DNA from: Chitinophagaceae bacterium
Lineage (GTDB): Bacteria > Bacteroidota > Bacteroidia > Chitinophagales > Chitinophagaceae
DNA: 64,000 bases
Reading direction: 5' to 3'
NCBI GenBank assembly: GCA_947446645.1
Contig: CANFHA010000012.1
Span: 62,001 to 126,000 of the forward strand
Part shown: positions 1 to 64,000 of the stretch, piece by piece
How the letters are laid out: every line of letters starts with the position of its first letter
How positions within the stretch are numbered: the stretch's first letter is position 1
Translations under genes and position numbers: made by a program
Notes under the pieces: model-generated
Told to the model about the DNA's origin: nothing
The model's database searches: none
Seen by the model: only the letters and a program-made list of their open reading frames with translations

Positions 1-799
1 TATTGGTGACGGTGGACCGGGTTGCGCTATATAAATCGTTTGCATAGGCTGTTGGTATCGTTTTCCGGTCGCTGTATGTGGGGTCTGATAGCTCACCGGC
101 CGTATCTATTGTCCCGCCGTTCTCGTCGTGCTGTTCTTTATTATACACCAGCCCGGCATAAAGGGTGTAATGCTTGTCCAGGCTTTTGAAATTGGTACTC
201 AGGCAGGCATTGTCATGGTTATTACGCTGGATCTTGAAAAAGCCGGGTGAGTTAGTTTTATGATATTCTACGGCAAAGTTCCAGTTGGGGCGTATGCTCT
301 GGGTATGCATGATGCCGGCAGTCTGTTCCAGCTTGGAGCCCAGTTGATAGTTGAATATAGAGTATGGGCGTGTAGTACTGTAAAAGGCAAGACTATCTGC
401 ATTGAACCTGTAAATATCAAAAATGTGGTATCCCAGGGTAGGACCTACCCGGTCTTCAGGCGTGAATAATAAATTGTTTGCGGGGCTGCCAAGGTTGCCA
501 AGGTCGGTATACCATGACTTGGTAAAGGGTGATCGCTGAAAAGTATGCAGTGACGTGTCCGGGTATCCTATTCGGCCGGAATTCAGTTTTTCGTAGGTGA
601 TCTTAGCTTCTTCATCCCGCCACTTGGTAGTGTTGGTTTTGTTGGCGTTGGTGTCCCGCTGTGGTGCATTGGCTATTGTATTCGGTTGTGCCGGATTACC
701 GCCTGACATTGATGACTGGGCAAGCAGCGTATGCCCGCAAAACAGCAGGCATATGAGCAGCGTAATTTTTGCAGCTTTTGGGTATGATCTATTTATCAA
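1..799 (-). CDS. Putative Porin_10-type outer-membrane porin (5' part, runs off left edge)
   Basis: The minus strand is open from 799 to the window edge, so only about 266 N-terminal residues are visible. The likely start is TTG at 799-797, because an in-frame TAA lies immediately before it and the first 28 codons make a clear signal peptide (basic start, hydrophobic core, ending LLAQ). An Asn/Thr/Pro-rich linker follows, then aromatic-rich sequence with DTSLHTFQRS and YQLGSKLEQ stretches typical of the Bacteroidota putative porin family (PF14121), expected to form an outer-membrane beta-barrel. The C-terminal barrel is outside the window. The family call rests on resemblance alone; solute specificity cannot be read. 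Confidence 0.72.
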   Translation of the reverse strand, partial: MINRSYPKAAKITLLICLLFCGHTLLAQSSMSGGNPAQPNTIANAPQRDTNANKTNTTKWRDEEAKITYEKLNSGRIGYPDTSLHTFQRSPFTKSWYTDLGNLGSPANNLLFTPEDRVGPTLGYHIFDIYRFNADSLAFYSTTRPYSIFNYQLGSKLEQTAGIMHTQSIRPNWNFAVEYHKTNSPGFFKIQRNNHDNACLSTNFKSLDKHYTLYAGLVYNKEQHDENGGTIDTAGELSDPTYSDRKTIPTAYANDLYSATRSTVTN

Positions 800-835
800 T
801 TAATGCTATGTTGAACTGTGCCTGCAAAAGAGAGG

Positions 836-870
836 CAAAGTTAACTGTGTTAAAGTTAAAATAAGACAAA
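836..870 (-). promoter_or_regulatory. Candidate Bacteroidota promoter for the porin gene
   Basis: Read on the minus strand, TAACTTTG (843-836) is an exact match to the -7 consensus TAnnTTTG, and TTTG lies at 870-867. The 23-nt spacer is a little longer than the usual 19-21 nt. It sits about 36 nt upstream of the TTG start. Confidence 0.5.
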
Positions 871-934
871 AAGGATAAGCGTTAAGTCCGGCAATTGCAG
901 GGCTAACATTCGCTACTGATATCCACGCCGCTTT

Positions 935-1753
935 CTAGAGGCGCTTTACCAACTCTTCTACCAGTCCGGCCATTTTTGGAGCAGCTGCATTGGCCGCTTC
1001 CAGCACTTCTTCGTGGGTAATGGTGATCGGCACATCGCTGATACCTATGTCTGTGATAACACTGATGGCAAATACCCGCATGCTGGCATGGCGCGCTACG
1101 ATCACTTCGGCCACTGTGCTCATTCCTACGGCATCTCCGCCCATTATGTGCAGCATCCTGTATTCTGCCGGTGTTTCAAAGGTGGGTCCCTGCAGGCCTA
1201 TGTAAACTCCGGTACGAACGTTCACTCCCTGTTCTGCCGCTATTTCTTTAGCCAGCGTTATAAGCTTAGGGTCATATGCCTGGCTCATATCTGGGAAACG
1301 GGTGCCCAGGCGCTCGTCATTAGGGCCACGTAAGGGATGCTCAGGGCAAATATTGATATGGTCTTTAAGGATCATCAGATCCCCGATCTTAAAAGTTGAA
1401 TTCATTCCGCCCGATGCGTTGGATACGATCACGGTCTCTACACCAAGCGCCTTCATAATGCGCACCGGAAAAGTGACCTCCTCCATGCTATAGCCCTCAT
1501 AATAATGGAAACGGCCTGCCATCAGCATTACATTGCATTCGCCTATTTTACCAAAAATAAGTTTGCCTGAGTGCCCCTCTACGGTAGATACCGGGAAATT
1601 AGGTATCTCAGCATAAGGGATAGCTGTTTCTTTATCAATAATATCTACCAGCCCGCCCAGGCCGCTGCCCAATATGATGCCTACTTTGGGGTTAGTGGTG
1701 ATTTTAGCCTGTATGAATGCGCTGGTTACCTGTATCTTGTCGTATAAAGTCAT
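935..1753 (-). CDS. Purine nucleoside phosphorylase (trimeric PNP family)
   Basis: Phosphorolysis of purine nucleosides to base plus (deoxy)ribose-1-phosphate in cytosolic purine salvage. The 272 residues match the trimeric PNP family length. Family motifs are present in order: GSGLG, GHSG in the phosphate site, RFHYYEG, NASGG, GLQGPTFETPAEYRM and GMSTVAE. Position 235 (VITDIG) is Asp where human and many bacterial enzymes have the base-reading Asn. The frame is open 12 codons further upstream, but the ATG at 1753 gives the usual N-terminus (MTLYDKIQ). It lies downstream of a membrane protein on the same strand and upstream of the porin; no operon is obvious. Confidence 0.92.
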   Translation of the reverse strand: MTLYDKIQVTSAFIQAKITTNPKVGIILGSGLGGLVDIIDKETAIPYAEIPNFPVSTVEGHSGKLIFGKIGECNVMLMAGRFHYYEGYSMEEVTFPVRIMKALGVETVIVSNASGGMNSTFKIGDLMILKDHINICPEHPLRGPNDERLGTRFPDMSQAYDPKLITLAKEIAAEQGVNVRTGVYIGLQGPTFETPAEYRMLHIMGGDAVGMSTVAEVIVARHASMRVFAISVITDIGISDVPITITHEEVLEAANAAAPKMAGLVEELVKRL

Positions 1754-1853
1754 TGCAGAAGAGAGATCGTTTGTGAAACAAAGGCGCAAGATAATGAATC
1801 AACCTTAGTTCATTATAGTAAACAATGTAAACGATCTATGAACAAACGCCCGA

Positions 1854-2465
1854 TCAGATATCAGAAGTTGGAACCACGCTATAGGCAGGCATTGATTCAT
1901 ATCCGGGGTTCATCACCTCATTTACCTGCACCTTCTGCCGGGTAGGTGTGGGGTTGGGTATGCTTATGCCCGAGAGGCCCAGCATGTGGCGCTGTTCCAG
2001 TGTGTCCTGTGCCGCCTTGCGCTCCAGGTGCTGCCCTACTATGGTTTTAATATCCTTGCCGGCTACATGCAGTATGTCGTTCTTCAGGCGGATCTCGCGG
2101 GCCATGCGGCCAATGATGAATATAAGCACCACGCTGATAGCGGTGACCCCATATACGGCGAGAATAAAGTAAATGAGATTTTCGTTGCCTGCTTTATTAC
2201 GGATATCGGCATTGTAAAAAATTTCTCCCATCACGCTGAACGGATAGATCATGTGCATAAAACCGAGGAATGCCACGCCGCCCAGGCTTACGATATAACA
2301 GCTTATTTCAGAAATAATTAAGGTGCCGCTGCTTAGCAGCCTTTGGGCTGCCGGTTTTCTGAGCGAGGTTGCAAGAGGGTCCAGCAGTTCTATCTGGTCA
2401 TTGATCATTATTCTTTCTTCCCTGAATTCCTGCAACAGGTCATCTTTAAGGGTGGTTAATGCCAT
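1854..2465 (-). CDS. Hypothetical two-helix membrane protein
   Basis: No family recognised. The 203 residues have a charged N-terminal segment (about 1-45), two hydrophobic helices (about 46-78 and 98-120), a basic amphipathic stretch, and a Pro-rich polar tail (about 165-203). The most likely topology puts both termini in the cytoplasm. It is transcribed divergently from the ArsR regulator at 2611, about 145 nt away, so the two could share a control region. Coding statistics (basic/acidic balance, an uninterrupted frame, clear transmembrane pattern) support a real gene; the function is unknown. Confidence 0.7.
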   Translation of the reverse strand: MALTTLKDDLLQEFREERIMINDQIELLDPLATSLRKPAAQRLLSSGTLIISEISCYIVSLGGVAFLGFMHMIYPFSVMGEIFYNADIRNKAGNENLIYFILAVYGVTAISVVLIFIIGRMAREIRLKNDILHVAGKDIKTIVGQHLERKAAQDTLEQRHMLGLSGISIPNPTPTRQKVQVNEVMNPGYESMPAYSVVPTSDI

Positions 2466-2597
2466 TCGTAAAGATTATTTGTTGTAAATATAATCTTCGT
2501 ATAAGGCGTATGCTAATAGTAAGTATCCACAGGTGTTAATAACGTGGGTATATCGAGCTTTAACACGCAATCTGACACGCAAAAAATAAATTATCTA

Positions 2598-2605
2598 TAC
2601 ATTTG
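2598..2605 (+). promoter_or_regulatory. -7 promoter box (TACATTTG) of the ArsR-type regulator
   Basis: Exact match to TAnnTTTG. Only five bases separate it from the ATG at 2611, so transcription would begin at or very near the start codon (leaderless or ultra-short leader). No good -33 TTTG was seen. Confidence 0.45.
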
Positions 2606-2610
2606 CATTA

Positions 2611-2886
2611 ATGGATGTGAAAAAAATAGAACGAATTGCAAAAGCACTGGGTGATCCATACCGGCTGAAGATCATTGAAGCCATTAAGAAAAACGACGGA
2701 TGGATGCAATGTGGGTGTATCACAGATATGCTCACTATCGCACAGTCTACCATTTCCCACCACTTAAAGCAATTGGTAGATGCTGATCTGCTCATTGCCG
2801 AGAAAGACGGACGTAATGTGCGGTATATCATCAACAAGGCCACATTCGACGAATACACGAAATTTTTAACCTTGTTCGCAAATTAA
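2611..2886 (+). CDS. ArsR/SmtB-family winged-helix transcriptional regulator
   Basis: A 91-residue single-domain DNA-binding protein. The N-terminus (IAKALGDPYRLKIIEAI) is the classic ArsR helix 1-2, followed by the recognition region (QSTISHHLKQLVDADLL) and a beta-wing (EKDGRNVRYII). Cys34 and Cys36 (CGC) precede the recognition helix. This resembles metal- or thiol-sensing positions in some ArsR members, but the full ELCVCD motif is absent, so a metal ligand is not established. It lies 149 nt upstream of a short-chain dehydrogenase on the same strand, and the gap carries five AAATCGA-type half-sites, suggesting control of itself and/or that enzyme. Confidence 0.88.
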   Translation: MDVKKIERIAKALGDPYRLKIIEAIKKNDGWMQCGCITDMLTIAQSTISHHLKQLVDADLLIAEKDGRNVRYIINKATFDEYTKFLTLFAN

Positions 2887-2900
2887 AAAAATGAAAAAAT

Positions 2901-3010
2901 AAATCGAAATTATTCGATTTATCGATTTGTTCCGTAGCTTTACATCGCAAACAGGCGCGCAAATATTGCATAAATACAGGAAAATAAATCGATAAACTTA
3001 AATAAATCGA
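2901..3010 (+). promoter_or_regulatory. Cluster of AAATCGA motifs, putative ArsR operator region
   Basis: Five copies of AAATCGA or its complement TCGATTT occur at 2901-2907, 2914-2920, 2922-2928, 2986-2992 and 3004-3010. The first two form a perfect 7-bp inverted repeat with a 6-bp spacer. A near-consensus -7 box (TAGCTTTA, 2935-2942) lies directly downstream of the first three copies. The arrangement fits repressor sites overlapping the dehydrogenase promoter. Which protein binds is inferred from the adjacent regulator gene. Confidence 0.55.
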
Positions 3011-3035
3011 TCATTAATTAAAAAAATTAAACGAC

Positions 3036-3785
3036 ATGAAAAAACTAACAGACAAAGTAGCAGTAGTAACAGGCGGCAATAGCGGAATGGGGTTCTCTGC
3101 CGCAAAGCTATTTGCAGAGAACGGCGCTAAAGTTGCCATCACCGGGCGGAACAAAAAAACCGTGGATAGCGCGGCACAGGAAATAGGCGGCCACTCCATA
3201 GGCATAGTAAGTGATGTAGCTGACCTTAAAAATATTGACGCCCAGTACGACCAGGTCACTAAGCAGCTTGGTAAAATAGACGTGCTTGTAGTAAATGCCG
3301 GCATCTATATCGCTGGCCCCACAGCCGACTTTACCGAGGATATGTTTGACCAGGTAAGTGATGTTAACTTTAAAGGCGCATTCTTTACCATACAGCGCGC
3401 CTTGCCATACCTGAATGATGGTGCATCGGTAATCATAACCGGCTCTGCCGCAGCCGTAAAAGGGTTCCCTACCATTGCGGCTTATGCAGCTACCAAAGCC
3501 GCAGTCCGCTCTCTTGCCCGGAGTTTCTCTGCGGAATGGATAGACCGCAAAATAAGGGTTAATGTGCTCATTCCCGGCCCTATAGACACCCCCATATTCG
3601 ACAGGAACGGTATGTCGCAGGAAGAGACTGATAATACTAAGGCGCTCTATGCGTCATTGGTACCCGTAAAAAGAATGGGCACTTCAGATGAAGTTGCTGA
3701 AGGATTTTTATACCTCGCATCTGAAGACTCCCGGTTTATGGTAGGGGGTGAACTCATACTTGACGGAGGCGTGGCAACACTTTAG
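3036..3785 (+). CDS. Short-chain dehydrogenase/reductase (SDR)
   Basis: A 249-residue classical SDR, predicted cytosolic NAD(P)H-dependent oxidoreductase. The Rossmann motif TGGNSGMG is at residues 12-19, Asn87 of NAG is present, and the catalytic set is Ser137-Tyr150-Lys154. The Arg after beta-strand 2 (ITGRNKK) favours NADP(H). The C-terminus GGELILDGGVATL is typical of the FabG-like subgroup. Substrate cannot be read. Position behind an ArsR regulator and the AAATCGA cluster suggests an inducible gene. A strong terminator follows 15 nt after the stop. Confidence 0.9.
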   Translation: MKKLTDKVAVVTGGNSGMGFSAAKLFAENGAKVAITGRNKKTVDSAAQEIGGHSIGIVSDVADLKNIDAQYDQVTKQLGKIDVLVVNAGIYIAGPTADFTEDMFDQVSDVNFKGAFFTIQRALPYLNDGASVIITGSAAAVKGFPTIAAYAATKAAVRSLARSFSAEWIDRKIRVNVLIPGPIDTPIFDRNGMSQEETDNTKALYASLVPVKRMGTSDEVAEGFLYLASEDSRFMVGGELILDGGVATL

Positions 3786-3800
3786 GAAAAATACAATCAA

Positions 3801-3831
3801 AGAGCAGGCTGAAAGAACGGCCTGCTCTTTT
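3801..3831 (+). terminator. Rho-independent terminator after the SDR gene
   Basis: A perfect 9-bp stem AGAGCAGGC / GCCTGCTCT (3801-3809 and 3820-3828) with a 10-nt loop is followed by a run of T. Confidence 0.88.
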
Positions 3832-3843
3832 AAAACTCAATAT

Positions 3844-4068
3844 ATGAACATACAATCACCATTTACTTTTATAAGCGGCTTGGTAAAGCAAATTTCCTGC
3901 AGCTGGACGACCAACAAAACATGCGACACCGTTGTTGAAAAGAAGACAATTTCGTTTGAGGTGGTTCATGAACCAATGCCGGTAACAAAGACTAAAGAAA
4001 ACACGAAGCAGATACTGCACATCCCTATGGATACGTCGTACGCCAACGACTATTCCAGCACCTATTAA
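3844..4068 (+). CDS. Doubtful small ORF (74 codons)
   Basis: Starting from the first ATG after the SDR terminator, this frame encodes 74 polar residues with no signal peptide, transmembrane helix or recognised motif. The longer frame that enters from inside the SDR gene is certainly not real upstream of the terminator. No promoter box was found, and the opposite strand is open over almost the same interval, so this may be chance or the remnant of a gene. Kept only because the surrounding 600 bp are otherwise empty. Confidence 0.2.
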   Translation: MNIQSPFTFISGLVKQISCSWTTNKTCDTVVEKKTISFEVVHEPMPVTKTKENTKQILHIPMDTSYANDYSSTY

Positions 4069-4349
4069 GATGGCCACTTACGAAGCTGATGCTCAAAAAT
4101 GTGGGTATCTTTTTTCAGAACACCCTCTTTTGGTACAGTAATTGCGGCCTTATTAACACCAGAGCGGGAACGCGGATGCATCCATTTTGGCAGCTTCGGC
4201 AAACATTCTCGACGATTTAGACGATTTTTTTTTTGAGAAGGGGCACATAGATTATTATTCTATACTATTTGCGCGTTTTTTTAAACACGCCTCCCTATTT
4301 GTTCTGAACGCGGGAACCTACAGACAGCACACACATCTTTTAAAGTACG
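4069..4349. other. Intergenic stretch without a recognised gene
   Basis: No convincing coding frame, RNA gene or repeat was seen. It holds several T-rich tracts, including a run of about nine T near 4226-4234. With the doubtful ORF at 3844-4068 it forms the poorest-coding part of the window and could contain decayed sequence. Confidence 0.4.
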
Positions 4350-4357
4350 TACCTTTG
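4350..4357 (+). promoter_or_regulatory. -7 promoter box (TACCTTTG) upstream of prfC
   Basis: Exact TAnnTTTG match 65 nt upstream of the prfC start codon; no clear TTTG at the -33 position. Confidence 0.4.
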
Positions 4358-4422
4358 CAGACTTTTAGAAAATGCTGCCCGCCTTGGCGATTTGGCCTTT
4401 CTAACTACACTTTTACTGCAAA

Positions 4423-6018
4423 ATGAAATACGACAAAGAAATATCGCTGCGCCGCACATTTGCCATTATCTCGCACCCGGATGCCGGTAAGACCACGCTT
4501 ACAGAAAAGTTGCTGCTGTTTGGCGGCGCTATACAGGTAGCAGGCGCGGTGAAAAGCAATAAGATAAAGAAGCACGCTACCAGCGACTTTATGGAAATAG
4601 AGCGGCAGAGGGGTATCTCTGTGGCTACCTCTGTAATGAGCTTTGAATATAACAAAACACTCATAAACCTGCTCGACACCCCGGGTCACAAGGACTTTGC
4701 TGAGGATACCTATCGCACACTTACTGCTGTAGACAGTGTAATACTGGTGATAGACAGTGTAAATGGAGTAGAAGAGCAGACCCGCAAACTGGTAGAGGTG
4801 TGCCGTATGCGCGATACACCCATCATTGTCTTCGTAAATAAGATGGACCGGGATGGTAAGTACCCGTTCGACCTGATGGACGAAATAGAGAAGGAGCTGA
4901 AGATATCACTGCACCCGCTTTCCTGGCCTATAAACATGGGCAAGGAGTTTAAGGGAGTATACAATCTGCACGACAGCAGCCTGAACCTGTTTACCGCCAG
5001 CCAGAAATCGACTGAGGAAAATACGATACCTATCAATGATTTGAATGATAAGTTACTGGATGAAAAAGTAGGCGAGCGCGACGCCAACCAGCTGCGCGAG
5101 GATGTGGAATTGCTGCAGGGGGTATATGGCGCGCTCGATGAACAGAAATACCTGGAAGGTAAAATTGCCCCTGTGTTCTTTGGCAGTGCGGTGAATAACT
5201 TTGGCGTTAAGGAGCTGCTGGACACATTCATACGTATAGCACCGCAGCCCCAGGGCCGCAGCACAGATAAGCGTTTTGTGGCGCCGGATGAAGATAAGTT
5301 TACCGGTTTCATATTTAAGATACATGCCAACCTCGATCCCCGCCACCGCGACCGTATCGCATTTCTGCGCGTATGTTCCGGGCGTTTTGCGCGCAATACA
5401 TTTTACAAGCACACCCGGCTCGAAAAAGATGTGCGCTTCAGCAATCCCTATTCCTTTATGGCCCGTGAAAAGGACGTGATAGAAGAGGCATTTCCGGGCG
5501 ATGTGGTTGGTCTGTTTGATACAGGCACGTTTAAGATCGGCGATACCCTTACTGAGGGCGAAGTAATGCAGTTCACAGGTATTCCTACCTTCTCTCCCGA
5601 GATATTCAAGGAGCTGGTGAACAAAGACCCGATGAAGACCAAGCAGATGGAAAAGGGTGTGCGCCAGCTTACAGATGAAGGTGTAGCCCAGCTGTTTACC
5701 CAGCATGGTGGCAACCGCAAGATAATAGGCTGCGTGGGTGAGCTTCAGTTTGAGGTGATACAATACCGCCTGCTGCAGGAGTATGGCGCGTCCTGCTCAT
5801 TTGTGCCACTATCATTCTACAAAGCCTGCTGGATAACCGGGGATAAGAAGGCCATAGAAGACTTTGCACGCTTTAAGCAGAGCAATATAATGGAGGATAA
5901 AGACGGTAACCTGGTATACCTGGCGCAGAGTGAATGGTTCCTGAATACAGAGCGGCAGAACAACCCGGCTATCGAGTTCCATTTTACCTCCGAGTTCAAG
6001 ACGGCCACTGCGAAATAG
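4423..6018 (+). CDS. prfC: Peptide chain release factor 3 (RF3)
   Basis: A translational GTPase that removes RF1/RF2 from the ribosome after peptide release. Length 531 is normal for RF3. G-motifs are clear: P-loop HPDAGKTT (18-25), DTPGH (85-89) and NKMD (139-142). RF3-type features include the N-terminal [21 protein letters not shown] context, the RQRGISV switch-I segment and the C-terminal domain with QFEVIQYRL. It is followed 72 nt later by an unrelated acyltransferase-like gene. Long open frames on the opposite strand inside this gene are shadows of its codon usage. Confidence 0.97.
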
Positions 6019-6090
6019 TGTTATTTCACGCTCTATAGCGTTATAAACGGCATCAATATATTTTCTGCTATTTTTGGATAAAACAGTTTA

Positions 6091-7371
6091 ATGAGTGGTA
6101 CAAACACCATAGCACTACAGCGAGGTTCCAGCTACGACGATTGCCTTTTAGGCTCTTGTTTAAAAAAGATGTTTAAGGGCTATGTAAAGAGCGGTGCGGG
6201 CACAGGCTACATCATCAGCAGTGAGGTGGCAGAGGTAAGGAAAGAGCTGGAGCAACTGAACGGAGGAAGCCCGCTGGAGTTATCGTTTGCCTACTTGTCG
6301 GCCATGGAGAGCACTATGCCGCATGCCGGGTTTAGGTATGTCATTGTACATGAGAACAACAGGCCGCTGGTGTTTGGCTACTTCCAGGTGTTTACACTTA
6401 CCTCTAAGAATTTCAGGCTTAAGACAGATAAGAAGTTTGTGAAAGGCATTATAAACCTCTTCCTGGATCTGAAAAAGGCGAAGGTGCTAATGGCGGGCAA
6501 TGCCTTGCGCAATGAGACCCCTTGCTATTGTTATGACCGCTCTGTAATTAACGATGAGCTGGCAACAGAGATGATAGCCTCAGCAGCAGAGAAGATAGCT
6601 GCGGATGAGCACATGACGGCTGTGCTGCTTAAGGATATACCCTTTACTGACCACGCTAATATATGGCTGCTAAAACAGGATTACCATGCACCTATGACAG
6701 ATCAGCAGATGGTGCTGACGATAGACCCTGCCTGGCATACACTTGCGGACTATGTGTCTGCACTTACGCGTAAGTACAAAGCGAGGGCAAATAAGGTGCT
6801 GGCACTACGTGAAGGCCTGCGCATAGAGCAGCTGGACGAAGCCGGTGTGGCGCACTATGCGCACCAGCTGAACCGCCTTTATAAGAATGTGGCCGACAGC
6901 CAGTCATTTGCCCTGACAACGGTAAGTGAGCGTCACTTTGCCAAAATGAAAGAAGTGTACGGCCCGGGTTTTGAAGTGCTTGGCTTTTTTGCTGAAAAAA
7001 AACTGGTCGGCTTTTATACGGCAATAGTGACAGACAATGTTTACGAGATCTATTACGCGGGTTTCGACTACGGGCTCAATGATCAGTACCAGATCTACTT
7101 CAATATCCTGTTCACTGGCGTAGAGCGCGCTGTGCAGCTGCAGAAACAACAGCTGAAACTTGGCAGAACAGCGTTTGACTCCAAGGCAAGCCTGGGCGCC
7201 AGGCCGGTGGAAATGAACTATCTCATAAAAACAGCCAACATTCCTGCGGCAGCGGTTACCTGGTTTGTAAACTACTTTTCCTCTATGGAGGATGCCAAGT
7301 GGAAGCTACGCGACCCGCTGAAGCAGCCTGCGGCTACCCCAGCTCAGGATAAAGCGGGAAGCCCGTCATAA
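6091..7371 (+). CDS. GNAT/FemAB-like acyltransferase family protein
   Basis: A 426-residue soluble protein. The second half (about 215-390) has the look of a GNAT-fold domain: [15 protein letters not shown], then [15 protein letters not shown] and [13 protein letters not shown], which resembles the PF13480-like, peptidoglycan-biosynthesis-associated acetyltransferases. No signal peptide is evident. The substrate is unknown; cell-wall or lipid acylation is only a family-level guess. The last 38 bp overlap the 3' end of glyA on the other strand, with the Pro/Ala-rich tail encoded in the overlap. Confidence 0.6.
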
Positions 7372-8614
7372 ACTCGTTTACTTCTCCCTTTACTGTTTTG
7401 ATCAGTGTCTCATCATCAGGTGATATCAGCACACGATCCAGCCAGTTTACTATGGTCGGCATGTCTGTTTCCTTTAGTCCGCGTGTGGTCATGGCAGATA
7501 CACCAACACGGATACCCGAGGTAACGAATGGAGATTTGTCATCAAAAGGAACCATGTTCTTATTAATGGTAATATCAGCATGTACCAGGGTGTTCTCGGC
7601 TTTCTTACCGCTGATGTTCTTGTTGCGCAGGTCTATCAGCATCAGGTGGTTATCGGTGCCGCCGGATACTATGTCGTAGCCCTTATTGGTGAACGCTGTG
7701 GCCATTGCCTGTGCATTCGCAACGATCTGCTTACCATAAGCAAGGAAGTTATCGTGAAGAATTTCATAGAAGGAGACGGCCTTTGCGGCTATAACATGCT
7801 CCAGCGGACCACCCTGTGAGCCGGGGAATACGGCCAGGTCTATTAGCTGGCTCATCATGCGCACTTCACCCTTGGGGCCTTTGATACCCATGGGGTTCTC
7901 AAAGTCGGTGTTCATGAGGATGAGACCGCCGCGTGGGCCGCGAAGTGTTTTGTGTGTGGTAGTGGTAACAAAATGACAATCAGCGAACGGACTACGCAGT
8001 AAACCCTTGGCAATCAGGCCTGCCGGATGCGCAATGTCGGCCAGTACCAGGGCGCCTGCCTTATCGGCAATTGCGCGTATACGGGCATAGTCCCAATCGC
8101 GGCTATAGGCAGATGCACCGCATATAAGCAGCTTTGGCTTATGCTCCATGGCTTTGCGTTCCATGTCATCATAGTCCACCAGGCCGGTTTCTTTTACTAC
8201 GCCGTAATGTACTGCCTTATATAGTTTGCCGGAAAAGCTGACCGGAGAACCGTGTGTGAGGTGGCCGCCCATGCTGAGGTCCAGACCTAGAATGGTATCA
8301 CCAGGCTGCAGTACGGCCAGCATCACAGAAGCATTGGCCTGCGATCCGCTGTGCGGCTGCACATTTGCATAGCCCACGCCAAACATTTCTTTGGCCCGGT
8401 CTATGGCCAGCTGCTCACTTACATCTACTACCTCGCAGCCGCCGTAATAACGTTTGCCGGGATAGCCTTCCGCATATTTGTTGGTCATCACGCCACCCAT
8501 AGCCTGCATTACCTGCATACTTGTAAAGTTTTCTGAGGCTATAAGTTCCAGTCCGCGACGCTGGCGCAGCAGTTCTTCGTTGATCAAATCAAATATGGCG
8601 GTATCGCGTTGCAT
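7334..8614 (-). CDS. glyA: Serine hydroxymethyltransferase
   Basis: A PLP enzyme interconverting serine plus tetrahydrofolate with glycine plus methylene-tetrahydrofolate, the main one-carbon source. The 426 residues match the family. Motifs: ELIASENF (23-30), [15 protein letters not shown] (45-59), HSGSQAN (88-94), and the PLP lysine Lys222 in [15 protein letters not shown] near-consensus -7 box (TATCTTTA, 8637-8630) lies 15 nt before the ATG. The gene converges on the GNAT-like gene with a 38-bp 3' overlap. Confidence 0.97.
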
Positions 8615-8742
8615 TTTCTTATTTTTTGGTAAAGATAGTCCGAACCTTGATTCACTTGCTTAGATGATTTTCATGATATGGGAAAATTCAACGAGGTTAT
8701 ATAAAGCGGTTCCTACTAAATCGCTAAGTACCTCTAGTAAGC

Positions 8743-9630
8743 TTAATGCGCTTTACGGTGCTTAAGTACGCCGCCGGCAGCTTCTTTTATCGTATTGGTG
8801 AACATGAACGCCTTGGGATCTATTGAGTGCACCATGTTTTTGAGGCGGCGCACTTCCAGGCGGGTGACGATGGTGAATACTATATCACAGGGTTCGCTTA
8901 CGTCGAAGCTATGTTTCAGGAAGCCCCTTTCGCCCTTGTACACGGTAATGCCGCGTCCCAGTTTTAGTACTAGTTTCTCTTTTATTTCCTCACTTTTCTC
9001 TGAAATAATGGTCACACCGGTATATTCTTCCAGGCCTTCTATTACATAGTCGATAGCACGCGAGGCTACGTAGTAAGTAAGTACAGAATAAAGGGCAGTC
9101 TCCGGCCCAAGCACTATGGCAGCAATAGTGAATATCACAATGTTGAGGCCAAGTATTATTTCGCTTATGGTAAAGCTGCTGTGCTTGAGCGTATACAAAG
9201 CCAGCACCTCGATACCATCTATAGAGCAGCCACCACGCATGGCCAGGCCTATGCCTACGCCCATGAACAGGCCGCCGAATAACGAAGCGAGCAATTTGTC
9301 TTCGGTAAGCGGGACATTCGCCATATAGGTGAGGCAGAGGCCAAGACCCACTACACAGGCAAGCGTTTTAAGTGCAAATTTTTTGTTTACATGAAATCCG
9401 CCTACAATGATGAACGGAATATTGAGCACTACGATCACCCAGGCTATAATGTCGGTATGATGCTTCTCGTGGTAAAGCTCATTGATAAGCAGGGAAACGC
9501 CGGTGACACCGCCATCGAAAAAGTGATTGGGAATGAGCAATCGTTTCAGGGCGAAAGCACTGACCAATATACCCGCAACACTATAAATGATATCCTGTGT
9601 GCCCCCCGGTAAATGACGAAGTACCTTCAT
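8743..9630 (-). CDS. YitT-family (DUF161/DUF2179) membrane protein
   Basis: A 295-residue integral membrane protein with five to six helices over roughly residues 10-195, then a cytosolic DUF2179-type domain (about 205-290) with the family signatures GRGITVYKGERGF and TRLEVRRLKNMVHSIDPKAF. N-terminal pattern LIPNHFFDGGVTGVSLL is also typical. Transported substrate or role is not established for most members. It starts one nucleotide after the stop of the HD-domain gene, so the two are almost certainly co-translated from one transcript. Confidence 0.9.
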   Translation of the reverse strand: MKVLRHLPGGTQDIIYSVAGILVSAFALKRLLIPNHFFDGGVTGVSLLINELYHEKHHTDIIAWVIVVLNIPFIIVGGFHVNKKFALKTLACVVGLGLCLTYMANVPLTEDKLLASLFGGLFMGVGIGLAMRGGCSIDGIEVLALYTLKHSSFTISEIILGLNIVIFTIAAIVLGPETALYSVLTYYVASRAIDYVIEGLEEYTGVTIISEKSEEIKEKLVLKLGRGITVYKGERGFLKHSFDVSEPCDIVFTIVTRLEVRRLKNMVHSIDPKAFMFTNTIKEAAGGVLKHRKAH

Positions 9631-9631
9631 C

Positions 9632-10219
9632 TTATGACGGGTCTTTGATCTTTGATTTTATCAAAGCCAGGTTGGCCGATTTTTTGGCCTTTCTTTCTTT
9701 TTTTGCGGTAGTGGTGAAGTATTTGTGCTTTTCAAGGAAGCGCACCTGTAGCTTATTCCACTCAAGCTCAGTGCTGATAATGCCATACATGCACAGCTCA
9801 TCGAAAAGCTTATTGCCTATGGTGAAAAAATCATCGCGGCCCAGGTAGTCAAGATCGGCATCGCAAATGATCTGCTCCAGTTTATTATTAGGCGTCTGTG
9901 GTATTTGTGTGGCCATTATCATGCCACAGATCTTTTCGATCTGCTCGGGCGAATAATCGTAGGCGGGTAAGTGTTTGCGGGCAATATCGCAGCCCACACG
10001 TTCATGCTCTTTCTGTTGTGTAAGGAAGCCGGAATCATGGAACAGTACGGCGGTCAACAGTAAAGGAAGATCCTCTTCTTTTACTTTCTCTGAAATTGCC
10101 AAGTGCTCGGCGGCCTGGTATACATCTTTTATATGGCCGAGACTGTGGTACGTCAGGTTTTTGGGCAACTCTTTTTTGAGTTTGTCCAAAATAAATTTTT
10201 TGACCTTGTTAAATTGCAT
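9632..10219 (-). CDS. HD-domain phosphohydrolase-like protein
   Basis: A 195-residue cytosolic protein with an HD-type metal site: His25/His29, the His61-Asp62 pair (VLFHDSGF), a later His and an Asp-rich CDADLDYLG segment (120-126). The fold is expected to hydrolyse a phosphoester, possibly a nucleotide, but synthetase/hydrolase RelA features are absent and the substrate cannot be named. The C-terminus is Lys-rich. It is the first gene of a two-gene unit with the YitT-like protein downstream (1-nt gap). A weak -7 like TACTTTTA lies on the minus strand at 10250-10243. Confidence 0.8.
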   Translation of the reverse strand: MQFNKVKKFILDKLKKELPKNLTYHSLGHIKDVYQAAEHLAISEKVKEEDLPLLLTAVLFHDSGFLTQQKEHERVGCDIARKHLPAYDYSPEQIEKICGMIMATQIPQTPNNKLEQIICDADLDYLGRDDFFTIGNKLFDELCMYGIISTELEWNKLQVRFLEKHKYFTTTAKKERKAKKSANLALIKSKIKDPS

Positions 10220-10501
10220 ACAGAACAGCTATTGTGCAGAGATAAAAGTAATGATATAAAAAGATAATTTTACACCTTTATTATAAATAAATAAAAATAA
10301 ACTTTGTCGGGTGCAGTGAAAAATATATATTAGATTATCAATTTGTTAGCTTACTTCTCTGAAAATCGATTTACCACCAGGTTTGGTAAATGTCAATTTT
10401 ATCACCGGCGTTATCGTTTGCCAACTCATTGCGTCTTCATGGTGTTAGGTGGCACTAAAATCTAACTATTCTCCAATAAATCCATAACTTGTAACAGATA
10501 G
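10220..10501. other. AT-rich divergent intergenic region
   Basis: About 340 bp separate the HD gene from the cyclase start. The region is AT-rich (A/T-run section around 10250-10310) and shows no coding frame or RNA gene. It must hold the promoters of both divergent units. Confidence 0.5.
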
Positions 10502-10531
10502 TTTCTACAGGCTATGTCCCGTGTACTTTTG
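10502..10531 (+). promoter_or_regulatory. Candidate promoter of the cyclase pair
   Basis: TACTTTTG (10524-10531) matches TAnnTTTG exactly, with TTTC (10502-10505) 18 nt upstream in place of TTTG. It overlaps the first codons of the longest open frame, which argues that translation starts at the later ATG (10560). Confidence 0.5.
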
Positions 10532-10559
10532 TCCGGCCCCTTATAGGAACGCTGCTTCT

Positions 10560-12680
10560 ATGACGAGACGAGTGCTGAAATTTCTTTTACTTGCCCTGCT
10601 GCCAGCACTCGGGTGGGGCTCTTGCGCCGCACAATCTCATCTTGATTCCCTGCGAGTGGATTCGCTTGTGACCCAACTTACTGCAAACAGCATGGATATA
10701 GGAGTGACCTTGCTCATAGACTTATCCCTGGCATATAAAGCGGTGGACCCGGGCAAGGGCGTGAAGTACGGGCAGGATGCCCTGGCGCTGGCTGAAACCA
10801 CAAAGGATAAACCAAATATGGCAAATGCAAGCAGGGCTATAGGGACGAACTTCCAGGCCCTGTCTGACCCTACACAGGCACTGAATTATTTTCTCAAGGC
10901 GTTGGCATTGAGCCCGGCTGAGGATACGGCAAAAGTGAAACTGCTGGGTGACATATCTTACTTGTTCAATGCTATGGACCCTGCCGCCGGTATAAAGTAT
11001 GGCACACAGGAACTTGCACTGGCGCAAAAGCTAAGGTATAAACAGGGAATGGCAGACGCCTATGGCAAACTGGGTGTGAACAGCCTTTCGCTATCTGACT
11101 ACACCACTGCACTTGAATACCATTTTGCCGCGTTGAAAATAAACGAGGAGCTACAGGATAAAATGCACATAGCCGGCAACCTTGGCAATATAGGAAACAT
11201 CTATTCGAACCAGGGAGATTATGATAAGGCTCTGGAATATTATTTTAAGATCCTGAAAATATTTGAAGCGCAGAACTCCAAAGGAAATATAGCACTGACA
11301 ACAGGGAATATAGCAGGAATGTACGTGAATAAGGGCGACTATACCAGGGCGCTGGAATATAGCTTTAAGGCACTTAAGATGGACCAGGAACTGGGTAGGG
11401 AATTTGGTATAGCTACAAATATGTTTCACATAGCCAGCGTGTATACCAGTCAGCGAAATTACCAGACCGCGCTGGAGTACTATTTTAAGACGCTGGAAAT
11501 GTATGAGCGCCAGGGCGACAAGCATAGCGCCACGGTGACACTGGGAAATATAGGGGAGTGCTACCTGGCCATAGCCAGGGATACAGGCAGGGTGCCGGCA
11601 AGCAGCCTGATACCGGCAGGCAAATATGAAGTGCTCAAAAAGGCAACAGAATATACCAAAAGAGGAATAGCGCTTAGTAAAGAATTGGGCGACCTTGCAG
11701 ATCTGCAAGCGATGTCGCAAAATTTTTCTGATGAGCAGGCACTTTTAGGTGACTATGCGGGAGCGCTGGAAAGCTTTAAAATTTCTGAGGCGCTTAATGA
11801 TTCTCTTTTCGGGCAGGAAATAAAGGAGAAGATCATAAACCTGGATACGAAGCGGGAAATAGAGCTGAAAAACAAGCAGATAGAAATAGATAAGCTGGAC
11901 CTTACGAAAAAACACAGCGAAAGAAATTATTTTATTGCCGGTATAGCGCTGTTGCTGCTGGTGATACTGTTTATACTGCGGAATTACTACCTGCAAAAGC
12001 GATCGAACGAGCGGATATCAAAAGAAAAGCAGCGGAACGAGGAACTGCTGCTGAATATATTGCCGGCCGAGGTGGCAGATGAACTGAAGATTAACGGCAC
12101 GGCACAGGCAATGCACTTTGATAATGTAACTGTGATGTTTACAGACTTTGCAAGCTTTACCCAGGCAGGGGAGCGGATGCCGCCACAAGAGCTGGTAGAT
12201 GAGCTGCACGCCTGCTTCAAAGCATTTGACGAGATTATAACAAAGTACGGTATAGAGAAAATAAAGACGATCGGAGACTCCTACCTTGCTGTGTGCGGCA
12301 TGCCGGTGACGGATGCCCGGCACGCGGAGCATATAGTTGCCGCTGCCATAGAAATAAATGAATTTATGCTCAACCGGCGTGCGCAATTAAAAGACAAAAC
12401 CTTTGAGCTGAGAACAGGTATTCACAGCGGCAGCGTGGTGGCCGGTATAGTAGGGGTAAAGAAATTTGCCTACGATATATGGGGTGATACAGTAAACACG
12501 GCTGCCCGAATGGAGGCGCATGGCGGAAAAGGGAAGATCAATATATCGCAAATGACGTATGAACTTGTGAAGGGTAAATTCGATTGTGTGTACAGGGGTG
12601 AAATTGAGGCTAAGAATAAAGGGGTAATGAAGATGTATTTTGTAAGCGATAAAACAACGAAAGCTACCTTGAACGGATAA
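10560..12680 (+). CDS. TPR-containing membrane adenylate cyclase (class III)
   Basis: From the ATG at 10560 the product has 706 residues: a signal peptide (to about 26, ending CAAQS), several tetratricopeptide repeats (about 60-410, predicted periplasmic), a coiled-coil stretch, one transmembrane helix (IAGIALLLLVILFILRNYY, about 460-480) and a cytoplasmic class III cyclase domain. Catalytic residues are complete: metal Asp529 (FTDF) and Asp573 (GDSY), base-reading Lys569 and Asp639 (Lys/Asp pair, adenine), Asn646 and Arg650 (NTAARM). It should make cAMP in response to a periplasmic input. Its stop overlaps the next cyclase start (TAATG). Confidence 0.9.
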   Translation: MTRRVLKFLLLALLPALGWGSCAAQSHLDSLRVDSLVTQLTANSMDIGVTLLIDLSLAYKAVDPGKGVKYGQDALALAETTKDKPNMANASRAIGTNFQALSDPTQALNYFLKALALSPAEDTAKVKLLGDISYLFNAMDPAAGIKYGTQELALAQKLRYKQGMADAYGKLGVNSLSLSDYTTALEYHFAALKINEELQDKMHIAGNLGNIGNIYSNQGDYDKALEYYFKILKIFEAQNSKGNIALTTGNIAGMYVNKGDYTRALEYSFKALKMDQELGREFGIATNMFHIASVYTSQRNYQTALEYYFKTLEMYERQGDKHSATVTLGNIGECYLAIARDTGRVPASSLIPAGKYEVLKKATEYTKRGIALSKELGDLADLQAMSQNFSDEQALLGDYAGALESFKISEALNDSLFGQEIKEKIINLDTKREIELKNKQIEIDKLDLTKKHSERNYFIAGIALLLLVILFILRNYYLQKRSNERISKEKQRNEELLLNILPAEVADELKINGTAQAMHFDNVTVMFTDFASFTQAGERMPPQELVDELHACFKAFDEIITKYGIEKIKTIGDSYLAVCGMPVTDARHAEHIVAAAIEINEFMLNRRAQLKDKTFELRTGIHSGSVVAGIVGVKKFAYDIWGDTVNTAARMEAHGGKGKINISQMTYELVKGKFDCVYRGEIEAKNKGVMKMYFVSDKTTKATLNG

Positions 12681-13858
12681 TGAAAGCTGCCTGTATCATA
12701 TTATTATTGTTATTACCGCTTTCTGTTTTTGCCAGAAAGCAGGGGCCGGCGCGCATCGATTCCCTGGTGAATGAGCTTGCCTCGGGCTCATTTGCGAAAA
12801 CAAGTGATGGGCCGGAAAAAAAGGAAGACCTGCAGCTGACCATTGCATACCTGAAAGCCACAATAGACAGCAATGAAAAGGTGGGCAGTATTGAAAACAT
12901 CCGGAAATGGAGCGCGCTGCTCTCTGAAGCATACAGGCTGGCGGGAAAGCCCAAAGAAGCCTATGAATACTACAAGCTCTATAAGATAATGAAGGACTCG
13001 CTATCCAGCGCAACCAATAAACTGAAGTTAGCGACACTGGAGGCTGAGCGGAAGATCGCGCTACAAAACAAGCAGTTGGAGATCAACAGTCTCGAAGTTA
13101 GTAAAAAGCGGGACGAACGGATATTTTACATAGCGGGAATAGCGCTGCTGCTGCTGGTGATCGTGTTTATAATGCGCAACTACAAAACACAGAAAAACAG
13201 CAGTGAACTGCTCTCTGCAGAAATGAGCAGGAGCGATGACTTACTGCTGAATATATTGCCTGCGGGTGTAGCAGCGGAGCTAAAGGACAAAGGTGTATAC
13301 AAGGCCCGGCATTACGATGAGGGTACAGTATTCTTTACCGACTTTGTAAATTTCACCAAGGCCAGTGAGAAAATGGCGCCTCAGGATCTTATAGATGAGC
13401 TGCATACCTGCTTCAAAGCTTTTGATGAAATAGTGACCCGCCACAATATTGAGAAAATAAAAACGATCGGCGATGCTTATCTGGCTGTGGCCGGCATACC
13501 TGTGGCAGATGCATTGCATGCTGAGAATGCAGTGAGGGCCGCGCTGGAAATAAACACCTTTATGGCTGAGCGGCAGACACGGCTAAAGGAGAAAACCTTT
13601 GGTATAAGGATAGGTATACACAGCGGCAACCTAGTGGCCGGCATAGTAGGGGTTAAAAAATTTGCTTACGATATATGGGGTGATACGGTGAATACCGCAG
13701 CTCATATGGAAGAAAGAAGTGAAACGGGAAAGGTGAACATATCACAGGTTACTTACGAGCTGGTAAAAGATAAGTTTAACTGTGAGTATAGAGGTGAGAT
13801 AGAGGCAAAGAATAAAGGGCTCATGAACATGTACTTTGTTCTGTCTGAGAAAATCTAA
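12680..13858 (+). CDS. Second adenylate-cyclase-like protein, transition-state Arg replaced by His
   Basis: 392 residues: signal peptide (1-19), a short helical region that looks like a reduced TPR module, a coiled coil, a transmembrane helix (IAGIALLLLVIVFIMRN) and a class III cyclase domain very like its upstream neighbour. Metal Asp221 and Asp265, Lys261, Asp331 and Asn338 are kept, but the position of the catalytic Arg is His342 (NTAAHM). It may therefore be weakly active alone or work as a partner of the upstream cyclase. The start codon overlaps the upstream stop by one base; the 3' end overlaps the convergent GT39 gene by 4 bp. Confidence 0.88.
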   Translation: MKAACIILLLLLPLSVFARKQGPARIDSLVNELASGSFAKTSDGPEKKEDLQLTIAYLKATIDSNEKVGSIENIRKWSALLSEAYRLAGKPKEAYEYYKLYKIMKDSLSSATNKLKLATLEAERKIALQNKQLEINSLEVSKKRDERIFYIAGIALLLLVIVFIMRNYKTQKNSSELLSAEMSRSDDLLLNILPAGVAAELKDKGVYKARHYDEGTVFFTDFVNFTKASEKMAPQDLIDELHTCFKAFDEIVTRHNIEKIKTIGDAYLAVAGIPVADALHAENAVRAALEINTFMAERQTRLKEKTFGIRIGIHSGNLVAGIVGVKKFAYDIWGDTVNTAAHMEERSETGKVNISQVTYELVKDKFNCEYRGEIEAKNKGLMNMYFVLSEKI

Positions 13859-15534
13859 GGCAGTACATCCCGCCTGAAGAAGACAAACCCGTTTTTTCCA
13901 CCAACATAAATGAGCTGTGGCATGGCGGCATATTTTGCACTGTCCTGTATCTTGCTGATAAAATATACCGGTCTATCGATTTTTCCGGAGAGTAGCCACG
14001 GCTCATTAGCTATGGGTTGCAGGTCTTTGCCTTGTTTGTCTACACGGATGCTATGATAATGGGAGTCGGTAGCGGGGCGTTCCTGTGCATAGAACATGGT
14101 CGCATAGCTTTTGTAGCCGAGAGAATGTACGTATACGTCCTTTCCTTGCAACCCCTTGAAATACTCTATTGCCGTGCGTTGCGTGAAGGCTTCTATTTTG
14201 GGTGTAAAGTGTAGCACAGTAACTTGTATAATGGTGATCTGAAGCGCACACAATACAATCATTCCATTTCTGAAATTTTTACGCATCATAAATACCGCCG
14301 ACCATATACCGATGAGGTATAACAGACCCCATACACATTCTGCATAGCTCCACGGCACGTTTGCCGAGAAATTGGCTACTGCAAAAGGGTCATCTATATA
14401 AGGCGTCAGCTTTTCTTTATTAAGGCCAGCCAGCGGGATTGCCGTGATGAGTACAGCGAGCACGGAGCCAATGCCCAACAGAAGGGCACGCACCCATTTC
14501 TTCAGTTTAGCAGGCTCAGTACTTAGCCTGTGCAGCTGCAGGGCTGCAAGGTAGGTGAGCGGGAAATAGCAGAGCGAAGAGTAGTGGACAATTTTGGTCT
14601 TGACTATGGAGAACAGTATGAGCACAACCCAGAAGAAGATCCACATCCGTTTTTTAAAATCTACCTGGGGCGTGGTGCCGTCATTTCTTTTGCTGCCATA
14701 CTGGAACAGGAAAATGGATGCAGGAAAACAACCCAGTAGCAGCACTATGAAGTGATAGAAAAAAGGACCGCCGTGGTCTGCATCTTCAGTGCTGAAGAGG
14801 CGTAGCTGGTAGGTAATGAACTCATGGATAAACCATTTGCCATAAGCGGCACCACTTGTGGCTATTGCAGTGCCCAGCCACAAAAGCATGGGTATGCAGG
14901 CACAAACTGCTATGAGCGCCAGCTGCCGGATGGTGTAGCCTTTTAGTCCACGGTTGAGAATAATATATACGGCAAAGGACAGGGCGGCAATGAGTATTGC
15001 TGCCGGACCTTTTGTGAGCACTGCAAGGCCAAGGAAAAGGCCTGCGAGCAGCGCGTGCAGGGTTTTGCGCTCAGAAAAGCGGAGCAAATGAACCTGGAAA
15101 AAGGCGGCAAAAATAAACAGGTTGAAGGTGGGGTCTATAATGCCTGATTTGAAATAGAAATGTGGCAGCCATGTAGCAGCGTAAAGTAATACCCACCACG
15201 TTGCCATCTTTTCATTCACTATCCTTTTGCCTGTATAAAAAAGAGTGACTAAAGTAACGACCCCGATGATGGCGTTAGGGAACCTGGCCGCAAACTCACC
15301 TATGCCGAATAGTTTCATGGCTACTACCTGCATCCATATGAACAATGGTGGCTTTTCCCAGAAGGGCATAAAGTCAATCTGTGATCGCAGGTAATCTTTA
15401 GACACGATCATTTCCCGGGCGCACTCTGCAAAATTGATCTCGTCCCAGTCGAACAGGTGAACATGCCCCAGGAACGGGAAGAACAACAAGCTGCCACCCA
15501 TAACTATGATAATATATCGCAGGTAATTAGGCAT
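13855..15534 (-). CDS. GT39/ArnT-like membrane glycosyltransferase
   Basis: A 559-residue polytopic protein with about a dozen hydrophobic helices. Near the N-terminus it has the family signature of PMT/ArnT enzymes: acidic pair in FDWDEINFAECAREM and the following EKPPLFIW, which bind metal and the polyprenyl-phosphate sugar donor. It is expected to move a sugar from a lipid carrier to an envelope acceptor such as lipid A. Donor and acceptor cannot be read. It is the last gene of an apparent operon with the PAP2 gene (5-nt gap) and the LptF/G-like permease. Confidence 0.85.
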   Translation of the reverse strand: MPNYLRYIIIVMGGSLLFFPFLGHVHLFDWDEINFAECAREMIVSKDYLRSQIDFMPFWEKPPLFIWMQVVAMKLFGIGEFAARFPNAIIGVVTLVTLFYTGKRIVNEKMATWWVLLYAATWLPHFYFKSGIIDPTFNLFIFAAFFQVHLLRFSERKTLHALLAGLFLGLAVLTKGPAAILIAALSFAVYIILNRGLKGYTIRQLALIAVCACIPMLLWLGTAIATSGAAYGKWFIHEFITYQLRLFSTEDADHGGPFFYHFIVLLLGCFPASIFLFQYGSKRNDGTTPQVDFKKRMWIFFWVVLILFSIVKTKIVHYSSLCYFPLTYLAALQLHRLSTEPAKLKKWVRALLLGIGSVLAVLITAIPLAGLNKEKLTPYIDDPFAVANFSANVPWSYAECVWGLLYLIGIWSAVFMMRKNFRNGMIVLCALQITIIQVTVLHFTPKIEAFTQRTAIEYFKGLQGKDVYVHSLGYKSYATMFYAQERPATDSHYHSIRVDKQGKDLQPIANEPWLLSGKIDRPVYFISKIQDSAKYAAMPQLIYVGGKNGFVFFRRDVLP

Positions 15535-15539
15535 AGCGC

Positions 15540-16196
15540 TTAGCTGAGGGGATCTTTTTTAATTGCCAGGCGGGTCTTGTACCTGGTCATAATGGAAAAT
15601 ATGATGGTGGTTACCATGCAGCCGATAATGCTGCCGGCATATACATCTTCAAAGAAGTGAGCGGTGAGGTATATGCGCGAGTAACAAACACTGATGGCAA
15701 GCAGGAAAAATATCCAGCCGGCCTTTATGTATTTTTCCGGCACAATAAGGGAAAGAAGACAGAAGAAACTGAATGCACCCTCGCTGTGGCCGGATGGAAA
15801 GCTATTATTGACGAGACTGGGCCATGCTGGTAAAAAGTGCATGGCTGAACTACCGTGAAAATAGGAGTGCGGCCTGGGCGCTTTGAAGTATTCTTTCAGG
15901 AATTGCTGTATAATTAGCGGCACCACACTGCATAGGGTTCCCGTGACAAAAAACCAAAGGCTGCGCAGGCGTGGAGTGGCAAAAAGCAACAGTAAAAAAA
16001 TGACGATAAACCGGCCCTCGCCCAGCCAGGTGATATAGTACATCAGTACATCGGTAAATGAGGTGTAGCGGGCATTGATGGCAAAGAAAAGCTGCTCCTT
16101 AGTAAATAGTAACTGCGCCATGCCTCCAAACACAATCCATACCAGGAACGGGAAAAAGAAATACGGATTGTATGATATGTTCCACTTCTTAAGCAA
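15540..16196 (-). CDS. PAP2-superfamily membrane phosphatase
   Basis: 218 residues with about five or six helices and the three PAP2 motifs: KEYFKAPRP (101-109), PSGH (134-137) and the R174...H180xxxD184 block (SRIYLTAHFFEDV). Members remove phosphate from lipid A, undecaprenyl diphosphate or phosphatidyl-glycerol phosphate; the choice is not visible here. No ATG is near the N-terminus, so TTG at 16196 is the likely start. It lies 37 nt downstream of the LptF/G-like gene and 5 nt before the ArnT-like gene, so a lipid A or carrier-lipid role is plausible. Confidence 0.88.
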   Translation of the reverse strand: MLKKWNISYNPYFFFPFLVWIVFGGMAQLLFTKEQLFFAINARYTSFTDVLMYYITWLGEGRFIVIFLLLLFATPRLRSLWFFVTGTLCSVVPLIIQQFLKEYFKAPRPHSYFHGSSAMHFLPAWPSLVNNSFPSGHSEGAFSFFCLLSLIVPEKYIKAGWIFFLLAISVCYSRIYLTAHFFEDVYAGSIIGCMVTTIIFSIMTRYKTRLAIKKDPLS

Positions 16197-16233
16197 TCGA
16201 AATATTTGCGGTATTAAAGTTTAAAAATAGCCC

Positions 16234-17712
16234 TTAATTTTTGTTTTTGGCCTTATCTATAGATAAATACCTGGTCATACCAACCATAGCTGCAACCCTT
16301 TTGAAAAAAGCCAGGTACAATTCCCTGTTAAGCACCTGCGAGTCTTTGCGGGCTGCATTGATGAGCCAGAAAGCCAGCGGCAGGAGGATGAAGGTGGACA
16401 TCCACATGCCCAGCCAGGGTGGGGCAGAGCCTGCTTTCACCAGCTTTTCACCTGTAATGTTGAGTATATGAAATGTAATGAAAAATACTACGGCAATAAC
16501 CAGCGGCATGCCCAGTCCGCCCCTGCGGATGATTGCACCCAGCGGTGCGCCGATAAGAAATAGCAATATGCAGGCAAAAGGCAGGGTGAATTTACGGTGC
16601 AGTTCCACCGCAAGTTTCAGAAAGCGTTCGCCCTGTAGCTTTTTATCCAGCGAATTGGCATCCACCAGCGACTTAAAGCTGCGGATATTATTGGCTACCG
16701 TCTGCAATACGGTAGGCCGCAAAGAATCGGGTATTACCTTCAGAAATGTGGAATCGTAGGCAGCGGCCTTGTACGTATTTTGTTTAATATTTTTTGAAAG
16801 CTGCGTACCTTCTTTGGCTTTATTGTCGAAGGTTATATAGGGTGCCATATAGCCGCCCATATTGTTGTAGTTGCGGCGCGTGTCTTTGCCCAGGCTGTCT
16901 ATGGTTTCTGTGAGCTGGCTCACATTCATCATCTGGTCTGCATTCTTAAAGAGTTCTTCGTTGCTGCGGCTGAAGCCGAGGCCGAGGTCAAATATTTTGT
17001 CATAACTGGCAAAGTGTGCGCGGGTCTGGGTGAAGTCGTGCATACCGCGGTCGTACCCTTCCTGGTATTGCCAGCCGTCCTTTAGCCTGAAGATAAGCGA
17101 CCGCTTGTCTGCCGAAGCTATGATCTGGCCTTCCTTGGCGGTTACCACCTTGTTGTTGCCCAGCATATCGGTATGGTCATAGATGATCACATCCCTTATT
17201 ATGTTGCCCTCTTTGTCTTTACTGCCTACCCGTATTGAGTATCCCTGTATGTCGCCGTTGAACTGGTCGGGGCGAATGTTAAGCGTGGGTTTTGAATTAC
17301 GTACATCATAGAGCAGGGAGAGGGCCTTGAGGTTAGCGACCGGGATCACATTGTTGCTGAACAGAAATGCGAGTCCGGCTATAAATATGATAAAAAGCAG
17401 CAGCGGCCTCATGAAGCGCAGCAGGGATATTCCTGATGACTTTATAGCGACTAACTCGAAGTTCTCCCCCATGTTTCCAAAGGTCATGATAGACGATAGC
17501 AAGATACTTAGGGGCAGGGCAAGGGGCACGAGCGTGGTAGACATGTATACCAGCAGCTGGATGATGATCCAGATATTGAGGCCCTTACCTATCATCTCAT
17601 CCATGTACAGCCAGAAGAACTGCATCATGAGTACGAACAGAGATATAAAAAAAGTGACAATAAATGGCCCCACGAAACTCCGTATAAGCAATATGTCCAG
17701 CTTCTTTATCAA
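16234..17712 (-). CDS. LptF/LptG-family (YjgP/YjgQ) permease
   Basis: A 492-residue inner-membrane permease of the lipopolysaccharide export ABC system. The N-terminal pattern (KKLDILLIRSFVGPFIVTFF, with early helices) and C-terminal helices (LHRKFTLPFACILLFLIGAPLGAIIRRGG) are diagnostic. The periplasmic middle section is longer than in E. coli LptF/G, as is usual in Bacteroidota. Translation appears to start at TTG (17712): an in-frame TAG lies just upstream and no ATG is available. First gene of the LptF/G-PAP2-ArnT-like operon. Confidence 0.93.
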   Translation of the reverse strand: MIKKLDILLIRSFVGPFIVTFFISLFVLMMQFFWLYMDEMIGKGLNIWIIIQLLVYMSTTLVPLALPLSILLSSIMTFGNMGENFELVAIKSSGISLLRFMRPLLLFIIFIAGLAFLFSNNVIPVANLKALSLLYDVRNSKPTLNIRPDQFNGDIQGYSIRVGSKDKEGNIIRDVIIYDHTDMLGNNKVVTAKEGQIIASADKRSLIFRLKDGWQYQEGYDRGMHDFTQTRAHFASYDKIFDLGLGFSRSNEELFKNADQMMNVSQLTETIDSLGKDTRRNYNNMGGYMAPYITFDNKAKEGTQLSKNIKQNTYKAAAYDSTFLKVIPDSLRPTVLQTVANNIRSFKSLVDANSLDKKLQGERFLKLAVELHRKFTLPFACILLFLIGAPLGAIIRRGGLGMPLVIAVVFFITFHILNITGEKLVKAGSAPPWLGMWMSTFILLPLAFWLINAARKDSQVLNRELYLAFFKRVAAMVGMTRYLSIDKAKNKN

Positions 17713-17731
17713 TACGTACTAATTTTGGCTG

Positions 17732-17739
17732 CAAACCTA
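17732..17739 (-). promoter_or_regulatory. -7 box (TAGGTTTG) for the LptF/G operon
   Basis: Exact TAnnTTTG on the minus strand, 19 nt before the TTG start codon. Confidence 0.45.
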
Positions 17740-17797
17740 CATAAAACAGCAGCTATTCTTTAATGAGTGCAGGGAGATTAACCTTTTCTTACAATGC

Positions 17798-17829
17798 AAA
17801 AGCCCATTCCGGGACATGGAACAGGCTTT
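17798..17829 (-). terminator. Rho-independent terminator after the START-like gene
   Basis: Read on the minus strand, a 12-bp stem (17829-17818 with 17810-17799, including two G-U pairs) closes a 7-nt loop and is followed by TTTT. Confidence 0.72.
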
Positions 17830-17863
17830 CAATATGAATAGATTTGCGAATATTTAGTCGAAA

Positions 17864-18247
17864 TCAGCTGCCTATGCGGTGCTTCAGATCGCTAACCTGC
17901 GTATTCCACAGGCGCTCCTGGTCTTTCTGGTCTGCTTTATCTGCAAAATCGGTAATGCGAAGAATAGTTTCGCTGGTTACCGGGCTGGTCTCTATACTGA
18001 ACTCAAAAAACTCATCTTTACTTTGATAGTTCCAACGATACCTTATAAATTCATTTTCAACGTGTTCCAGTATCTCTGCAGTATCCACGCTGCCATTCCA
18101 GCTAAAGAAAAAGGTATGGTCCCGCTGATCTACTTTGTCTGCAAACCACTCCTGTAGCCCTACTGGCGTAGATAAAAACTCGTACAATATGGTTGGGGAG
18201 CAACGTATCGGGAATTCTAATGAGTACATTAATTTCTTCTTATTCAT
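17864..18247 (-). CDS. START-like (SRPBCC) domain protein
   Basis: About 127 residues from the ATG at 18247 (a GTG 15 nt upstream is also possible). The sequence matches the small Bacteroidota START-like family related to Aha1/SRPBCC: LEFPIRCSPTILYEFLSTP, then LQEWFADKV, FFFSWNGS and a C-terminal helix. Such folds bind hydrophobic ligands; no ligand is known here. It is transcribed divergently from rpoD and ends before a terminator, so it is probably monocistronic. Confidence 0.75.
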   Translation of the reverse strand: MNKKKLMYSLEFPIRCSPTILYEFLSTPVGLQEWFADKVDQRDHTFFFSWNGSVDTAEILEHVENEFIRYRWNYQSKDEFFEFSIETSPVTSETILRITDFADKADQKDQERLWNTQVSDLKHRIGS

Positions 18248-18497
18248 CGTCGAACTATTCACTAGTTAATTGTTAGGGTGCAATAATAAAAAAAGGATGC
18301 TACAATCAAAATTTTATTATCGATTCTATCAAATATTTATTCGTCATATTCAAAACATATAAGGAATTCCTGTTAATACAATCATAATTTTTTTTGTTTG
18401 GAATTGTTAAGAGCGTTAGATTTGCCATAATATTGTCAAGCCTATCAGATTTCTATGGTTGTGAGTTTACATTTTTAAAACCTCAATTCTTTGTCCT

Positions 18498-19373
18498 ATG
18501 TCCATGCGTCAGTTAAAGATCACGAAATCGATTACTAATCGCGAAAGCCAGTCTCTTGAAAAGTATTTGCAGGAAATTGGAAAGGTAGATCTTATTACTC
18601 CTGAAGAGGAAGTTCAACTAGCTATCCGCATCAAGCAGGGCGATCAGCGTGCACTTGAAAAGCTTACAAAAGCAAACCTTCGTTTTGTGGTATCAGTTGC
18701 AAAACAGTATCAGAACCAGGGTCTCTCTCTGAGTGACCTTATAAATGAGGGTAACCTTGGTCTTATCAAAGCAGCACAGCGCTTTGATGAAACACGTGGT
18801 TTTAAATTCATATCCTATGCTGTGTGGTGGATCCGTCAATCTATATTGCAGGCACTCGCAGAGCAGTCGCGTATTGTGCGCCTGCCGCTGAATAAGGTCG
18901 GTCTGTCTAACAAGATAAGCAAGGCCTACTCACAGCTGGAGCAGGAATATGAGCGTGAGCCATCTACCGAAGAGCTGGCTGAGTTGCTGGAAATAGGCAC
19001 TGAAGAAGTGGAAACAACACTTGGCGTAGCTGCAAGGCACGTATCTGTTGATGCTCCTTTTGTGGATAGCGAAGACAATACCTTACTGGATATATTGGAG
19101 AATCCGAACTCGGATTCTGCAGATGCAGAGCTTTACCATGGTGAATCCCTGCGTTGCGAAATAGAACGTTCATTGAGCACTCTCACTGACCGCCAGCGCG
19201 ATGTGATCAAGCTTTATTTCGGTATAGGTGTAGCCAACCCAATGAGCCTGGAAGATATAGGTGAGAAATTCTCCCTTACCCGTGAGCGTGTGCGCCAGAT
19301 AAAAGATAAGGCGATAACTAAACTGCGCACAGCTAGTCGTTGCCAGTTGCTGAAGACATATTTGGGTAATTAA
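18498..19373 (+). CDS. rpoD: Primary sigma factor RpoD (Bacteroidota short form)
   Basis: 291 residues (289 if the second ATG at 18504 is used). The N-terminus [15 protein letters not shown] is characteristic of Bacteroidota housekeeping sigma factors, which lack the long region 1.1 and acidic insertion of E. coli RpoD. Region 2 ([35 protein letters not shown]), region 3 and region 4 ([29 protein letters not shown]) are intact. It would recognise the TTTG/TAnnTTTG promoters seen across the window. Ends at a strong terminator shared in sequence with trmH. Confidence 0.97.
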
Positions 19374-19392
19374 TAAATTAGAGACTCATTCC

Positions 19393-19430
19393 AACGTCCC
19401 GTATACATCATACGGGACGTTTTAATTTTT
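19393..19430 (+). terminator. Strong terminator after rpoD, overlapping the 3' end of trmH
   Basis: A perfect 12-bp stem AACGTCCCGTAT / ATACGGGACGTT (19393-19404, 19410-19421) with a 5-nt loop is followed by TTTAATTTTT. The minus-strand reading of the right arm encodes the last codons and stop of trmH. No T-run follows on the minus strand, so it should act mainly on rpoD. Confidence 0.88.
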
Positions 19431-20019
19431 CGCTATCATACATGCCCCAACCTTCAGCCAGTCCTTTCCACTCGCTTTCCGGCAGGCGGGGATTGCCATC
19501 GTAATAGCCGGCATTGAGGCGCTGGCGCATGGCTTCATAAAGTGTAATGGCGCAGGCCACCGAGATATTCAGCGATTGCACCATACCCACCTGGGGTATA
19601 ATGAAATTACCGTCGCAATACTCCAGGCACTCCTCTGTAACGCCGGAGTGTTCGTTCCCAAAAACCAGTGCAACACGCTCGGTTAGCTTCAGATCATACA
19701 GTGAGTGAGATTCCACGCCAAGGTGAGTAGCATAGACCTTATCGCAACATTTGCGCACAGCCGCCATACATTCGGCCGTGTCTTCATATTGGTGAATGCT
19801 GAGCCATCCGGCCGCACTGGCGGAGCTGGTTTTGCCAAAGCGTTTATGACGGGCAATTTTAGTGGTCAGTACAAAGACGTCCTGTACCCCTACCGCATCG
19901 CACGTGCGCATTACCGCAGATATATTGTGCGGATCATGCACATTTTCCATCACTACTACCAGGCCACTCTGGCGGTGGTTCAGTACTCTCGTTATTTTAG
20001 CTTCCCTTTCAGGCGTCAT
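19408..20019 (-). CDS. trmH: TrmH-family tRNA 2'-O-methyltransferase
   Basis: 203 residues from the ATG at 20019 (an in-frame TTG lies three codons upstream). SPOUT signatures are complete: motif 1 HNISAVMRTCDAVG, motif 2 VALVFGNEHSGV and motif 3 IIPQVGMVQSLNISVA. The N-terminus MTPEREAKITRVLNHRQ agrees with TrmH, which makes Gm18 in tRNA from S-adenosylmethionine. Another SpoU paralogue with a different target is possible. Convergent with rpoD, and its stop codon lies inside the rpoD terminator hairpin. Confidence 0.87.
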   Translation of the reverse strand: MTPEREAKITRVLNHRQSGLVVVMENVHDPHNISAVMRTCDAVGVQDVFVLTTKIARHKRFGKTSSASAAGWLSIHQYEDTAECMAAVRKCCDKVYATHLGVESHSLYDLKLTERVALVFGNEHSGVTEECLEYCDGNFIIPQVGMVQSLNISVACAITLYEAMRQRLNAGYYDGNPRLPESEWKGLAEGWGMYDSEKLKRPV

Positions 20020-20196
20020 ATGATACAAGATAATTAATTGGTGCAGTACTTCGGCAGAAATACCTTCTAAAATATTTATGGCGCGAATTTAGTAATAGAA
20101 CAGATGATATAGTAGTAAAGAAATGTAGTATCACCGTTCCTTAGAATTGTTGTACTTTTCACTCAAAATAAAATAATAGTACCGGTAGCCGTAAAT

Positions 20197-23100
20197 ATGA
20201 ATCCCAGCATAGTACTTGGAGCACACAGACCTGATCTTTTGCATGAAGAAACGCTTGCAGATATTTTCCGTGCTTCTGCACAGAAGTTTTCAGCAAATAC
20301 GGCAATTATTTTCGGGGACAAGTCGGTAACTTATGCTGAGTTGGACAGGTGGAGTGATGCGATGGCCGATCATTTGTACCAGAATGGAATAAGGCCGGGC
20401 GACCCGGTGGGGATCTGGTGGCCGCGGGGCCTTGAACTTCATGTAGCTGTATTAGGGATTGTGAAGGCCGGAGGATCATATGTGCCACTGGATCAGGAAA
20501 TGCCTGCAGAACGAGTGGAGACCGTATTGAATGAAGTAGGCGCAAAAGGGTATATAAGCCAGGGGAAAATAAATGTAAGCTGTCCTCTATTTTCCGTGGT
20601 GCCGCAGCCTACGCCGCAGGCGGTTATACCGAGGACACAGGGTGCCCAGCCAGACAATTGGGCGTATGTGCTGTACACATCAGGCAGTACAGGGAAGCCT
20701 AAAGGCATACCAATAGCCCACAGGCAAATATGCCACTTTGTGCGTGCGGAACAGACGGTGCTTGAGGTGCAAAGCACAGACCGAGTTTACCAGGGGTTTT
20801 CTATATCGTTCGATATGTGGTGCGAGGAGGTATGGATAAGCTACCTGGCTGGTGCTACGCTTTGGGTAGCCGATGCAGCTACCGCAAAATCAATTGATGA
20901 ACTTACAGATATTTTAAGACGGCAGCGTATCACTGTGCTGCACGCAGTGCCTAGTTTGCTTGCGGTGATGGAGGATGATATTTCTTCTTCACTACGCATA
21001 GTGAACGCGGGTGGGGAGGCATGCACTACCCAGGTGCTCGCACGATGGTCCATACCATCGCGCAAATTCTATAATAGTTACGGGCCTACAGAAACCACAG
21101 TAACCGCTACAATAACTGCACTAAAGCCAGGAGACCCTATTACCATAGGCATTCCATTGCCCAATTACAATCTTGCAGTTGTAGATGAGCAAATGAATAT
21201 ACTGCCAGTAGGGGAACGTGGTGAACTTGTAGTAACCGGAGCTGGCGTATGTAAAGGGTATATAAACCTACCGGAGCTTACTGCTCAGAAATTTGTTGCA
21301 AAGCCTGACGGCATGGCGGCCCTGCCGGGTGACATGGTTTACCGTACAGGCGATGCTGCGGTGATAAATCCGGACGGAAGCATAGATTTTCAGGGTCGCT
21401 TTGACGACCAGGTGAAACTTCGCGGCTACCGTATAGAACTGGGGGAGATAGAGACCCGCCTCGGCAGCCTTACTGACATTACCGCCGCTGCTGTGGTGGT
21501 GAAGAAAGATGCAAATGGTCAGGACCACCTGGCTGGCTATGTAGTGTGCGACGACCCCATAACCATGAACCAGCAGCACATACGGGAAGAACTGGCCAAG
21601 GTGCTTCCCGCTTACATGGTGCCAAGCGTAATAATGCAGCTGATAGAGATGCCCCGGCTGCCCAGCGGTAAAATAAACCGCAAGGCGCTGCCTATGCCGG
21701 CCATGCTGATGGAGAATGCCGCGGCAATAACAAACGAAATAATAGATCTGGATGCTCCGGTAGAGGAACGTGTAATAGCAGCGCTGAAGAAATTTTTCCC
21801 GAACAGGAATATTGACCTCTCACAGGATTTTTTCACAGATCTCGGTGGCCACTCATTGCTTGCTGCGGCATTCGTGTCCCGGTTGCGGCGCGAAGCCAAC
21901 ATACCGCAGGCCGCTCTGAAAGACATTTATCTTATTCGCCCGCTCAATAAGCTGGTAGAACACTGGAAGCTGAAGCCTACAGAAGAAATAAAAGCCAAGA
22001 AAGTATTTAACGAAATACCTAAAAAGCGTTTCCTGCTGTGTGGCATTGCGCAGACTTTTGCGTTGCTCATGGTTTACGGGCTTTTCGCTGTTCAGATATT
22101 TTTCCCATATCTCGGTTATTATTATGTAGCCGAAGAAACCAAGAATACAGCGTATGCGGTTACTACCGCATTGTGTTTGTTCTGCTTCATACCTCCTTTG
22201 TTTGCTGCGCTTACCATAGGTGTAAAATGGCTGGTTATTGGTAAGATGAAGGAAGGCGATTATCCGCTTTGGGGCAGCTATTATTTCAGGTGGTGGTTTG
22301 TAAAGACCATGCAGCGCCTGCTGCCGGCGCAGTTTCTGAATGGTACGCCTCTTTATGCAGGCTACCTGAGCCGCATGGGTGTAAAGGTAGCTAAAGACGT
22401 GCAGCTGGGCGCTGTAGTTATTGGCGCAGAAGACCTGGTGACAATCGGCAGTGATGTAAGCATCAGCTCGCGTGTTACCATCAACAATGCCTATGTGGAA
22501 GATGGCTTGCTGAAACTTAGGCGGGTGACGCTTGGCGATCACGCCTATATTGGCAGTGGCGCCATAATAGCCGGCGGGTCAACAGTGGAAGCATGGGGTG
22601 AGCTGCAGGATCTCAGCTATCTGCAGGAGGGTAAAACCATAAAGAGCGGTGAAGTATGGCAGGGCAGCCCAGCGGCACTCAAGGAAACCAAGGCAATAGA
22701 AGATCTCCCGCAGCCACTATATGTTTCACCTGGAAAACGGCGCAGATATACACTCATATTTACGCTTACGCTGCTTATTTTCCCATTTGTTATCCTGTTG
22801 CCGCTACTGCCCACTATCATCATTATTCACAACATCGATAATTCTACGCCCGACTACGATTTTAGTTACCTCGTTATTACTCCATCGCTGGCGCTAACGT
22901 ATATTATTGTGTTTGCTGTAGTAACCGTAATTCTTACCCGGCTGCTGCAGTGGGGTATAAAGCCGGGCAAATATCCTATATACAGCATGTTTTACGTGCG
23001 CAAGTGGTTTGCTGACCAGCTGATGTCTTTATCGCTTATCGTGTTGCATCCTATCTATGCCACGGTCTACATCTCTCTGCTGTTTCGTGCGCTGGGTGCC

Positions 23101-24138
23101 AAGGTGGGTAAGAATACGGAGATATCAACAGCAAGCAGTGTTACTCATCCCCTGCTGGAACTGGGCAAGGGTGCATTCATAGCAGATGCTGTAACCCTTG
23201 GGGAGTCGGACGTAAGAGGCCAGCAACTGATTCTGGATAAGACAATAATTGGCAACAACAGCTTTGTGGGCAATAGCGCACTGATACCGCAGGGCTATAA
23301 GCTTCCGGGTCGCATGCTGATAGGTGTGTTGTCAGTGCCGCCAAGTAAGGAGCAACTGGAAAGTGCAACTGCAAAAGACTGGTTTGGCTCGCCTTCTATA
23401 GCGCTGCCGCGCCGGCAGGCCAGTCGCACATTTGCGGCCGAGCTTACTTCGCGACCATCTGCCGGAAGAATACTCTCGCGCAGCGTGGTTGAGTTTATAC
23501 GTATACTTATACCCGAGACCGTTATACTTATCTGTAGTATCCTGTTCATTGCCTATGCGCACGATCTGTTAGTTGGCCAGCCGTGGTGGAAGGTGGTGAT
23601 GCAGCTGCCGCTATACTACCTGTTTTTCATGGGGCTGCCTGCCTTTATAGTTACTGCAGCCCTTAAGTGGCTCACCATAGGTGTATATAAGCCCGATCAG
23701 AAGCCGATGTGGACATCGAAGGTGTGGCGCAGCGAAGCCATTACATCCACCTACGAAGCGCTCTCTGTACCCTTTCTGCTGGATTTTATGCGGGGCACGC
23801 CCTGGTTGCCTGTAATGCTGCGTATGCTGGGCTTAAAAACAGGCAAGCGGGTATGGATGAATACAACAGATGTCACCGAGTACGATATGGTGCACATAGG
23901 CGATGATACCGCACTGAACGAAGACTGTGGCCCGCAGACCCACCTGTTTGAGGATCGTGTTATGAAAGTAGGACCGATAAAAATAGGCAAGCGTTGCAGC
24001 ATAGGGGCAGGCACCATTATTCTCTACGACAGTGAGATAGGCGATAATGTGAATGTAGATCCGTTATCGCTGGTAATGAAGGGTGAAAACCTGCAGCCTG
24101 ATAGTAATTGGGGTGGTAGCCCGGTGCGGCCGGCGTAA
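20197..24138 (+). CDS. Pls/PosA-family single-module non-ribosomal peptide synthetase
   Basis: 1313 residues. Adenylation domain (about 20-505) with core motifs YTSGSTGKPKG (159), YNSYGPTETT (292), YRTGD (382), GRFDDQVKLRGYRIELGEIE (400) and LPSGKINRK (488); carrier domain with phosphopantetheine Ser near 553 (LGGHSLLAA); then a membrane part of three units, each a pair of helices (about 612/652, 851/891, 1103/1134) followed by a left-handed beta-helix-like segment (about 729, 967, 1212). No ordinary condensation or thioesterase domain. This is the epsilon-poly-lysine synthetase (Pls) architecture, expected to make short homopolymers. Pocket residues read by eye (D-M-E-H-V-A-S-V-T-K) suggest a basic amino acid. 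A near -7 box (TACTTTTC) is at 20153. Confidence 0.9.
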   Translation: MNPSIVLGAHRPDLLHEETLADIFRASAQKFSANTAIIFGDKSVTYAELDRWSDAMADHLYQNGIRPGDPVGIWWPRGLELHVAVLGIVKAGGSYVPLDQEMPAERVETVLNEVGAKGYISQGKINVSCPLFSVVPQPTPQAVIPRTQGAQPDNWAYVLYTSGSTGKPKGIPIAHRQICHFVRAEQTVLEVQSTDRVYQGFSISFDMWCEEVWISYLAGATLWVADAATAKSIDELTDILRRQRITVLHAVPSLLAVMEDDISSSLRIVNAGGEACTTQVLARWSIPSRKFYNSYGPTETTVTATITALKPGDPITIGIPLPNYNLAVVDEQMNILPVGERGELVVTGAGVCKGYINLPELTAQKFVAKPDGMAALPGDMVYRTGDAAVINPDGSIDFQGRFDDQVKLRGYRIELGEIETRLGSLTDITAAAVVVKKDANGQDHLAGYVVCDDPITMNQQHIREELAKVLPAYMVPSVIMQLIEMPRLPSGKINRKALPMPAMLMENAAAITNEIIDLDAPVEERVIAALKKFFPNRNIDLSQDFFTDLGGHSLLAAAFVSRLRREANIPQAALKDIYLIRPLNKLVEHWKLKPTEEIKAKKVFNEIPKKRFLLCGIAQTFALLMVYGLFAVQIFFPYLGYYYVAEETKNTAYAVTTALCLFCFIPPLFAALTIGVKWLVIGKMKEGDYPLWGSYYFRWWFVKTMQRLLPAQFLNGTPLYAGYLSRMGVKVAKDVQLGAVVIGAEDLVTIGSDVSISSRVTINNAYVEDGLLKLRRVTLGDHAYIGSGAIIAGGSTVEAWGELQDLSYLQEGKTIKSGEVWQGSPAALKETKAIEDLPQPLYVSPGKRRRYTLIFTLTLLIFPFVILLPLLPTIIIIHNIDNSTPDYDFSYLVITPSLALTYIIVFAVVTVILTRLLQWGIKPGKYPIYSMFYVRKWFADQLMSLSLIVLHPIYATVYISLLFRALGAKVGKNTEISTASSVTHPLLELGKGAFIADAVTLGESDVRGQQLILDKTIIGNNSFVGNSALIPQGYKLPGRMLIGVLSVPPSKEQLESATAKDWFGSPSIALPRRQASRTFAAELTSRPSAGRILSRSVVEFIRILIPETVILICSILFIAYAHDLLVGQPWWKVVMQLPLYYLFFMGLPAFIVTAALKWLTIGVYKPDQKPMWTSKVWRSEAITSTYEALSVPFLLDFMRGTPWLPVMLRMLGLKTGKRVWMNTTDVTEYDMVHIGDDTALNEDCGPQTHLFEDRVMKVGPIKIGKRCSIGAGTIILYDSEIGDNVNVDPLSLVMKGENLQPDSNWGGSPVRPA

Positions 24139-24205
24139 TCCTATAGATTAGCGTTTATTTCGAAAAAAGTTTGGATTTATTGATTTACTCTCCTTTGGCG
24201 TGGGT

Positions 24206-25156
24206 TTAGGATGGGTCCACCTCTTCCTTATTCACTATCCGCTTCTTCACTATATACAGTGGCCGGCCCTTTACCTGGAAGAATATGCGCAACACATACT
24301 CTCCTATGATACCGAGGGAAAGCAATTGTACGCCGCTGAAAAGGATGATGGAAAACAACAGGGCTGTGAATCCTTCCGGAACGTTGTGATAAACGTACTT
24401 TTTGACTAACACTGTGACCAGGTAAATGATTGAAACAGATATGGAGATAATGCCCATGTTGGTAATGAGCTTTACCGGGAATTCGCTAAAGTTGAATATG
24501 CCGTTATAAGCAAGCTTCAGTAATTTTTTGAAAGAGTATTTTGAATCGCCGGCGGCGCGCGCATCGCGCTCATATTCGTAGCCTACCTGTTTAAAGCCTA
24601 TCCAGGTGCGCATGCCACGAACATAGCGGCTTTCTTCCGGCATTTTATTCAGTACATCCACCACACGCCGGCTTACCATAGAGAAGTCACCACTGTCGAG
24701 CGGTATGTCTATGTAAGAGATGGATTTGAGTATGCGGTAAAAGGTATGGTAGGCGAATTTTTTAAGGGCGCCTTCCTTCCTTTTTTTTCTTACGGCGTAG
24801 ATAACATCGTTGCCCTGCTTGTACAATTCGTAAAAGTCATGCAGCAGTTCCGGAGGGTCTTGCAGGTCGCCATCAATGATCATTACGGCTTCTGAGGCGG
24901 TTGCTGCGGCAAGGCCCGCGGTAAGGGCCAGCGGATGGCCATAATTTCGTGCAAGGATTACGCATTGATAACGCGCATCAATAAGAGAAAGGCGCTGTAT
25001 CTGTTCGGCTGTATTATCACGGCTGCCATCATCCACCAGCACCACTTCTATCGTTAAAGGCGATGAATTGATCAGTTTATTTATCCGGTCTACAAGCTGA
25101 GGCAGCACCTCGCTCTCATTGTATAGCGGAATAACGATAGAAACCTGTGGCACCAT
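24206..25156 (-). CDS. GT2 glycosyltransferase, DPM1/GtrB/ArnC-like
   Basis: 316 residues: a GT-A catalytic domain with VSIVIPLYNES, VDDGSRDNT and the metal-binding DGD motif (95-97, IIDGDLQDPPELL), then two C-terminal transmembrane helices (about 232-255 and 268-292). Enzymes of this layout transfer a sugar from a nucleotide donor to undecaprenyl phosphate on the cytosolic face, making donors for GT39/ArnT-like enzymes such as the one at 13855-15534; a functional link is only inference. It converges on the NRPS gene. -7 box TAGTTTTG lies 16 nt before the start. Confidence 0.9.
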   Translation of the reverse strand: MVPQVSIVIPLYNESEVLPQLVDRINKLINSSPLTIEVVLVDDGSRDNTAEQIQRLSLIDARYQCVILARNYGHPLALTAGLAAATASEAVMIIDGDLQDPPELLHDFYELYKQGNDVIYAVRKKRKEGALKKFAYHTFYRILKSISYIDIPLDSGDFSMVSRRVVDVLNKMPEESRYVRGMRTWIGFKQVGYEYERDARAAGDSKYSFKKLLKLAYNGIFNFSEFPVKLITNMGIISISVSIIYLVTVLVKKYVYHNVPEGFTALLFSIILFSGVQLLSLGIIGEYVLRIFFQVKGRPLYIVKKRIVNKEEVDPS

Positions 25157-25172
25157 GCTTTTTAAATAAGGC

Positions 25173-25180
25173 CAAAACTA
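25173..25180 (-). promoter_or_regulatory. -7 box (TAGTTTTG) of the GT2 gene
   Basis: Exact TAnnTTTG match on the minus strand, 16 nt upstream of the ATG; no TTTG at the expected -33 spacing. Confidence 0.4.
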
Positions 25181-25205
25181 ATAGAAATAACCCAACTTTT
25201 CTGTG

Positions 25206-25565
25206 TTATCGACCGGCATAAACCCCGTCAAGCTTAAACAGCGATGCATCGCCATTGCTGAATACAGTATTTAATGCGTAGCTGTCATCAGTTTGCTTCC
25301 AGGTGATCTTTACAGCTGGCTGTATAGATGGTGTGATAAACCCAAGAAATTTTACATTCTTTGAGCTACGCAACACGAGTGTTTTGCCCACCTGTTGTTG
25401 CAGTAGTTCTTTCACTATTTCCATCATACACACACCAGGTACCACCGGCTGCCCTGGAAAGTGGCCTTTGAAAATGGAGTGTTGATCATTAAAAATTATT
25501 CTGCAGCTTATGCTCCCTTCTGCAGTTTCAATATCGTGGCAGGTATAAAAATCGTTTATCAGCAT
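25206..25565 (-). CDS. FabZ-like hotdog 3-hydroxyacyl-ACP dehydratase
   Basis: 119 residues, a little shorter than FabZ. The active-site segment IFKGHFPGQPVVPGVCMMEI carries the expected catalytic His35 and Glu49. It is likely a soluble dehydratase acting on hydroxyacyl-ACP. Being stand-alone and shorter, it resembles the accessory FabZ-like proteins of aryl-polyene or flexirubin-type pathways rather than the main fatty-acid enzyme, but no other members of such a cluster are nearby. It lies 49 nt upstream of the GT2 gene on the same strand. Confidence 0.78.
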   Translation of the reverse strand: MLINDFYTCHDIETAEGSISCRIIFNDQHSIFKGHFPGQPVVPGVCMMEIVKELLQQQVGKTLVLRSSKNVKFLGFITPSIQPAVKITWKQTDDSYALNTVFSNGDASLFKLDGVYAGR

Positions 25566-25751
25566 TGTTGTTGTTTTTCTGTGCGACCATATCCTTTCTA
25601 GGGGTTATGGTGGTTTCTCGTTTCACTGGCTTCAAATAGGGCCTTTGAAAATCAAGAACTACACGCTGCAAAAATAGTATTTATACAGCAAGGTGCATCT
25701 GCTCCGTTTCTTAATCTATTGTATTTTTAGGCGTGGCTCCAGGTAGCTTCA

Positions 25752-26081
25752 CTATAGTTCTACCGGGGTATCCTGCGACCGATTGTCGTCTTCGTGGAGA
25801 CGATAGAAGGCGAAGTGTACTATTCTTTCAAGTGCAAAAGCATAGAATATGCAGTTGACCAGCAAGCCCATTGCTAAATAAAACGGGAACTTAGTAAATG
25901 CGGGGAACAGCAAGTGAGTAGGAAAGCGCAAAAAATTAAAAGATTCGGATAGAAACTTCAGCAGAATATTGTTGCCCAACTTGCCTTCGTCAGCTGCGTA
26001 GGCCTCAGAAAAGGCGAAATAAGTGAGTATGGTCAGAAGTAAACAGAATATAAAAAACAGCCTGAAATTTATTCTTCGCAT
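25752..26081 (-). CDS. Hypothetical small membrane protein
   Basis: 109 residues; not recognised. An N-terminal hydrophobic segment (about 7-29, ending AYA) could be a signal peptide or anchor, and a second helix lies at about 67-90 (FYLAMGLLVNCIFYAFAL), followed by an acidic tail. It starts 6 nt after the stop of the DUF423 gene, so it is probably the last gene of the thioesterase-cinA-aroK-DUF423 transcript. Confidence 0.6.
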   Translation of the reverse strand: MRRINFRLFFIFCLLLTILTYFAFSEAYAADEGKLGNNILLKFLSESFNFLRFPTHLLFPAFTKFPFYLAMGLLVNCIFYAFALERIVHFAFYRLHEDDNRSQDTPVEL

Positions 26082-26087
26082 TGCGCG

Positions 26088-26474
26088 TTAATTGCGCTTC
26101 AAGATACCAAATAATATTGATAACCAACCTATTATGAAAAACAAGCCGCCTATGGGAGTTATGATACCTATTGGGCCTATTCCCACACTGTTCATACTCA
26201 GCAGTGCCATTGCGTAGAGGGATCCGCTAAATAGTGCGATGCCGGTAATAAAGAATAGTGCAGCCATCTTAAGCTGTTTTACCGGGTACGCGGAGTAAAG
26301 GATGCCGGTTATCAGCAATGCAAAGCTGTGATAATATTGGTATTGTACTCCCGTCTGGAAGATAGCGAGTTGATCGGGGGCTAATTTTGCTTTTAATGCA
26401 TGTGCTCCGAAGGCGCCCAGCACTACAGCAAGCCCAGCAAAGAGTGCGCCAAAGGCAACCGCCGGTTTATGCAT
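26088..26474 (-). CDS. DUF423 (YwdK-like) membrane protein
   Basis: 128 residues from the ATG at 26474. DUF423 signatures: LGAFGAHALK, FQTGVQYQYYHSFALL, GIALFSGSLYAMAL and ITPIGGLFFIIGW, on four hydrophobic helices. Function unknown in all bacteria. The start overlaps the last 8 nt of aroK. A TACCTTTG box on the minus strand inside aroK, 15 nt before this ATG, might be an internal promoter or chance, since it also encodes aroK residues. An in-frame TTG lies six codons upstream. Confidence 0.88.
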   Translation of the reverse strand: MHKPAVAFGALFAGLAVVLGAFGAHALKAKLAPDQLAIFQTGVQYQYYHSFALLITGILYSAYPVKQLKMAALFFITGIALFSGSLYAMALLSMNSVGIGPIGIITPIGGLFFIIGWLSILFGILKRN

Positions 26475-27030
26475 TTGAAATGATTTTAGCAAAGGTAGCC
26501 ACGGAAATGTCTTTCGTTTGTAAAATGTGGTTTGCCTGGTTATAAAATACTTTCCTGGTTTCCAACAGGCTTGCGAGATAGGTGCCCAGGTTGCCCCTGT
26601 TTTTCAATAACGGCCGGGCCTCGCTGCTACGGCTTAGCTGGTCTAGCAGGGTAGGTATGTCCGCTTTAAGATAAATGGCAGTGCCGGCGTCTTTTATGAT
26701 GGCCATATTGTTACTATAGCACGGTGTGCCACCGCCACAGGCTACGATTGTATTTGTGGACAGGCTTTTGATCAGTTTTTTCAATTGGGCCTGCTCGCGC
26801 TCCCTGAAACCTTTCTCGCCATAAGTAGCAAAAAGGGCAGGGATACTGGCATTTTCCCCGGCTGCGATAAAATTATCCAGGTCCACGAAATTCAATCCAA
26901 GTTCATGGGCTACTTCATTCCCCCAGTAAGTTTTCCCCACTCCGGGCATACCCACCAGGAAAAGCAGCTTTATACGGGCCGGGGCCGTTTCGGCCGCGCT
27001 TTTAGGATTGGGATCAGCATTAATACTCAT
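26467..27030 (-). CDS. aroK: Shikimate kinase
   Basis: 187 residues; phosphorylates shikimate at the 3-OH with ATP in the chorismate pathway. P-loop GMPGVGKT (27-34), shikimate-binding DLDNFI with Asp50/Asp52, FREREQAQLKKL and the GGGTP loop near 99-103 are all present. The N-terminal 18 residues are an unusual polar extension compared with standard AroK. It starts 5 nt after cinA and overlaps DUF423, so it is embedded in an operon. Confidence 0.94.
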   Translation of the reverse strand: MSINADPNPKSAAETAPARIKLLFLVGMPGVGKTYWGNEVAHELGLNFVDLDNFIAAGENASIPALFATYGEKGFREREQAQLKKLIKSLSTNTIVACGGGTPCYSNNMAIIKDAGTAIYLKADIPTLLDQLSRSSEARPLLKNRGNLGTYLASLLETRKVFYNQANHILQTKDISVATFAKIISNA

Positions 27031-27035
27031 TACCG

Positions 27036-28310
27036 TTACAGCTTTTCGCTAATTACTTTATACACCATCATCATCCCCATTTTTGCAGCCATTTCTTTAT
27101 TCTGCAATCGGCCGTAGAAAAAGCGAAATTCTTTTGTTTTTACGTTATCCTTGTCCGCAACTGCCATCCATACTGTGCCTACCGGTACACGATCCGTACC
27201 ACCTGCTGGGCCCAGTACCCCGGACACTGCCAGGGCATAGTCAACATCGAGCACCCGCAATGCACCTTTGGCCATTTCCGTTACCGTTTGTTCACTTACG
27301 GCACCGTAAGACTCAATGGTTTCTTTGTTTACGCCAAGTACATTTTGCTTTACCTCATTGCTGTACGACACTATACTGCCATTGAAGTAGGTAGATGATC
27401 CGCTGATCTGCGTGATGAGGTGACCTATAAAGCCACCTGTGCAACTCTCCGCAAGCCCTATGGTTTTTCCCTTTGCCAGCAGCAGATCGCCTATGATCTT
27501 CTCCATGCTGTGATCGTCATGGGCTACAACAATGTTGCCTAGCCGCTGCGCCAGCTCTAGCTGATGGGTTTCCAACTCTTTTGTCAGCAAGTCGCTATCC
27601 TTACCCCTGCCGGTAAGCCTCAGCCGCACCATGCCGGCGTCGGGCAGATATGCCAGCTTTATATGAGCCGGTAGTGCGTTCTCCAGGTCCATTATTTTCT
27701 CGGCAATAACGCTTTCGCCCTCACCAGCAGTCACCAGTGTGCGGTGCAGCAGGGCATCACTGAAAAATTGTGTGCGCAATCTGGGCAACACTTCATCCTG
27801 CATTATGGAGATCATTTCAAATGGCACTCCCGGCATCGCAATCACAACCTTTCGCTCCCCGCCTGTTTTTGATTGCGGCACTTCGAACCACATACCGGGT
27901 GCGCTGCCCATTTTATTGAACAGTACAGTGCACACATCCGGCACTTCAGCCTGTTTCAGGTTCCTTTCCAGAAACGGCCGGTTGCGCTTTGCCATCATTG
28001 CCTTTACATGATCGAGAACCTGTTGGTCCACAATCATTTTGCCGCCAAAATAGTCGCAAAGCAGTGGCTTGGTTATGTCGTCGGCTGTTGGTCCCAGCCC
28101 ACCGGTTATCAGTACTATTGATGCGCGGGCAATCTCCTCGTCCAGCGCTTTAATTATTGCTTCGCGGTTGTCGCCTACCGCAACGCGGCGCAGCACATCT
28201 ATGCCCAGCTCATTAAGGTGTTTTGCAATCCATGCTGAATTGGTGTCAATGGTCTGGCCTATCAATAATTCGTCACCTATGGTGATGATCGCTGCTGCTA
28301 TATTGCTCAT
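27036..28310 (-). CDS. cinA: CinA-family protein (nucleotide-processing / NMN amidohydrolase)
   Basis: 424 residues, the full two-domain CinA. The N-terminal MoaB/MogA-like domain (about 1-170; ITIGDELLIGQTIDTNSAW, TGGLGPTADD, MPGVPFEM) matches the COG1058 ADP-ribose-pyrophosphatase-type domain. The C-terminal domain (about 260-420; AESCTGGFIGHLITQISGSS, SGVLGPAGG) matches PncC nicotinamide-nucleotide amidohydrolase. It probably works in NAD repair and recycling. The start overlaps the thioesterase stop by 4 nt (ATGA). Confidence 0.94.
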   Translation of the reverse strand: MSNIAAAIITIGDELLIGQTIDTNSAWIAKHLNELGIDVLRRVAVGDNREAIIKALDEEIARASIVLITGGLGPTADDITKPLLCDYFGGKMIVDQQVLDHVKAMMAKRNRPFLERNLKQAEVPDVCTVLFNKMGSAPGMWFEVPQSKTGGERKVVIAMPGVPFEMISIMQDEVLPRLRTQFFSDALLHRTLVTAGEGESVIAEKIMDLENALPAHIKLAYLPDAGMVRLRLTGRGKDSDLLTKELETHQLELAQRLGNIVVAHDDHSMEKIIGDLLLAKGKTIGLAESCTGGFIGHLITQISGSSTYFNGSIVSYSNEVKQNVLGVNKETIESYGAVSEQTVTEMAKGALRVLDVDYALAVSGVLGPAGGTDRVPVGTVWMAVADKDNVKTKEFRFFYGRLQNKEMAAKMGMMMVYKVISEKL

Positions 28311-28726
28311 GGTTCTTTCTTGAAAAATGGGGCAAGCCGGCTATGAAGTTCATGCGGCATAATTGTTTTTTTCTTTTCCTTCGGGTCGAAAAACACCAGC
28401 GTTGTCACGCCCTTGTTGAGCAGCTGCCCCTGCTCATTGTACAGCTCTGAGAAGAACTGTATCCGCGATCCTTCCGGCAATTCTTTAAGTATGGTCTTTA
28501 CAGTGATCAGGTCATCATAGAGGGCTGGCCTGAAGTAAAGTGAGTTAAGCTCTGCCACTGGCATCATGGTACCCATTTCCTCCAGTTGCCTGTAGGTAAA
28601 CCCCAGTTCCCTGATAGCTTCAGCCCGGCCTACTTCGTAGTACAAAGCATAGTTGCCATAATACAGGTAGCCCATCTGGTCTGTTTCGCCGTAACGCACT
28701 CTTATTTGTGTAGTTGATGTGAACAT
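28307..28726 (-). CDS. Hotdog acyl-CoA thioesterase (4HBT/YbgC-like)
   Basis: 139 residues. The 4HBT motif RYGETDQMGYLYYGNY with catalytic Asp16 is clear, followed by YEVGRAEAIRELG and a beta-rich C-terminal half. It probably hydrolyses acyl-CoA or acyl-ACP thioesters in the cytosol; chain specificity is not visible. First gene of an apparent five-gene unit (thioesterase, cinA, aroK, DUF423, small membrane protein), coupled to cinA through an ATGA overlap. Confidence 0.88.
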   Translation of the reverse strand: MFTSTTQIRVRYGETDQMGYLYYGNYALYYEVGRAEAIRELGFTYRQLEEMGTMMPVAELNSLYFRPALYDDLITVKTILKELPEGSRIQFFSELYNEQGQLLNKGVTTLVFFDPKEKKKTIMPHELHSRLAPFFKKEP

Positions 28727-28778
28727 TTGATGTTGATATTCGGAATCAGGGAAATCATTTAATCAGGCAAATCAAGGT

Positions 28779-29558
28779 TCAGGCCGGTTTCACCCTTTCT
28801 GCTTCCTTTATAGAGTAAACACTGTTTGCTTGTGTGAGGCAGGTAACAGTAAGGTCATTGATACACACATGTGGCGGCAATGATGCACAATACCATGCGA
28901 TATCCGCGATATCTTCGGCCCTGAGCGCGTTTACATCTGCATAAAAACCCTTTGCTCTTTCCTCATCGCCATGAAAGCGTACAATGGAAAACTCAGTCTC
29001 TGCCATGCCTGGGTTTATAGCGGTAGCTTTTATGCCGTACGGCAGCAGGTCTATTCTCATGGCCTGCGTCAGCGCATCTACTGCAAACTTAGTAGCGCAG
29101 TAGACGTTGCCGTTTTTATACACCACATTGCCGGCTGTCGATCCTATGTTAATGATATGTCCTGAGGCACACGCTTTCATCATGGGTGCTACCTGCCGCG
29201 TTACATAGAGCAGTCCCTTAATGTTAGTGTCTATCATCACTTCCCAGTCGTCAATATCTCCTTCATCTATCGTTGCCAGGCCGGATGCCAGTCCTGCATT
29301 ATTCACCAGTATGTCTATGTGCTCTACCTGTGTTTTCAGGTGGCTTACGGCATCTTCCACCTGTTTCCTGTCGCGAACATCGAATGTCAGGGTCACCACC
29401 TTTACGCCGTATTGCTTTTCAAGTGCGGCTTTTATCTCCGCCAGTCGTTCTTCCCTGCGACCGGTAATGCATATCGTATATCCCTCTTTTGCGAAACGCT
29501 CCGCTATTGCCTTGCCAAAGCCGGATGTAGCGCCCGTAACTAGTATTGTCTTGCTCAT
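28779..29558 (-). CDS. Short-chain dehydrogenase, YdfG-like
   Basis: 259 residues. Rossmann motif TGATSGFG (8-15) with ITGRREER favouring NADP(H), NNAGLA, and the catalytic region INIGSTAG...VYCATKFAV with Tyr and Lys spaced as YxxxK. NPGMAETEFSIVRFHGD is close to the YdfG 3-hydroxy-acid (serine/3-hydroxypropionate) dehydrogenases. A TATCTTTA box (7 of 8 to TAnnTTTG) is 16 nt before the ATG. It is 52 nt upstream of the thioesterase operon and may be co-transcribed with it. Confidence 0.9.
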   Translation of the reverse strand: MSKTILVTGATSGFGKAIAERFAKEGYTICITGRREERLAEIKAALEKQYGVKVVTLTFDVRDRKQVEDAVSHLKTQVEHIDILVNNAGLASGLATIDEGDIDDWEVMIDTNIKGLLYVTRQVAPMMKACASGHIINIGSTAGNVVYKNGNVYCATKFAVDALTQAMRIDLLPYGIKATAINPGMAETEFSIVRFHGDEERAKGFYADVNALRAEDIADIAWYCASLPPHVCINDLTVTCLTQANSVYSIKEAERVKPA

Positions 29559-29652
29559 AAGATGTTATTGATGGTAAAGATAGTGTAGACTGAAAAACAA
29601 AGAGCATTCGTGCGAATGCTCCATTGTTTAAAAAGTCTTTTAGTTTTATTAT

Positions 29653-31209
29653 TTATACCGAAACGGAATGTTTCAGGTTTTTTTTTTCAAGGTACGACTC
29701 CCAGTCTGCCAGCTGTGCGCCTTTGAGCACACGGGGAAATTTGCTCATCGCTCCTTCCTTGCCTTTTGCCCGCAGGTAATCTATAAATGCGCTGCCGGGT
29801 AGCACTTCCACAAGTATCTCTTTCAGTGCTGATGTGCGTTCCACTTCATAGTCATCGTTAAGCTTACAAAGTGTTTCATCCAGCAGCGCCTTTAGTTTGT
29901 CAGTATCCAGGTTTTCATTGTCGCAGCCTATGTACCACTGGTGTGCAAACAAGCCATTATGTTTAAACCCTGCCACGGCAAACTCGCGGATAGTGATGTT
30001 CATTTTCTTTGAAACAGTCTCTATCGCTTTGTTCATATTGTCTACCGACATATGCTCTCCGCACAGGCTAAGGAACTGCTTGGTGCGGCCCACTATAGCT
30101 ATTTCGTGCTCCACTGCATTGGTAAACCGTATTACGTCGCCTATCAGGTAGCGCCATGCCCCTGCGCAGGTACTCAGCAGCACGGCGTACTCTACGCCTT
30201 CCTTTACTTCATGTACTTTGTATATCTCGGGGTCGGCTTTAGGATTTCCCTCTTCGTCAAAGTTGTTCTGAGTAAAAGGTATGAATTCAAAGAAGATACC
30301 TGCATTCAGAACCAGCTTTATACCTGCATTCGGTTTGGCCTGGAACCCGAATGAGCCTTCAGAGGCCATGTATGTCTCAATAAAATTCACATGCTTGTTA
30401 CCCCACAGATTCTTGAAACTTTCCCGGTAGGGCTCTATAGATACGCCCCCATGTATATATACACTTAGGTTGGGCCATATTTCATGTATGTTCTTTACGC
30501 CATGGTGCTTTATTACCCGCTCCAGCACTATCTGTACCCATGCCGGTACCCCGCATATGGTGCCTACGTCCCACTGGTCAGCTTTTTCTACAATTAGCTT
30601 TATGCGGTCTTCCCACTTGGGGCGCTTCGAGATGCGCTTGCCGGGTTTGTAAAGCAGTGAAGACATCCACCTGGGCATATTTTTGGCGCTTATGCCGCTC
30701 ATATCGCCCTCATAGTACTCCCCTTTTTCAAACAGGGAGGTAGTGCCGCCCAGCATCAGGATACCTTTTTCAAAAGCTATAGGCTGTATATCAAAATTAG
30801 CCATACTATACAGCTGCTTAAAACCTACCTTTTTGATAGATTTTATCATATCCTGTGTTACAGGTATATGTTTGCTTGCAGCATCTGAGGTGCCCGAGCT
30901 AAGCGCGAAGTATTTAACTTTCCCCGGCCAGCTTACATTTTCCTCGCCTTTTAGGCAGCGATGCCACCACTGGTCGTGCATATCGGTATAGGTATGCACG
31001 GGTACACGCTCATGAAAGGCTTTTAAAAAATCTATTTCTTTGCTAAGTATATCAGCAAATCCGTAATGTTTGCCGAAAGAAGTGTATTGTCCGCGCTCCA
31101 AAAGCTGGCGTAGCACGTGTCGCTGGTATGTTTGCGGTGTTGCTACCGGCAGATTGAATTGTTTCCGAAGTTGTAATGAACGAGATATCAGATTCCCTAA
31201 CAATGCCAT
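29653..31209 (-). CDS. GH3-family acyl-adenylate-forming protein
   Basis: 518 residues resembling plant GH3 auxin-conjugating enzymes and their bacterial relatives. The ATP-binding motif is FALSSGTSDAASKHIP; further conserved blocks are TYMASEGSFGFQ and LLSTCAGAWRYLIGDVIRF, as in the ANL-type GH3 fold. Enzymes of the family adenylate a carboxylic acid and join it to an amino acid or another nucleophile; the bacterial substrate is unknown. No carrier domain. It is followed on the same strand by the YdfG-like SDR, 94 nt away. Confidence 0.88.
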   Translation of the reverse strand: MALLGNLISRSLQLRKQFNLPVATPQTYQRHVLRQLLERGQYTSFGKHYGFADILSKEIDFLKAFHERVPVHTYTDMHDQWWHRCLKGEENVSWPGKVKYFALSSGTSDAASKHIPVTQDMIKSIKKVGFKQLYSMANFDIQPIAFEKGILMLGGTTSLFEKGEYYEGDMSGISAKNMPRWMSSLLYKPGKRISKRPKWEDRIKLIVEKADQWDVGTICGVPAWVQIVLERVIKHHGVKNIHEIWPNLSVYIHGGVSIEPYRESFKNLWGNKHVNFIETYMASEGSFGFQAKPNAGIKLVLNAGIFFEFIPFTQNNFDEEGNPKADPEIYKVHEVKEGVEYAVLLSTCAGAWRYLIGDVIRFTNAVEHEIAIVGRTKQFLSLCGEHMSVDNMNKAIETVSKKMNITIREFAVAGFKHNGLFAHQWYIGCDNENLDTDKLKALLDETLCKLNDDYEVERTSALKEILVEVLPGSAFIDYLRAKGKEGAMSKFPRVLKGAQLADWESYLEKKNLKHSVSV

Positions 31210-31244
31210 TGATACTCTTTTACTCTTTACTTTTAATTAAACGG

Positions 31245-31252
31245 CAAATTTA
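31245..31252 (-). promoter_or_regulatory. -7 box (TAAATTTG) of the GH3-family gene
   Basis: Exact TAnnTTTG on the minus strand, 35 nt before the start codon. Confidence 0.4.
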
Positions 31253-31308
31253 CATTTTCCTGTGTTAATGCGATGGTAAGTTAATTATTTAAATATCGGG
31301 TTTTAGTT

Positions 31309-31336
31309 GTAAGTCATAAGTCGTGAGTCTTAAGTG
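31309..31336. repeat. Four degenerate heptamer repeats
   Basis: Consecutive heptamers GTAAGTC, ATAAGTC, GTGAGTC and TTAAGTG in the divergent region between the GH3-family gene and the next plus-strand ORF. Confidence 0.6.
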
Positions 31337-31414
31337 GCCCACAGCAGGGGACTAGACCATATTTTGAATTAATGTAGATGCACCAACCGCAATCCTTTTT
31401 ATTATCTTTATACA

Positions 31415-31744
31415 ATGGAAAACACAGACATCTGCAGTAACCTGTTTGATATTCTGAACAAGATACCAAAGTATAGCCCCGAGGCCATTGCTGAACTGGA
31501 AACGCAGCATGAAAGGTATAGCCAGCTTCTTGCTAAAAATGTGGAAGACAATCCGGTTATGAAGAAATACGTACCGCTCTGTTATGACATAGGTCTGAAC
31601 ATAAAACGGGGCAAGGGCGAATCAAATACCAAAAAGCAGGAATTCTGGCTGGAAAAGGCGATCGATGATTTTCGCACAGAAATAAAAGCGCTCCGCACAG
31701 ATATGAACTGTATGGTTTCATTTCATATAAATATGGATTCATAA
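31415..31744 (+). CDS. Hypothetical helical protein
   Basis: 109 residues, mostly charged and probably alpha-helical, without signal peptide or transmembrane segment. No family recognised. A near-consensus -7 box TATCTTTA (31403-31410) ends only four bases before the ATG. It starts a run of three small uncharacterised genes leading to dut (a 10-nt gap to the 59-residue protein, then a 35-nt gap). Confidence 0.55.
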   Translation: MENTDICSNLFDILNKIPKYSPEAIAELETQHERYSQLLAKNVEDNPVMKKYVPLCYDIGLNIKRGKGESNTKKQEFWLEKAIDDFRTEIKALRTDMNCMVSFHINMDS

Positions 31745-31754
31745 GCTGCTCAAT

Positions 31755-31934
31755 ATGCTCAACTGGCGGATAATTGTAGGATTGGCATTATTGTTTTTTT
31801 GCATAAAAGAGCTTTATACTATCATGGGTAACAGTGTTAAGGCCAGCCCTGTATATGCCGAGGTCGGCTGTTTTATCTGGATGGGCGCAGGCACCTTTCT
31901 GGTTATTCGTGGCATGACGAAAAAACCTGATTAG
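31755..31934 (+). CDS. Hypothetical 59-residue membrane protein
   Basis: A short frame with two hydrophobic helices (about 5-21 and 36-53) separated by a small polar loop, ending in a basic tail. It begins 10 nt after the stop of the upstream small gene and precedes another membrane protein on the same strand, so the three probably form one transcript. The transmembrane pattern and tight spacing support it as real; function unknown. Confidence 0.5.
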   Translation: MLNWRIIVGLALLFFCIKELYTIMGNSVKASPVYAEVGCFIWMGAGTFLVIRGMTKKPD

Positions 31935-31969
31935 AACGCCACGGGCATGATTTTTTCTTGGCAAGATTT

Positions 31970-32380
31970 ATGCGCTCACAAGGTGATCAGTTACTGTGGT
32001 TATTCATTTTGGCTATTCCTGTGGCCTGTATAGCATGGACAGTGACCCATGAGGAGATCTTTCGCGAGCCCAGGGAGTTTTGTGTAAAATGCAGCAAAGA
32101 AGCCAGAACGTTATTCCAGCGAAAGATCGCATATATCTTTACCTGCGAGTACTGCTTTAGCTTTTACGTTACCACTTTGGTGGTCTTTATCACCAACTTC
32201 AGGTTATTAATAGACGATTGGCGCGGCTACCTGATCGCAGGTTTTTCTCTTGTATGGGTTGCAAACATATATATGAGCTTGTTTGGCCTGCTGCGCACTT
32301 CTATTAAGATAGAAAAGATTGAAGCGACCATTGATGAAAATGCACTTAACGCTCAAAAAAAGCAGGTGGAAGGAAAATAG
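31970..32380 (+). CDS. Hypothetical membrane protein with two CxxC motifs
   Basis: 136 residues from the ATG at 31970 (an in-frame TTG at 31958 would add four). Three hydrophobic segments are visible (about 9-25, 60-76 and 88-107). Between the first two lie CVKC and CEYC, 17 residues apart, which could bind a zinc or iron ion or form disulfides on the membrane face. The CEYCFSFY context recalls the CPYC motif of DUF1360-like proteins, but the match is weak. Coiled acidic C-terminus. Followed by dut 60 nt later. Confidence 0.6.
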   Translation: MRSQGDQLLWLFILAIPVACIAWTVTHEEIFREPREFCVKCSKEARTLFQRKIAYIFTCEYCFSFYVTTLVVFITNFRLLIDDWRGYLIAGFSLVWVANIYMSLFGLLRTSIKIEKIEATIDENALNAQKKQVEGK

Positions 32381-32422
32381 GCTGGAAATAACTTTGGTAC
32401 AGAAATATTTGAACCTCATGCT

Positions 32423-32430
32423 TACCTTTG
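32423..32430 (+). promoter_or_regulatory. -7 box (TACCTTTG) of dut
   Basis: Exact TAnnTTTG match ending 10 nt before the dut ATG, predicting a very short leader. TTTG elements upstream (32393 and 32408) are not at standard spacing. Confidence 0.42.
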
Positions 32431-32440
32431 GGCGCACAAA

Positions 32441-32878
32441 ATGGTAAATGTTGATATAATAAATAACGCTCCTCACTCGCTCCCCGCCTATCAGACAGAT
32501 GGCGCAAGCGGAATGGATATACGGGCCTGGCTGCCAGAGCCGGTTACTTTGCAGCCAATGGAGCGGAAATTAATTCCCACGGGCTTGTTTATTGGGTTGC
32601 CAGACGGATTTGAGGCGCAGATACGCCCCCGCAGCGGTCTGGCCATAAAGCGCGGCCTTACGCTCATAAATACTCCAGGCACTATAGATAGCGATTACCG
32701 TGGTGAGATAATGGTGCCTATGGTAAACTTGTCAGGCGAGGAGCAAACCATAATTGATGGTGAACGCATAGCCCAGATGATCGTAGCTAAATATGAGAAA
32801 GTCGAATGGTCTGCAGTGAAAACTCTTGGAGATACAGCACGCGGTACCGGTGGATTCGGGCATTCGGGAACACACTAA
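32441..32878 (+). CDS. dut: dUTP diphosphatase
   Basis: 145 residues, the trimeric dUTPase size. Motifs in order: ASGMDIRAW (motif 1), [11 protein letters not shown] (motif 2), [14 protein letters not shown] (motif 3, with catalytic Asp), ERIAQMIV (motif 4) and the C-terminal P-loop-like [10 protein letters not shown] (motif 5). It converts dUTP to dUMP, keeping uracil out of DNA. A nucleotidyltransferase gene starts 32 nt downstream on the same strand. Confidence 0.96.
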
Positions 32879-32910
32879 AATGATTTTAAAAATATTTTAA
32901 ACTAACGAGA

Positions 32911-33918
32911 ATGAACATAATAATACCAATGGCAGGCATGGGCAAGCGTATGCGCCCGCACACACTTACAACTGCTAAACCATTATTACCTGTAGCGGGA
33001 AAGCCTGTTGTGCAGCGCCTGGTAGAAGATATACTCGCTACCTGCAATGAAAAAGTAGAAGAAATAGCCTTCATAATAGGCCCGGGTTTCGGCAAGGAAG
33101 TAGAAGATCACCTGTGCAAAGTAGCGGAGGCGCTGGGTGCAAAGGGTAAAATATGTTACCAGGAGCAGCCGCTGGGTACAGCCCACGCTATACTTTGTGC
33201 CGGCGAATCACTGACCGGCAATGTTTTTATTGCTTTTGCCGATACACTGTTCAAAGCAGCTTTCAGCATTGACAAAAGTAAAGACGCCATCATTTGGACA
33301 CAGAAAGTGGAAGATCCTCGTGCTTTCGGTGTAGTAAAGCTCAACGATCAGCAGCAGATAGAAGCATTTTTGGAAAAACCGCAGGAGTTTGTTTCAGACC
33401 TGGCTATTATAGGCGTGTATTACTTCAGGGACGGCGATGCGCTGAAAAAAGAGTTGCAACGCCTCATTGATAATAAAATAATGCTAAAGGGGGAATACCA
33501 GATAACTGATGCCATGGAGCATATGCTTAAGAACGGCGTTAAATTCTATACCGGCCAGGTAGACGAATGGCTGGACTGCGGCAACAAAGACTCATTTGTA
33601 TATACCAATCAGCGCGTTCTTGATATAAAAAGCAAGACCGAAAACCTGGTTTCTGCCTCAGCAGTTATAGATCAGTCGGTTATTATTCCGCCATGTTTTA
33701 TAGGGGAGGGGGTAGTCATAAAGAACTCCGTTATAGGTCCGTTTGTATCCCTGGAGAAAGGGGTGAAAGTGGAAGACTCCCGCATTAAAAACAGCATTGT
33801 TCAGAGCGATAGCGTTGTTAAAAATGCGTCGCTCAATGACTCTATGTTGGGGAAAAGCGTAACTTACATAGATAAGGCCGAAGAGGTTAGCCTCGGTGAT
33901 TTTTCCACGCTTGGATAA
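32911..33918 (+). CDS. Sugar-1-phosphate nucleotidyltransferase with C-terminal beta-helix
   Basis: 335 residues. The N-terminal nucleotidyltransferase signature IIPMAGMGKRMRPHTLTTAKP and the AFADTLF and GEYQITDAM blocks place it with RfbA/GlmU-type enzymes, which join a sugar phosphate to an NTP. The C-terminal third (about 245-330) has isoleucine/valine-rich hexapeptide repeats of a left-handed beta-helix. Likely a glucose-1-phosphate thymidylyltransferase-like enzyme of cell-surface sugar supply; exact sugar and nucleotide are not readable. Confidence 0.88.
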   Translation: MNIIIPMAGMGKRMRPHTLTTAKPLLPVAGKPVVQRLVEDILATCNEKVEEIAFIIGPGFGKEVEDHLCKVAEALGAKGKICYQEQPLGTAHAILCAGESLTGNVFIAFADTLFKAAFSIDKSKDAIIWTQKVEDPRAFGVVKLNDQQQIEAFLEKPQEFVSDLAIIGVYYFRDGDALKKELQRLIDNKIMLKGEYQITDAMEHMLKNGVKFYTGQVDEWLDCGNKDSFVYTNQRVLDIKSKTENLVSASAVIDQSVIIPPCFIGEGVVIKNSVIGPFVSLEKGVKVEDSRIKNSIVQSDSVVKNASLNDSMLGKSVTYIDKAEEVSLGDFSTLG

Positions 33919-34023
33919 TCGTTGCGATAAGACTCGGTATTTATTAGAATGGCTGCATTGCACCGGCCACGCGTAAATTTTCAAGGTGAGGTGTGGGTGG
34001 CTGCTCTGAAGAAATGTTTTTTA

Positions 34024-35763
34024 ATGAGATCAACGCTTTTTACATATTTTTTCTTTTTAGGCTGCCTTGGCGGGTTTATGCCTCATGCATTTGCGCAGCG
34101 GGAGAATCCGGATTCGGTGCTCAATGCGAATATGACTGCGCTCACAAAACCGGACAATATTTACTTCGATGCCATTAAAGCCAAGATGCAGAATGATCCC
34201 GTGCATGCCAAGGCTTTGTTTGAGCAGTTTGTAGCCTTGAAGCCAGATGTGTCAGCAGGCTATTATGAGCTGGCAAAACTGTACTACAACGAAAAGAAAA
34301 ACGATAAAGCGGAGGCAAACATAAAGAAAGCAATAACGCTGGAGCCGCAGAATAAATGGTACAAAGAGCAGCATGCTACAATACTGGCCGAGAATGGCAA
34401 CTACCTGGAGGCTGCCGGAATAATAGCCGGCCTTTGTAAAACCGAAGCCAGCGACGAGGAATATCCTAAGATGGCGGCAGAGTATTACGAGCGTGCCCAG
34501 AAATATGATGAAGCAGTAAAATATCTGGACCTTGCGCTGCAGCGCTTTGGCGATGATGAGGACGTGCAGATGCACAAGATGCAACTGTACCTGGAAATGA
34601 ACAATGCAGATAAGGCTGCTGATGTGATAAAGCAACTGCTGGCGGCAGACCCGCGCAACGGCAAATATTACAAGTTGCTCGGCGAACTCTACGATAATAA
34701 TAAAATGCAGCAGAAGGCGGCAGAAGTATACGAGAAAGCGCTGAAAATACTGCCAGACGATCCGCATGTGCAGGTGGGCCTGGCAGAGCATTATCTGAAA
34801 GCCGGAGATACTGTAGCCTACAATAACACGGTGAAGAGGGCTATGTTTAATCCCGAGTTTGAAGCTTCTGCTCAAATGGAGATCATGGCGGCATATATAC
34901 AAACCTTTGCAAACGATTCTATTCTTCGTGCAGAAGGGCTGCCGCTAATCAGGCAGCTGGCAGTACTACATCCTGCGGATGCGCAGGTGCTATCGGTTTT
35001 CGGTGAGTTCCTGGACTGGAATAACAAGCGCGACAGTGCAGTGATGGCTTATAAGCGCTCCCTGCAGGCTAAACCGTCTGATTTTAATATCTGGCGCAGA
35101 CTATTGGATGACTACACAGACAAGAAAAGCGCTGACTCGCTGATAAAATATTCGGATAAGGCGATGCGCCTCTTTCCTAACCAGGCGGTAATAAACTACT
35201 ACAGCGCAATAGGTAATTACAATAAGCAGGATTATCCAAAGGCCATAAAGGCGATAAACCGGGCTATAGATATGCAGCCTGAATCGGACAAAGCGGTGCT
35301 TGCTGAGATGTATGCCATGCTGGCCGATGTATACCACACCACAAAGCAGGATGATCTATCTGACAAGGCTTTTGAGAAGGCGATTTCTTTAGACCCTGCA
35401 AATTCCGGCACGCTGAACAACTACAGTTATTACCTTTCTGAGCGTGGCAAGAAGCTGGATGAAGCCGAGAAATACTCAAAAAGATCAATGGAGCTAAGGC
35501 CTAATGAGGCTACATTCCTGGATACTTATGGCTGGATCCTGTACAAAAAAGGCGACTACGAAAAGGCACGCAACTATGTGCAAAAGGCTGTAGACCTTGC
35601 CGGCGCCAACGCAGATGCCACACTTTATGATCACCTGGGTGATATTTATTTCAGGCTTAACGACAAAGTGAAAGCAGTGGAGTTCTGGAAAAAGTCGAAA
35701 GAGAAGGGAGGCGATGATCCGCAACTGGATAAAAAAATAAGTGAAGGGAAACTGTATGAATAG
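34024..35763 (+). CDS. Periplasmic/exported tetratricopeptide-repeat protein
   Basis: 579 residues from the ATG at 34024, chosen because it gives a signal peptide (MRSTLFTYFFFLGCLGGFMPHAFAQ region); the open frame extends 25 codons upstream. The rest is a long series of TPRs, e.g. AGYYELAKLYYNEKKNDKAE, KYYKLLGELYDNNKMQQKAA and the closing DTYGWILYKKGDYEKARNY. Such proteins are scaffolds. The 3' end overlaps the DUF4292 lipoprotein start by 8 nt, so the two are translationally coupled and likely work together at the envelope. Confidence 0.9.
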   Translation: MRSTLFTYFFFLGCLGGFMPHAFAQRENPDSVLNANMTALTKPDNIYFDAIKAKMQNDPVHAKALFEQFVALKPDVSAGYYELAKLYYNEKKNDKAEANIKKAITLEPQNKWYKEQHATILAENGNYLEAAGIIAGLCKTEASDEEYPKMAAEYYERAQKYDEAVKYLDLALQRFGDDEDVQMHKMQLYLEMNNADKAADVIKQLLAADPRNGKYYKLLGELYDNNKMQQKAAEVYEKALKILPDDPHVQVGLAEHYLKAGDTVAYNNTVKRAMFNPEFEASAQMEIMAAYIQTFANDSILRAEGLPLIRQLAVLHPADAQVLSVFGEFLDWNNKRDSAVMAYKRSLQAKPSDFNIWRRLLDDYTDKKSADSLIKYSDKAMRLFPNQAVINYYSAIGNYNKQDYPKAIKAINRAIDMQPESDKAVLAEMYAMLADVYHTTKQDDLSDKAFEKAISLDPANSGTLNNYSYYLSERGKKLDEAEKYSKRSMELRPNEATFLDTYGWILYKKGDYEKARNYVQKAVDLAGANADATLYDHLGDIYFRLNDKVKAVEFWKKSKEKGGDDPQLDKKISEGKLYE

Positions 35764-36631
35764 ATATTTTCTGTGTGCGGCTATGCTTCTTGGCACCTTT
35801 GGGTTGTCCTCATGTTCCTTTCACTGGCGCGTTTCCAGGAAAAAAGCGAAAACTATTGACTCATCAGCTGCTGTAGCTAATACTGATACTGCGCATACGG
35901 GCGTCACGACAGTTCCTCGTAACGATTTTAAGGCTCCCGATACGCTTGCTGCACAGCGCGAATTGATAGGCCGGCTCACTCCTATCTGGGAACATAGAAT
36001 TGAGTATAAAACGTTTTCCGGAAAAGCCCGGGTGCATTTTTCTGGCCCTGATGGCAACAAGGAGTTTACTGCCCATTTCCGCATACGCAAGGACAGCGTG
36101 ATATGGGTGAATGTAACGTTTGCATCAATACCGGTTGCCCGTATACTGGTCACGCAGGATAGTTTCTTTTTGCTCAATACCACGGAGAAGGAGATTACGC
36201 GGTTGCCGCTCACGCAAGCAGCTAAAATATTACCTGCTCGTGTTGACTTTCATTCATTTCAAAACCTGGTAGTTGGTGAGCCATTACGCGATGGAAGCAT
36301 AACTGCCGCCAGTGAGCCAGCATTTGGCGGCGCCTGGAATATTCAGGTAGAAGACACGGCCTACATACAGCGCATTACTTACAATAAGACTGATAGTACT
36401 ATTCGTACTGGCCAGCTAAGGACGCATAAGCCCGATGGACCGCAGGCTATTACCGCCTATGGCGATTATGAAACAATTAGCAACAGGAGAGTATCTACTT
36501 CCCGTACCCTGAATATCCAGAACGGGGCAAATGCCTATTCGCTGGACATGAACTTTACCAAGGCTGATTTTGACGAGGCGCTTGATTATCCGTTTAACAT
36601 ACCGAAGAGTTATACAGAGAAGAAACCGTAA
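35756..36631 (+). CDS. DUF4292 lipoprotein
   Basis: 291 residues from the ATG at 35756, which overlaps the TPR gene stop (ATGAATAG) and has a purine-rich stretch just upstream; the longer frame starting at 35741 is less likely. Signal peptide II with lipobox LSSC gives an N-terminal lipid anchor. The beta-rich body has DUF4292 signatures (FSGKARVHFSG, SIPVARILVTQDSFFLLN, FQNLVVGEPL), a family with LolB/LolA-like features restricted to Bacteroidota. Probably an outer-membrane lipoprotein handling a hydrophobic ligand. Confidence 0.9.
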   Translation: MNRYFLCAAMLLGTFGLSSCSFHWRVSRKKAKTIDSSAAVANTDTAHTGVTTVPRNDFKAPDTLAAQRELIGRLTPIWEHRIEYKTFSGKARVHFSGPDGNKEFTAHFRIRKDSVIWVNVTFASIPVARILVTQDSFFLLNTTEKEITRLPLTQAAKILPARVDFHSFQNLVVGEPLRDGSITAASEPAFGGAWNIQVEDTAYIQRITYNKTDSTIRTGQLRTHKPDGPQAITAYGDYETISNRRVSTSRTLNIQNGANAYSLDMNFTKADFDEALDYPFNIPKSYTEKKP

Positions 36632-36634
36632 GGC

Positions 36635-37213
36635 ATGCCTAATCTCTACATTATAGCAGGCTGTAATGGCGCGGGAAAAACAACCGCGAGCTATACTATC
36701 CTGCCAGATGTGCTCAATTGCCGGGAGTTTGTCAATGCGGACAATATTGCTGCCGGAATATCCCCCTTTAATGCAGACGGGGTGGCTATTGAAGCGGGAA
36801 GGGTAATGTTGCGGCGTATAGATGAATTATTACTTCATCGATACGATTTTGCAATAGAGACTACGTTGACCACCCGTAGTTATATATCTTTTATCCATAA
36901 GGCTAAACAATCAGGGTATAAAGTCTCTCTCATTTATTTGTGGCTAAATAGCCCCGGTTTAGCCTTGCAAAGGGTTTCTGAACGGGTACAAAATGGAGGC
37001 CATAATATCCCGGCAGATGTTATTGTAAGGCGATATCATAAAGGGATAAAAAATTTATTTTCAGCGTTTATACCCATTTGTGATACGGTGACGATTATTG
37101 ACAACACAATTGGCGGACTTATTGAAGTTGCCCGAAAAGAGCTGGGATTAGAAATAGTTGTAGAAAATGACGAAATTTGGTCGAAAATTAATAAGCAGTT
37201 TTATGAATCTTAG
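36635..37213 (+). CDS. Zeta-toxin-family P-loop kinase
   Basis: 192 residues. Walker A GCNGAGKTT (9-17), FVNADNIAAG, the IETTLTTRSY substrate-side motif and LALQRVSERVQNGGHNIP match the zeta toxin/COG4185 fold, kinases that phosphorylate UDP-N-acetylamino sugars in known toxins. It starts 3 nt after the DUF4292 stop, at a place where Bacteroidota commonly carry a cell-wall peptidase gene, and the coding sequence looks AT-richer than its neighbours, which suggests acquisition. The 3' end overlaps a 57-codon frame. Toxic activity is inferred, not shown. Confidence 0.87.
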   Translation: MPNLYIIAGCNGAGKTTASYTILPDVLNCREFVNADNIAAGISPFNADGVAIEAGRVMLRRIDELLLHRYDFAIETTLTTRSYISFIHKAKQSGYKVSLIYLWLNSPGLALQRVSERVQNGGHNIPADVIVRRYHKGIKNLFSAFIPICDTVTIIDNTIGGLIEVARKELGLEIVVENDEIWSKINKQFYES

Positions 37214-37376
37214 ACAAGAAAACAAAGAATTGCTCGACAAAATTCAGGCAGGTCTAAAATTAGCCAGCCGCAGGTTACTTGAAAAAAAAGCAGCAAACAA
37301 CGAGACTGCAGTAATAAGTATCAATGGTGAGATAAAAAGAATTCCTGCCAAGGATCTTCTGAAAATAATACCATAG
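37203..37376 (+). CDS. Small partner of the zeta-toxin-like protein (possible antitoxin)
   Basis: 57 residues from the ATG at 37203, overlapping the zeta gene by 11 nt. The sequence is basic and helical (ENKELLDKIQAGLKLASRRLLEKKAANN) followed by a short beta-like segment (AVISINGEIKRIPAKDLL). Small frames of this kind follow zeta-like kinases in related bacteria as far as I recall, so a toxin-antitoxin role is plausible. It could instead be an accessory subunit. An upstream in-frame start at 37167 lies within the zeta gene and is less likely. Confidence 0.6.
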   Translation: MNLRQENKELLDKIQAGLKLASRRLLEKKAANNETAVISINGEIKRIPAKDLLKIIP

Positions 37377-37389
37377 TTCTTTAGGGAAT

Positions 37390-38037
37390 CTACGGTTTCT
37401 TCACCTTACTCAGCAATGCCTGCTGTTGATACAGTTGGTACCTATAACTATTCGAAGCTTCAAGGTCGCGCACTATTCCTTCTACTTCTTTATCGCGATC
37501 CAACGGGTCGTAATCCCTGTTTAGGTTGTTGTTAAAAACTAACCCTACCGATTGCCATACAACAGCATTGAAGCCACCTTTTAGTTCCTTAATAATGCTG
37601 TAACAATTAGTACCCGTCTGCCGGTTAATGAGCTTTATCAGTACATGCCCCTGGTCCACGCTCAGGTTCTTAAGCGGCTCTTTAAACAGGTGGTCCAGTT
37701 GTTTATCTATGCTTTTCAGGTATTTCTTACGGTCACGGCGGTCTGGTATCTTTTCCATACTCGTGTTCACATCTTTAAATATGCTTGCTGCCGCCAGGGC
37801 ATAAGGGTATACCTCATACACATCTGCACGTAGCCTGTTGCGGCGGTTTTTTTCTTCGCCCGGCATCATCACGCCTACCTGTATATACTCTGGTAGCAGT
37901 ATCATTGGGTACACCTGTCCATGTTCCAGCACGGCTCCCAGTCTTATAGTATCATTTACTCCCTGCGCAAGTACGCGGCTACCCACTATGAGCAGCGCGG
38001 CACTTAATATCCATATGGCAGGTTTTTTCATGTACAT
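37390..38037 (-). CDS. DUF4294 secreted protein
   Basis: 215 residues with a signal peptide (about 1-25, ending VLAQ). The body fits DUF4294, a Bacteroidota-specific family: YEVYPYALAAASIFKDVN, KYLKSIDKQLDHLFKEPLKNLSVDQGHVLIKLINRQTG, and AVVWQSVGLVFNNNLNRDYDP. Function unknown; export to the periplasm is likely. Convergent with the zeta/antitoxin-like pair with a 13-nt gap, so the tail of one unit sits against the other. Confidence 0.85.
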   Translation of the reverse strand: MYMKKPAIWILSAALLIVGSRVLAQGVNDTIRLGAVLEHGQVYPMILLPEYIQVGVMMPGEEKNRRNRLRADVYEVYPYALAAASIFKDVNTSMEKIPDRRDRKKYLKSIDKQLDHLFKEPLKNLSVDQGHVLIKLINRQTGTNCYSIIKELKGGFNAVVWQSVGLVFNNNLNRDYDPLDRDKEVEGIVRDLEASNSYRYQLYQQQALLSKVKKP

Positions 38038-38140
38038 ACCTAACGTAAATTTCCGACTTTTTATTGGTATAAAAAGCTAAAAAATATAAAGATTATCCTT
38101 GGTGTCAAATTGTTAATTTTCCTCCACGGCAAGGGGGAAA

Positions 38141-38173
38141 TTTGCTGTTTCCTATCTGTGTGCCGTACCTTTG
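38141..38173 (+). promoter_or_regulatory. Promoter of the small lipoprotein gene
   Basis: TTTG (38141-38144), 21-nt spacer, TACCTTTG (38166-38173): a full match to the Bacteroidota consensus. The -7 box ends seven bases before the ATG at 38181, predicting a leaderless or ultra-short leader. Confidence 0.68.
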
Positions 38174-38180
38174 CAATCTC

Positions 38181-38444
38181 ATGAAACAGAGAATATTGGC
38201 ATTAGTAATTGTAGTGTTGGGTCTGGCATCATGCAGCAAACAACCGGAGACACTTACAAAAGCCCAGATACAGGCAAAGGCAGATTCTGTTACCGCATAC
38301 CGGATAAAAGAGCTGGATGAGCAGGCCAAACTGGAGCTGGAACACCGCATGAAAATAGAGGTGAAGGTGAAAGTTGATTCAATAGTTAATGCAGCACTGC
38401 ATCCCGCAGATACCACGCAGACAAAGAAGCCTGTGCTCAATTAG
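38181..38444 (+). CDS. Small hypothetical lipoprotein
   Basis: 87 residues from the ATG at 38181; the frame is open 13 codons upstream but that part includes the promoter. Signal peptide II with lipobox LASC (Cys18), then a charged helical segment rich in Lys, Glu and Gln (about 30-65), and a Thr/Pro tail. No family recognised. The DCC protein gene follows 5 nt after the stop, so they are co-transcribed. Confidence 0.7.
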   Translation: MKQRILALVIVVLGLASCSKQPETLTKAQIQAKADSVTAYRIKELDEQAKLELEHRMKIEVKVKVDSIVNAALHPADTTQTKKPVLN

Positions 38445-38449
38445 TCATT

Positions 38450-38860
38450 ATGGCAAACGATGCATCCCCCATTTTGTTTTTTGATGGTGAGTGCAATCTT
38501 TGTAACGGTGTGGTTCAGTTTATCCTGAAGCGGGACAAAAAAAAGACCTTTTTATTCTCACCATTACAGTCTGTTCGCGGCAAAGAAGCGATGGACAAGG
38601 CCGGCATTTACGCAGGTGAAAACTCAGGAAGCTTTATATTGTTTTACAAATGCAAATACTACATCCGGTCATCCGCGGCTTTACTCATGTTCCGTCTCCT
38701 GGGTGGTTTATGGGCCTTGCTCTACGCTGGAATTGTTTTTCCTCTGTTCCTGCGCGATGGTGTTTATAATCTTGTTGCCCGTAACAGGTATAAGTGGTTT
38801 GGAAAGCGCGATAGCTGCATGGTTCCTACGCCTGATGTTATGGCTCGGTTCCTGACGTGA
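38450..38860 (+). CDS. DCC-family (DUF393/YuxK) thiol-disulfide oxidoreductase-like protein
   Basis: 136 residues. The signature FFDGECNLCNG has Asp12 with Cys15 and Cys18 (DxxCxxC), which names the DCC family; the thioredoxin-like fold suggests redox activity, but a substrate is unknown. Further family motifs SPLQSVRG and FLRDGVYNLVARNRYKWFGKRD. A hydrophobic segment around 80-103 may associate with the membrane. It follows the small lipoprotein by 5 nt. Confidence 0.9.
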   Translation: MANDASPILFFDGECNLCNGVVQFILKRDKKKTFLFSPLQSVRGKEAMDKAGIYAGENSGSFILFYKCKYYIRSSAALLMFRLLGGLWALLYAGIVFPLFLRDGVYNLVARNRYKWFGKRDSCMVPTPDVMARFLT

Positions 38861-38944
38861 CCCCCATTGTCCTGTGATAATATTTGCATTGTAAAGGGTG
38901 CTAAATTTAATTTTTCATTTTATTCTTTATGCAGGCATCTTACT

Positions 38945-38952
38945 TAAATTTG
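38945..38952 (+). promoter_or_regulatory. -7 box (TAAATTTG) of the secreted orphan
   Basis: Exact TAnnTTTG match with only four bases before the ATG at 38957; transcription would start at the initiation codon. Confidence 0.42.
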
Positions 38953-38956
38953 ACCA

Positions 38957-40414
38957 ATGAAGTTTTTCAAGCCCATCCTATTGCTCCTGTTATGTCTGCC
39001 TGTAATCTCTCAGGCGCAGGACGTAATTTACTCGCAGTTCGATAAGTTCGACTTCCGCTCGGGTGAGTATGCGGTTGTGGGCATGGTTGGCGGACGGTTG
39101 TATAACTACCATAATTCGGGTAACGAAGCGTCGTTAGATGCCTACGACGACTCCATGAATAAGGTTACCAAGGTGATTCTCGATTTTTTTCCAGACAAGA
39201 TTTATGAAACACGTTTTGTAGCCTATGCCGATAAGATCATAGTGCTCTACCAGTCGCTGGAAAGCAATAAGGTGGTGCAGCATGCTGCGCTGCTAAATGA
39301 AGCCGGAAGATTGCAAAACAAGCCGCTGGACCTGGGCAGTGTGAAGACCGGGATATTTGGTGCCACAAAAACCTATTTTCAGTCGGCTGTCTCTGAGAAC
39401 AAGAAAATGATCGTTATCTATACCGCAACCGATAAAGGTGGCGAGATAGATTTTGAGGGTAAATGGCTTGATGATAATCTCGCTATTGTAAAGCGCAGCC
39501 ATGCCGTTTTTAAAACAGACAATGCATTACAGCATGCCGACCTGAATGTGGACAACGACGGTAATGTTTTTATGGCTGCATTTACACCCGTTGGTGCTCT
39601 TAACTATGCCGATAAATTCTGGCTGCTGAAACTGGCGCCCGGTGCCACAAAGTTTGACGCTGTTGAAATGCCCTTGGATGAGAAGTTTGCTGCCAGCGGC
39701 TATATCAAGTTGGACAATGTAAACAAGCGCGTCTATTTCGGAGGCTTTTATGCAGACAAGAAAAATGGCGGCTATGATGGATTGATCTATGCCACTTTTG
39801 AAATGTCGGGTAGTGCATTTAGTATTAAAAAGTTTATTCCGTTCGATCCGTTCCTGATCAACACTGTCGGTGCGCGCCGCAAAAACCATGCGTTTGACAA
39901 CTATGAAGTGAAGCAGCTTATAGTAAAAAACGATGGTGGTTTTGTAATGGTATCCGAGGTTCACTTTGTTACATCCCGCAGCAACTACAGCGATCCTGGG
40001 CTTTACCCCGGGCCGGGAGGCATGTGGTCTCAAAATAGTTCGGCCAGCGTACGCGAATATCATTTTAAAGATATAATGGTCTTGTCTTATGATAAAGATG
40101 GCACCCGGGAGTGGAGTTCCATAATTCCCAAGGACCAGTACTCCCAGGAAGATGGCGGTATATTCTCATCTTATGCACTGCTCAATACAGGCGGTACATT
40201 GGCGTTCCTGTTCAATGATTTTAATCGGGACAGGTCACATATACAGCTGGCTACCGTTACTGCCGGCGGAAAAACAGATATGCATTCCTTTACAGCAGAG
40301 GGCAATGACTATCCCGACTGGCTGCCACGCAATGCAAAACAAGTGGCCGGGCGGATAATAATTGTACCTTGCCTGCATAAAAAGCAAATCTGCTTTGCTA
40401 AAGTTGTATTTTAG
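38957..40414 (+). CDS. Secreted hypothetical protein, probably beta-rich
   Basis: 485 residues, clear signal peptide (about 1-20, ending SQAQ). The body has alternating hydrophobic residues and repeated D/N-G-x turns (NVDNDGNVFMAAF, VKNDGGFVMVSEVHF, SYDKDGTREWSSII), compatible with a beta-propeller-like fold. No T9SS sorting domain and no catalytic motif were seen. Likely a periplasmic or surface protein. The next gene starts 18 nt later, but shared function is not evident. Confidence 0.65.
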   Translation: MKFFKPILLLLLCLPVISQAQDVIYSQFDKFDFRSGEYAVVGMVGGRLYNYHNSGNEASLDAYDDSMNKVTKVILDFFPDKIYETRFVAYADKIIVLYQSLESNKVVQHAALLNEAGRLQNKPLDLGSVKTGIFGATKTYFQSAVSENKKMIVIYTATDKGGEIDFEGKWLDDNLAIVKRSHAVFKTDNALQHADLNVDNDGNVFMAAFTPVGALNYADKFWLLKLAPGATKFDAVEMPLDEKFAASGYIKLDNVNKRVYFGGFYADKKNGGYDGLIYATFEMSGSAFSIKKFIPFDPFLINTVGARRKNHAFDNYEVKQLIVKNDGGFVMVSEVHFVTSRSNYSDPGLYPGPGGMWSQNSSASVREYHFKDIMVLSYDKDGTREWSSIIPKDQYSQEDGGIFSSYALLNTGGTLAFLFNDFNRDRSHIQLATVTAGGKTDMHSFTAEGNDYPDWLPRNAKQVAGRIIIVPCLHKKQICFAKVVF

Positions 40415-40432
40415 CCATCCAAAAATCTGTGC

Positions 40433-41416
40433 GTGCTCCGGTTATTCAGAAACAATAGTCCGTTTACCGTTATTATTCTGTTCATATTTGCATTGCTGGT
40501 AAAAGTCCAGTCGTTGCTGCATGCCGAAGCGCCGGCACCTGTAGCGGGGCACTTTCTATACAATTATATATTAAGGGGTCTTAATTTTATTTTTCAGCAT
40601 GGGGCCTTTGCATTCACCATGCTGGCCATAGTTACCTTGTTTGTTCAGGCGCTCTATCTCAAGAGTATTGCTACGCGACACAAGCTGTTCCCGCGGTACA
40701 CGTACATTCCCTCGTTCGTATTTCTGCTGCTTACATCTGTTTACCCCCCGTTCAATACGTTTAATGAAACGCTTTTGCTCAATTGGTTTCTCATGGGGGC
40801 GGTAGATATTATGTTTGGCTTCACCCAAACCACTCAGCCGCGAAAGCTTATTTATAATGCCAGTTTCCTGCTGTGCATGGCTGCCTTGTTCCAGTTTACA
40901 CTCCTTGCGTTTTTTCTGCTGCTGCTGGTGGGCATGGTTATGTTCCGCCCGTTCAATATTGGCGAGTGGTCTGTCGCCATCATGGGGTATGTCACCCCGT
41001 TATATTTTCTTACCAGTATCCTGTTCTTGGCAGACCGGCTTTACCTGTATGCTCAGTGGCCACACGTTGGGTTTTCGCTTTCATCGCATGTCAACTCTGT
41101 TTTCTATATCATTATTACTCTGGCAGGTATAGCTATCTTGCTTACCAGTGGCATATATGCTATGCAAAAAAATGTGGCAATGAGTAATATCTATGTCCGG
41201 CGCGACTGGATAGCCATTTCCTTTTATCTTATCATATCCATGGTTGTAGCCTTTCTTACCGACCACACTATAAAAAGTGCATGGCTCATCACTATGCCCG
41301 CATTGAGTATTATTATATCTCATGCCCTTTTACTTGAAAAGAATAAACGGTTTAGTAACTTTATCTTTTATTTTTCTCTTGTTTTCCTGGTTATCTGCCT
41401 CATGGTAAACAAATAA
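40433..41416 (+). CDS. DUF6427-like polytopic membrane protein
   Basis: 327 residues with about nine hydrophobic helices. The start is GTG at 40433. The block FNTFNETLLLNWFLMGAV resembles DUF6427, a Bacteroidota membrane family without assigned function. The segment YNASFLLCMAALFQFTLL fits the same family. It lies between the secreted orphan and purQ, 13 nt before purQ, so the genes may share a transcript. Confidence 0.7.
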   Translation: MLRLFRNNSPFTVIILFIFALLVKVQSLLHAEAPAPVAGHFLYNYILRGLNFIFQHGAFAFTMLAIVTLFVQALYLKSIATRHKLFPRYTYIPSFVFLLLTSVYPPFNTFNETLLLNWFLMGAVDIMFGFTQTTQPRKLIYNASFLLCMAALFQFTLLAFFLLLLVGMVMFRPFNIGEWSVAIMGYVTPLYFLTSILFLADRLYLYAQWPHVGFSLSSHVNSVFYIIITLAGIAILLTSGIYAMQKNVAMSNIYVRRDWIAISFYLIISMVVAFLTDHTIKSAWLITMPALSIIISHALLLEKNKRFSNFIFYFSLVFLVICLMVNK

Positions 41417-41429
41417 ACTATTCTAAGAA

Positions 41430-42122
41430 ATGAAATTCGGTATTATCGTATTCCCGGGGTCCAATTGCGACACAGATATGATGCATGCACTACGCGACGA
41501 TCTGAAACAGGAAACCGTAATGCTCTGGCACAAAGACCGCGACCTGAGCATGTTCACAAAAGATGATTGTATTGTGCTGCCCGGTGGCTTTTCGTATGGC
41601 GATTACCTGCGCTGTGGCGCATTGGCCCGTTTCAGCCCCATGATGGAGCAGGTAATAGAGTTTGCCCGTAAAGGCGGTAAGGTACTGGGTGTGTGCAATG
41701 GTTTCCAGATATTGTGTGAGGCTGGTCTGCTGCCGGGTGTGCTGCTTCAAAATGATCACCAGAAGTTTGTGTGCAAAAATGTTTATATAAAGAGCGATGG
41801 CCCGGCCAATCTCATTGGAAGCCATGTGGGCGAAAAGGCACTGAAAATACCCGTAGCCCATGGAGAAGGAAGATACCATGCGGATGCTGCTACGCTGAAG
41901 CAGCTGCACGACAACAAGCAGGTGGTATTCCGGTATTGCGATGAGAACGGAGAGATCCATATCAAATCTAATCCGAATGGTGCTATAAACAACATAGCTG
42001 GTATCTGCAATGAAGGGCGCAATGTGTTCGGTATGATGCCGCACCCTGAGCGTGCTTGTTCTGATGTGCTGCATAATATTGATGGCAGAGGGATATTAAT
42101 GGCCTTAAGCCACGCCAACTAA
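41430..42122 (+). CDS. purQ: Phosphoribosylformylglycinamidine synthase glutaminase subunit
   Basis: 230 residues; class I glutamine amidotransferase that supplies ammonia to PurL in step four of purine synthesis. Catalytic Cys89 (GVCNGFQIL), the N-terminal FPGSNCD and the C-terminal His/Glu (MMPHPERACSD) are present. As a separate small subunit it implies a small PurL elsewhere. The gene is 13 nt behind a membrane-protein gene. Confidence 0.95.
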   Translation: MKFGIIVFPGSNCDTDMMHALRDDLKQETVMLWHKDRDLSMFTKDDCIVLPGGFSYGDYLRCGALARFSPMMEQVIEFARKGGKVLGVCNGFQILCEAGLLPGVLLQNDHQKFVCKNVYIKSDGPANLIGSHVGEKALKIPVAHGEGRYHADAATLKQLHDNKQVVFRYCDENGEIHIKSNPNGAINNIAGICNEGRNVFGMMPHPERACSDVLHNIDGRGILMALSHAN

Positions 42123-42212
42123 GGTTTTGTTAAATCAGGCTTCAGATTTTTTTTGATGTGTACAAAGCAGCTTTTTGTGAGCTATCTTGTATACAATTAA
42201 AAACTACACATT

Positions 42213-42671
42213 ATGAGAGTTATCAAATCCATGTTACTGTTACTGACCATTTTATTTGCCGCTGCGCCGTCATTTGCGCAGATGGAAGACCCTACAAGCT
42301 GGAAATATGAGGTAAAGAAGAAGAGCGCAACCGAATACCAGCTCATCTTTCATGTCACAGTTAAGGACGGCTGGCACATATGGTCTACTCATCCAGGTGG
42401 CGATGGCAGTCTTATTGCGCCATCATTCAATTTTGCTAAGAACGGTAATGTAAAGCTAAAGGGCGATGTTACTGAAAAAGGTGCACCTGTCACCACTACT
42501 ATGGATGGCATAGACGGCAAAGTAATCTACCTGAACGGTAAAATAGACTATGTGGAGAATGTAACGGTGACCGGTGCCACAAAAATTACCGGAACCCACA
42601 CCTACCAGGTATGCAACGACAGAATGTGCCTGGCACCAAAGGACAAGGAATTTAGTTTTGATATTAAATAA
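42213..42671 (+). CDS. Stand-alone DsbD-alpha-like periplasmic domain
   Basis: 152 residues: signal peptide (1-22, ending SFAQ) and a single immunoglobulin-like domain of the DsbD N-terminal (DsbD-alpha) type: EDPTSWKYEVKKKS, YQLIFHVTVKDGWHIWSTHPGGDGSL, THTYQVCNDRMCLAP with two cysteines near the C-terminus. In DsbD this domain passes electrons to periplasmic partners. It is a close relative of the N-terminal domain of the full DsbD gene 37 nt downstream, so it looks like a partial tandem duplication. Confidence 0.85.
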   Translation: MRVIKSMLLLLTILFAAAPSFAQMEDPTSWKYEVKKKSATEYQLIFHVTVKDGWHIWSTHPGGDGSLIAPSFNFAKNGNVKLKGDVTEKGAPVTTTMDGIDGKVIYLNGKIDYVENVTVTGATKITGTHTYQVCNDRMCLAPKDKEFSFDIK

Positions 42672-42708
42672 TTAGGGGGATTGATCTCCTGGGTTAAAAG
42701 GTCAATAG

Positions 42709-44892
42709 TTGAGCACACGCACGATCATAGAACATACAGCGCCATTCCGTAGCAGCCTTCTTAGGGCTAATAAAGGGCTGTTGATACTTTTTTTCAGTTT
42801 GTTTGTTGGCGTCGGGCTGCGCGCGCAGATGCAAGAGGATCCTGCAACATGGACCATTGAAGTAAAGAAGCAGAAGGGCAATGACTATCAGATCGTTTTT
42901 CATGCGAAGCTCAAAAAAACATGGCATATCTTTTCGCTGACACCAGGCGGAGATGGCATGCAGATTCCACCGAAATTTACATTTGCGCCTAACGGGGATG
43001 TGAAATTAAAAGGGCCGATAACGGAGGAAGGCAAAAAGATCACCGAAACGGCAGACGGGGTTGACGGTGCTTTTTTTTACTATGAGGACCATGTTGATTA
43101 TTACCAGAATGCCACAATAAAACGCAATACAAAAATTAAAGGAAAGCACACCTACCAGGTCTGCGACCACAATATCTGCTTGCGCGAAAAGGAAGTCAGT
43201 TTTTCACTGGATGTTACAGATGCCGGCGGTACCATGGACACAAGTGCATCTGCAAAGCAACTGGTAGCAGCCGCAGATGCTCAGGCGGCTGATGATGCCA
43301 CAAACCATGACGGCACAGTAAATGCCGATACCGCGAAAGCAAAAGCAGAGGCGCTGGCGCTGCAAGAGAAAAAGACAGCGGACGAAAACAAAAAATCTTC
43401 TGGCAATAAGTCTTTGCTGTGGCTTTTTTTAGCTGCACTTGGCGGCGGTATTGCAGCAGTACTTACGCCCTGTGTTTACTCCATGATTCCTATCACCGTT
43501 AGTTTCTTTACCAAGCGGAGCAAAACACGGAAAGAAGGCCTGCGCAACGCGCTCTATTATTCTCTTTCCATTATCATTATTTTCACCTTACTAGGTGTGT
43601 TGATCTCCGCTATTTTTGGAGCAAACGCACTCAATTCACTTTCTACTAACTGGATCGCCAATCTTTTCTTCTTTGTTATCTTCATTGTATTTGGCATCTC
43701 ATTCCTCGGCGCGTTCGAAATTACACTCCCGTCTTCATGGACCAGTGCAACCGATTCCAAGGCTGGAGTAGGGAGTTTCGGCGGTATATTTTTCATGGCG
43801 CTTACGCTTGCCATCGTTTCTTTCTCTTGCACCGGGCCTATCGTAGGTCCGTTGCTTGTGCTCGCAGGCAAGGGTGGTATACTGGGCCCTACCATTGGCA
43901 TGTTTGGTTTTTCCATTGGTCTTGCACTCCCTTTTGCTTTGTTTGCGGTATTTCCTGGCATGCTCAATAAAATGGCATCATCCGGCGGCTGGCTCAACCA
44001 GGTAAAGGTGGTACTTGGCTTTGTAGAATTAATGCTGGCACTTAAGTTCTTCTCCAATGCAGACCTCGCCCAGGGCTGGCGCCTGCTTGACCGTGAGATT
44101 TTTATTGCCATCTGGATCGTATTATCTGTTCTGCTTGGGCTTTACCTTTTGGGCCGGCTCAAATTGTCGCACGATGATGCGCCTGCTAAGAATGTTTATG
44201 GTCAGGAATATGTTTCCTTGTTCAAGCTGTTCATTGCTATCATTTCATTCTCATTTGCAGTGTACCTGCTGCCGGGCATGTGGGGCGCGCCGCTCAATGG
44301 TGTCAGCGCATTTGTGCCGCCTATGGGCACATTCGATGCATTTGGCGGAAGCGCTGCTGTAGCTTCAGGCAGCGAATCCAAGGACGAAAACAGGCCCATA
44401 AAATACGCTGCTGAACTGAAGAGCTACGAGCCGCAGGTGGTCCGCAGCCTTGGCTTGGTCACTTACTTCGATTATGATGAGGCCCTGGCTGTATCAAAGA
44501 AACTGAAGAAGCCAATAATGCTCGACTTTACGGGCATTAACTGTGTTAATTGCCGAAAGATGGAATCTCAGGTCTGGTCCAGGCCTGAAGTGGCTAAAAG
44601 GCTTAAGGAAGACTTTATTGTAGTATCTCTTTACTGCGATATTAACCGCATAGTATTACCCAAAGAGCAGCAGTATTTTTCCAAAGACCTGAATGCACAG
44701 GTAACAACGCTTGGCGATAAAAACACCGACCTCGAAGCCTCAAAGTTTGCAGCGGCAGGTGAACCTATCTACTTCTTTGTTGACGAGAATGGAAATAAAC
44801 TCATAGCTGAGTCTTACGGCTACAACCCCGATGTGCAAAAATTTATCGATCACCTTGATAAGGTTAAGGAAAATTATAAGAAGGCGCATTGA
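42709..44892 (+). CDS. dsbD: Thiol:disulfide interchange protein DsbD
   Basis: 727 residues. Signal peptide, DsbD-alpha domain (about 43-170, cysteines in VCDHNICL), an Ala/Lys-rich linker, an eight-helix transmembrane domain (from about 237) with its two redox cysteines (LTPCVYSMIP; SFSCTGPIVGPLL), and a C-terminal thioredoxin domain with CVNC (Cys612, Cys615). It carries electrons from cytosolic thioredoxin to the periplasm. The start is probably TTG at 42709: the preceding codon is an in-frame TAG and no ATG occurs until after the signal sequence. Followed by two thioredoxin-like paralogues. Confidence 0.94.
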   Translation: MSTRTIIEHTAPFRSSLLRANKGLLILFFSLFVGVGLRAQMQEDPATWTIEVKKQKGNDYQIVFHAKLKKTWHIFSLTPGGDGMQIPPKFTFAPNGDVKLKGPITEEGKKITETADGVDGAFFYYEDHVDYYQNATIKRNTKIKGKHTYQVCDHNICLREKEVSFSLDVTDAGGTMDTSASAKQLVAAADAQAADDATNHDGTVNADTAKAKAEALALQEKKTADENKKSSGNKSLLWLFLAALGGGIAAVLTPCVYSMIPITVSFFTKRSKTRKEGLRNALYYSLSIIIIFTLLGVLISAIFGANALNSLSTNWIANLFFFVIFIVFGISFLGAFEITLPSSWTSATDSKAGVGSFGGIFFMALTLAIVSFSCTGPIVGPLLVLAGKGGILGPTIGMFGFSIGLALPFALFAVFPGMLNKMASSGGWLNQVKVVLGFVELMLALKFFSNADLAQGWRLLDREIFIAIWIVLSVLLGLYLLGRLKLSHDDAPAKNVYGQEYVSLFKLFIAIISFSFAVYLLPGMWGAPLNGVSAFVPPMGTFDAFGGSAAVASGSESKDENRPIKYAAELKSYEPQVVRSLGLVTYFDYDEALAVSKKLKKPIMLDFTGINCVNCRKMESQVWSRPEVAKRLKEDFIVVSLYCDINRIVLPKEQQYFSKDLNAQVTTLGDKNTDLEASKFAAAGEPIYFFVDENGNKLIAESYGYNPDVQKFIDHLDKVKENYKKAH

Positions 44893-44908
44893 TCCTTAAA
44901 GCAGTAAT

Positions 44909-45221
44909 ATGCTAAAACATCTGCTGCGTATATGTCTTTTGATTCCGTTGTCATTATTTGGCCAGCGGCAGCATAAAGGCCGGCCGAAATTCCTGTCAAG
45001 ATCGACTCAATTAGTATTTCCGAATCGCTATGTTCGCGATATGACCCGCTATCAGTCCCCTTTCTCGAACCTGCACCTCAATATCTTTTATGACTACAAG
45101 GAAGCATTGGCCGCAAAAAAAACTTCCCGGTAAATGCATTGGCTATGATGCAGATGTACATAAATTTGTAACGATGCTCGTACGGGCAAAATCGAAATTC
45201 AAAGAACTGCATAACCACTAA
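44909..45221 (+). pseudogene. Decayed DsbD-type thioredoxin paralogue (core deleted, frameshift at an A8 run)
   Basis: The open frame (44909-45133, 74 codons) has a signal peptide and then NRYVRDM...FYDYKEALAAKK, matching the segment before the thioredoxin core in the next gene (VRYVKEM...YYDYPEAAAAAKK). It ends in frame after eight A (45115-45122). In the neighbouring frame the DNA continues KKLPGKCIGYDADVHKFV...KELHNH to a stop at 45219-45221, matching the C-terminal helix of DsbD (GYNPDVQKFIDHL). The central thioredoxin core with CxxC is absent. This reads as internal deletion plus a one-base frame shift; transcriptional slippage at the A run could restore a short core-less protein. Confidence 0.72.
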
Positions 45222-45232
45222 ATATCACACAA

Positions 45233-45883
45233 ATGTCACTACTCAGGTATCTTCCGCTTTTGTGCATGCTTAATGCATCCGTATCCTTCGCCCAGGAGCC
45301 CGCTGTGATCAAAGATTCAGCGCTGGCTCCCAAGGTTTCTGATAACGCAGTAAAAGACTCTGCGGCCTCTCCTGTTAAGGTAGCTCCTGTGAGGTATGTT
45401 AAAGAAATGAACAGCTATTTGCCGCCGGTAGCAAGCGCTATACAACTGTCGCCTTATTACGACTATCCGGAAGCCGCCGCAGCAGCGAAAAAGCTTAAGA
45501 AACCACTTATTCTTTACTTCACAGGCATCACTAATAATAATGCGCGCATGATGGAGAAAAAAGTGTGGTCGAACCCCACTGTGGCAAAAATGCTCAGAGA
45601 AGATTTTGTGATCGCATTCCTTTATTGCGACGAGAAGCAACTCGAATTACCGGTTCGCCAGCAGTATTATTCCAAGTATATTCATAAACAGATCATTCAC
45701 ATCGGCGACAAAAATCAGGACTTCCAGGGCTCAAGATATGGCACCAATGGACAGCCAATGATGTACTTTGTAAATGACGACTTCACTAAAATACTGCCCG
45801 AGCCACTTGCTCACAACGTAGATGTGCCAAGGTTCATAGAGTATTTGAATAAGGTAAAAGAAGTGTATGCAAGTACGCACTAG
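45233..45883 (+). CDS. Thioredoxin-like protein lacking the CxxC cysteines
   Basis: 216 residues with a signal peptide (1-21) and an Ala/Asp/Ser-rich linker. The rest aligns by eye with the DsbD C-terminal domain (KKPLILYFTGITNNNARMMEKKVWSNPTVAKMLREDF against KKPIMLDFTGINCVNCRKM...). Positions of the two catalytic cysteines are Asn101 and Ala104, so it cannot do thiol-disulfide exchange in the usual way. It may bind proteins as a chaperone-like partner. The frame is intact and well conserved otherwise, so it is likely functional. Confidence 0.8.
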   Translation: MSLLRYLPLLCMLNASVSFAQEPAVIKDSALAPKVSDNAVKDSAASPVKVAPVRYVKEMNSYLPPVASAIQLSPYYDYPEAAAAAKKLKKPLILYFTGITNNNARMMEKKVWSNPTVAKMLREDFVIAFLYCDEKQLELPVRQQYYSKYIHKQIIHIGDKNQDFQGSRYGTNGQPMMYFVNDDFTKILPEPLAHNVDVPRFIEYLNKVKEVYASTH

Positions 45884-45888
45884 TCAGA

Positions 45889-47448
45889 ATGACAAAAAAC
45901 ATTTCCGTTTCATTATTGCCCGCTGATGCAGCTGATGAGCAGATGGTCCGTAAGCAAATTGCTGCTGAATGCGGAGTGCCAATTGGTCGTCTCTCTGGCT
46001 ACAATATAGCAAAGCAGTCAATTGATGCCCGCTCAAGGCAGGCACGCATAATCATACAGGCTGAGGCATTTATCGATGAGCCCACAGCTCAGCCTCCGGC
46101 ATTTGACCCTCAGCTGCAAAATGTTACGACATCACCTCATGTTGTTATTATAGGTGCCGGACCGGCGGGATTGTTTGCCGCACTCAGGCTTATCACCCTC
46201 GGCTACAAGCCCATTATACTCGAGCGTGGCAAAGATGTGCGCAGCCGTCGTCGCGACCTTGCGGCAATGAACAAGGAGGGTATTGTAAATCCTGAATCAA
46301 ATTATTGTTTTGGAGAGGGTGGTGCAGGCACTTACAGCGATGGTAAGCTATACACCCGGTCTACTAAGCGCGGCAATGTGCAGCGCATACTACAGTTATT
46401 TCATCATTTCGGAGCCGAGGGTAATATACTTTACGAGGCCCATCCACACATAGGTACTAATAAGCTGCCGCAGATCATTACAGCAATGCGTGAGCAGGTA
46501 ATAGCGTGTGGCGGCGAGGTGCACTTTGAAAAAAAATTAACCGACCTCATTTTGGCCGGTGATTCTATTGTTGGCGTGAAAACGGCCACAGGTGAAACCA
46601 TCGATTGCAAGTCTGTAATACTCGCTACAGGCCACTCGGCACGCGACATCTTTACACTGCTGCATAATAAAGGGATACTGGTAGAGTGCAAGCCCTTTGC
46701 GCTTGGCGTGCGCATTGAGCACCCTCAATTGCTTGTAGACCAGGCCCAGTACCATTGCAACGTTCGTCATCCCTTCTTGCCGCCAGCAAGCTATTCACTG
46801 GTGGCGCAGGAGAATGGCAGGGGCGTGTTCTCATTTTGCATGTGCCCGGGCGGCATCATTGCTCCCGCGGCCACAGCACCGGGTGAGGTGGTAGTAAACG
46901 GCTGGTCTCCTTCAAAACGCAATAATCCCTTCGCCAATTCCGGCACAGTAGTGGCAGTAGACGAGCGCGACTTTGTCGCCCACAAATTTACTGGCCCGCT
47001 GGCTGCTATGCACTACCAGCAAATGGTGGAGCAGAAAGCATTTGAAGTAGGTGGCGGCAAACTTGTAGCGCCGGCCCAGCGCATGGCCGACTTTGTTGCC
47101 GGTAAGCACTCTTCCTCCATGCCCGATTGCTCTTATCTGCCAGGCATACATAGCGCGCAGATAAGCGACGTACTGCCTGCCGCAGTAAATGCAGCGTTGA
47201 AAAAGGCGATGATCGACTTTGGTAAAAAAATGAAGGGATACTACACCAATGAGGCTGTGCTGGTTGCCACCGAGTCCCGCACCAGCTCACCTGTGCGTAT
47301 TCCGCGCAATAAAGAAACACTCGAGCATGTGCAGATCAAAGGGCTTTATCCATGTGCCGAGGGTGCCGGTTACGCAGGCGGCATAGTATCTGCCGCTATA
47401 GACGGTGAGCGCTGTGCCGAAATGGCGGTAAGAGTATTTGCTCAGTAA
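45889..47448 (+). CDS. FAD-dependent dehydrogenase (COG2509-like)
   Basis: 519 residues. An N-terminal ferredoxin-like extension (1-80) precedes the FAD-binding Rossmann motif VVIIGAGPAGLFAAL (85-99) with ILERGKDV, and further conserved motifs SNYCFGEGGAGTYSDGKL, SVILATGHSARDIF and CMCPGGIIAPAA near the middle; C-terminal YPCAEGAGYAGGIVSAAIDG. This is the COG2509 family of uncharacterised flavoprotein dehydrogenases. Starts 5 nt after the Cys-less thioredoxin-like gene, so possibly co-transcribed; a redox partnership is only speculation. Confidence 0.88.
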   Translation: MTKNISVSLLPADAADEQMVRKQIAAECGVPIGRLSGYNIAKQSIDARSRQARIIIQAEAFIDEPTAQPPAFDPQLQNVTTSPHVVIIGAGPAGLFAALRLITLGYKPIILERGKDVRSRRRDLAAMNKEGIVNPESNYCFGEGGAGTYSDGKLYTRSTKRGNVQRILQLFHHFGAEGNILYEAHPHIGTNKLPQIITAMREQVIACGGEVHFEKKLTDLILAGDSIVGVKTATGETIDCKSVILATGHSARDIFTLLHNKGILVECKPFALGVRIEHPQLLVDQAQYHCNVRHPFLPPASYSLVAQENGRGVFSFCMCPGGIIAPAATAPGEVVVNGWSPSKRNNPFANSGTVVAVDERDFVAHKFTGPLAAMHYQQMVEQKAFEVGGGKLVAPAQRMADFVAGKHSSSMPDCSYLPGIHSAQISDVLPAAVNAALKKAMIDFGKKMKGYYTNEAVLVATESRTSSPVRIPRNKETLEHVQIKGLYPCAEGAGYAGGIVSAAIDGERCAEMAVRVFAQ

Positions 47449-47519
47449 TTCTAGACAGTAGTTCCATGTATAGCGAATTTGCTTTTTTGTTTTAATTTGC
47501 ATTAATAAAATTCTAAAGC

Positions 47520-48215
47520 ATGAAACACTTTCCCCTTCTTACCATACTTCTATTCTTATCCGGAACAGTAGCTGCACAGGTTGTCGAGTGCGATACCATG
47601 GGCGTTGCCTACGATGCTGCGCATATCCAATTCAAAAGAGCTATCCTCGTTACGCCAGACTCATCCATCATCATCCCTATGGTGAACAATACCCATACCA
47701 ATTTTGCTTACCCGCAGATAAAGCTGGAGAACACAACACCGTTGCCGCCCGGCATGAGCTTATACAACACTGGCTGGAACGTCTTTGCTTCTGCGTGGAA
47801 TGTGGGCGATAAAATGCCCGTGAACGTTGATTACTATGTGAACACCACGATACCCGACAACTACATGGTTACCTTCAAATTGTATGTAACCAATTTTGCA
47901 CCGCTTACTATCGATTCATGCGTGTTCGTAAATACGCTCACCATCAATCTGAAGCCGGTAATACCCGCTGCCGTGCAGCAGATCAATGGAGGAATTACTG
48001 GCCTTTCATTTTATCCTAACCCAGTAACTAATGCTATATATCTCACGCAGGTTGCAGCGGGCGCTGTTATTGAGATTTATTCTGTTACCGGGGCACTGGT
48101 ACAGGCTGCCGCTATAGATCAGTATAACAAGCTGGATGTGTCATCCCTTTCTACTGGCCTGTATTTCATTAAGCAGAAAGGTGCCGCGTCCATGCAGAAG
48201 CTACTAAAGCTTTAG
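47520..48215 (+). CDS. Secreted protein with T9SS type A sorting domain
   Basis: 231 residues: signal peptide (1-20), a beta-rich body with a short Cys-containing fragment and no recognised catalytic motif, and a C-terminal type IX secretion domain from about residue 160 (GLSFYPNPVTNAIYLTQV, VIEIYSVTGALVQ, LDVSSLSTGLYFIKQKG, LLKL). It should be exported across the outer membrane and attached to the surface or released. Function unknown. Confidence 0.87.
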   Translation: MKHFPLLTILLFLSGTVAAQVVECDTMGVAYDAAHIQFKRAILVTPDSSIIIPMVNNTHTNFAYPQIKLENTTPLPPGMSLYNTGWNVFASAWNVGDKMPVNVDYYVNTTIPDNYMVTFKLYVTNFAPLTIDSCVFVNTLTINLKPVIPAAVQQINGGITGLSFYPNPVTNAIYLTQVAAGAVIEIYSVTGALVQAAAIDQYNKLDVSSLSTGLYFIKQKGAASMQKLLKL

Positions 48216-48240
48216 CTCCTCTAAGGTATGAGCTGCATCC

Positions 48241-49653
48241 TTAGTGCGATAGCAGCACAATCGTCTCCGCTATACTCATCATCTTTTGCTCACCCGTCAC
48301 AAAGTTTTTTACACTCACCATGTTTTTCTGGCGCTCTTCATCGCCGGGTAGCAGCACATAGGCTATGCCACGCCTGTTTGCATACTTCATTTGCTTGTCA
48401 AACTTTGATGCATCCGGGTATATCTCTGCAGGTATGTTAGCAGTCCTTAGTTGTTGTAGTATTTGCAGCGCATAAGTTTCGTTCTCTCCACCAAAGTTTA
48501 CGAGCATGGCTTTTGTTCCCTCCGCCAGCTGTTCCGGAAAGGCTTTCAGCTCCTCCATTACGTCACATATACGGTCAATCCCGAACGATACCCCCACTCC
48601 TGAAACTCCCTTCAGCCCAAACAATCCTGTTAGGTCATCATATCGGCCACCGCCACCTATACTGCCCATCTTCACATCAGGGTGGCTGCACACAACCTCT
48701 ACTATTACACCAGTATAGTAGTTGAGCCCGCGTGCCAGGCTTATATCTATCTGTATATTGGTATCCTGCCCGGTTGTTTTAAACGATGCGGTTGGGTCTA
48801 ATTCATTATAGAAAGCAAGCGTCTTACTCAGTTCGTTTATGCCTTCCATGCCACTTGGGCTGTGTTGCATTATGTCAGAGAAGGCCACCAGCTTCTCCTC
48901 ATTGGTTCCCGTCACATTTATCACCCTTTCTATCTGCCATATACCGTCTTCACTTATGCCGCGCTCTTTAAGCTCATTGGCTACACCCACCCAGCCTATT
49001 TTGTCCAGCTTGTCCATGGCTATAGTTATGTCCATCATTTTTTCGGACATACCACATAGCTCAGATAAGGCTGCAAGCAGTTTTCGGCTATTTATTTTTA
49101 TCGTTACCGGAACATTCAATTTTTGAAATGCCTGCTGGTATATACACAGCAGTTCAGCTTCGTTTATCAGCGAGGTGCTGCCTACCACATCGGCATCACA
49201 CTGCCAGAATTCCCGGTAGCGGCCCTTTTGCGGTCTGTCTGCGCGCCATACGGGCTGCATCTGGTACCTGCGAAAGGGTAGGGCAATATCATTCTGGTGC
49301 ATGACCACGTATCGTGCAAAGGGAATGGTAAGGTCATAGCGAAGAGCCCGTTCAGTCACCACTGGCGATGAGTAAGACCTGCTAAGAATATTATTCCATT
49401 CCCCATTCAGTTTTTCCCGTTCTGCATCTTTCTTTTCATGCAGCCCGTTGTTAAGTATCTTAAAGATCAGGCGGTCGCCCTCTTCGCCATACTTTCCGGT
49501 TAGGGTCACCAGGTTTTCCATTGATGGCGTTTCCAATGGCTGAAAACCGTATAGCTCAAATATGCTGCGCAGTGTATTGAATATAAATTGGCGCCTGCGC
49601 ACTTCTGCCGGCGAAAAATCTCTTGTTCCCTGTGGTATTGATGGCTTCGACAT
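48241..49653 (-). CDS. hisS: Histidyl-tRNA synthetase
   Basis: 470 residues; class II aminoacyl-tRNA synthetase. Motif 1 region (SKPSIPQGTRDFSPAE), motif 2 (PVWRADRPQKGRYREFWQCDADVVG), HisA loop (RGLNYYTGVIVE) and motif 3 (GGGRYDDL, GVSFGIDRI) with the anticodon-binding C-terminal domain are complete. Length fits bacterial HisS of this group. It is preceded on its own strand by the phosphatase gene, with a 145-nt gap that contains degenerate TATC-type repeats. Convergent with the T9SS protein gene. Confidence 0.96.
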   Translation of the reverse strand: MSKPSIPQGTRDFSPAEVRRRQFIFNTLRSIFELYGFQPLETPSMENLVTLTGKYGEEGDRLIFKILNNGLHEKKDAEREKLNGEWNNILSRSYSSPVVTERALRYDLTIPFARYVVMHQNDIALPFRRYQMQPVWRADRPQKGRYREFWQCDADVVGSTSLINEAELLCIYQQAFQKLNVPVTIKINSRKLLAALSELCGMSEKMMDITIAMDKLDKIGWVGVANELKERGISEDGIWQIERVINVTGTNEEKLVAFSDIMQHSPSGMEGINELSKTLAFYNELDPTASFKTTGQDTNIQIDISLARGLNYYTGVIVEVVCSHPDVKMGSIGGGGRYDDLTGLFGLKGVSGVGVSFGIDRICDVMEELKAFPEQLAEGTKAMLVNFGGENETYALQILQQLRTANIPAEIYPDASKFDKQMKYANRRGIAYVLLPGDEERQKNMVSVKNFVTGEQKMMSIAETIVLLSH

Positions 49654-49709
49654 CTCTTGCTTATTATCTTTTTAATTTATGGTGTTACCAGCGCAAACTG
49701 TCCACAACG

Positions 49710-49797
49710 TATCACTTACAACCTGTCACCTATCTCCCGCTCCTATCACTCTATCACTAATCGACTAATCAACCTATCTCTTATCTCTTATCAACTT
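49710..49797. repeat. Degenerate 7-8 bp repeats upstream of hisS
   Basis: About ten imperfect units built on TATCACT / TATCTCT / AATCAAC fill the gap between the phosphatase and hisS genes. Units vary in length and sequence. Not a CRISPR array (no spacers). It resembles the shorter array at 31309-31336 in style. Confidence 0.5.
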
Positions 49798-49798
49798 A

Positions 49799-50257
49799 TT
49801 ACTTACTCTGGTTCTTTATAATGGCGTCACATCCTTTATCTATCAGGTCATACACCTTTACAAATCCATCTTCCTGCCCGTAGTAGGGGTCTGGCACCGG
49901 TTCGTTTTTTCCTTTATGCACCTCGTTCATAAATAGGTCCACCTTGGTCATATCTGCCAGCGGTCCGCCTATCAGTTTTATTTCGTCCAGCACGTCCGCC
50001 GCCATTGCATATATTTTATCGTAGCTAATGAAGTCGCTGAAGGTAAATTCCCTCGCCCGCTGGTGCGAAATATCTATTCCGTGTTCCTTGCAGATTTTCT
50101 GTGAGAGGCGGTGAGGAGCTTCTCCTACATGATAAGATTCGGTTCCTGCAGAGTCTATTGTCCAGTTTAGTCCGTGTTCTTTTACTTTATGCCTCAATAC
50201 CCCTTCCGCTATCGGCGAACGGCATATGTTTCCCAGGCACACCATCAATATGCGCAT
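49799..50257 (-). CDS. Low-molecular-weight protein-tyrosine phosphatase
   Basis: 152 residues, normal size. The phosphate loop CLGNICRSP (7-15) and the general-acid Asp123 in PVPDPYYG are present. Family members dephosphorylate phosphotyrosine proteins, often exopolysaccharide kinases; no kinase or polysaccharide gene is adjacent. Upstream gene is a 282-residue orphan, 104 nt away. Arsenate reductase activity is an unlikely alternative. Confidence 0.94.
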   Translation of the reverse strand: MRILMVCLGNICRSPIAEGVLRHKVKEHGLNWTIDSAGTESYHVGEAPHRLSQKICKEHGIDISHQRAREFTFSDFISYDKIYAMAADVLDEIKLIGGPLADMTKVDLFMNEVHKGKNEPVPDPYYGQEDGFVKVYDLIDKGCDAIIKNQSK

Positions 50258-50361
50258 GCTGCAAAACTAATATCCTTTGTTGAAATATTGTGTTATTGTT
50301 GGTTAAGACGGATCTGGCCGCCCAAAAGGGGCAGGAGCGCTAAAGCCAATGCCGTATTCAC

Positions 50362-51210
50362 CTAGGCGATCTTAAAACTGTTTTCCAGCACCGATTTTAT
50401 AGCCGCACGCTTGGCCATAGTGTCAGCGCTCACTCCCTTTACCTCGTTGTAAAAGCCAGATATGGGAGCCGCCATGTTGTCCGTAAGCAGTGCAAAATCA
50501 AGAAGCTCGTCTTCGCTGAAAGGCTTTTCCGATACCAGTGTGAACAGGCAATTGAAGAATGAAAATTCCTGGTTGTAGCCATTCACGAAAGAGAAGAACA
50601 TACCCTGCTCAGACAGGCGGGCCATATTCTTGTAAAGCATAAAGGTTTTGAATAGCCTCATCTTTTCCTTTGTGGTTGCAAGGTCAAACTCCGCTGCTAT
50701 CTTATTGAAATCACTACTCACATTGTCTATGTCCGTTTCAAGGTGGGAAATTCCATCAACCAGGAACGAGGGTGCTATTGCATCGTCATTATTGTTAGTG
50801 GTAATATTGCCCAGGTCAAACGTTCTGAATGTATTGTATTGGTGGCCCTTATGCTGGTCATTAAAATAGAGCACCAGGCCAAACATCCTGTTGTCTAATA
50901 CTTTAATCGAAAGCGGAACTATATCTTTCGTGCCTACAAGGCCAAATGATTCGTATGCAAGATCTATTATCTGGCTATCGCCCGGCAGACCCGGTACCGG
51001 GAATATCTCGTTATTGACCACAAAAACAGGGTTAATAAATTTTAGTCCATGCTCCGGATACCTGTGTTGCGCTTCTGATAGTACGGCCTTTGTGCAGGAG
51101 CTTATATACGCCAGTATATTTGGCTTATCAAAAGGCTGGGTGGCAAATATTTTATCAAACTCTTTGTAAAAAAGACCAGATGTTTTAAATGCACCGGAGA
51201 AATATTGCAT
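50362..51210 (-). CDS. Hypothetical cytosolic protein
   Basis: 282 residues; no family recognised. There is no signal peptide, transmembrane helix or known catalytic motif. The sequence has mixed alpha/beta character with an Asn/Asp-rich turn (ITTNNNDDA) near 138. The frame is open over its whole length with normal composition, so it is probably real. It is transcribed divergently from the FMN reductase gene across a 140-nt AT-rich gap. Confidence 0.6.
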   Translation of the reverse strand: MQYFSGAFKTSGLFYKEFDKIFATQPFDKPNILAYISSCTKAVLSEAQHRYPEHGLKFINPVFVVNNEIFPVPGLPGDSQIIDLAYESFGLVGTKDIVPLSIKVLDNRMFGLVLYFNDQHKGHQYNTFRTFDLGNITTNNNDDAIAPSFLVDGISHLETDIDNVSSDFNKIAAEFDLATTKEKMRLFKTFMLYKNMARLSEQGMFFSFVNGYNQEFSFFNCLFTLVSEKPFSEDELLDFALLTDNMAAPISGFYNEVKGVSADTMAKRAAIKSVLENSFKIA

Positions 51211-51349
51211 AACTAAGCTTTTTGGCTGACTACAAACGTAAGAAATTTTCTATAACACCAATATAAGTGTGAATAAATATGCCGCAGGTGTGAATAAAAA
51301 TATTTCACGGTAAAATACTGCTTACATTTTTGCTGCTACGCACCTGTGG

Positions 51350-51928
51350 GTGTATCTTGCCGCTAAGTTCTGCACGGTGACCAACAACTCCCTACAAAAA
51401 GATAAGATTAGTATCCTCGCCGTCTCCGGCAGTTTGAGGTCGGGCTCGTCAAACGAGGCCGTTATCACCACAGCCGCTACGCTTGTAGCAGGCGAGGTTG
51501 ATGTTATCATTTATCGTGGGCTGGGTTCTTTACCGCATTTCGATGGCAGCGAGCTTCCTCCTTCAGAAGTAGCGGGGTTTCGCCGGTTACTTATGGAAGC
51601 TGATGGCGTGCTGATCTGCTCACCTGAATATGCTTTTGGTGTGCCCGGTTCATTGAAGAATGCGTTGGATTGGACCGTATCAACCGGCGAATTTGCAGGT
51701 AAGCCGGTAGCGCTCATTACGGCAGCAACTGGTGGAGATAAAGCGCATGCATCGCTGCGGCTTACGCTCACTGCGCTCTCTGCGCACGTAGTAGAAGATG
51801 CTACTTTGCTCATTCCTTTCGTGCGTTCTAAAATGAACGCAACCAATGAGATCAGCGATGGCGCTACCATTCAGGCAATAAAAAATATTATGGATACCTT
51901 TATCCAAACTATAAAAGATCAGAATTAA
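51350..51928 (+). CDS. NAD(P)H-dependent FMN reductase
   Basis: About 183-192 residues; two in-frame GTG codons (51350 and 51377) are possible starts and no ATG fits. Flavodoxin-like fold with the FMN phosphate loop SGSLRSGSSNEA and the SPEYAFGVPGSLKNALDWTVS segment characteristic of NADPH-dependent FMN/quinone reductases (ChrR/YieF group). Likely reduces FMN, quinones or azo compounds with NAD(P)H. The Sel1 protein gene follows 8 nt after the stop. Confidence 0.88.
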   Translation: MYLAAKFCTVTNNSLQKDKISILAVSGSLRSGSSNEAVITTAATLVAGEVDVIIYRGLGSLPHFDGSELPPSEVAGFRRLLMEADGVLICSPEYAFGVPGSLKNALDWTVSTGEFAGKPVALITAATGGDKAHASLRLTLTALSAHVVEDATLLIPFVRSKMNATNEISDGATIQAIKNIMDTFIQTIKDQN

Positions 51929-51936
51929 CAAGTGCT

Positions 51937-53298
51937 ATGAGGTATATTATCAGTTTTGCAATATTACTATGTCCTGTGTTTTGCTTTGCGCAGCAAAAAA
52001 AGCCGGCTCCGCCTTCAGACCAGGTAACCCGCGATAAGGCAAAAGCCGCCAAAGGTGACACTGCTGCCATGTTTCACATGGGTATGTATTATAGTTACGG
52101 CCAGGGCCTACCCCAGGATTTTACCAAGGCAAAAGTATGGTTGCAGAAAGCCGCAGATAAAGGACATGTAAATTCGATGCTTGAGCTCGGCGCAATATAT
52201 GCTGCCGGCAAAGGCGGAAAGAAAGAACCGGTAAAGGCAATGACGCTTTTTCGCAAAGCTGCAAAAAAAGGCGATGCTGAAGCGATGTATGATATAGGCA
52301 TGATGTATGAGGAAGGCAATGGCGTGACCAAAGACATGGCGGAAGCGCTGAAGAATTACAAAGAGGCCGCAGAAAAGGGACACCTGGAGGCAATGAATGC
52401 AGTGGCATTGTGTTACGTAAAAGGCATAGGTGTTACGCGCGATGTGCAGGTGGCCCGCCAGTGGCTGGAAAAAGCTGCAGAAAAGGGAGACATTGCTGCA
52501 ACAGTTGACATAGCATTTTTCTACCGCTCGCCTGATCTTGGTAACGACTGTAAGAAAGCCGTAAGTTGGTTTATGAAGGCAAAAGAAATGGGCGATACAT
52601 CTGCTCTGGGTGCTGTAGGTGAAATAGCTATGGAGAACAAATGCACCGACCTGGACCTGAAAATGGTAGCGCAGTGGGTGCGGAAATATGCCGATGCGGG
52701 CGATGGCGATGCCTGCTACCTGCTGGCCGGCTTTTATACCGAGGGCGTAGGCGTAGAGCATAACTATACCAAGGCAATGAATCTGCTGATGAAGGATGGC
52801 GAGATCCTGATCAATAAACACGCTAAAGAGAATGAGGCAATAGAAGAGCTCTTCTCACTCTATGACTCTGGCAAGCTGAGCGCTGAAGAAATGACCACAC
52901 TGCTCAAGTGGCTGGAAGAGGCTGCAGATAAAACGAACGATGGAGACTTGATGGCAGGCATTGGTTACATCTACACCAATAAGGAGAATGCTACAAAGAA
53001 GGACTATACAAAAGCAATGGCATGGTCTGCAAAGTCGGCAGATAAAGGCAACCCTACGGGTTTTTATAATATAGGCTACCTCTATGCCAATGGCCTTGGT
53101 GTAATGAAGGATGATAAGAAGGGTTTTGAATGGGTAATGAAAGCTGCTGCAAAGGGTGATCGGGTAGCCATGCAGACCATTAGCGAATTTTACGAAAAAG
53201 GACTAGGAGTACCTCACAATCACCAGGCTGCTGTGGAGTGGAAAGCCAAGGCTAAGGCCGGGCTCAAAGAAGATGAGCAGAAGGGTATGAAGGAGTAA
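51937..53298 (+). CDS. Exported Sel1-repeat protein
   Basis: 453 residues: signal peptide (1-18, ending CFAQ) and about ten Sel1-like repeats, e.g. AAMFHMGMYYSYGQGLPQDF, EAMYDIGMMYEEGNGVTKD and GFYNIGYLYANGLGV, with conserved A-x-G-x-G patterns. Sel1 proteins act as adaptor scaffolds for signalling or protein quality control. Probably periplasmic. Starts 8 nt after the FMN reductase gene and is followed 37 nt later by a thioredoxin gene, suggesting one transcript. Confidence 0.9.
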   Translation: MRYIISFAILLCPVFCFAQQKKPAPPSDQVTRDKAKAAKGDTAAMFHMGMYYSYGQGLPQDFTKAKVWLQKAADKGHVNSMLELGAIYAAGKGGKKEPVKAMTLFRKAAKKGDAEAMYDIGMMYEEGNGVTKDMAEALKNYKEAAEKGHLEAMNAVALCYVKGIGVTRDVQVARQWLEKAAEKGDIAATVDIAFFYRSPDLGNDCKKAVSWFMKAKEMGDTSALGAVGEIAMENKCTDLDLKMVAQWVRKYADAGDGDACYLLAGFYTEGVGVEHNYTKAMNLLMKDGEILINKHAKENEAIEELFSLYDSGKLSAEEMTTLLKWLEEAADKTNDGDLMAGIGYIYTNKENATKKDYTKAMAWSAKSADKGNPTGFYNIGYLYANGLGVMKDDKKGFEWVMKAAAKGDRVAMQTISEFYEKGLGVPHNHQAAVEWKAKAKAGLKEDEQKGMKE

Positions 53299-53334
53299 GT
53301 TGGTTATTTATCATCGATCACAAACCTTTTTCAA

Positions 53335-53841
53335 ATGTTCAAAAGGATTTTTGTTGCGCTGCTGTTCATAGTTAATCATGTTCACGTTTACGGGCAGGAA
53401 TCTCAGAAGCCGGCTGCAGACACCGTTAAAATATACAACCCCAAAGCAGATGCCGCTGATGATATTCGAAAAGCGGTAAAGCTCGCGGCCAAAGAAAACA
53501 AACATGTATTACTGCAGGTAGGCGGCAACTGGTGTGTGTGGTGCCGTAGATTTAATGCGCTGGTAACAACGGATACCGGCCTGAACAGAATTATGTACGA
53601 CAACTATGTAGTCGTACATGTAAACTACAGCCCCGAAAACCATAATGATAAAGTATTGGCTGATCTTGAATACCCGCAGCGTTTTGGCTTCCCTGTTTTT
53701 GTAGTGCTTGATGGCAAGGGCAGGCGCATTCACACGCAAAACTCCGGATACCTGGAAGAGGGGAAGGGTCATAGTAAAGAAAAGGTTGCAGAGTTTTTAA
53801 ACCAGTGGTCGCCCAAGGCCTTGGATCCTGCCACGTATTAA
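53335..53841 (+). CDS. Exported thioredoxin-family protein
   Basis: 168 residues: signal peptide (1-20) and a thioredoxin-like fold with active site GNWCVWCRRF (Cys67, Cys70), then the cis-Pro region FGFPVFVVLDGKG. The Trp-Cys-Val-Trp-Cys motif is intact, in contrast to the Cys-less paralogue at 45233. Likely periplasmic reductase or oxidase. Located behind the Sel1 protein gene with a short gap. Confidence 0.9.
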   Translation: MFKRIFVALLFIVNHVHVYGQESQKPAADTVKIYNPKADAADDIRKAVKLAAKENKHVLLQVGGNWCVWCRRFNALVTTDTGLNRIMYDNYVVVHVNYSPENHNDKVLADLEYPQRFGFPVFVVLDGKGRRIHTQNSGYLEEGKGHSKEKVAEFLNQWSPKALDPATY

Positions 53842-54015
53842 ACAAAAAAGTGACATTCTGCACTGTACTCTATCTTTTACTTTAAACAGCGATTTTAGCT
53901 TACTCTCGTTGCTGTTCACAATATTTTTAATGAATATATTGAAAGTCCGTGCTATGATGCGCACTTTCACATTCTTATGCAAATACGTATCTTAGTATAC
54001 TCAACAAGCAAGTAA

Positions 54016-56286
54016 ATGGCACAATTGATCAGGAAGGAAGATGCACTGGAATACCACGAAAAAGGCAGGCCAGGGAAGATAGAAGTGGTACCCACCAAGG
54101 ATACTAAAACTCAGCGCGATCTTGCGTTAGCCTACTCGCCCGGCGTTGCCGAGCCATGTATGGAGATACACGCAAATCCGGAAGATGTATACCGCTATAC
54201 TGCAAAAGGAAACCTGGTAGCTGTTATTAGCAATGGCACAGCAGTGCTTGGTCTTGGTGATATCGGACCACTGGCATCTAAGCCGGTCATGGAGGGGAAG
54301 GGCCTTCTGTTCAAAATATATGCGGACATAGATGTGTTCGACATAGAGCTTAATGTGCGCGATATAGATGATTTTGTAAAAGTAGTTAAGGCCCTGGAGC
54401 CCACATTTGGCGGCATAAACCTGGAAGACATAAAAGCACCCGAATGCTTTGAAATAGAGACAAGGCTCAAAAAGGAATTGAGCATACCCATAATGCATGA
54501 TGATCAGCATGGTACCGCCATTATCAGCGGGGCTGCATTGCTGAATGCTATAGACATCGTAAAGAAAAAACTGGAGGATGTAAAGATCGTGATCAGCGGA
54601 GCCGGTGCGTCAGCAATTAGTTGCTGCAAAATATACCTTGCGCTAGGTGCTCGTGTAGAGAATATGTACATGTTCGACAGTAAGGGCCTGATAACGAAAA
54701 GCCGTACTGATCTTGACGAGCATAAGCAACAGTTCGCGCACGACTGCGCCGATATGAGCCTCGCCGACGCCATGAAAGATGCCGATGTATTCATTGGCCT
54801 CTCCAAGGGTAACATCGTATCGCAGGATATGGTGAAAGCCATGGCTGCCAGGCCTATAGTCTTTGCATTGGCTAATCCCAATCCGGAGATAACCTACGAC
54901 GATGCACTTGCCGCCCGTCCCGATGTGGTTATGGCTACAGGCCGCAGCGACTACCCCAACCAGGTTAACAATGTGCTTGGCTTCCCCTACATCTTCCGCG
55001 GCGCGCTGGATGTGCGTGCAGGCAGTATAAACGAAGAAATGAAACTGGCGGCAGTAAAGGCTTTGGCGGCGCTTGCTAAGGAGCCTGTGCCTGATATAGT
55101 AAATGTTGCTTACAACAATACTACACTCGTCTACGGGCCTACCTATATCATTCCTAAGCCCATGGACCCGCGGTTACTCGTACGGGTGTCTACTGCTGTC
55201 GCTAGGGCTGCAATGGATAGTGGCGTAGCTAAAAAGCCAATAACAGATTGGGATGCTTATGAAAGTGAGCTCTACCGCCGCCTGGGCTCCGACGATAACC
55301 TGCTGAAATACATCATCAACAAAGCAAAGCAGGACCCTAAACGTGTGGTGTTTGCCGAAGCAGAAAATATTAAAATACTCAAGGCAGCCCAGATAGCTAA
55401 AGACGAAGGCATAGCCATTCCCATCCTGCTTGGCAACAAGGAGCTGATCCAAAGCATGATTGCCGAGAACGGCCTGCATTTGGAGGGGGTGGAGATTATC
55501 GACCCTAAGAGCGACGAAACTGAGGAAAAGCGCAACGCCTATGGAGAGCTATTCTTTGAAAAGCGCAAGCGTCGCGGCTACAACCTGTACGAAGCCAGGA
55601 AGGCTATGCGCCATAAAACATACTATGGATGCATGATGGTAAACGGCGGTGAGGCCGATGCAGTAGTTTCAGGGCTCACCCGTAAGTACCCGGACACCAT
55701 AAGGCCCGCGCTGGAGATAATTGGAATGGAAAGTGGAGCAAATCGTGTTGCAGGTATGTACATCATGCTCTCCAAAAAAGGTCCGCTCTTCTTTGCCGAT
55801 ACCACGCTCAATTTCAATCCGACTGAGGACGAGCTGATTGATATAACCATGCTTACTGCCCGGGCAGTAAACAATTTCAATATCAAGCCGCGGATCGCCA
55901 TGTTGTCATACTCTAATTTTGGCAGCAACCTGGCTCCCGAGGCTACGTTGGTGCGCAATGCTACCGCAAGGATAAAAGAGGCCAACCCGGATATGATAAT
56001 AGATGGGGAAATGCAGCCCGGCGTTGCTTTCAATAAGGAACTACTTAAAGAAAATTATCCATTCTCAGATCTCGTGAATGAGTCGCCAAATGTGCTCATT
56101 TTTCCGAATCTATCGGCAGGCAACATTGCCTATCACCTGCTGCAGGAGGTAGGTGGGGCTGAGGCCGTAGGCCCCATACTGCTCGGCTTGCGCAAACCGG
56201 TTTACGTGCTTCAACTAGGTAGTTCTGTCAGGCAGATCGTCAATATTATTGCCCTGTCTGTTGTGGAAGCACAGGTGAAAGGGTAA
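54016..56286 (+). CDS. maeB: NADP-dependent malic enzyme with phosphotransacetylase-like domain (MaeB)
   Basis: 756 residues, the two-domain bacterial MaeB form. The N-terminal malic enzyme domain (about 1-430) has [40 protein letters not shown] and a Rossmann [10 protein letters not shown]. The C-terminal phosphotransacetylase-like domain (about 440-756) has [17 protein letters not shown] and ends [17 protein letters not shown]; in this family it regulates rather than catalyses, often responding to acetyl-CoA. Malate plus NADP gives pyruvate, CO2 and NADPH. Confidence 0.96.
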
Positions 56287-56321
56287 AAGGGTTGCATTGT
56301 GGCGGCTCCAAAAGACAATAC

Positions 56322-57089
56322 ATGTTCAAACATAAAGGAAAGGCGCGGACATTTGAGCATAATTTCAGGCTGGCAGCGTTTTTGTCGCTGGTGGCCGGGC
56401 TGGTAAATATTTGTGGGGTGCTCTCCCTTGGCGTGCTTACAACCAATGTTACCGGCCACTTTGCTTATTTTGCCGAAGGCATCGTTAAGGAAAAGCCGCT
56501 TTCGGGCATCGACTTCCTTGTCTACATTCTTGCTTTCCTGCTTGGTTCGTTTACCTCGGGTTTGCTTACTGAGTACTTCATTAAGAAGGGTAGCAATGCC
56601 CCGCATAATGCCGCAATGTTCCTGGAAATATTGCTGCTTTCTGTGCTGGGAGTTTGCGGAGACACGTTTCTGCACGATGGCGCGTCCGTGCCTCTGTTGG
56701 CCTGCATCCTGTTGTTCGCCATGGGCCTGCAGAATTCGTTGGTTAGTAAAATTTCGAATTCAGCTGTGCGTACCACTCACCTTACCGGCCTGTTCACAGA
56801 TCTCGGCATTGAGCTATCTCAGTTGTTTTTTTATAATGAGTCGGGTCAACGACAGAGGCTGCTCCGCAGCATAGGCCTTCGCGGCGGCATCATCGGTTTT
56901 TTCTTTTTAGGTTGCATATCCGGTGGGCTGCTGTTTATGAAAATAAAATTCGGCATCCTCATCATTGCCGCTTGCACACTGGTTATAGCCCTGGTCTATG
57001 ACAATTTCCGGCTTTGGTTCTACCGCACACGCAAGCGGCTGCACGCTCACGATTCGGAAAATACCACACCAATATCGGTTGATGACTGA
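56322..57089 (+). CDS. DUF1275 (YoaK-like) membrane protein
   Basis: 255 residues from the ATG at 56322 (an upstream ATG at 56292 would add ten residues). Six or so hydrophobic helices and the DUF1275 signatures: FLSLVAGLVNICGVLSLGVLTTNVTGH, LLFAMGLQNSLVSKISNSAVRTTHLTGLFTDLG. Function unknown across bacteria. It begins 35 nt after maeB and is probably on the same transcript. Confidence 0.9.
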   Translation: MFKHKGKARTFEHNFRLAAFLSLVAGLVNICGVLSLGVLTTNVTGHFAYFAEGIVKEKPLSGIDFLVYILAFLLGSFTSGLLTEYFIKKGSNAPHNAAMFLEILLLSVLGVCGDTFLHDGASVPLLACILLFAMGLQNSLVSKISNSAVRTTHLTGLFTDLGIELSQLFFYNESGQRQRLLRSIGLRGGIIGFFFLGCISGGLLFMKIKFGILIIAACTLVIALVYDNFRLWFYRTRKRLHAHDSENTTPISVDD

Positions 57090-57110
57090 AACCTTCCGGT
57101 CTTTGCCTTA

Positions 57111-57139
57111 TTGAATAAACTGCCAATACGGTACCTTTG
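57111..57139 (+). promoter_or_regulatory. Candidate promoter of the HI0933-type flavoprotein gene
   Basis: TTG (57111-57113), 18-nt spacer, TACCTTTG (57132-57139, exact -7). Leader to the ATG at 57186 would be about 40 nt. Confidence 0.5.
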
Positions 57140-57185
57140 ATCGATTAGGGATTTATTCATTCCCGCTAATTCCAGGTATTTCAAA

Positions 57186-58403
57186 ATGAAAATAGCCATC
57201 ATAGGCGCCGGTGCGTCAGGTTGCTTTGCTGCTGCCAACATTCCATTAAGTTCCGGGGTGGAAGTAGCCGTATATGAAAAAACAGGGAAAGCCCTGCAGA
57301 AAGTAAAAGCCTCCGGCGGTGGCAGGTGCAATACAACCCATGAATGTTTTGATATCCCTGAGCTCCTTACCCGCTATCCCCGTGGCAAGCAGCTGCTTAG
57401 GCGGTCCCTCTACCGGTTCGGCCCTCAGCAAACAATCGACTGGTTTGCACAACGCGGAGTACCACTCAAGACAGAGCCCGATGGACGAATGTTCCCCGTT
57501 ACAGATGATTCGCAAACTATAATGGACTGTATCTGGGAGCAGATGATGCGCAACAAAGTTCAGGTGTTCTATCATAAGTCGGTCGTTGCCATAGTTCCTG
57601 CTTCGGCACCCGGCAGTGGCTTCACCATTCATTTTGCAGATACATCAGTAGTCAGCGCAGATAAGATATTAATATCCGCGGGTGGTTTTCCTAAGCCGGA
57701 ACAATACCAATGGATTGAAAAACTAGGTCACTCCGTGCAGGCGCCTGTGCCGTCGCTGTTTACTTTTAATATACCGAAGCATCCCATTACGGACCTTATG
57801 GGCGTAAGTGTTCCTGATGTCACTATTAAGGTTGCCGGCACTAAGATCGTGCAGCATGGCCCTTTGCTGATAACCCACTGGGGTATGAGTGGCCCTGCCG
57901 TATTAAAAACCTCGGCAATAGCGGCCCGCGAGCTGGCAGACAGAAAGTACGAATTCCAGGTGGTCATCAACTGGCTGAATGACATTAATGATAAAGATTT
58001 GCGGAATACACTCGCGCAGCTCCGCCGCGATCAGGGCAAATTACAGGTGCACCACAAGAACCCTTTTGGACTGCCCAAAAGATTATGGGAGTACCAAATG
58101 TCGCAATGCGGCATAAAGGAAGAGACACGTTGGGGTGAGCTGCCGGCCACAGCTCAGAACAAACTGGTAGAATGCTTATTGAGAGACCTCTATACGGTAA
58201 AGGGAAAAACAACATTTAAGGAAGAGTTTGTAACCTGCGGTGGTGTAGACCTCAACGAGATAGATCCGCTGACCATGGAGAGCAGGAAAGTACCGGGTCT
58301 ATACTTTTCCGGCGAGATACTCGATGCCGACGGTATTACTGGTGGCTACAATTTTCAACATGCCTGGAGTAGTGGCTGGATAGCAGCACAAAGCATGCTG
58401 TAG
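57186..58403 (+). CDS. HI0933/BaiN-type flavoprotein
   Basis: 405 residues. FAD-binding GAGASG (7-12), the signature KVKASGGGRCNTTH, and C-terminal motifs CGGVDLNEIDP, GLYFSGEILDADGITGGYN and FQHAWSSGWIA identify the family (HI0933, aminoacetone-oxidase-like, BaiN/RdsA). Substrate not known. Not obviously in an operon: a promoter is visible upstream and dapB has its own -7 box. Confidence 0.92.
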   Translation: MKIAIIGAGASGCFAAANIPLSSGVEVAVYEKTGKALQKVKASGGGRCNTTHECFDIPELLTRYPRGKQLLRRSLYRFGPQQTIDWFAQRGVPLKTEPDGRMFPVTDDSQTIMDCIWEQMMRNKVQVFYHKSVVAIVPASAPGSGFTIHFADTSVVSADKILISAGGFPKPEQYQWIEKLGHSVQAPVPSLFTFNIPKHPITDLMGVSVPDVTIKVAGTKIVQHGPLLITHWGMSGPAVLKTSAIAARELADRKYEFQVVINWLNDINDKDLRNTLAQLRRDQGKLQVHHKNPFGLPKRLWEYQMSQCGIKEETRWGELPATAQNKLVECLLRDLYTVKGKTTFKEEFVTCGGVDLNEIDPLTMESRKVPGLYFSGEILDADGITGGYNFQHAWSSGWIAAQSML

Positions 58404-58447
58404 ATAATAATTATTTTCATCATACACACTTTTTGGTTTTCACTTTT

Positions 58448-58455
58448 TACTTTTG
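58448..58455 (+). promoter_or_regulatory. -7 box (TACTTTTG) of dapB
   Basis: Exact TAnnTTTG match ending seven bases before the dapB ATG; the transcript would have almost no leader. Confidence 0.42.
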
Positions 58456-58462
58456 ATTTGTT

Positions 58463-59182
58463 ATGAATATTGCACTGATCGGTTATGGGAAAATGGGCCA
58501 CGCTATAGAACAGGTGGCACAGGCTCGGGGTCACAATATTGTCCTCCGTATTTCCAGCACAAACATCGGGGAGATGACTTCGGAAAATCTGCAAAAGGCA
58601 GATGTGGCCATAGAATTTACCGGTCCCGAATCTGCAAAGCACAATGTATTGGCTGCACTTTCCGCCGGAATAAGCGTTGTCAGCGGCTCCACCGGCTGGA
58701 ATTCCGGTTTGCCAGATGCCGCGCAGCGGGCTAAAGACCATAATGTCGCCTTTCTTCACGCTTCAAATTTCAGCGTTGGCGTAAATATTTTCTTTGAGGT
58801 GAACAAAGCGCTCGCATCACTCATGAGCCGGCATATCGAATATGATGTGATCATAGAGGAAACACACCACACCCAGAAGAAGGATGCCCCCAGTGGCACC
58901 GCTATTACCATTGCCGAACAGATACTCGAAAATCTGGGCAGCAAAACGAAGTGGGCGCTCAACGATATTAATGAGTCTGATGCATTACCTATCCTTGCTT
59001 ACAGGGTAGAAAATGTGCCCGGCACCCACAAAGTCAGTTACTCTTCCCCGGTCGATAGTATCGAAATACTGCATACCGCCCACAATCGGGACGGCTTTGC
59101 GCTCGGTGCAGTGCTTGCGGCAGAGTTTCTTGCCGGCAAGCAGGGCGTTTACACCATGAAGGATGTACTGTTTACCGCATAG
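58463..59182 (+). CDS. dapB: 4-hydroxy-tetrahydrodipicolinate reductase
   Basis: 239 residues. NAD(P)H-binding MNIALIGYGKMGHAIEQ, catalytic EETHHTQKKDAPSGTAITIAE (HH and Lys of the active site) and the C-terminal AHNRDGFALGAVLAAEFL region are diagnostic. It reduces hydroxytetrahydrodipicolinate in lysine and diaminopimelate synthesis, feeding peptidoglycan. If the Pls/PosA-type synthetase uses lysine or a related amino acid, this pathway supplies it, though the genes are far apart. Confidence 0.95.
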   Translation: MNIALIGYGKMGHAIEQVAQARGHNIVLRISSTNIGEMTSENLQKADVAIEFTGPESAKHNVLAALSAGISVVSGSTGWNSGLPDAAQRAKDHNVAFLHASNFSVGVNIFFEVNKALASLMSRHIEYDVIIEETHHTQKKDAPSGTAITIAEQILENLGSKTKWALNDINESDALPILAYRVENVPGTHKVSYSSPVDSIEILHTAHNRDGFALGAVLAAEFLAGKQGVYTMKDVLFTA

Positions 59183-59227
59183 TCTCCCATTTTTGGTGCA
59201 GACCTGCTCATTTCCGGGGTCAATCGT

Positions 59228-59258
59228 TTTGTTTCAAAAGTAATTCAGAGTAGTTTTG
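59228..59258 (+). promoter_or_regulatory. Canonical Bacteroidota promoter (TTTG-N19-TAGTTTTG)
   Basis: TTTG (59228-59231), 19-nt spacer, TAGTTTTG (59251-59258): the best consensus match in the window, 20 nt upstream of the lipoprotein ATG. Confidence 0.75.
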
Positions 59259-59278
59259 ATTTACACAAATTCAAATCT

Positions 59279-59674
59279 ATGAAGTCACTTTGTTTATCCC
59301 TCCTCGCCATTATTGTTGCGGTTAGTTTTTATTCCTGCAAAAACGGCGAACTGGTCGGCAAAACCAAGGTGATTGAAGATAGTCTTATTACCATCTTCCC
59401 TACGTGGCAGTCCGCTAAGATAGGTTTGCATGATAACTACACTAATGTCACTGTAGTCATCGGCGACGCTACCTTTTATAAAGCCGCAGACGATGTTAAG
59501 AAAGCAAAGGCAATAGAGCTTGGTAAAATGATCCTCAGGGTTTGTGGTAAAGATAACACCTTGGAAACCGGTAGCCTCACGGTTACCGCAGATGTCATCA
59601 ACCAGTCAGAATCCCCTGCTGACGGCATTAAAGTTCCCATTGATATTGAGGGGTTAAGGAGATCCATGCAATAA
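59279..59674 (+). CDS. Hypothetical lipoprotein
   Basis: 131 residues with signal peptide II and a lipobox ending FYSC (Cys20). The mature part is a compact mixed-charge domain (VIEDSLITIFPTWQSAKIG, NVTVVIGDATFY, KAIELGKMILRVCGKDNTLE) with no recognised family. Likely anchored to the inner or outer membrane. It has its own canonical promoter and is followed by a 263-nt gap before the T9SS surface protein. Confidence 0.7.
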   Translation: MKSLCLSLLAIIVAVSFYSCKNGELVGKTKVIEDSLITIFPTWQSAKIGLHDNYTNVTVVIGDATFYKAADDVKKAKAIELGKMILRVCGKDNTLETGSLTVTADVINQSESPADGIKVPIDIEGLRRSMQ

Positions 59675-59849
59675 GCACTGAGGATTTATTTTAATGATCA
59701 CCCAAGATTTACCCCTTTTTTTACGTCTATATAAATGGGTGGTAATATTTACTGGAAAACCTGTATTTTTCGGAGAGATTTCATTATATAATTAAACAAA
59801 TTATATGTCGATTGCCATTAGCGATATTTAAAAGTTGGGTTGAATTGAT

Positions 59850-59857
59850 TAAGTTTG
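59850..59857 (+). promoter_or_regulatory. -7 box (TAAGTTTG) upstream of the large T9SS protein
   Basis: Exact TAnnTTTG match; the 5' leader would be about 75 nt. No TTTG at the right distance upstream, so the -33 element is uncertain. Confidence 0.35.
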
Positions 59858-59936
59858 CGAATTATTGTATTTGAAAAATCCCGAAAACCGTTATCGTTAT
59901 GCGGTAATGGTAATAAAAAATTAAAAAACGGATAAC

Positions 59937-62576
59937 ATGAGAAAAAGTTTTTACTTATCAGGTTTGCTTGCGATTTGCTTTGTACTGTTTTCTGGTGCTG
60001 CAAGCGCCATTACCGACCCCACGATCGTGACTCAGCCTGTGAACGACACCGTATATATAGGTGGCGGTGCGCATTTTAATATTAAAGCACTCACCAATTC
60101 TACAGATGTGTTAGGCTTTGAATGGCAGGTGTCTGCAGATGCAGGAGCTTCATGGGCAGACGTAACCGGTGCTGCAGTAACAAATACTGATACTACTTCT
60201 CTGATTTCATTTACTGGCTCATGGGCAATGAACACTTATCAATATAGGTGCATAGTTAGCACTTCTACTGACGCTGATACTTCAGACGCAGCAACGCTTG
60301 TCGTTTCTGCTGGTCTTCCTCCCGTTATCAATCCCAATCTCGTTAATGATACCGTATTTGCAGGTTTCCCTGAAACATTTACCATAGCAGCTACTGATAC
60401 TCCTTCATTTGAAGATATGAGCATTGAGTGGCAGTTATCTACAGATGGTGGGTCCTCCTGGACTCCGGTAGCGTCAGATTTCGGTGTTACCACTTCTTCT
60501 TTTTACATACCTGTTACTTCGCTTTCAATGAATGGCGATATGTACCGTGCTATAGTTTCTAACACTGCTGGTGCAGATACTACTATGGCTACGCTTACTG
60601 TTCTTGCTGGTCATCCTCCGGTTATCACTGCTAATCCGCATGATACCGCCGTTTGTGAAACAGCTTCTCCTTATTTCTCTGTAAAAGCGAACGATACTCC
60701 GGGTACACTGGCTATTCATTACACATGGTTCAGCTCGGCTGATGGTGGTATGTCTTGGGATACTGTTCATAACGTAGCAGGCCAGTTTGCAGGTGCCACT
60801 ACAGATACTTTAAAATTATCTCCTGCAGCGTTGCATTTCCGCAGCGGTTACATGTACTATGCCGCAGTAGGTAACGATAGCGGCCTGGTTTTCTCTAATC
60901 CGGCTTTGCTTACTGTAGATTCAAATAATGCTGGTACTATCACCGGAATCAACGAGATCTGCAAGGGTACATCAACCACACTTACTTCTACTGTCCTTGG
61001 TGGCACATGGAGCGTTACTCACCCTGCTGTAGATACAGTAGATTCGGTATCTGGTAGTGTATATGCAGTAGGACCTGGTGTAGACACTATTATATACACA
61101 GTTCACAATCTTTGCGGCACACTTACCGCGCACTTTACTGAAAAGGTTGACACAATCCTTAACAGCTTGCCTATTGAAGGTCCAAATGCAACATGCCTTG
61201 GCCATTTCATAGACCTTACCAATCCTAATGGTGGTGGTACCTGGAGCGCAAGCAGCAGTGTACTTACAGTTGATAGCACCGGTAGGGTTGTCGCTCTTAC
61301 ACAGGGTTCAGCTGCAGTTACTTATACGTTGTCTAATGTTTGTAACACAACAGAGACAACTTATTTTGTACGTGTAGATACTACTTTGGCTGCAGGCACC
61401 GTTAGCGGCGACTCTATACTTTGTGCAGGTTCATGGATTCATTTCACTGCTACCGCTCCTGGCGAAGGCATCTGGTTGAGCAGCAATTCTGCAGTTGCGA
61501 CTACTGATTTCGATGGTAATGTTACTGGCGTATCAAACGGTGTTGCTGTTATTTCTTATTTCTTCTCAAATGCATGTGGTGTTAGCGCAGCTACACACAC
61601 GGTTACTGTTTCGGCTGTAGCAAGTGTTATCACTGGTCTTGATAGCGTAGGCATCGGCTTTACCCGCACCTTCCTCGATAGCGTTGCCGGCGGTACATGG
61701 TCTATATCTGACACCAACATAGCAAGGATCGATACCGCTACTGGTATGGTTACTGGCCGCGACACAGGGTCTGTTATTGTCAGGTACACAGTTACTAATA
61801 CTTGTGGCACTTCAACATCTTCATTGCTCATTCATGTAGGAGCTACATATGCTGGCCGTATCTTAGGTGCAGACAGCGTGTGCGTTGGTAATACCGTCAC
61901 TCTGTCCGATACTGTTGCTGGTGGTGTGTGGTCTACTTTAAGCGATACTGTTGCTACCGTTGATGCCTCAGGCCTTGTTACTGGTATTGCTGGTGGTGTT
62001 TCTCACATCACCTACACAGTTACCAATGGTTTCGGTCCTAAGTCTATCATTACTTCAGTGTTCGTTAAGCATGCTGGTGTAGATAGTCTTCATATTCCAA
62101 ACATCTTCTCTCTGGGTGGCTCTTACACATTCTATGGGTTCCCTGCTGGTGGCACATGGCATGCTAGCAACCCTGCAGTAGGTGACTTTATCGGTTCACC
62201 AGGGTTCTTCGTAATCACGCACGCCGGTATAGACGTTATTACGTACACAGTTACAAATTCTTGTGGCACGGCAGATACTTCATTCATAATAGATATTCCT
62301 TTCCCTGCTGGTGTTAATCCGGTTGCTGGCAATGTATCTGTACTGAATGTTTATCCTAATCCATCAGAAGGTAACTTCTCGATCAACGTCGCTTCTAGTG
62401 TAAACGAAGAAGTATCAGTAACTGTTTCTAACATTGTTGGCGAAAAAGTAAAAGAGCTTTCTATCCGTACTAATGAAGCTTCAGAACTGAAGCTTGATCA
62501 GCCTGATGGTGTTTACTTCATCACAGCTAACACTTCTACAGGTAAGTACTCTGCAAAAATTACGATCACGAAATAA
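59937..62576 (+). CDS. Large Ig/BIG2-like repeat surface protein with T9SS sorting domain
   Basis: 879 residues: signal peptide (about 1-24), three N-terminal Ig-like segments each opening with P-x-I/V, then six repeats of about 72-78 residues (from residue 333, e.g. GGTWSVTHPAVDTV...VDTIIYTVHNLCGT), and a C-terminal type IX sorting domain from about 802 (VLNVYPNPSEGNFSINV, YFITANTSTGKYSAKITITK). Repeats 1-3 carry a Cys pair, repeats 4-6 only one Cys each. Codons favour T-ending forms (gct, act, gtt) more than neighbours. Likely a strongly expressed adhesin-like surface protein; ligand unknown. Confidence 0.9.
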   Translation: MRKSFYLSGLLAICFVLFSGAASAITDPTIVTQPVNDTVYIGGGAHFNIKALTNSTDVLGFEWQVSADAGASWADVTGAAVTNTDTTSLISFTGSWAMNTYQYRCIVSTSTDADTSDAATLVVSAGLPPVINPNLVNDTVFAGFPETFTIAATDTPSFEDMSIEWQLSTDGGSSWTPVASDFGVTTSSFYIPVTSLSMNGDMYRAIVSNTAGADTTMATLTVLAGHPPVITANPHDTAVCETASPYFSVKANDTPGTLAIHYTWFSSADGGMSWDTVHNVAGQFAGATTDTLKLSPAALHFRSGYMYYAAVGNDSGLVFSNPALLTVDSNNAGTITGINEICKGTSTTLTSTVLGGTWSVTHPAVDTVDSVSGSVYAVGPGVDTIIYTVHNLCGTLTAHFTEKVDTILNSLPIEGPNATCLGHFIDLTNPNGGGTWSASSSVLTVDSTGRVVALTQGSAAVTYTLSNVCNTTETTYFVRVDTTLAAGTVSGDSILCAGSWIHFTATAPGEGIWLSSNSAVATTDFDGNVTGVSNGVAVISYFFSNACGVSAATHTVTVSAVASVITGLDSVGIGFTRTFLDSVAGGTWSISDTNIARIDTATGMVTGRDTGSVIVRYTVTNTCGTSTSSLLIHVGATYAGRILGADSVCVGNTVTLSDTVAGGVWSTLSDTVATVDASGLVTGIAGGVSHITYTVTNGFGPKSIITSVFVKHAGVDSLHIPNIFSLGGSYTFYGFPAGGTWHASNPAVGDFIGSPGFFVITHAGIDVITYTVTNSCGTADTSFIIDIPFPAGVNPVAGNVSVLNVYPNPSEGNFSINVASSVNEEVSVTVSNIVGEKVKELSIRTNEASELKLDQPDGVYFITANTSTGKYSAKITITK

Positions 62577-62600
62577 TTTTATAAATCTTACTTAAGTCAG

Positions 62601-62630
62601 GCGGGCCGGTATTACCGGCCCGCTTTCTTT
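62601..62630 (+). terminator. Rho-independent terminator after the T9SS surface protein
   Basis: A perfect 10-bp stem GCGGGCCGGT / ACCGGCCCGC (62601-62610, 62614-62623) with a 3-nt loop is followed by TTTCTTT. Confidence 0.92.
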
Positions 62631-62643
62631 ATATAAAGTGCCA

Positions 62644-62736
62644 AACATAAAGAAGCCCTGAAAGGGCGATATACCTCAGCACGGGGCAACGCCCCGTGTA
62701 AAAGAAGGCTGAACATAAAAAGCCCTGAAAGGGCGA
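62644..62736. repeat. REP-like element: two direct copies flanking a GC hairpin
   Basis: AGCCCTGAAAGGGCGA occurs at 62654-62669 and 62721-62736, each with a GCCCT/AGGGC mini-hairpin and each preceded by AACATAAA-type sequence (copies at 62644 and 62712). Between them lies an 8-bp stem hairpin (CACGGGGC aac GCCCCGTG, 62680-62698). Similar GC-hairpin repeats are common between genes in Bacteroidota. No gene is present in this 330-bp gap. Confidence 0.75.
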
Positions 62737-62871
62737 CATTCAACTACAAGCAATCTGAATTGTAAGAAAGGTTGTGTCCAAAAAGGCAGCAACTGTTTAA
62801 ATAGGCTAACACAGCCGGTTAACTTTTTTTAACGCGCATTGGGTTTTAATCATCTTTTCTTTTCCCAATAA

Positions 62872-64000
<1,129 letters not shown>

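Follow-up and report, generated by a model that had tools for sequence, protein, structure and literature searches.

What does the large synthetase encoded in this Chitinophagaceae genome polymerize, and does it do so unaided? In the 64,000-nucleotide stretch of DNA analysed here (the window), a single uninterrupted ORF on the + strand (20197-24138, ATG start, 1313 aa) codes for one Pls/PosA-family synthetase. The initial annotation had recognized the family by its layout, and running the corresponding profile confirms this identity, with a match well above chance: TIGR02353 (Pls/PosA family non-ribosomal peptide synthetase; NCBIfam) spans residues 618-1310 and model positions 2-695 of 695, with a score of 661 bits (cut-off 423.1). 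TIGR01733 (amino-acid adenylation; NCBIfam) covers residues 45-433 (391 bits, cut-off 317.4), and Pfam detects AMP-binding (24-355), AMP-binding_C (417-492), PP-binding (535-569) and Hexapep (1261-1287), along with a beta-helix family whose score falls under its own cut-off. Neither condensation nor thioesterase families match the synthetase (Pfam, E <= 0.001), and the combination of one adenylation and one carrier domain without either is the layout by which Pls/PosA enzymes are recognized. The architecture first read from the sequence, these two domains followed by three helix-pair/beta-helix units, is thus borne out by Pfam and the predicted model alike. The features of the gene are:

20197..24138, + strand: Pls/PosA-family synthetase gene, 1313 aa
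20266..21690, + strand: adenylation domain, residues 24-498
20812..21105, + strand: substrate pocket D206, M207, E210, H249, N270, G272, S294, V302, T303, by alignment to the PosA crystal sequence
Beyond the 20812..21105 stretch, + strand: K492, the tenth pocket residue
21799..21903, + strand: carrier (PP-binding) domain, from Pfam PP-binding
21853-21855, + strand: Ser553, phosphopantetheine site, Ser in 117 of 117 aligned rows
22021..22239, + strand: first membrane helix pair, residues 609-681, from the predicted model and secondary structure
22381..22689, + strand: first beta-helix unit, about residues 729-831, from the predicted model
22729..22947, + strand: second membrane helix pair, residues 845-917, its first helix broken, from the predicted model
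23101..23385, + strand: second beta-helix unit, about residues 969-1063, from the predicted model
23461..23679, + strand: third membrane helix pair, residues 1089-1161, from the predicted model
23836..24117, + strand: third beta-helix unit, about residues 1214-1307, from the predicted model
23941-23943, + strand: His1249 in the third beta-helix unit, candidate general base by conservation

The C-terminal region (residues 596-1313) was modelled from the window protein and 29 Bacteroidota relatives (29 of the 46 prepared), giving a predicted model with a pLDDT of 85.9 and a pTM of 0.88. It contains three long helix pairs; a beta-helix stretch rich in strands comes after each, and in the second pair the first helix is split in two. 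These would be the three pairs of membrane helices, interleaved with beta-helices, that are expected of the family, and the model agrees with the six-helix, pseudo-threefold C-terminal model described for PosA in PMC10522769. An invariance filter across 117 aligned rows, which include members from Actinomycetota and Pseudomonadota, is passed by a single C-terminal histidine, His1249 (His in all 111 rows with a letter at this position, the other 6 being gapped). Also passing are R698 and W700 of unit 1, D997 and N1026 of unit 2, and E1180, T1201, E1228 and Q1247 of unit 3. By eye, the motif Q-T-H-L-F-E-D-R is absent from the matching stretches of units 1 and 2; a further histidine of unit 2 is invariant across 30 Bacteroidota rows but fails the wider 117-row filter. 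In beta-helix acyltransferases, a histidine at the interface between subunits serves as the base. By analogy, we propose that the pseudo-trimer would possess a single active site, with His1249 as its base.

The synthetase is a maintained trait within the window's genus and sporadic elsewhere. In samples where many of the genomes are incomplete MAGs, it occurs in 32 of 35 genus genomes (24 of the 25 with a completeness of 90% or more and a contamination of 5% or less), in 43 of the 294 family genomes (21 of 101 genera), and in 6 of 395 genomes of the phylum sample, the window's own counted. The nearest genus-named relatives are from Flavipsychrobacter (L066, 82%; F. stenotrophus L040, 75%), and hence the window's genus is probably Flavipsychrobacter. 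Against three congeners, dN is 0.06-0.07 and dS 2.3-3.4; a fourth gives a dN of 0.14 with dS not computable. The rows are not independent, as L001-L020 and L021-L100 may contain one species twice. A SpoU methylase recurs as the left neighbour in 15 of 64 loci, including that of F. stenotrophus.

The initial annotation noted no phosphopantetheinyl transferase (PPTase) or tailoring gene beside the synthetase and took the product to be possibly self-contained. The observation is accurate within the window, where neither a PPTase nor a GNAT acetyltransferase adjoins the synthetase. Clustering of neighbours, with five ORFs on each side defined by length and overlap without a gene finder, drew on a maximum of 82 stretches: 80 named loci plus those of A. 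baumannii and the window. A PPTase lies near the synthetase in 22 loci: immediately upstream and divergent in 12, among them the congeners L021, L023 and L036, and as the first or second downstream gene in 10 (three examples were verified against Pfam ACPS). On plasmids of Sphingomonas, Rhizobium and Shinella, an annotated PPTase immediately follows the synthetase. A GNAT, in turn, is the next downstream gene on the same strand in 22 loci, from Chryseobacterium, Chitinophaga, Niabella, Ferruginibacter, one Taibaiella and further MAGs (two examples verified against Pfam PF00583). Of the 65 loci where the synthetase is full and the sequence continues for 800 bases or more past it, 20 have the adjoining GNAT. 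Chitinophaga qingshengii and C. vietnamensis are cultured relatives with the linked pair. The window's genome itself codes for two PPTase matches away from the synthetase (ORFs of 261 and 211 aa) and, on another contig, for one GNAT homologue with 46% full-length identity to the Chryseobacterium copy and 54% identity to the Chitinophaga copies. With both genes beside the synthetase in many relatives and unlinked homologues in the window's genome, the idea of a self-contained product is left unsupported.

The GNAT is a new candidate partner of Pls/PosA synthetases, and the two also co-occur where they are not adjacent. The family searches for the two genes covered equal numbers of genomes (294), with handles agreeing where listed; the GNAT was found in 21 and both genes in 18, adjacent in 7 and unlinked in 11, while G470, G519 and G617 carry the GNAT without the synthetase. 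Nine of the 11 genera with the GNAT also possess the synthetase, against the 21 of 101 overall. One-sided Fisher tests that treat genomes or genera as independent give p values of 2.5e-14 by genome and 6e-6 by genus, or 7.5e-9 and 0.007, respectively, for unlinked occurrences only; because such tests ignore shared descent, the association is a lead and not proof. The phylum sample has the GNAT in 2 of 395 genomes (the window's own and G134), both with the synthetase. Within the genus, both genes occur in 30 of 35 genomes, with the synthetase alone in G002 and G005, the GNAT alone in G519 and G711, and neither in G014.

In streptothricin producers, N-acetyltransferases of the GNAT type acetylate the oligo-diamino-acid product as self-protection. 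By analogy, the likeliest role of the partner GNAT would be to acetylate an amine-rich product, either as a cap or for self-protection. We tentatively raise the possibility that the Bacteroidota ornithine-type synthetase and its own GNAT constitute a two-part system for capping the oligomer or protecting the producer, which in the window's genus would be a genus trait with its genes separated yet both retained. It is rather unlikely, though compatible with the synthesis of oligo-ornithine that we favor below, that the product is an N-acetylated or capped ornithine oligomer made with the GNAT and acting at the cell surface instead of as an antibiotic. The adjoining GNATs, their unlinked co-occurrence in the 11 family genomes and a genus-wide presence closer to a lifestyle trait than to a sporadic antibiotic are what such a product would lead one to expect; against it, the GNAT is absent (E <= 1e-12) from 25 of the 43 family genomes and 4 of the 6 phylum-sample genomes that carry the synthetase, and hence is not obligatory.

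The preference for ornithine comes from the adenylation pocket. Among solved structures, its pocket stretch is matched best by PosA (154 bits), ahead of Pls 7WEW (103) and ordinary NRPS domains such as LgrA (34 for the better of its domains). In the PosA register, the pocket reads D-M-E-H-N-G-S-V-T-K, with an acidic residue, E210, at position 3, as the initial annotation had it. Its ten letters, D-M-E-H-V-A-S-V-T-K, hold up at every position except 5 and 6, where the PosA register has N270 and G272 in place of V269 and A271 of what we take to be the PheA register. Asp and Glu at positions 1 and 3 (D206 and E210) are the residues by which PMC10522769 delimits the family, and the pocket fits the code of the PosA subgroup. 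The published PosA code, D-M-E-H-N-G-T-V-S-K (PMC10522769; PDB 8G95-8G98), is identical at 8 of 10 positions, with Ser/Thr exchanges at 7 (T to S) and 9 (S to T), and recurs exactly in the congener L004. When Bacteroidota rows are picked up by the C-terminal domain alone (best-match loci: 20 of the 24 that passed the cut-off in one search, 6 of 6 in the phylum sample and the best 30 of 43 in the family), 47 of the 48 complete codes start with D-M-E-H and one is lysine-type, 3 of the 51 rows having incomplete codes. This is a fairer estimate than our contig scan, whose seed included the peptide DMWCEEVW; the uniformity of D-M-E there is partly by construction.

According to PMC10522769, PosA contacts its substrate through Asp217, Met218, Glu221, Thr304 and Ser313; the first three are identical in the window protein and the last two keep their hydroxyl. 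The T304A and S313A mutations lower PosA activity 33-fold and 183-fold, and the mutants described in the sections consulted include no Ser/Thr exchange. The paper presents position 2 as a length gauge, which is Phe where the substrate is diaminopropionate or diaminobutyrate, Met in PosA and Ala in the lysine enzyme; changing Met218 of PosA to Ala raises its lysine use nearly tenfold. By this published rule, Met207 would mark the window enzyme as an ornithine enzyme. The best reading of the code is accordingly that of a probable delta-(oligo/poly)-ornithine synthetase, favored over a poly-lysine synthetase. The substrate first suggested, lysine, ornithine or a similar diamino acid, is thereby narrowed: Asp1 and Glu3 suit a diamino acid, while Met207 and the PosA-like code speak against lysine.

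Activation of some other diamino or basic acid, be it D-Orn, 2,4-diaminobutyrate, N-modified ornithine or arginine, with the matching homopolymer as product, is improbable. In its favor, code positions 7 and 9 differ from those of PosA, an unusual code in Bdellovibrionales goes with a preference for Arg, and PosA also accepts D-Orn, with about half the kcat/KM of L-Orn (PMC10522769). Against it, diaminobutyrate and diaminopropionate enzymes have Phe at position 2 (PMC10522769), where the window enzyme has Met. In the control row L111, whose neighbour is annotated as a diaminobutyrate transaminase, the code is D-F-E-C-L-S-A-V-T-K, and that of the window is not of this type. Least credible is an epsilon-poly-L-lysine synthetase: the family and Glu3 are shared and PosA is weakly active on lysine, but PosA, with its near-identical code, prefers L-Orn over L-Lys by more than 160-fold (PMC10522769), only positions 1, 3, 6, 8 and 10 are common with the D-A-E-S-I-G-T-V-V-K of Pls 7WEW and three rows of its type, Met207, H249 and N270 depart from the D-A-E-S-I-G pattern with Ala at position 2, and the window protein lies apart from Pls-type rows in a quick tree.

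That tree, of 48 rows and with long-branch warnings attached, unites 35 of the 36 rows from Bacteroidota with those of A. baumannii, Azospirillum and Rhizobium (SH-aLRT 98), apart from the Pls-type and diaminobutyrate-type rows; the annotated Pls row clusters with other D-A-E-S-I-G rows, away from the window protein. Inside the group, the Azospirillum and Rhizobium rows carry D-L-E-D-I-G codes, to which no substrate is assigned. Outside it fall a Sphingomonas row with the code D-M-E-H-N-G-T-V-T-K and the Bacteroidota row L105. The comparison with Pls and PosA rows suggested earlier thus appears to separate the window protein clearly only from Pls.

Taken as a whole, we consider it likely that the gene specifies a membrane-bound, single-module, iterative Pls/PosA synthetase, with L-ornithine as the likeliest substrate and a short delta-linked poly- or oligo-L-ornithine as the likeliest product. 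Activation and loading in this family follow ordinary adenylation-carrier chemistry. Judging from PosA crystals and mutants, the adenylation domain would convert ornithine to the AMP ester; Asp206 would bind the alpha-amine and Glu210, Ser294 and Thr303 the delta-amine, and Met207 would restrict side-chain length. Ornithine would then pass onto the phosphopantetheine of Ser553, presumably attached by either of the two unlinked PPTases. The pseudo-threefold membrane/beta-helix domain would repeatedly link one ornithine, by its side-chain amine, to the thioester of the next, with His1249 of the third unit as the candidate general base. Finally, the product would exit the cell, and the partner GNAT may acetylate it.

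In PMC10522769, delta-poly-ornithine is shown for one enzyme, from Acinetobacter. This analysis adds a well-supported Bacteroidota member to the Pls/PosA family; its probable substrate becomes ornithine in place of lysine, its gene is spread across the genus, and it gains a candidate partner gene. A Bacteroidota clade with a PosA-kind pocket, so widely kept within one genus, offers non-clinical hosts for direct tests of product and role, the named cultured carriers being Chitinophaga, Mucilaginibacter and Flavipsychrobacter stenotrophus. The GNAT association would open a genetic route to how producers complete such polycations or survive them.

Among known systems, the streptothricin N-acetyltransferases serve as a model for the partner GNAT by function, a likeness drawn without sequence comparison. 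The poly-diaminobutyrate and poly-diaminopropionate synthetases share family, architecture, Asp1 and Glu3 with the window enzyme but have Phe at position 2; L111 is the sole row of this kind with a telling neighbour. Pls of Streptomyces (PDB 7WEW) likewise shares family and architecture and, by direct alignment, Asp1, Glu3, Gly6 and Val8, but has Ala at position 2 and S-I at 4-5, where the window has Met and H-N. PosA of A. baumannii is alike in domain order, C-terminal domain and eight of the ten pocket letters, and neither gene has an evident co-transcribed biosynthetic gene. It differs in that the window enzyme is from Bacteroidota, has 38% identity to the A. baumannii protein bearing the published PosA code, exchanges Ser and Thr at positions 7 and 9, and has many relatives with a GNAT partner.

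In three relatives of about 90% identity (loci L021, L023 and L036), the gene immediately upstream of the synthetase encodes a phosphopantetheinyl transferase (PPTase):

L021, 9030-9680: PPTase gene
L023, 9181-9828: PPTase gene
L036, 9178-9828: PPTase gene

No PPTase gene occupies this position in the window, so the genus has seen either a loss, a relocation or an acquisition of this gene. Two further features of the window concern other enzyme families:

10521-13858, plus strand: two adjoining genes, both with an adenylate/guanylate cyclase catalytic domain at the C-terminal end
29653-31209, minus strand: GH3 family gene

The first cyclase-domain gene also contains TPR repeats. In L021, L022, L024, L028 and L036, matches to both genes lie close to the synthetase. 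The GH3 gene stands here in a Bacteroidota; the family takes its name from plant auxin-amido synthetases.

Among the best matches listed, a single one of the 48 complete pocket codes has lysine at position 5, that of L133 (D-M-E-H-K-G-T-V-T-K; Chitinophagaceae genome G518). The pocket of L057, D-M-E-S-N-G-S-V-S-K, has serine rather than histidine at position 4. A lysine-type pocket, D-A-E-S-I-G-T-V-I-K, occurs in the L105 synthetase (genome G433, C1:2493524-2495572), which shares 36% identity with the window protein; by its pocket, this genome is a candidate poly-lysine producer within the Bacteroidota.
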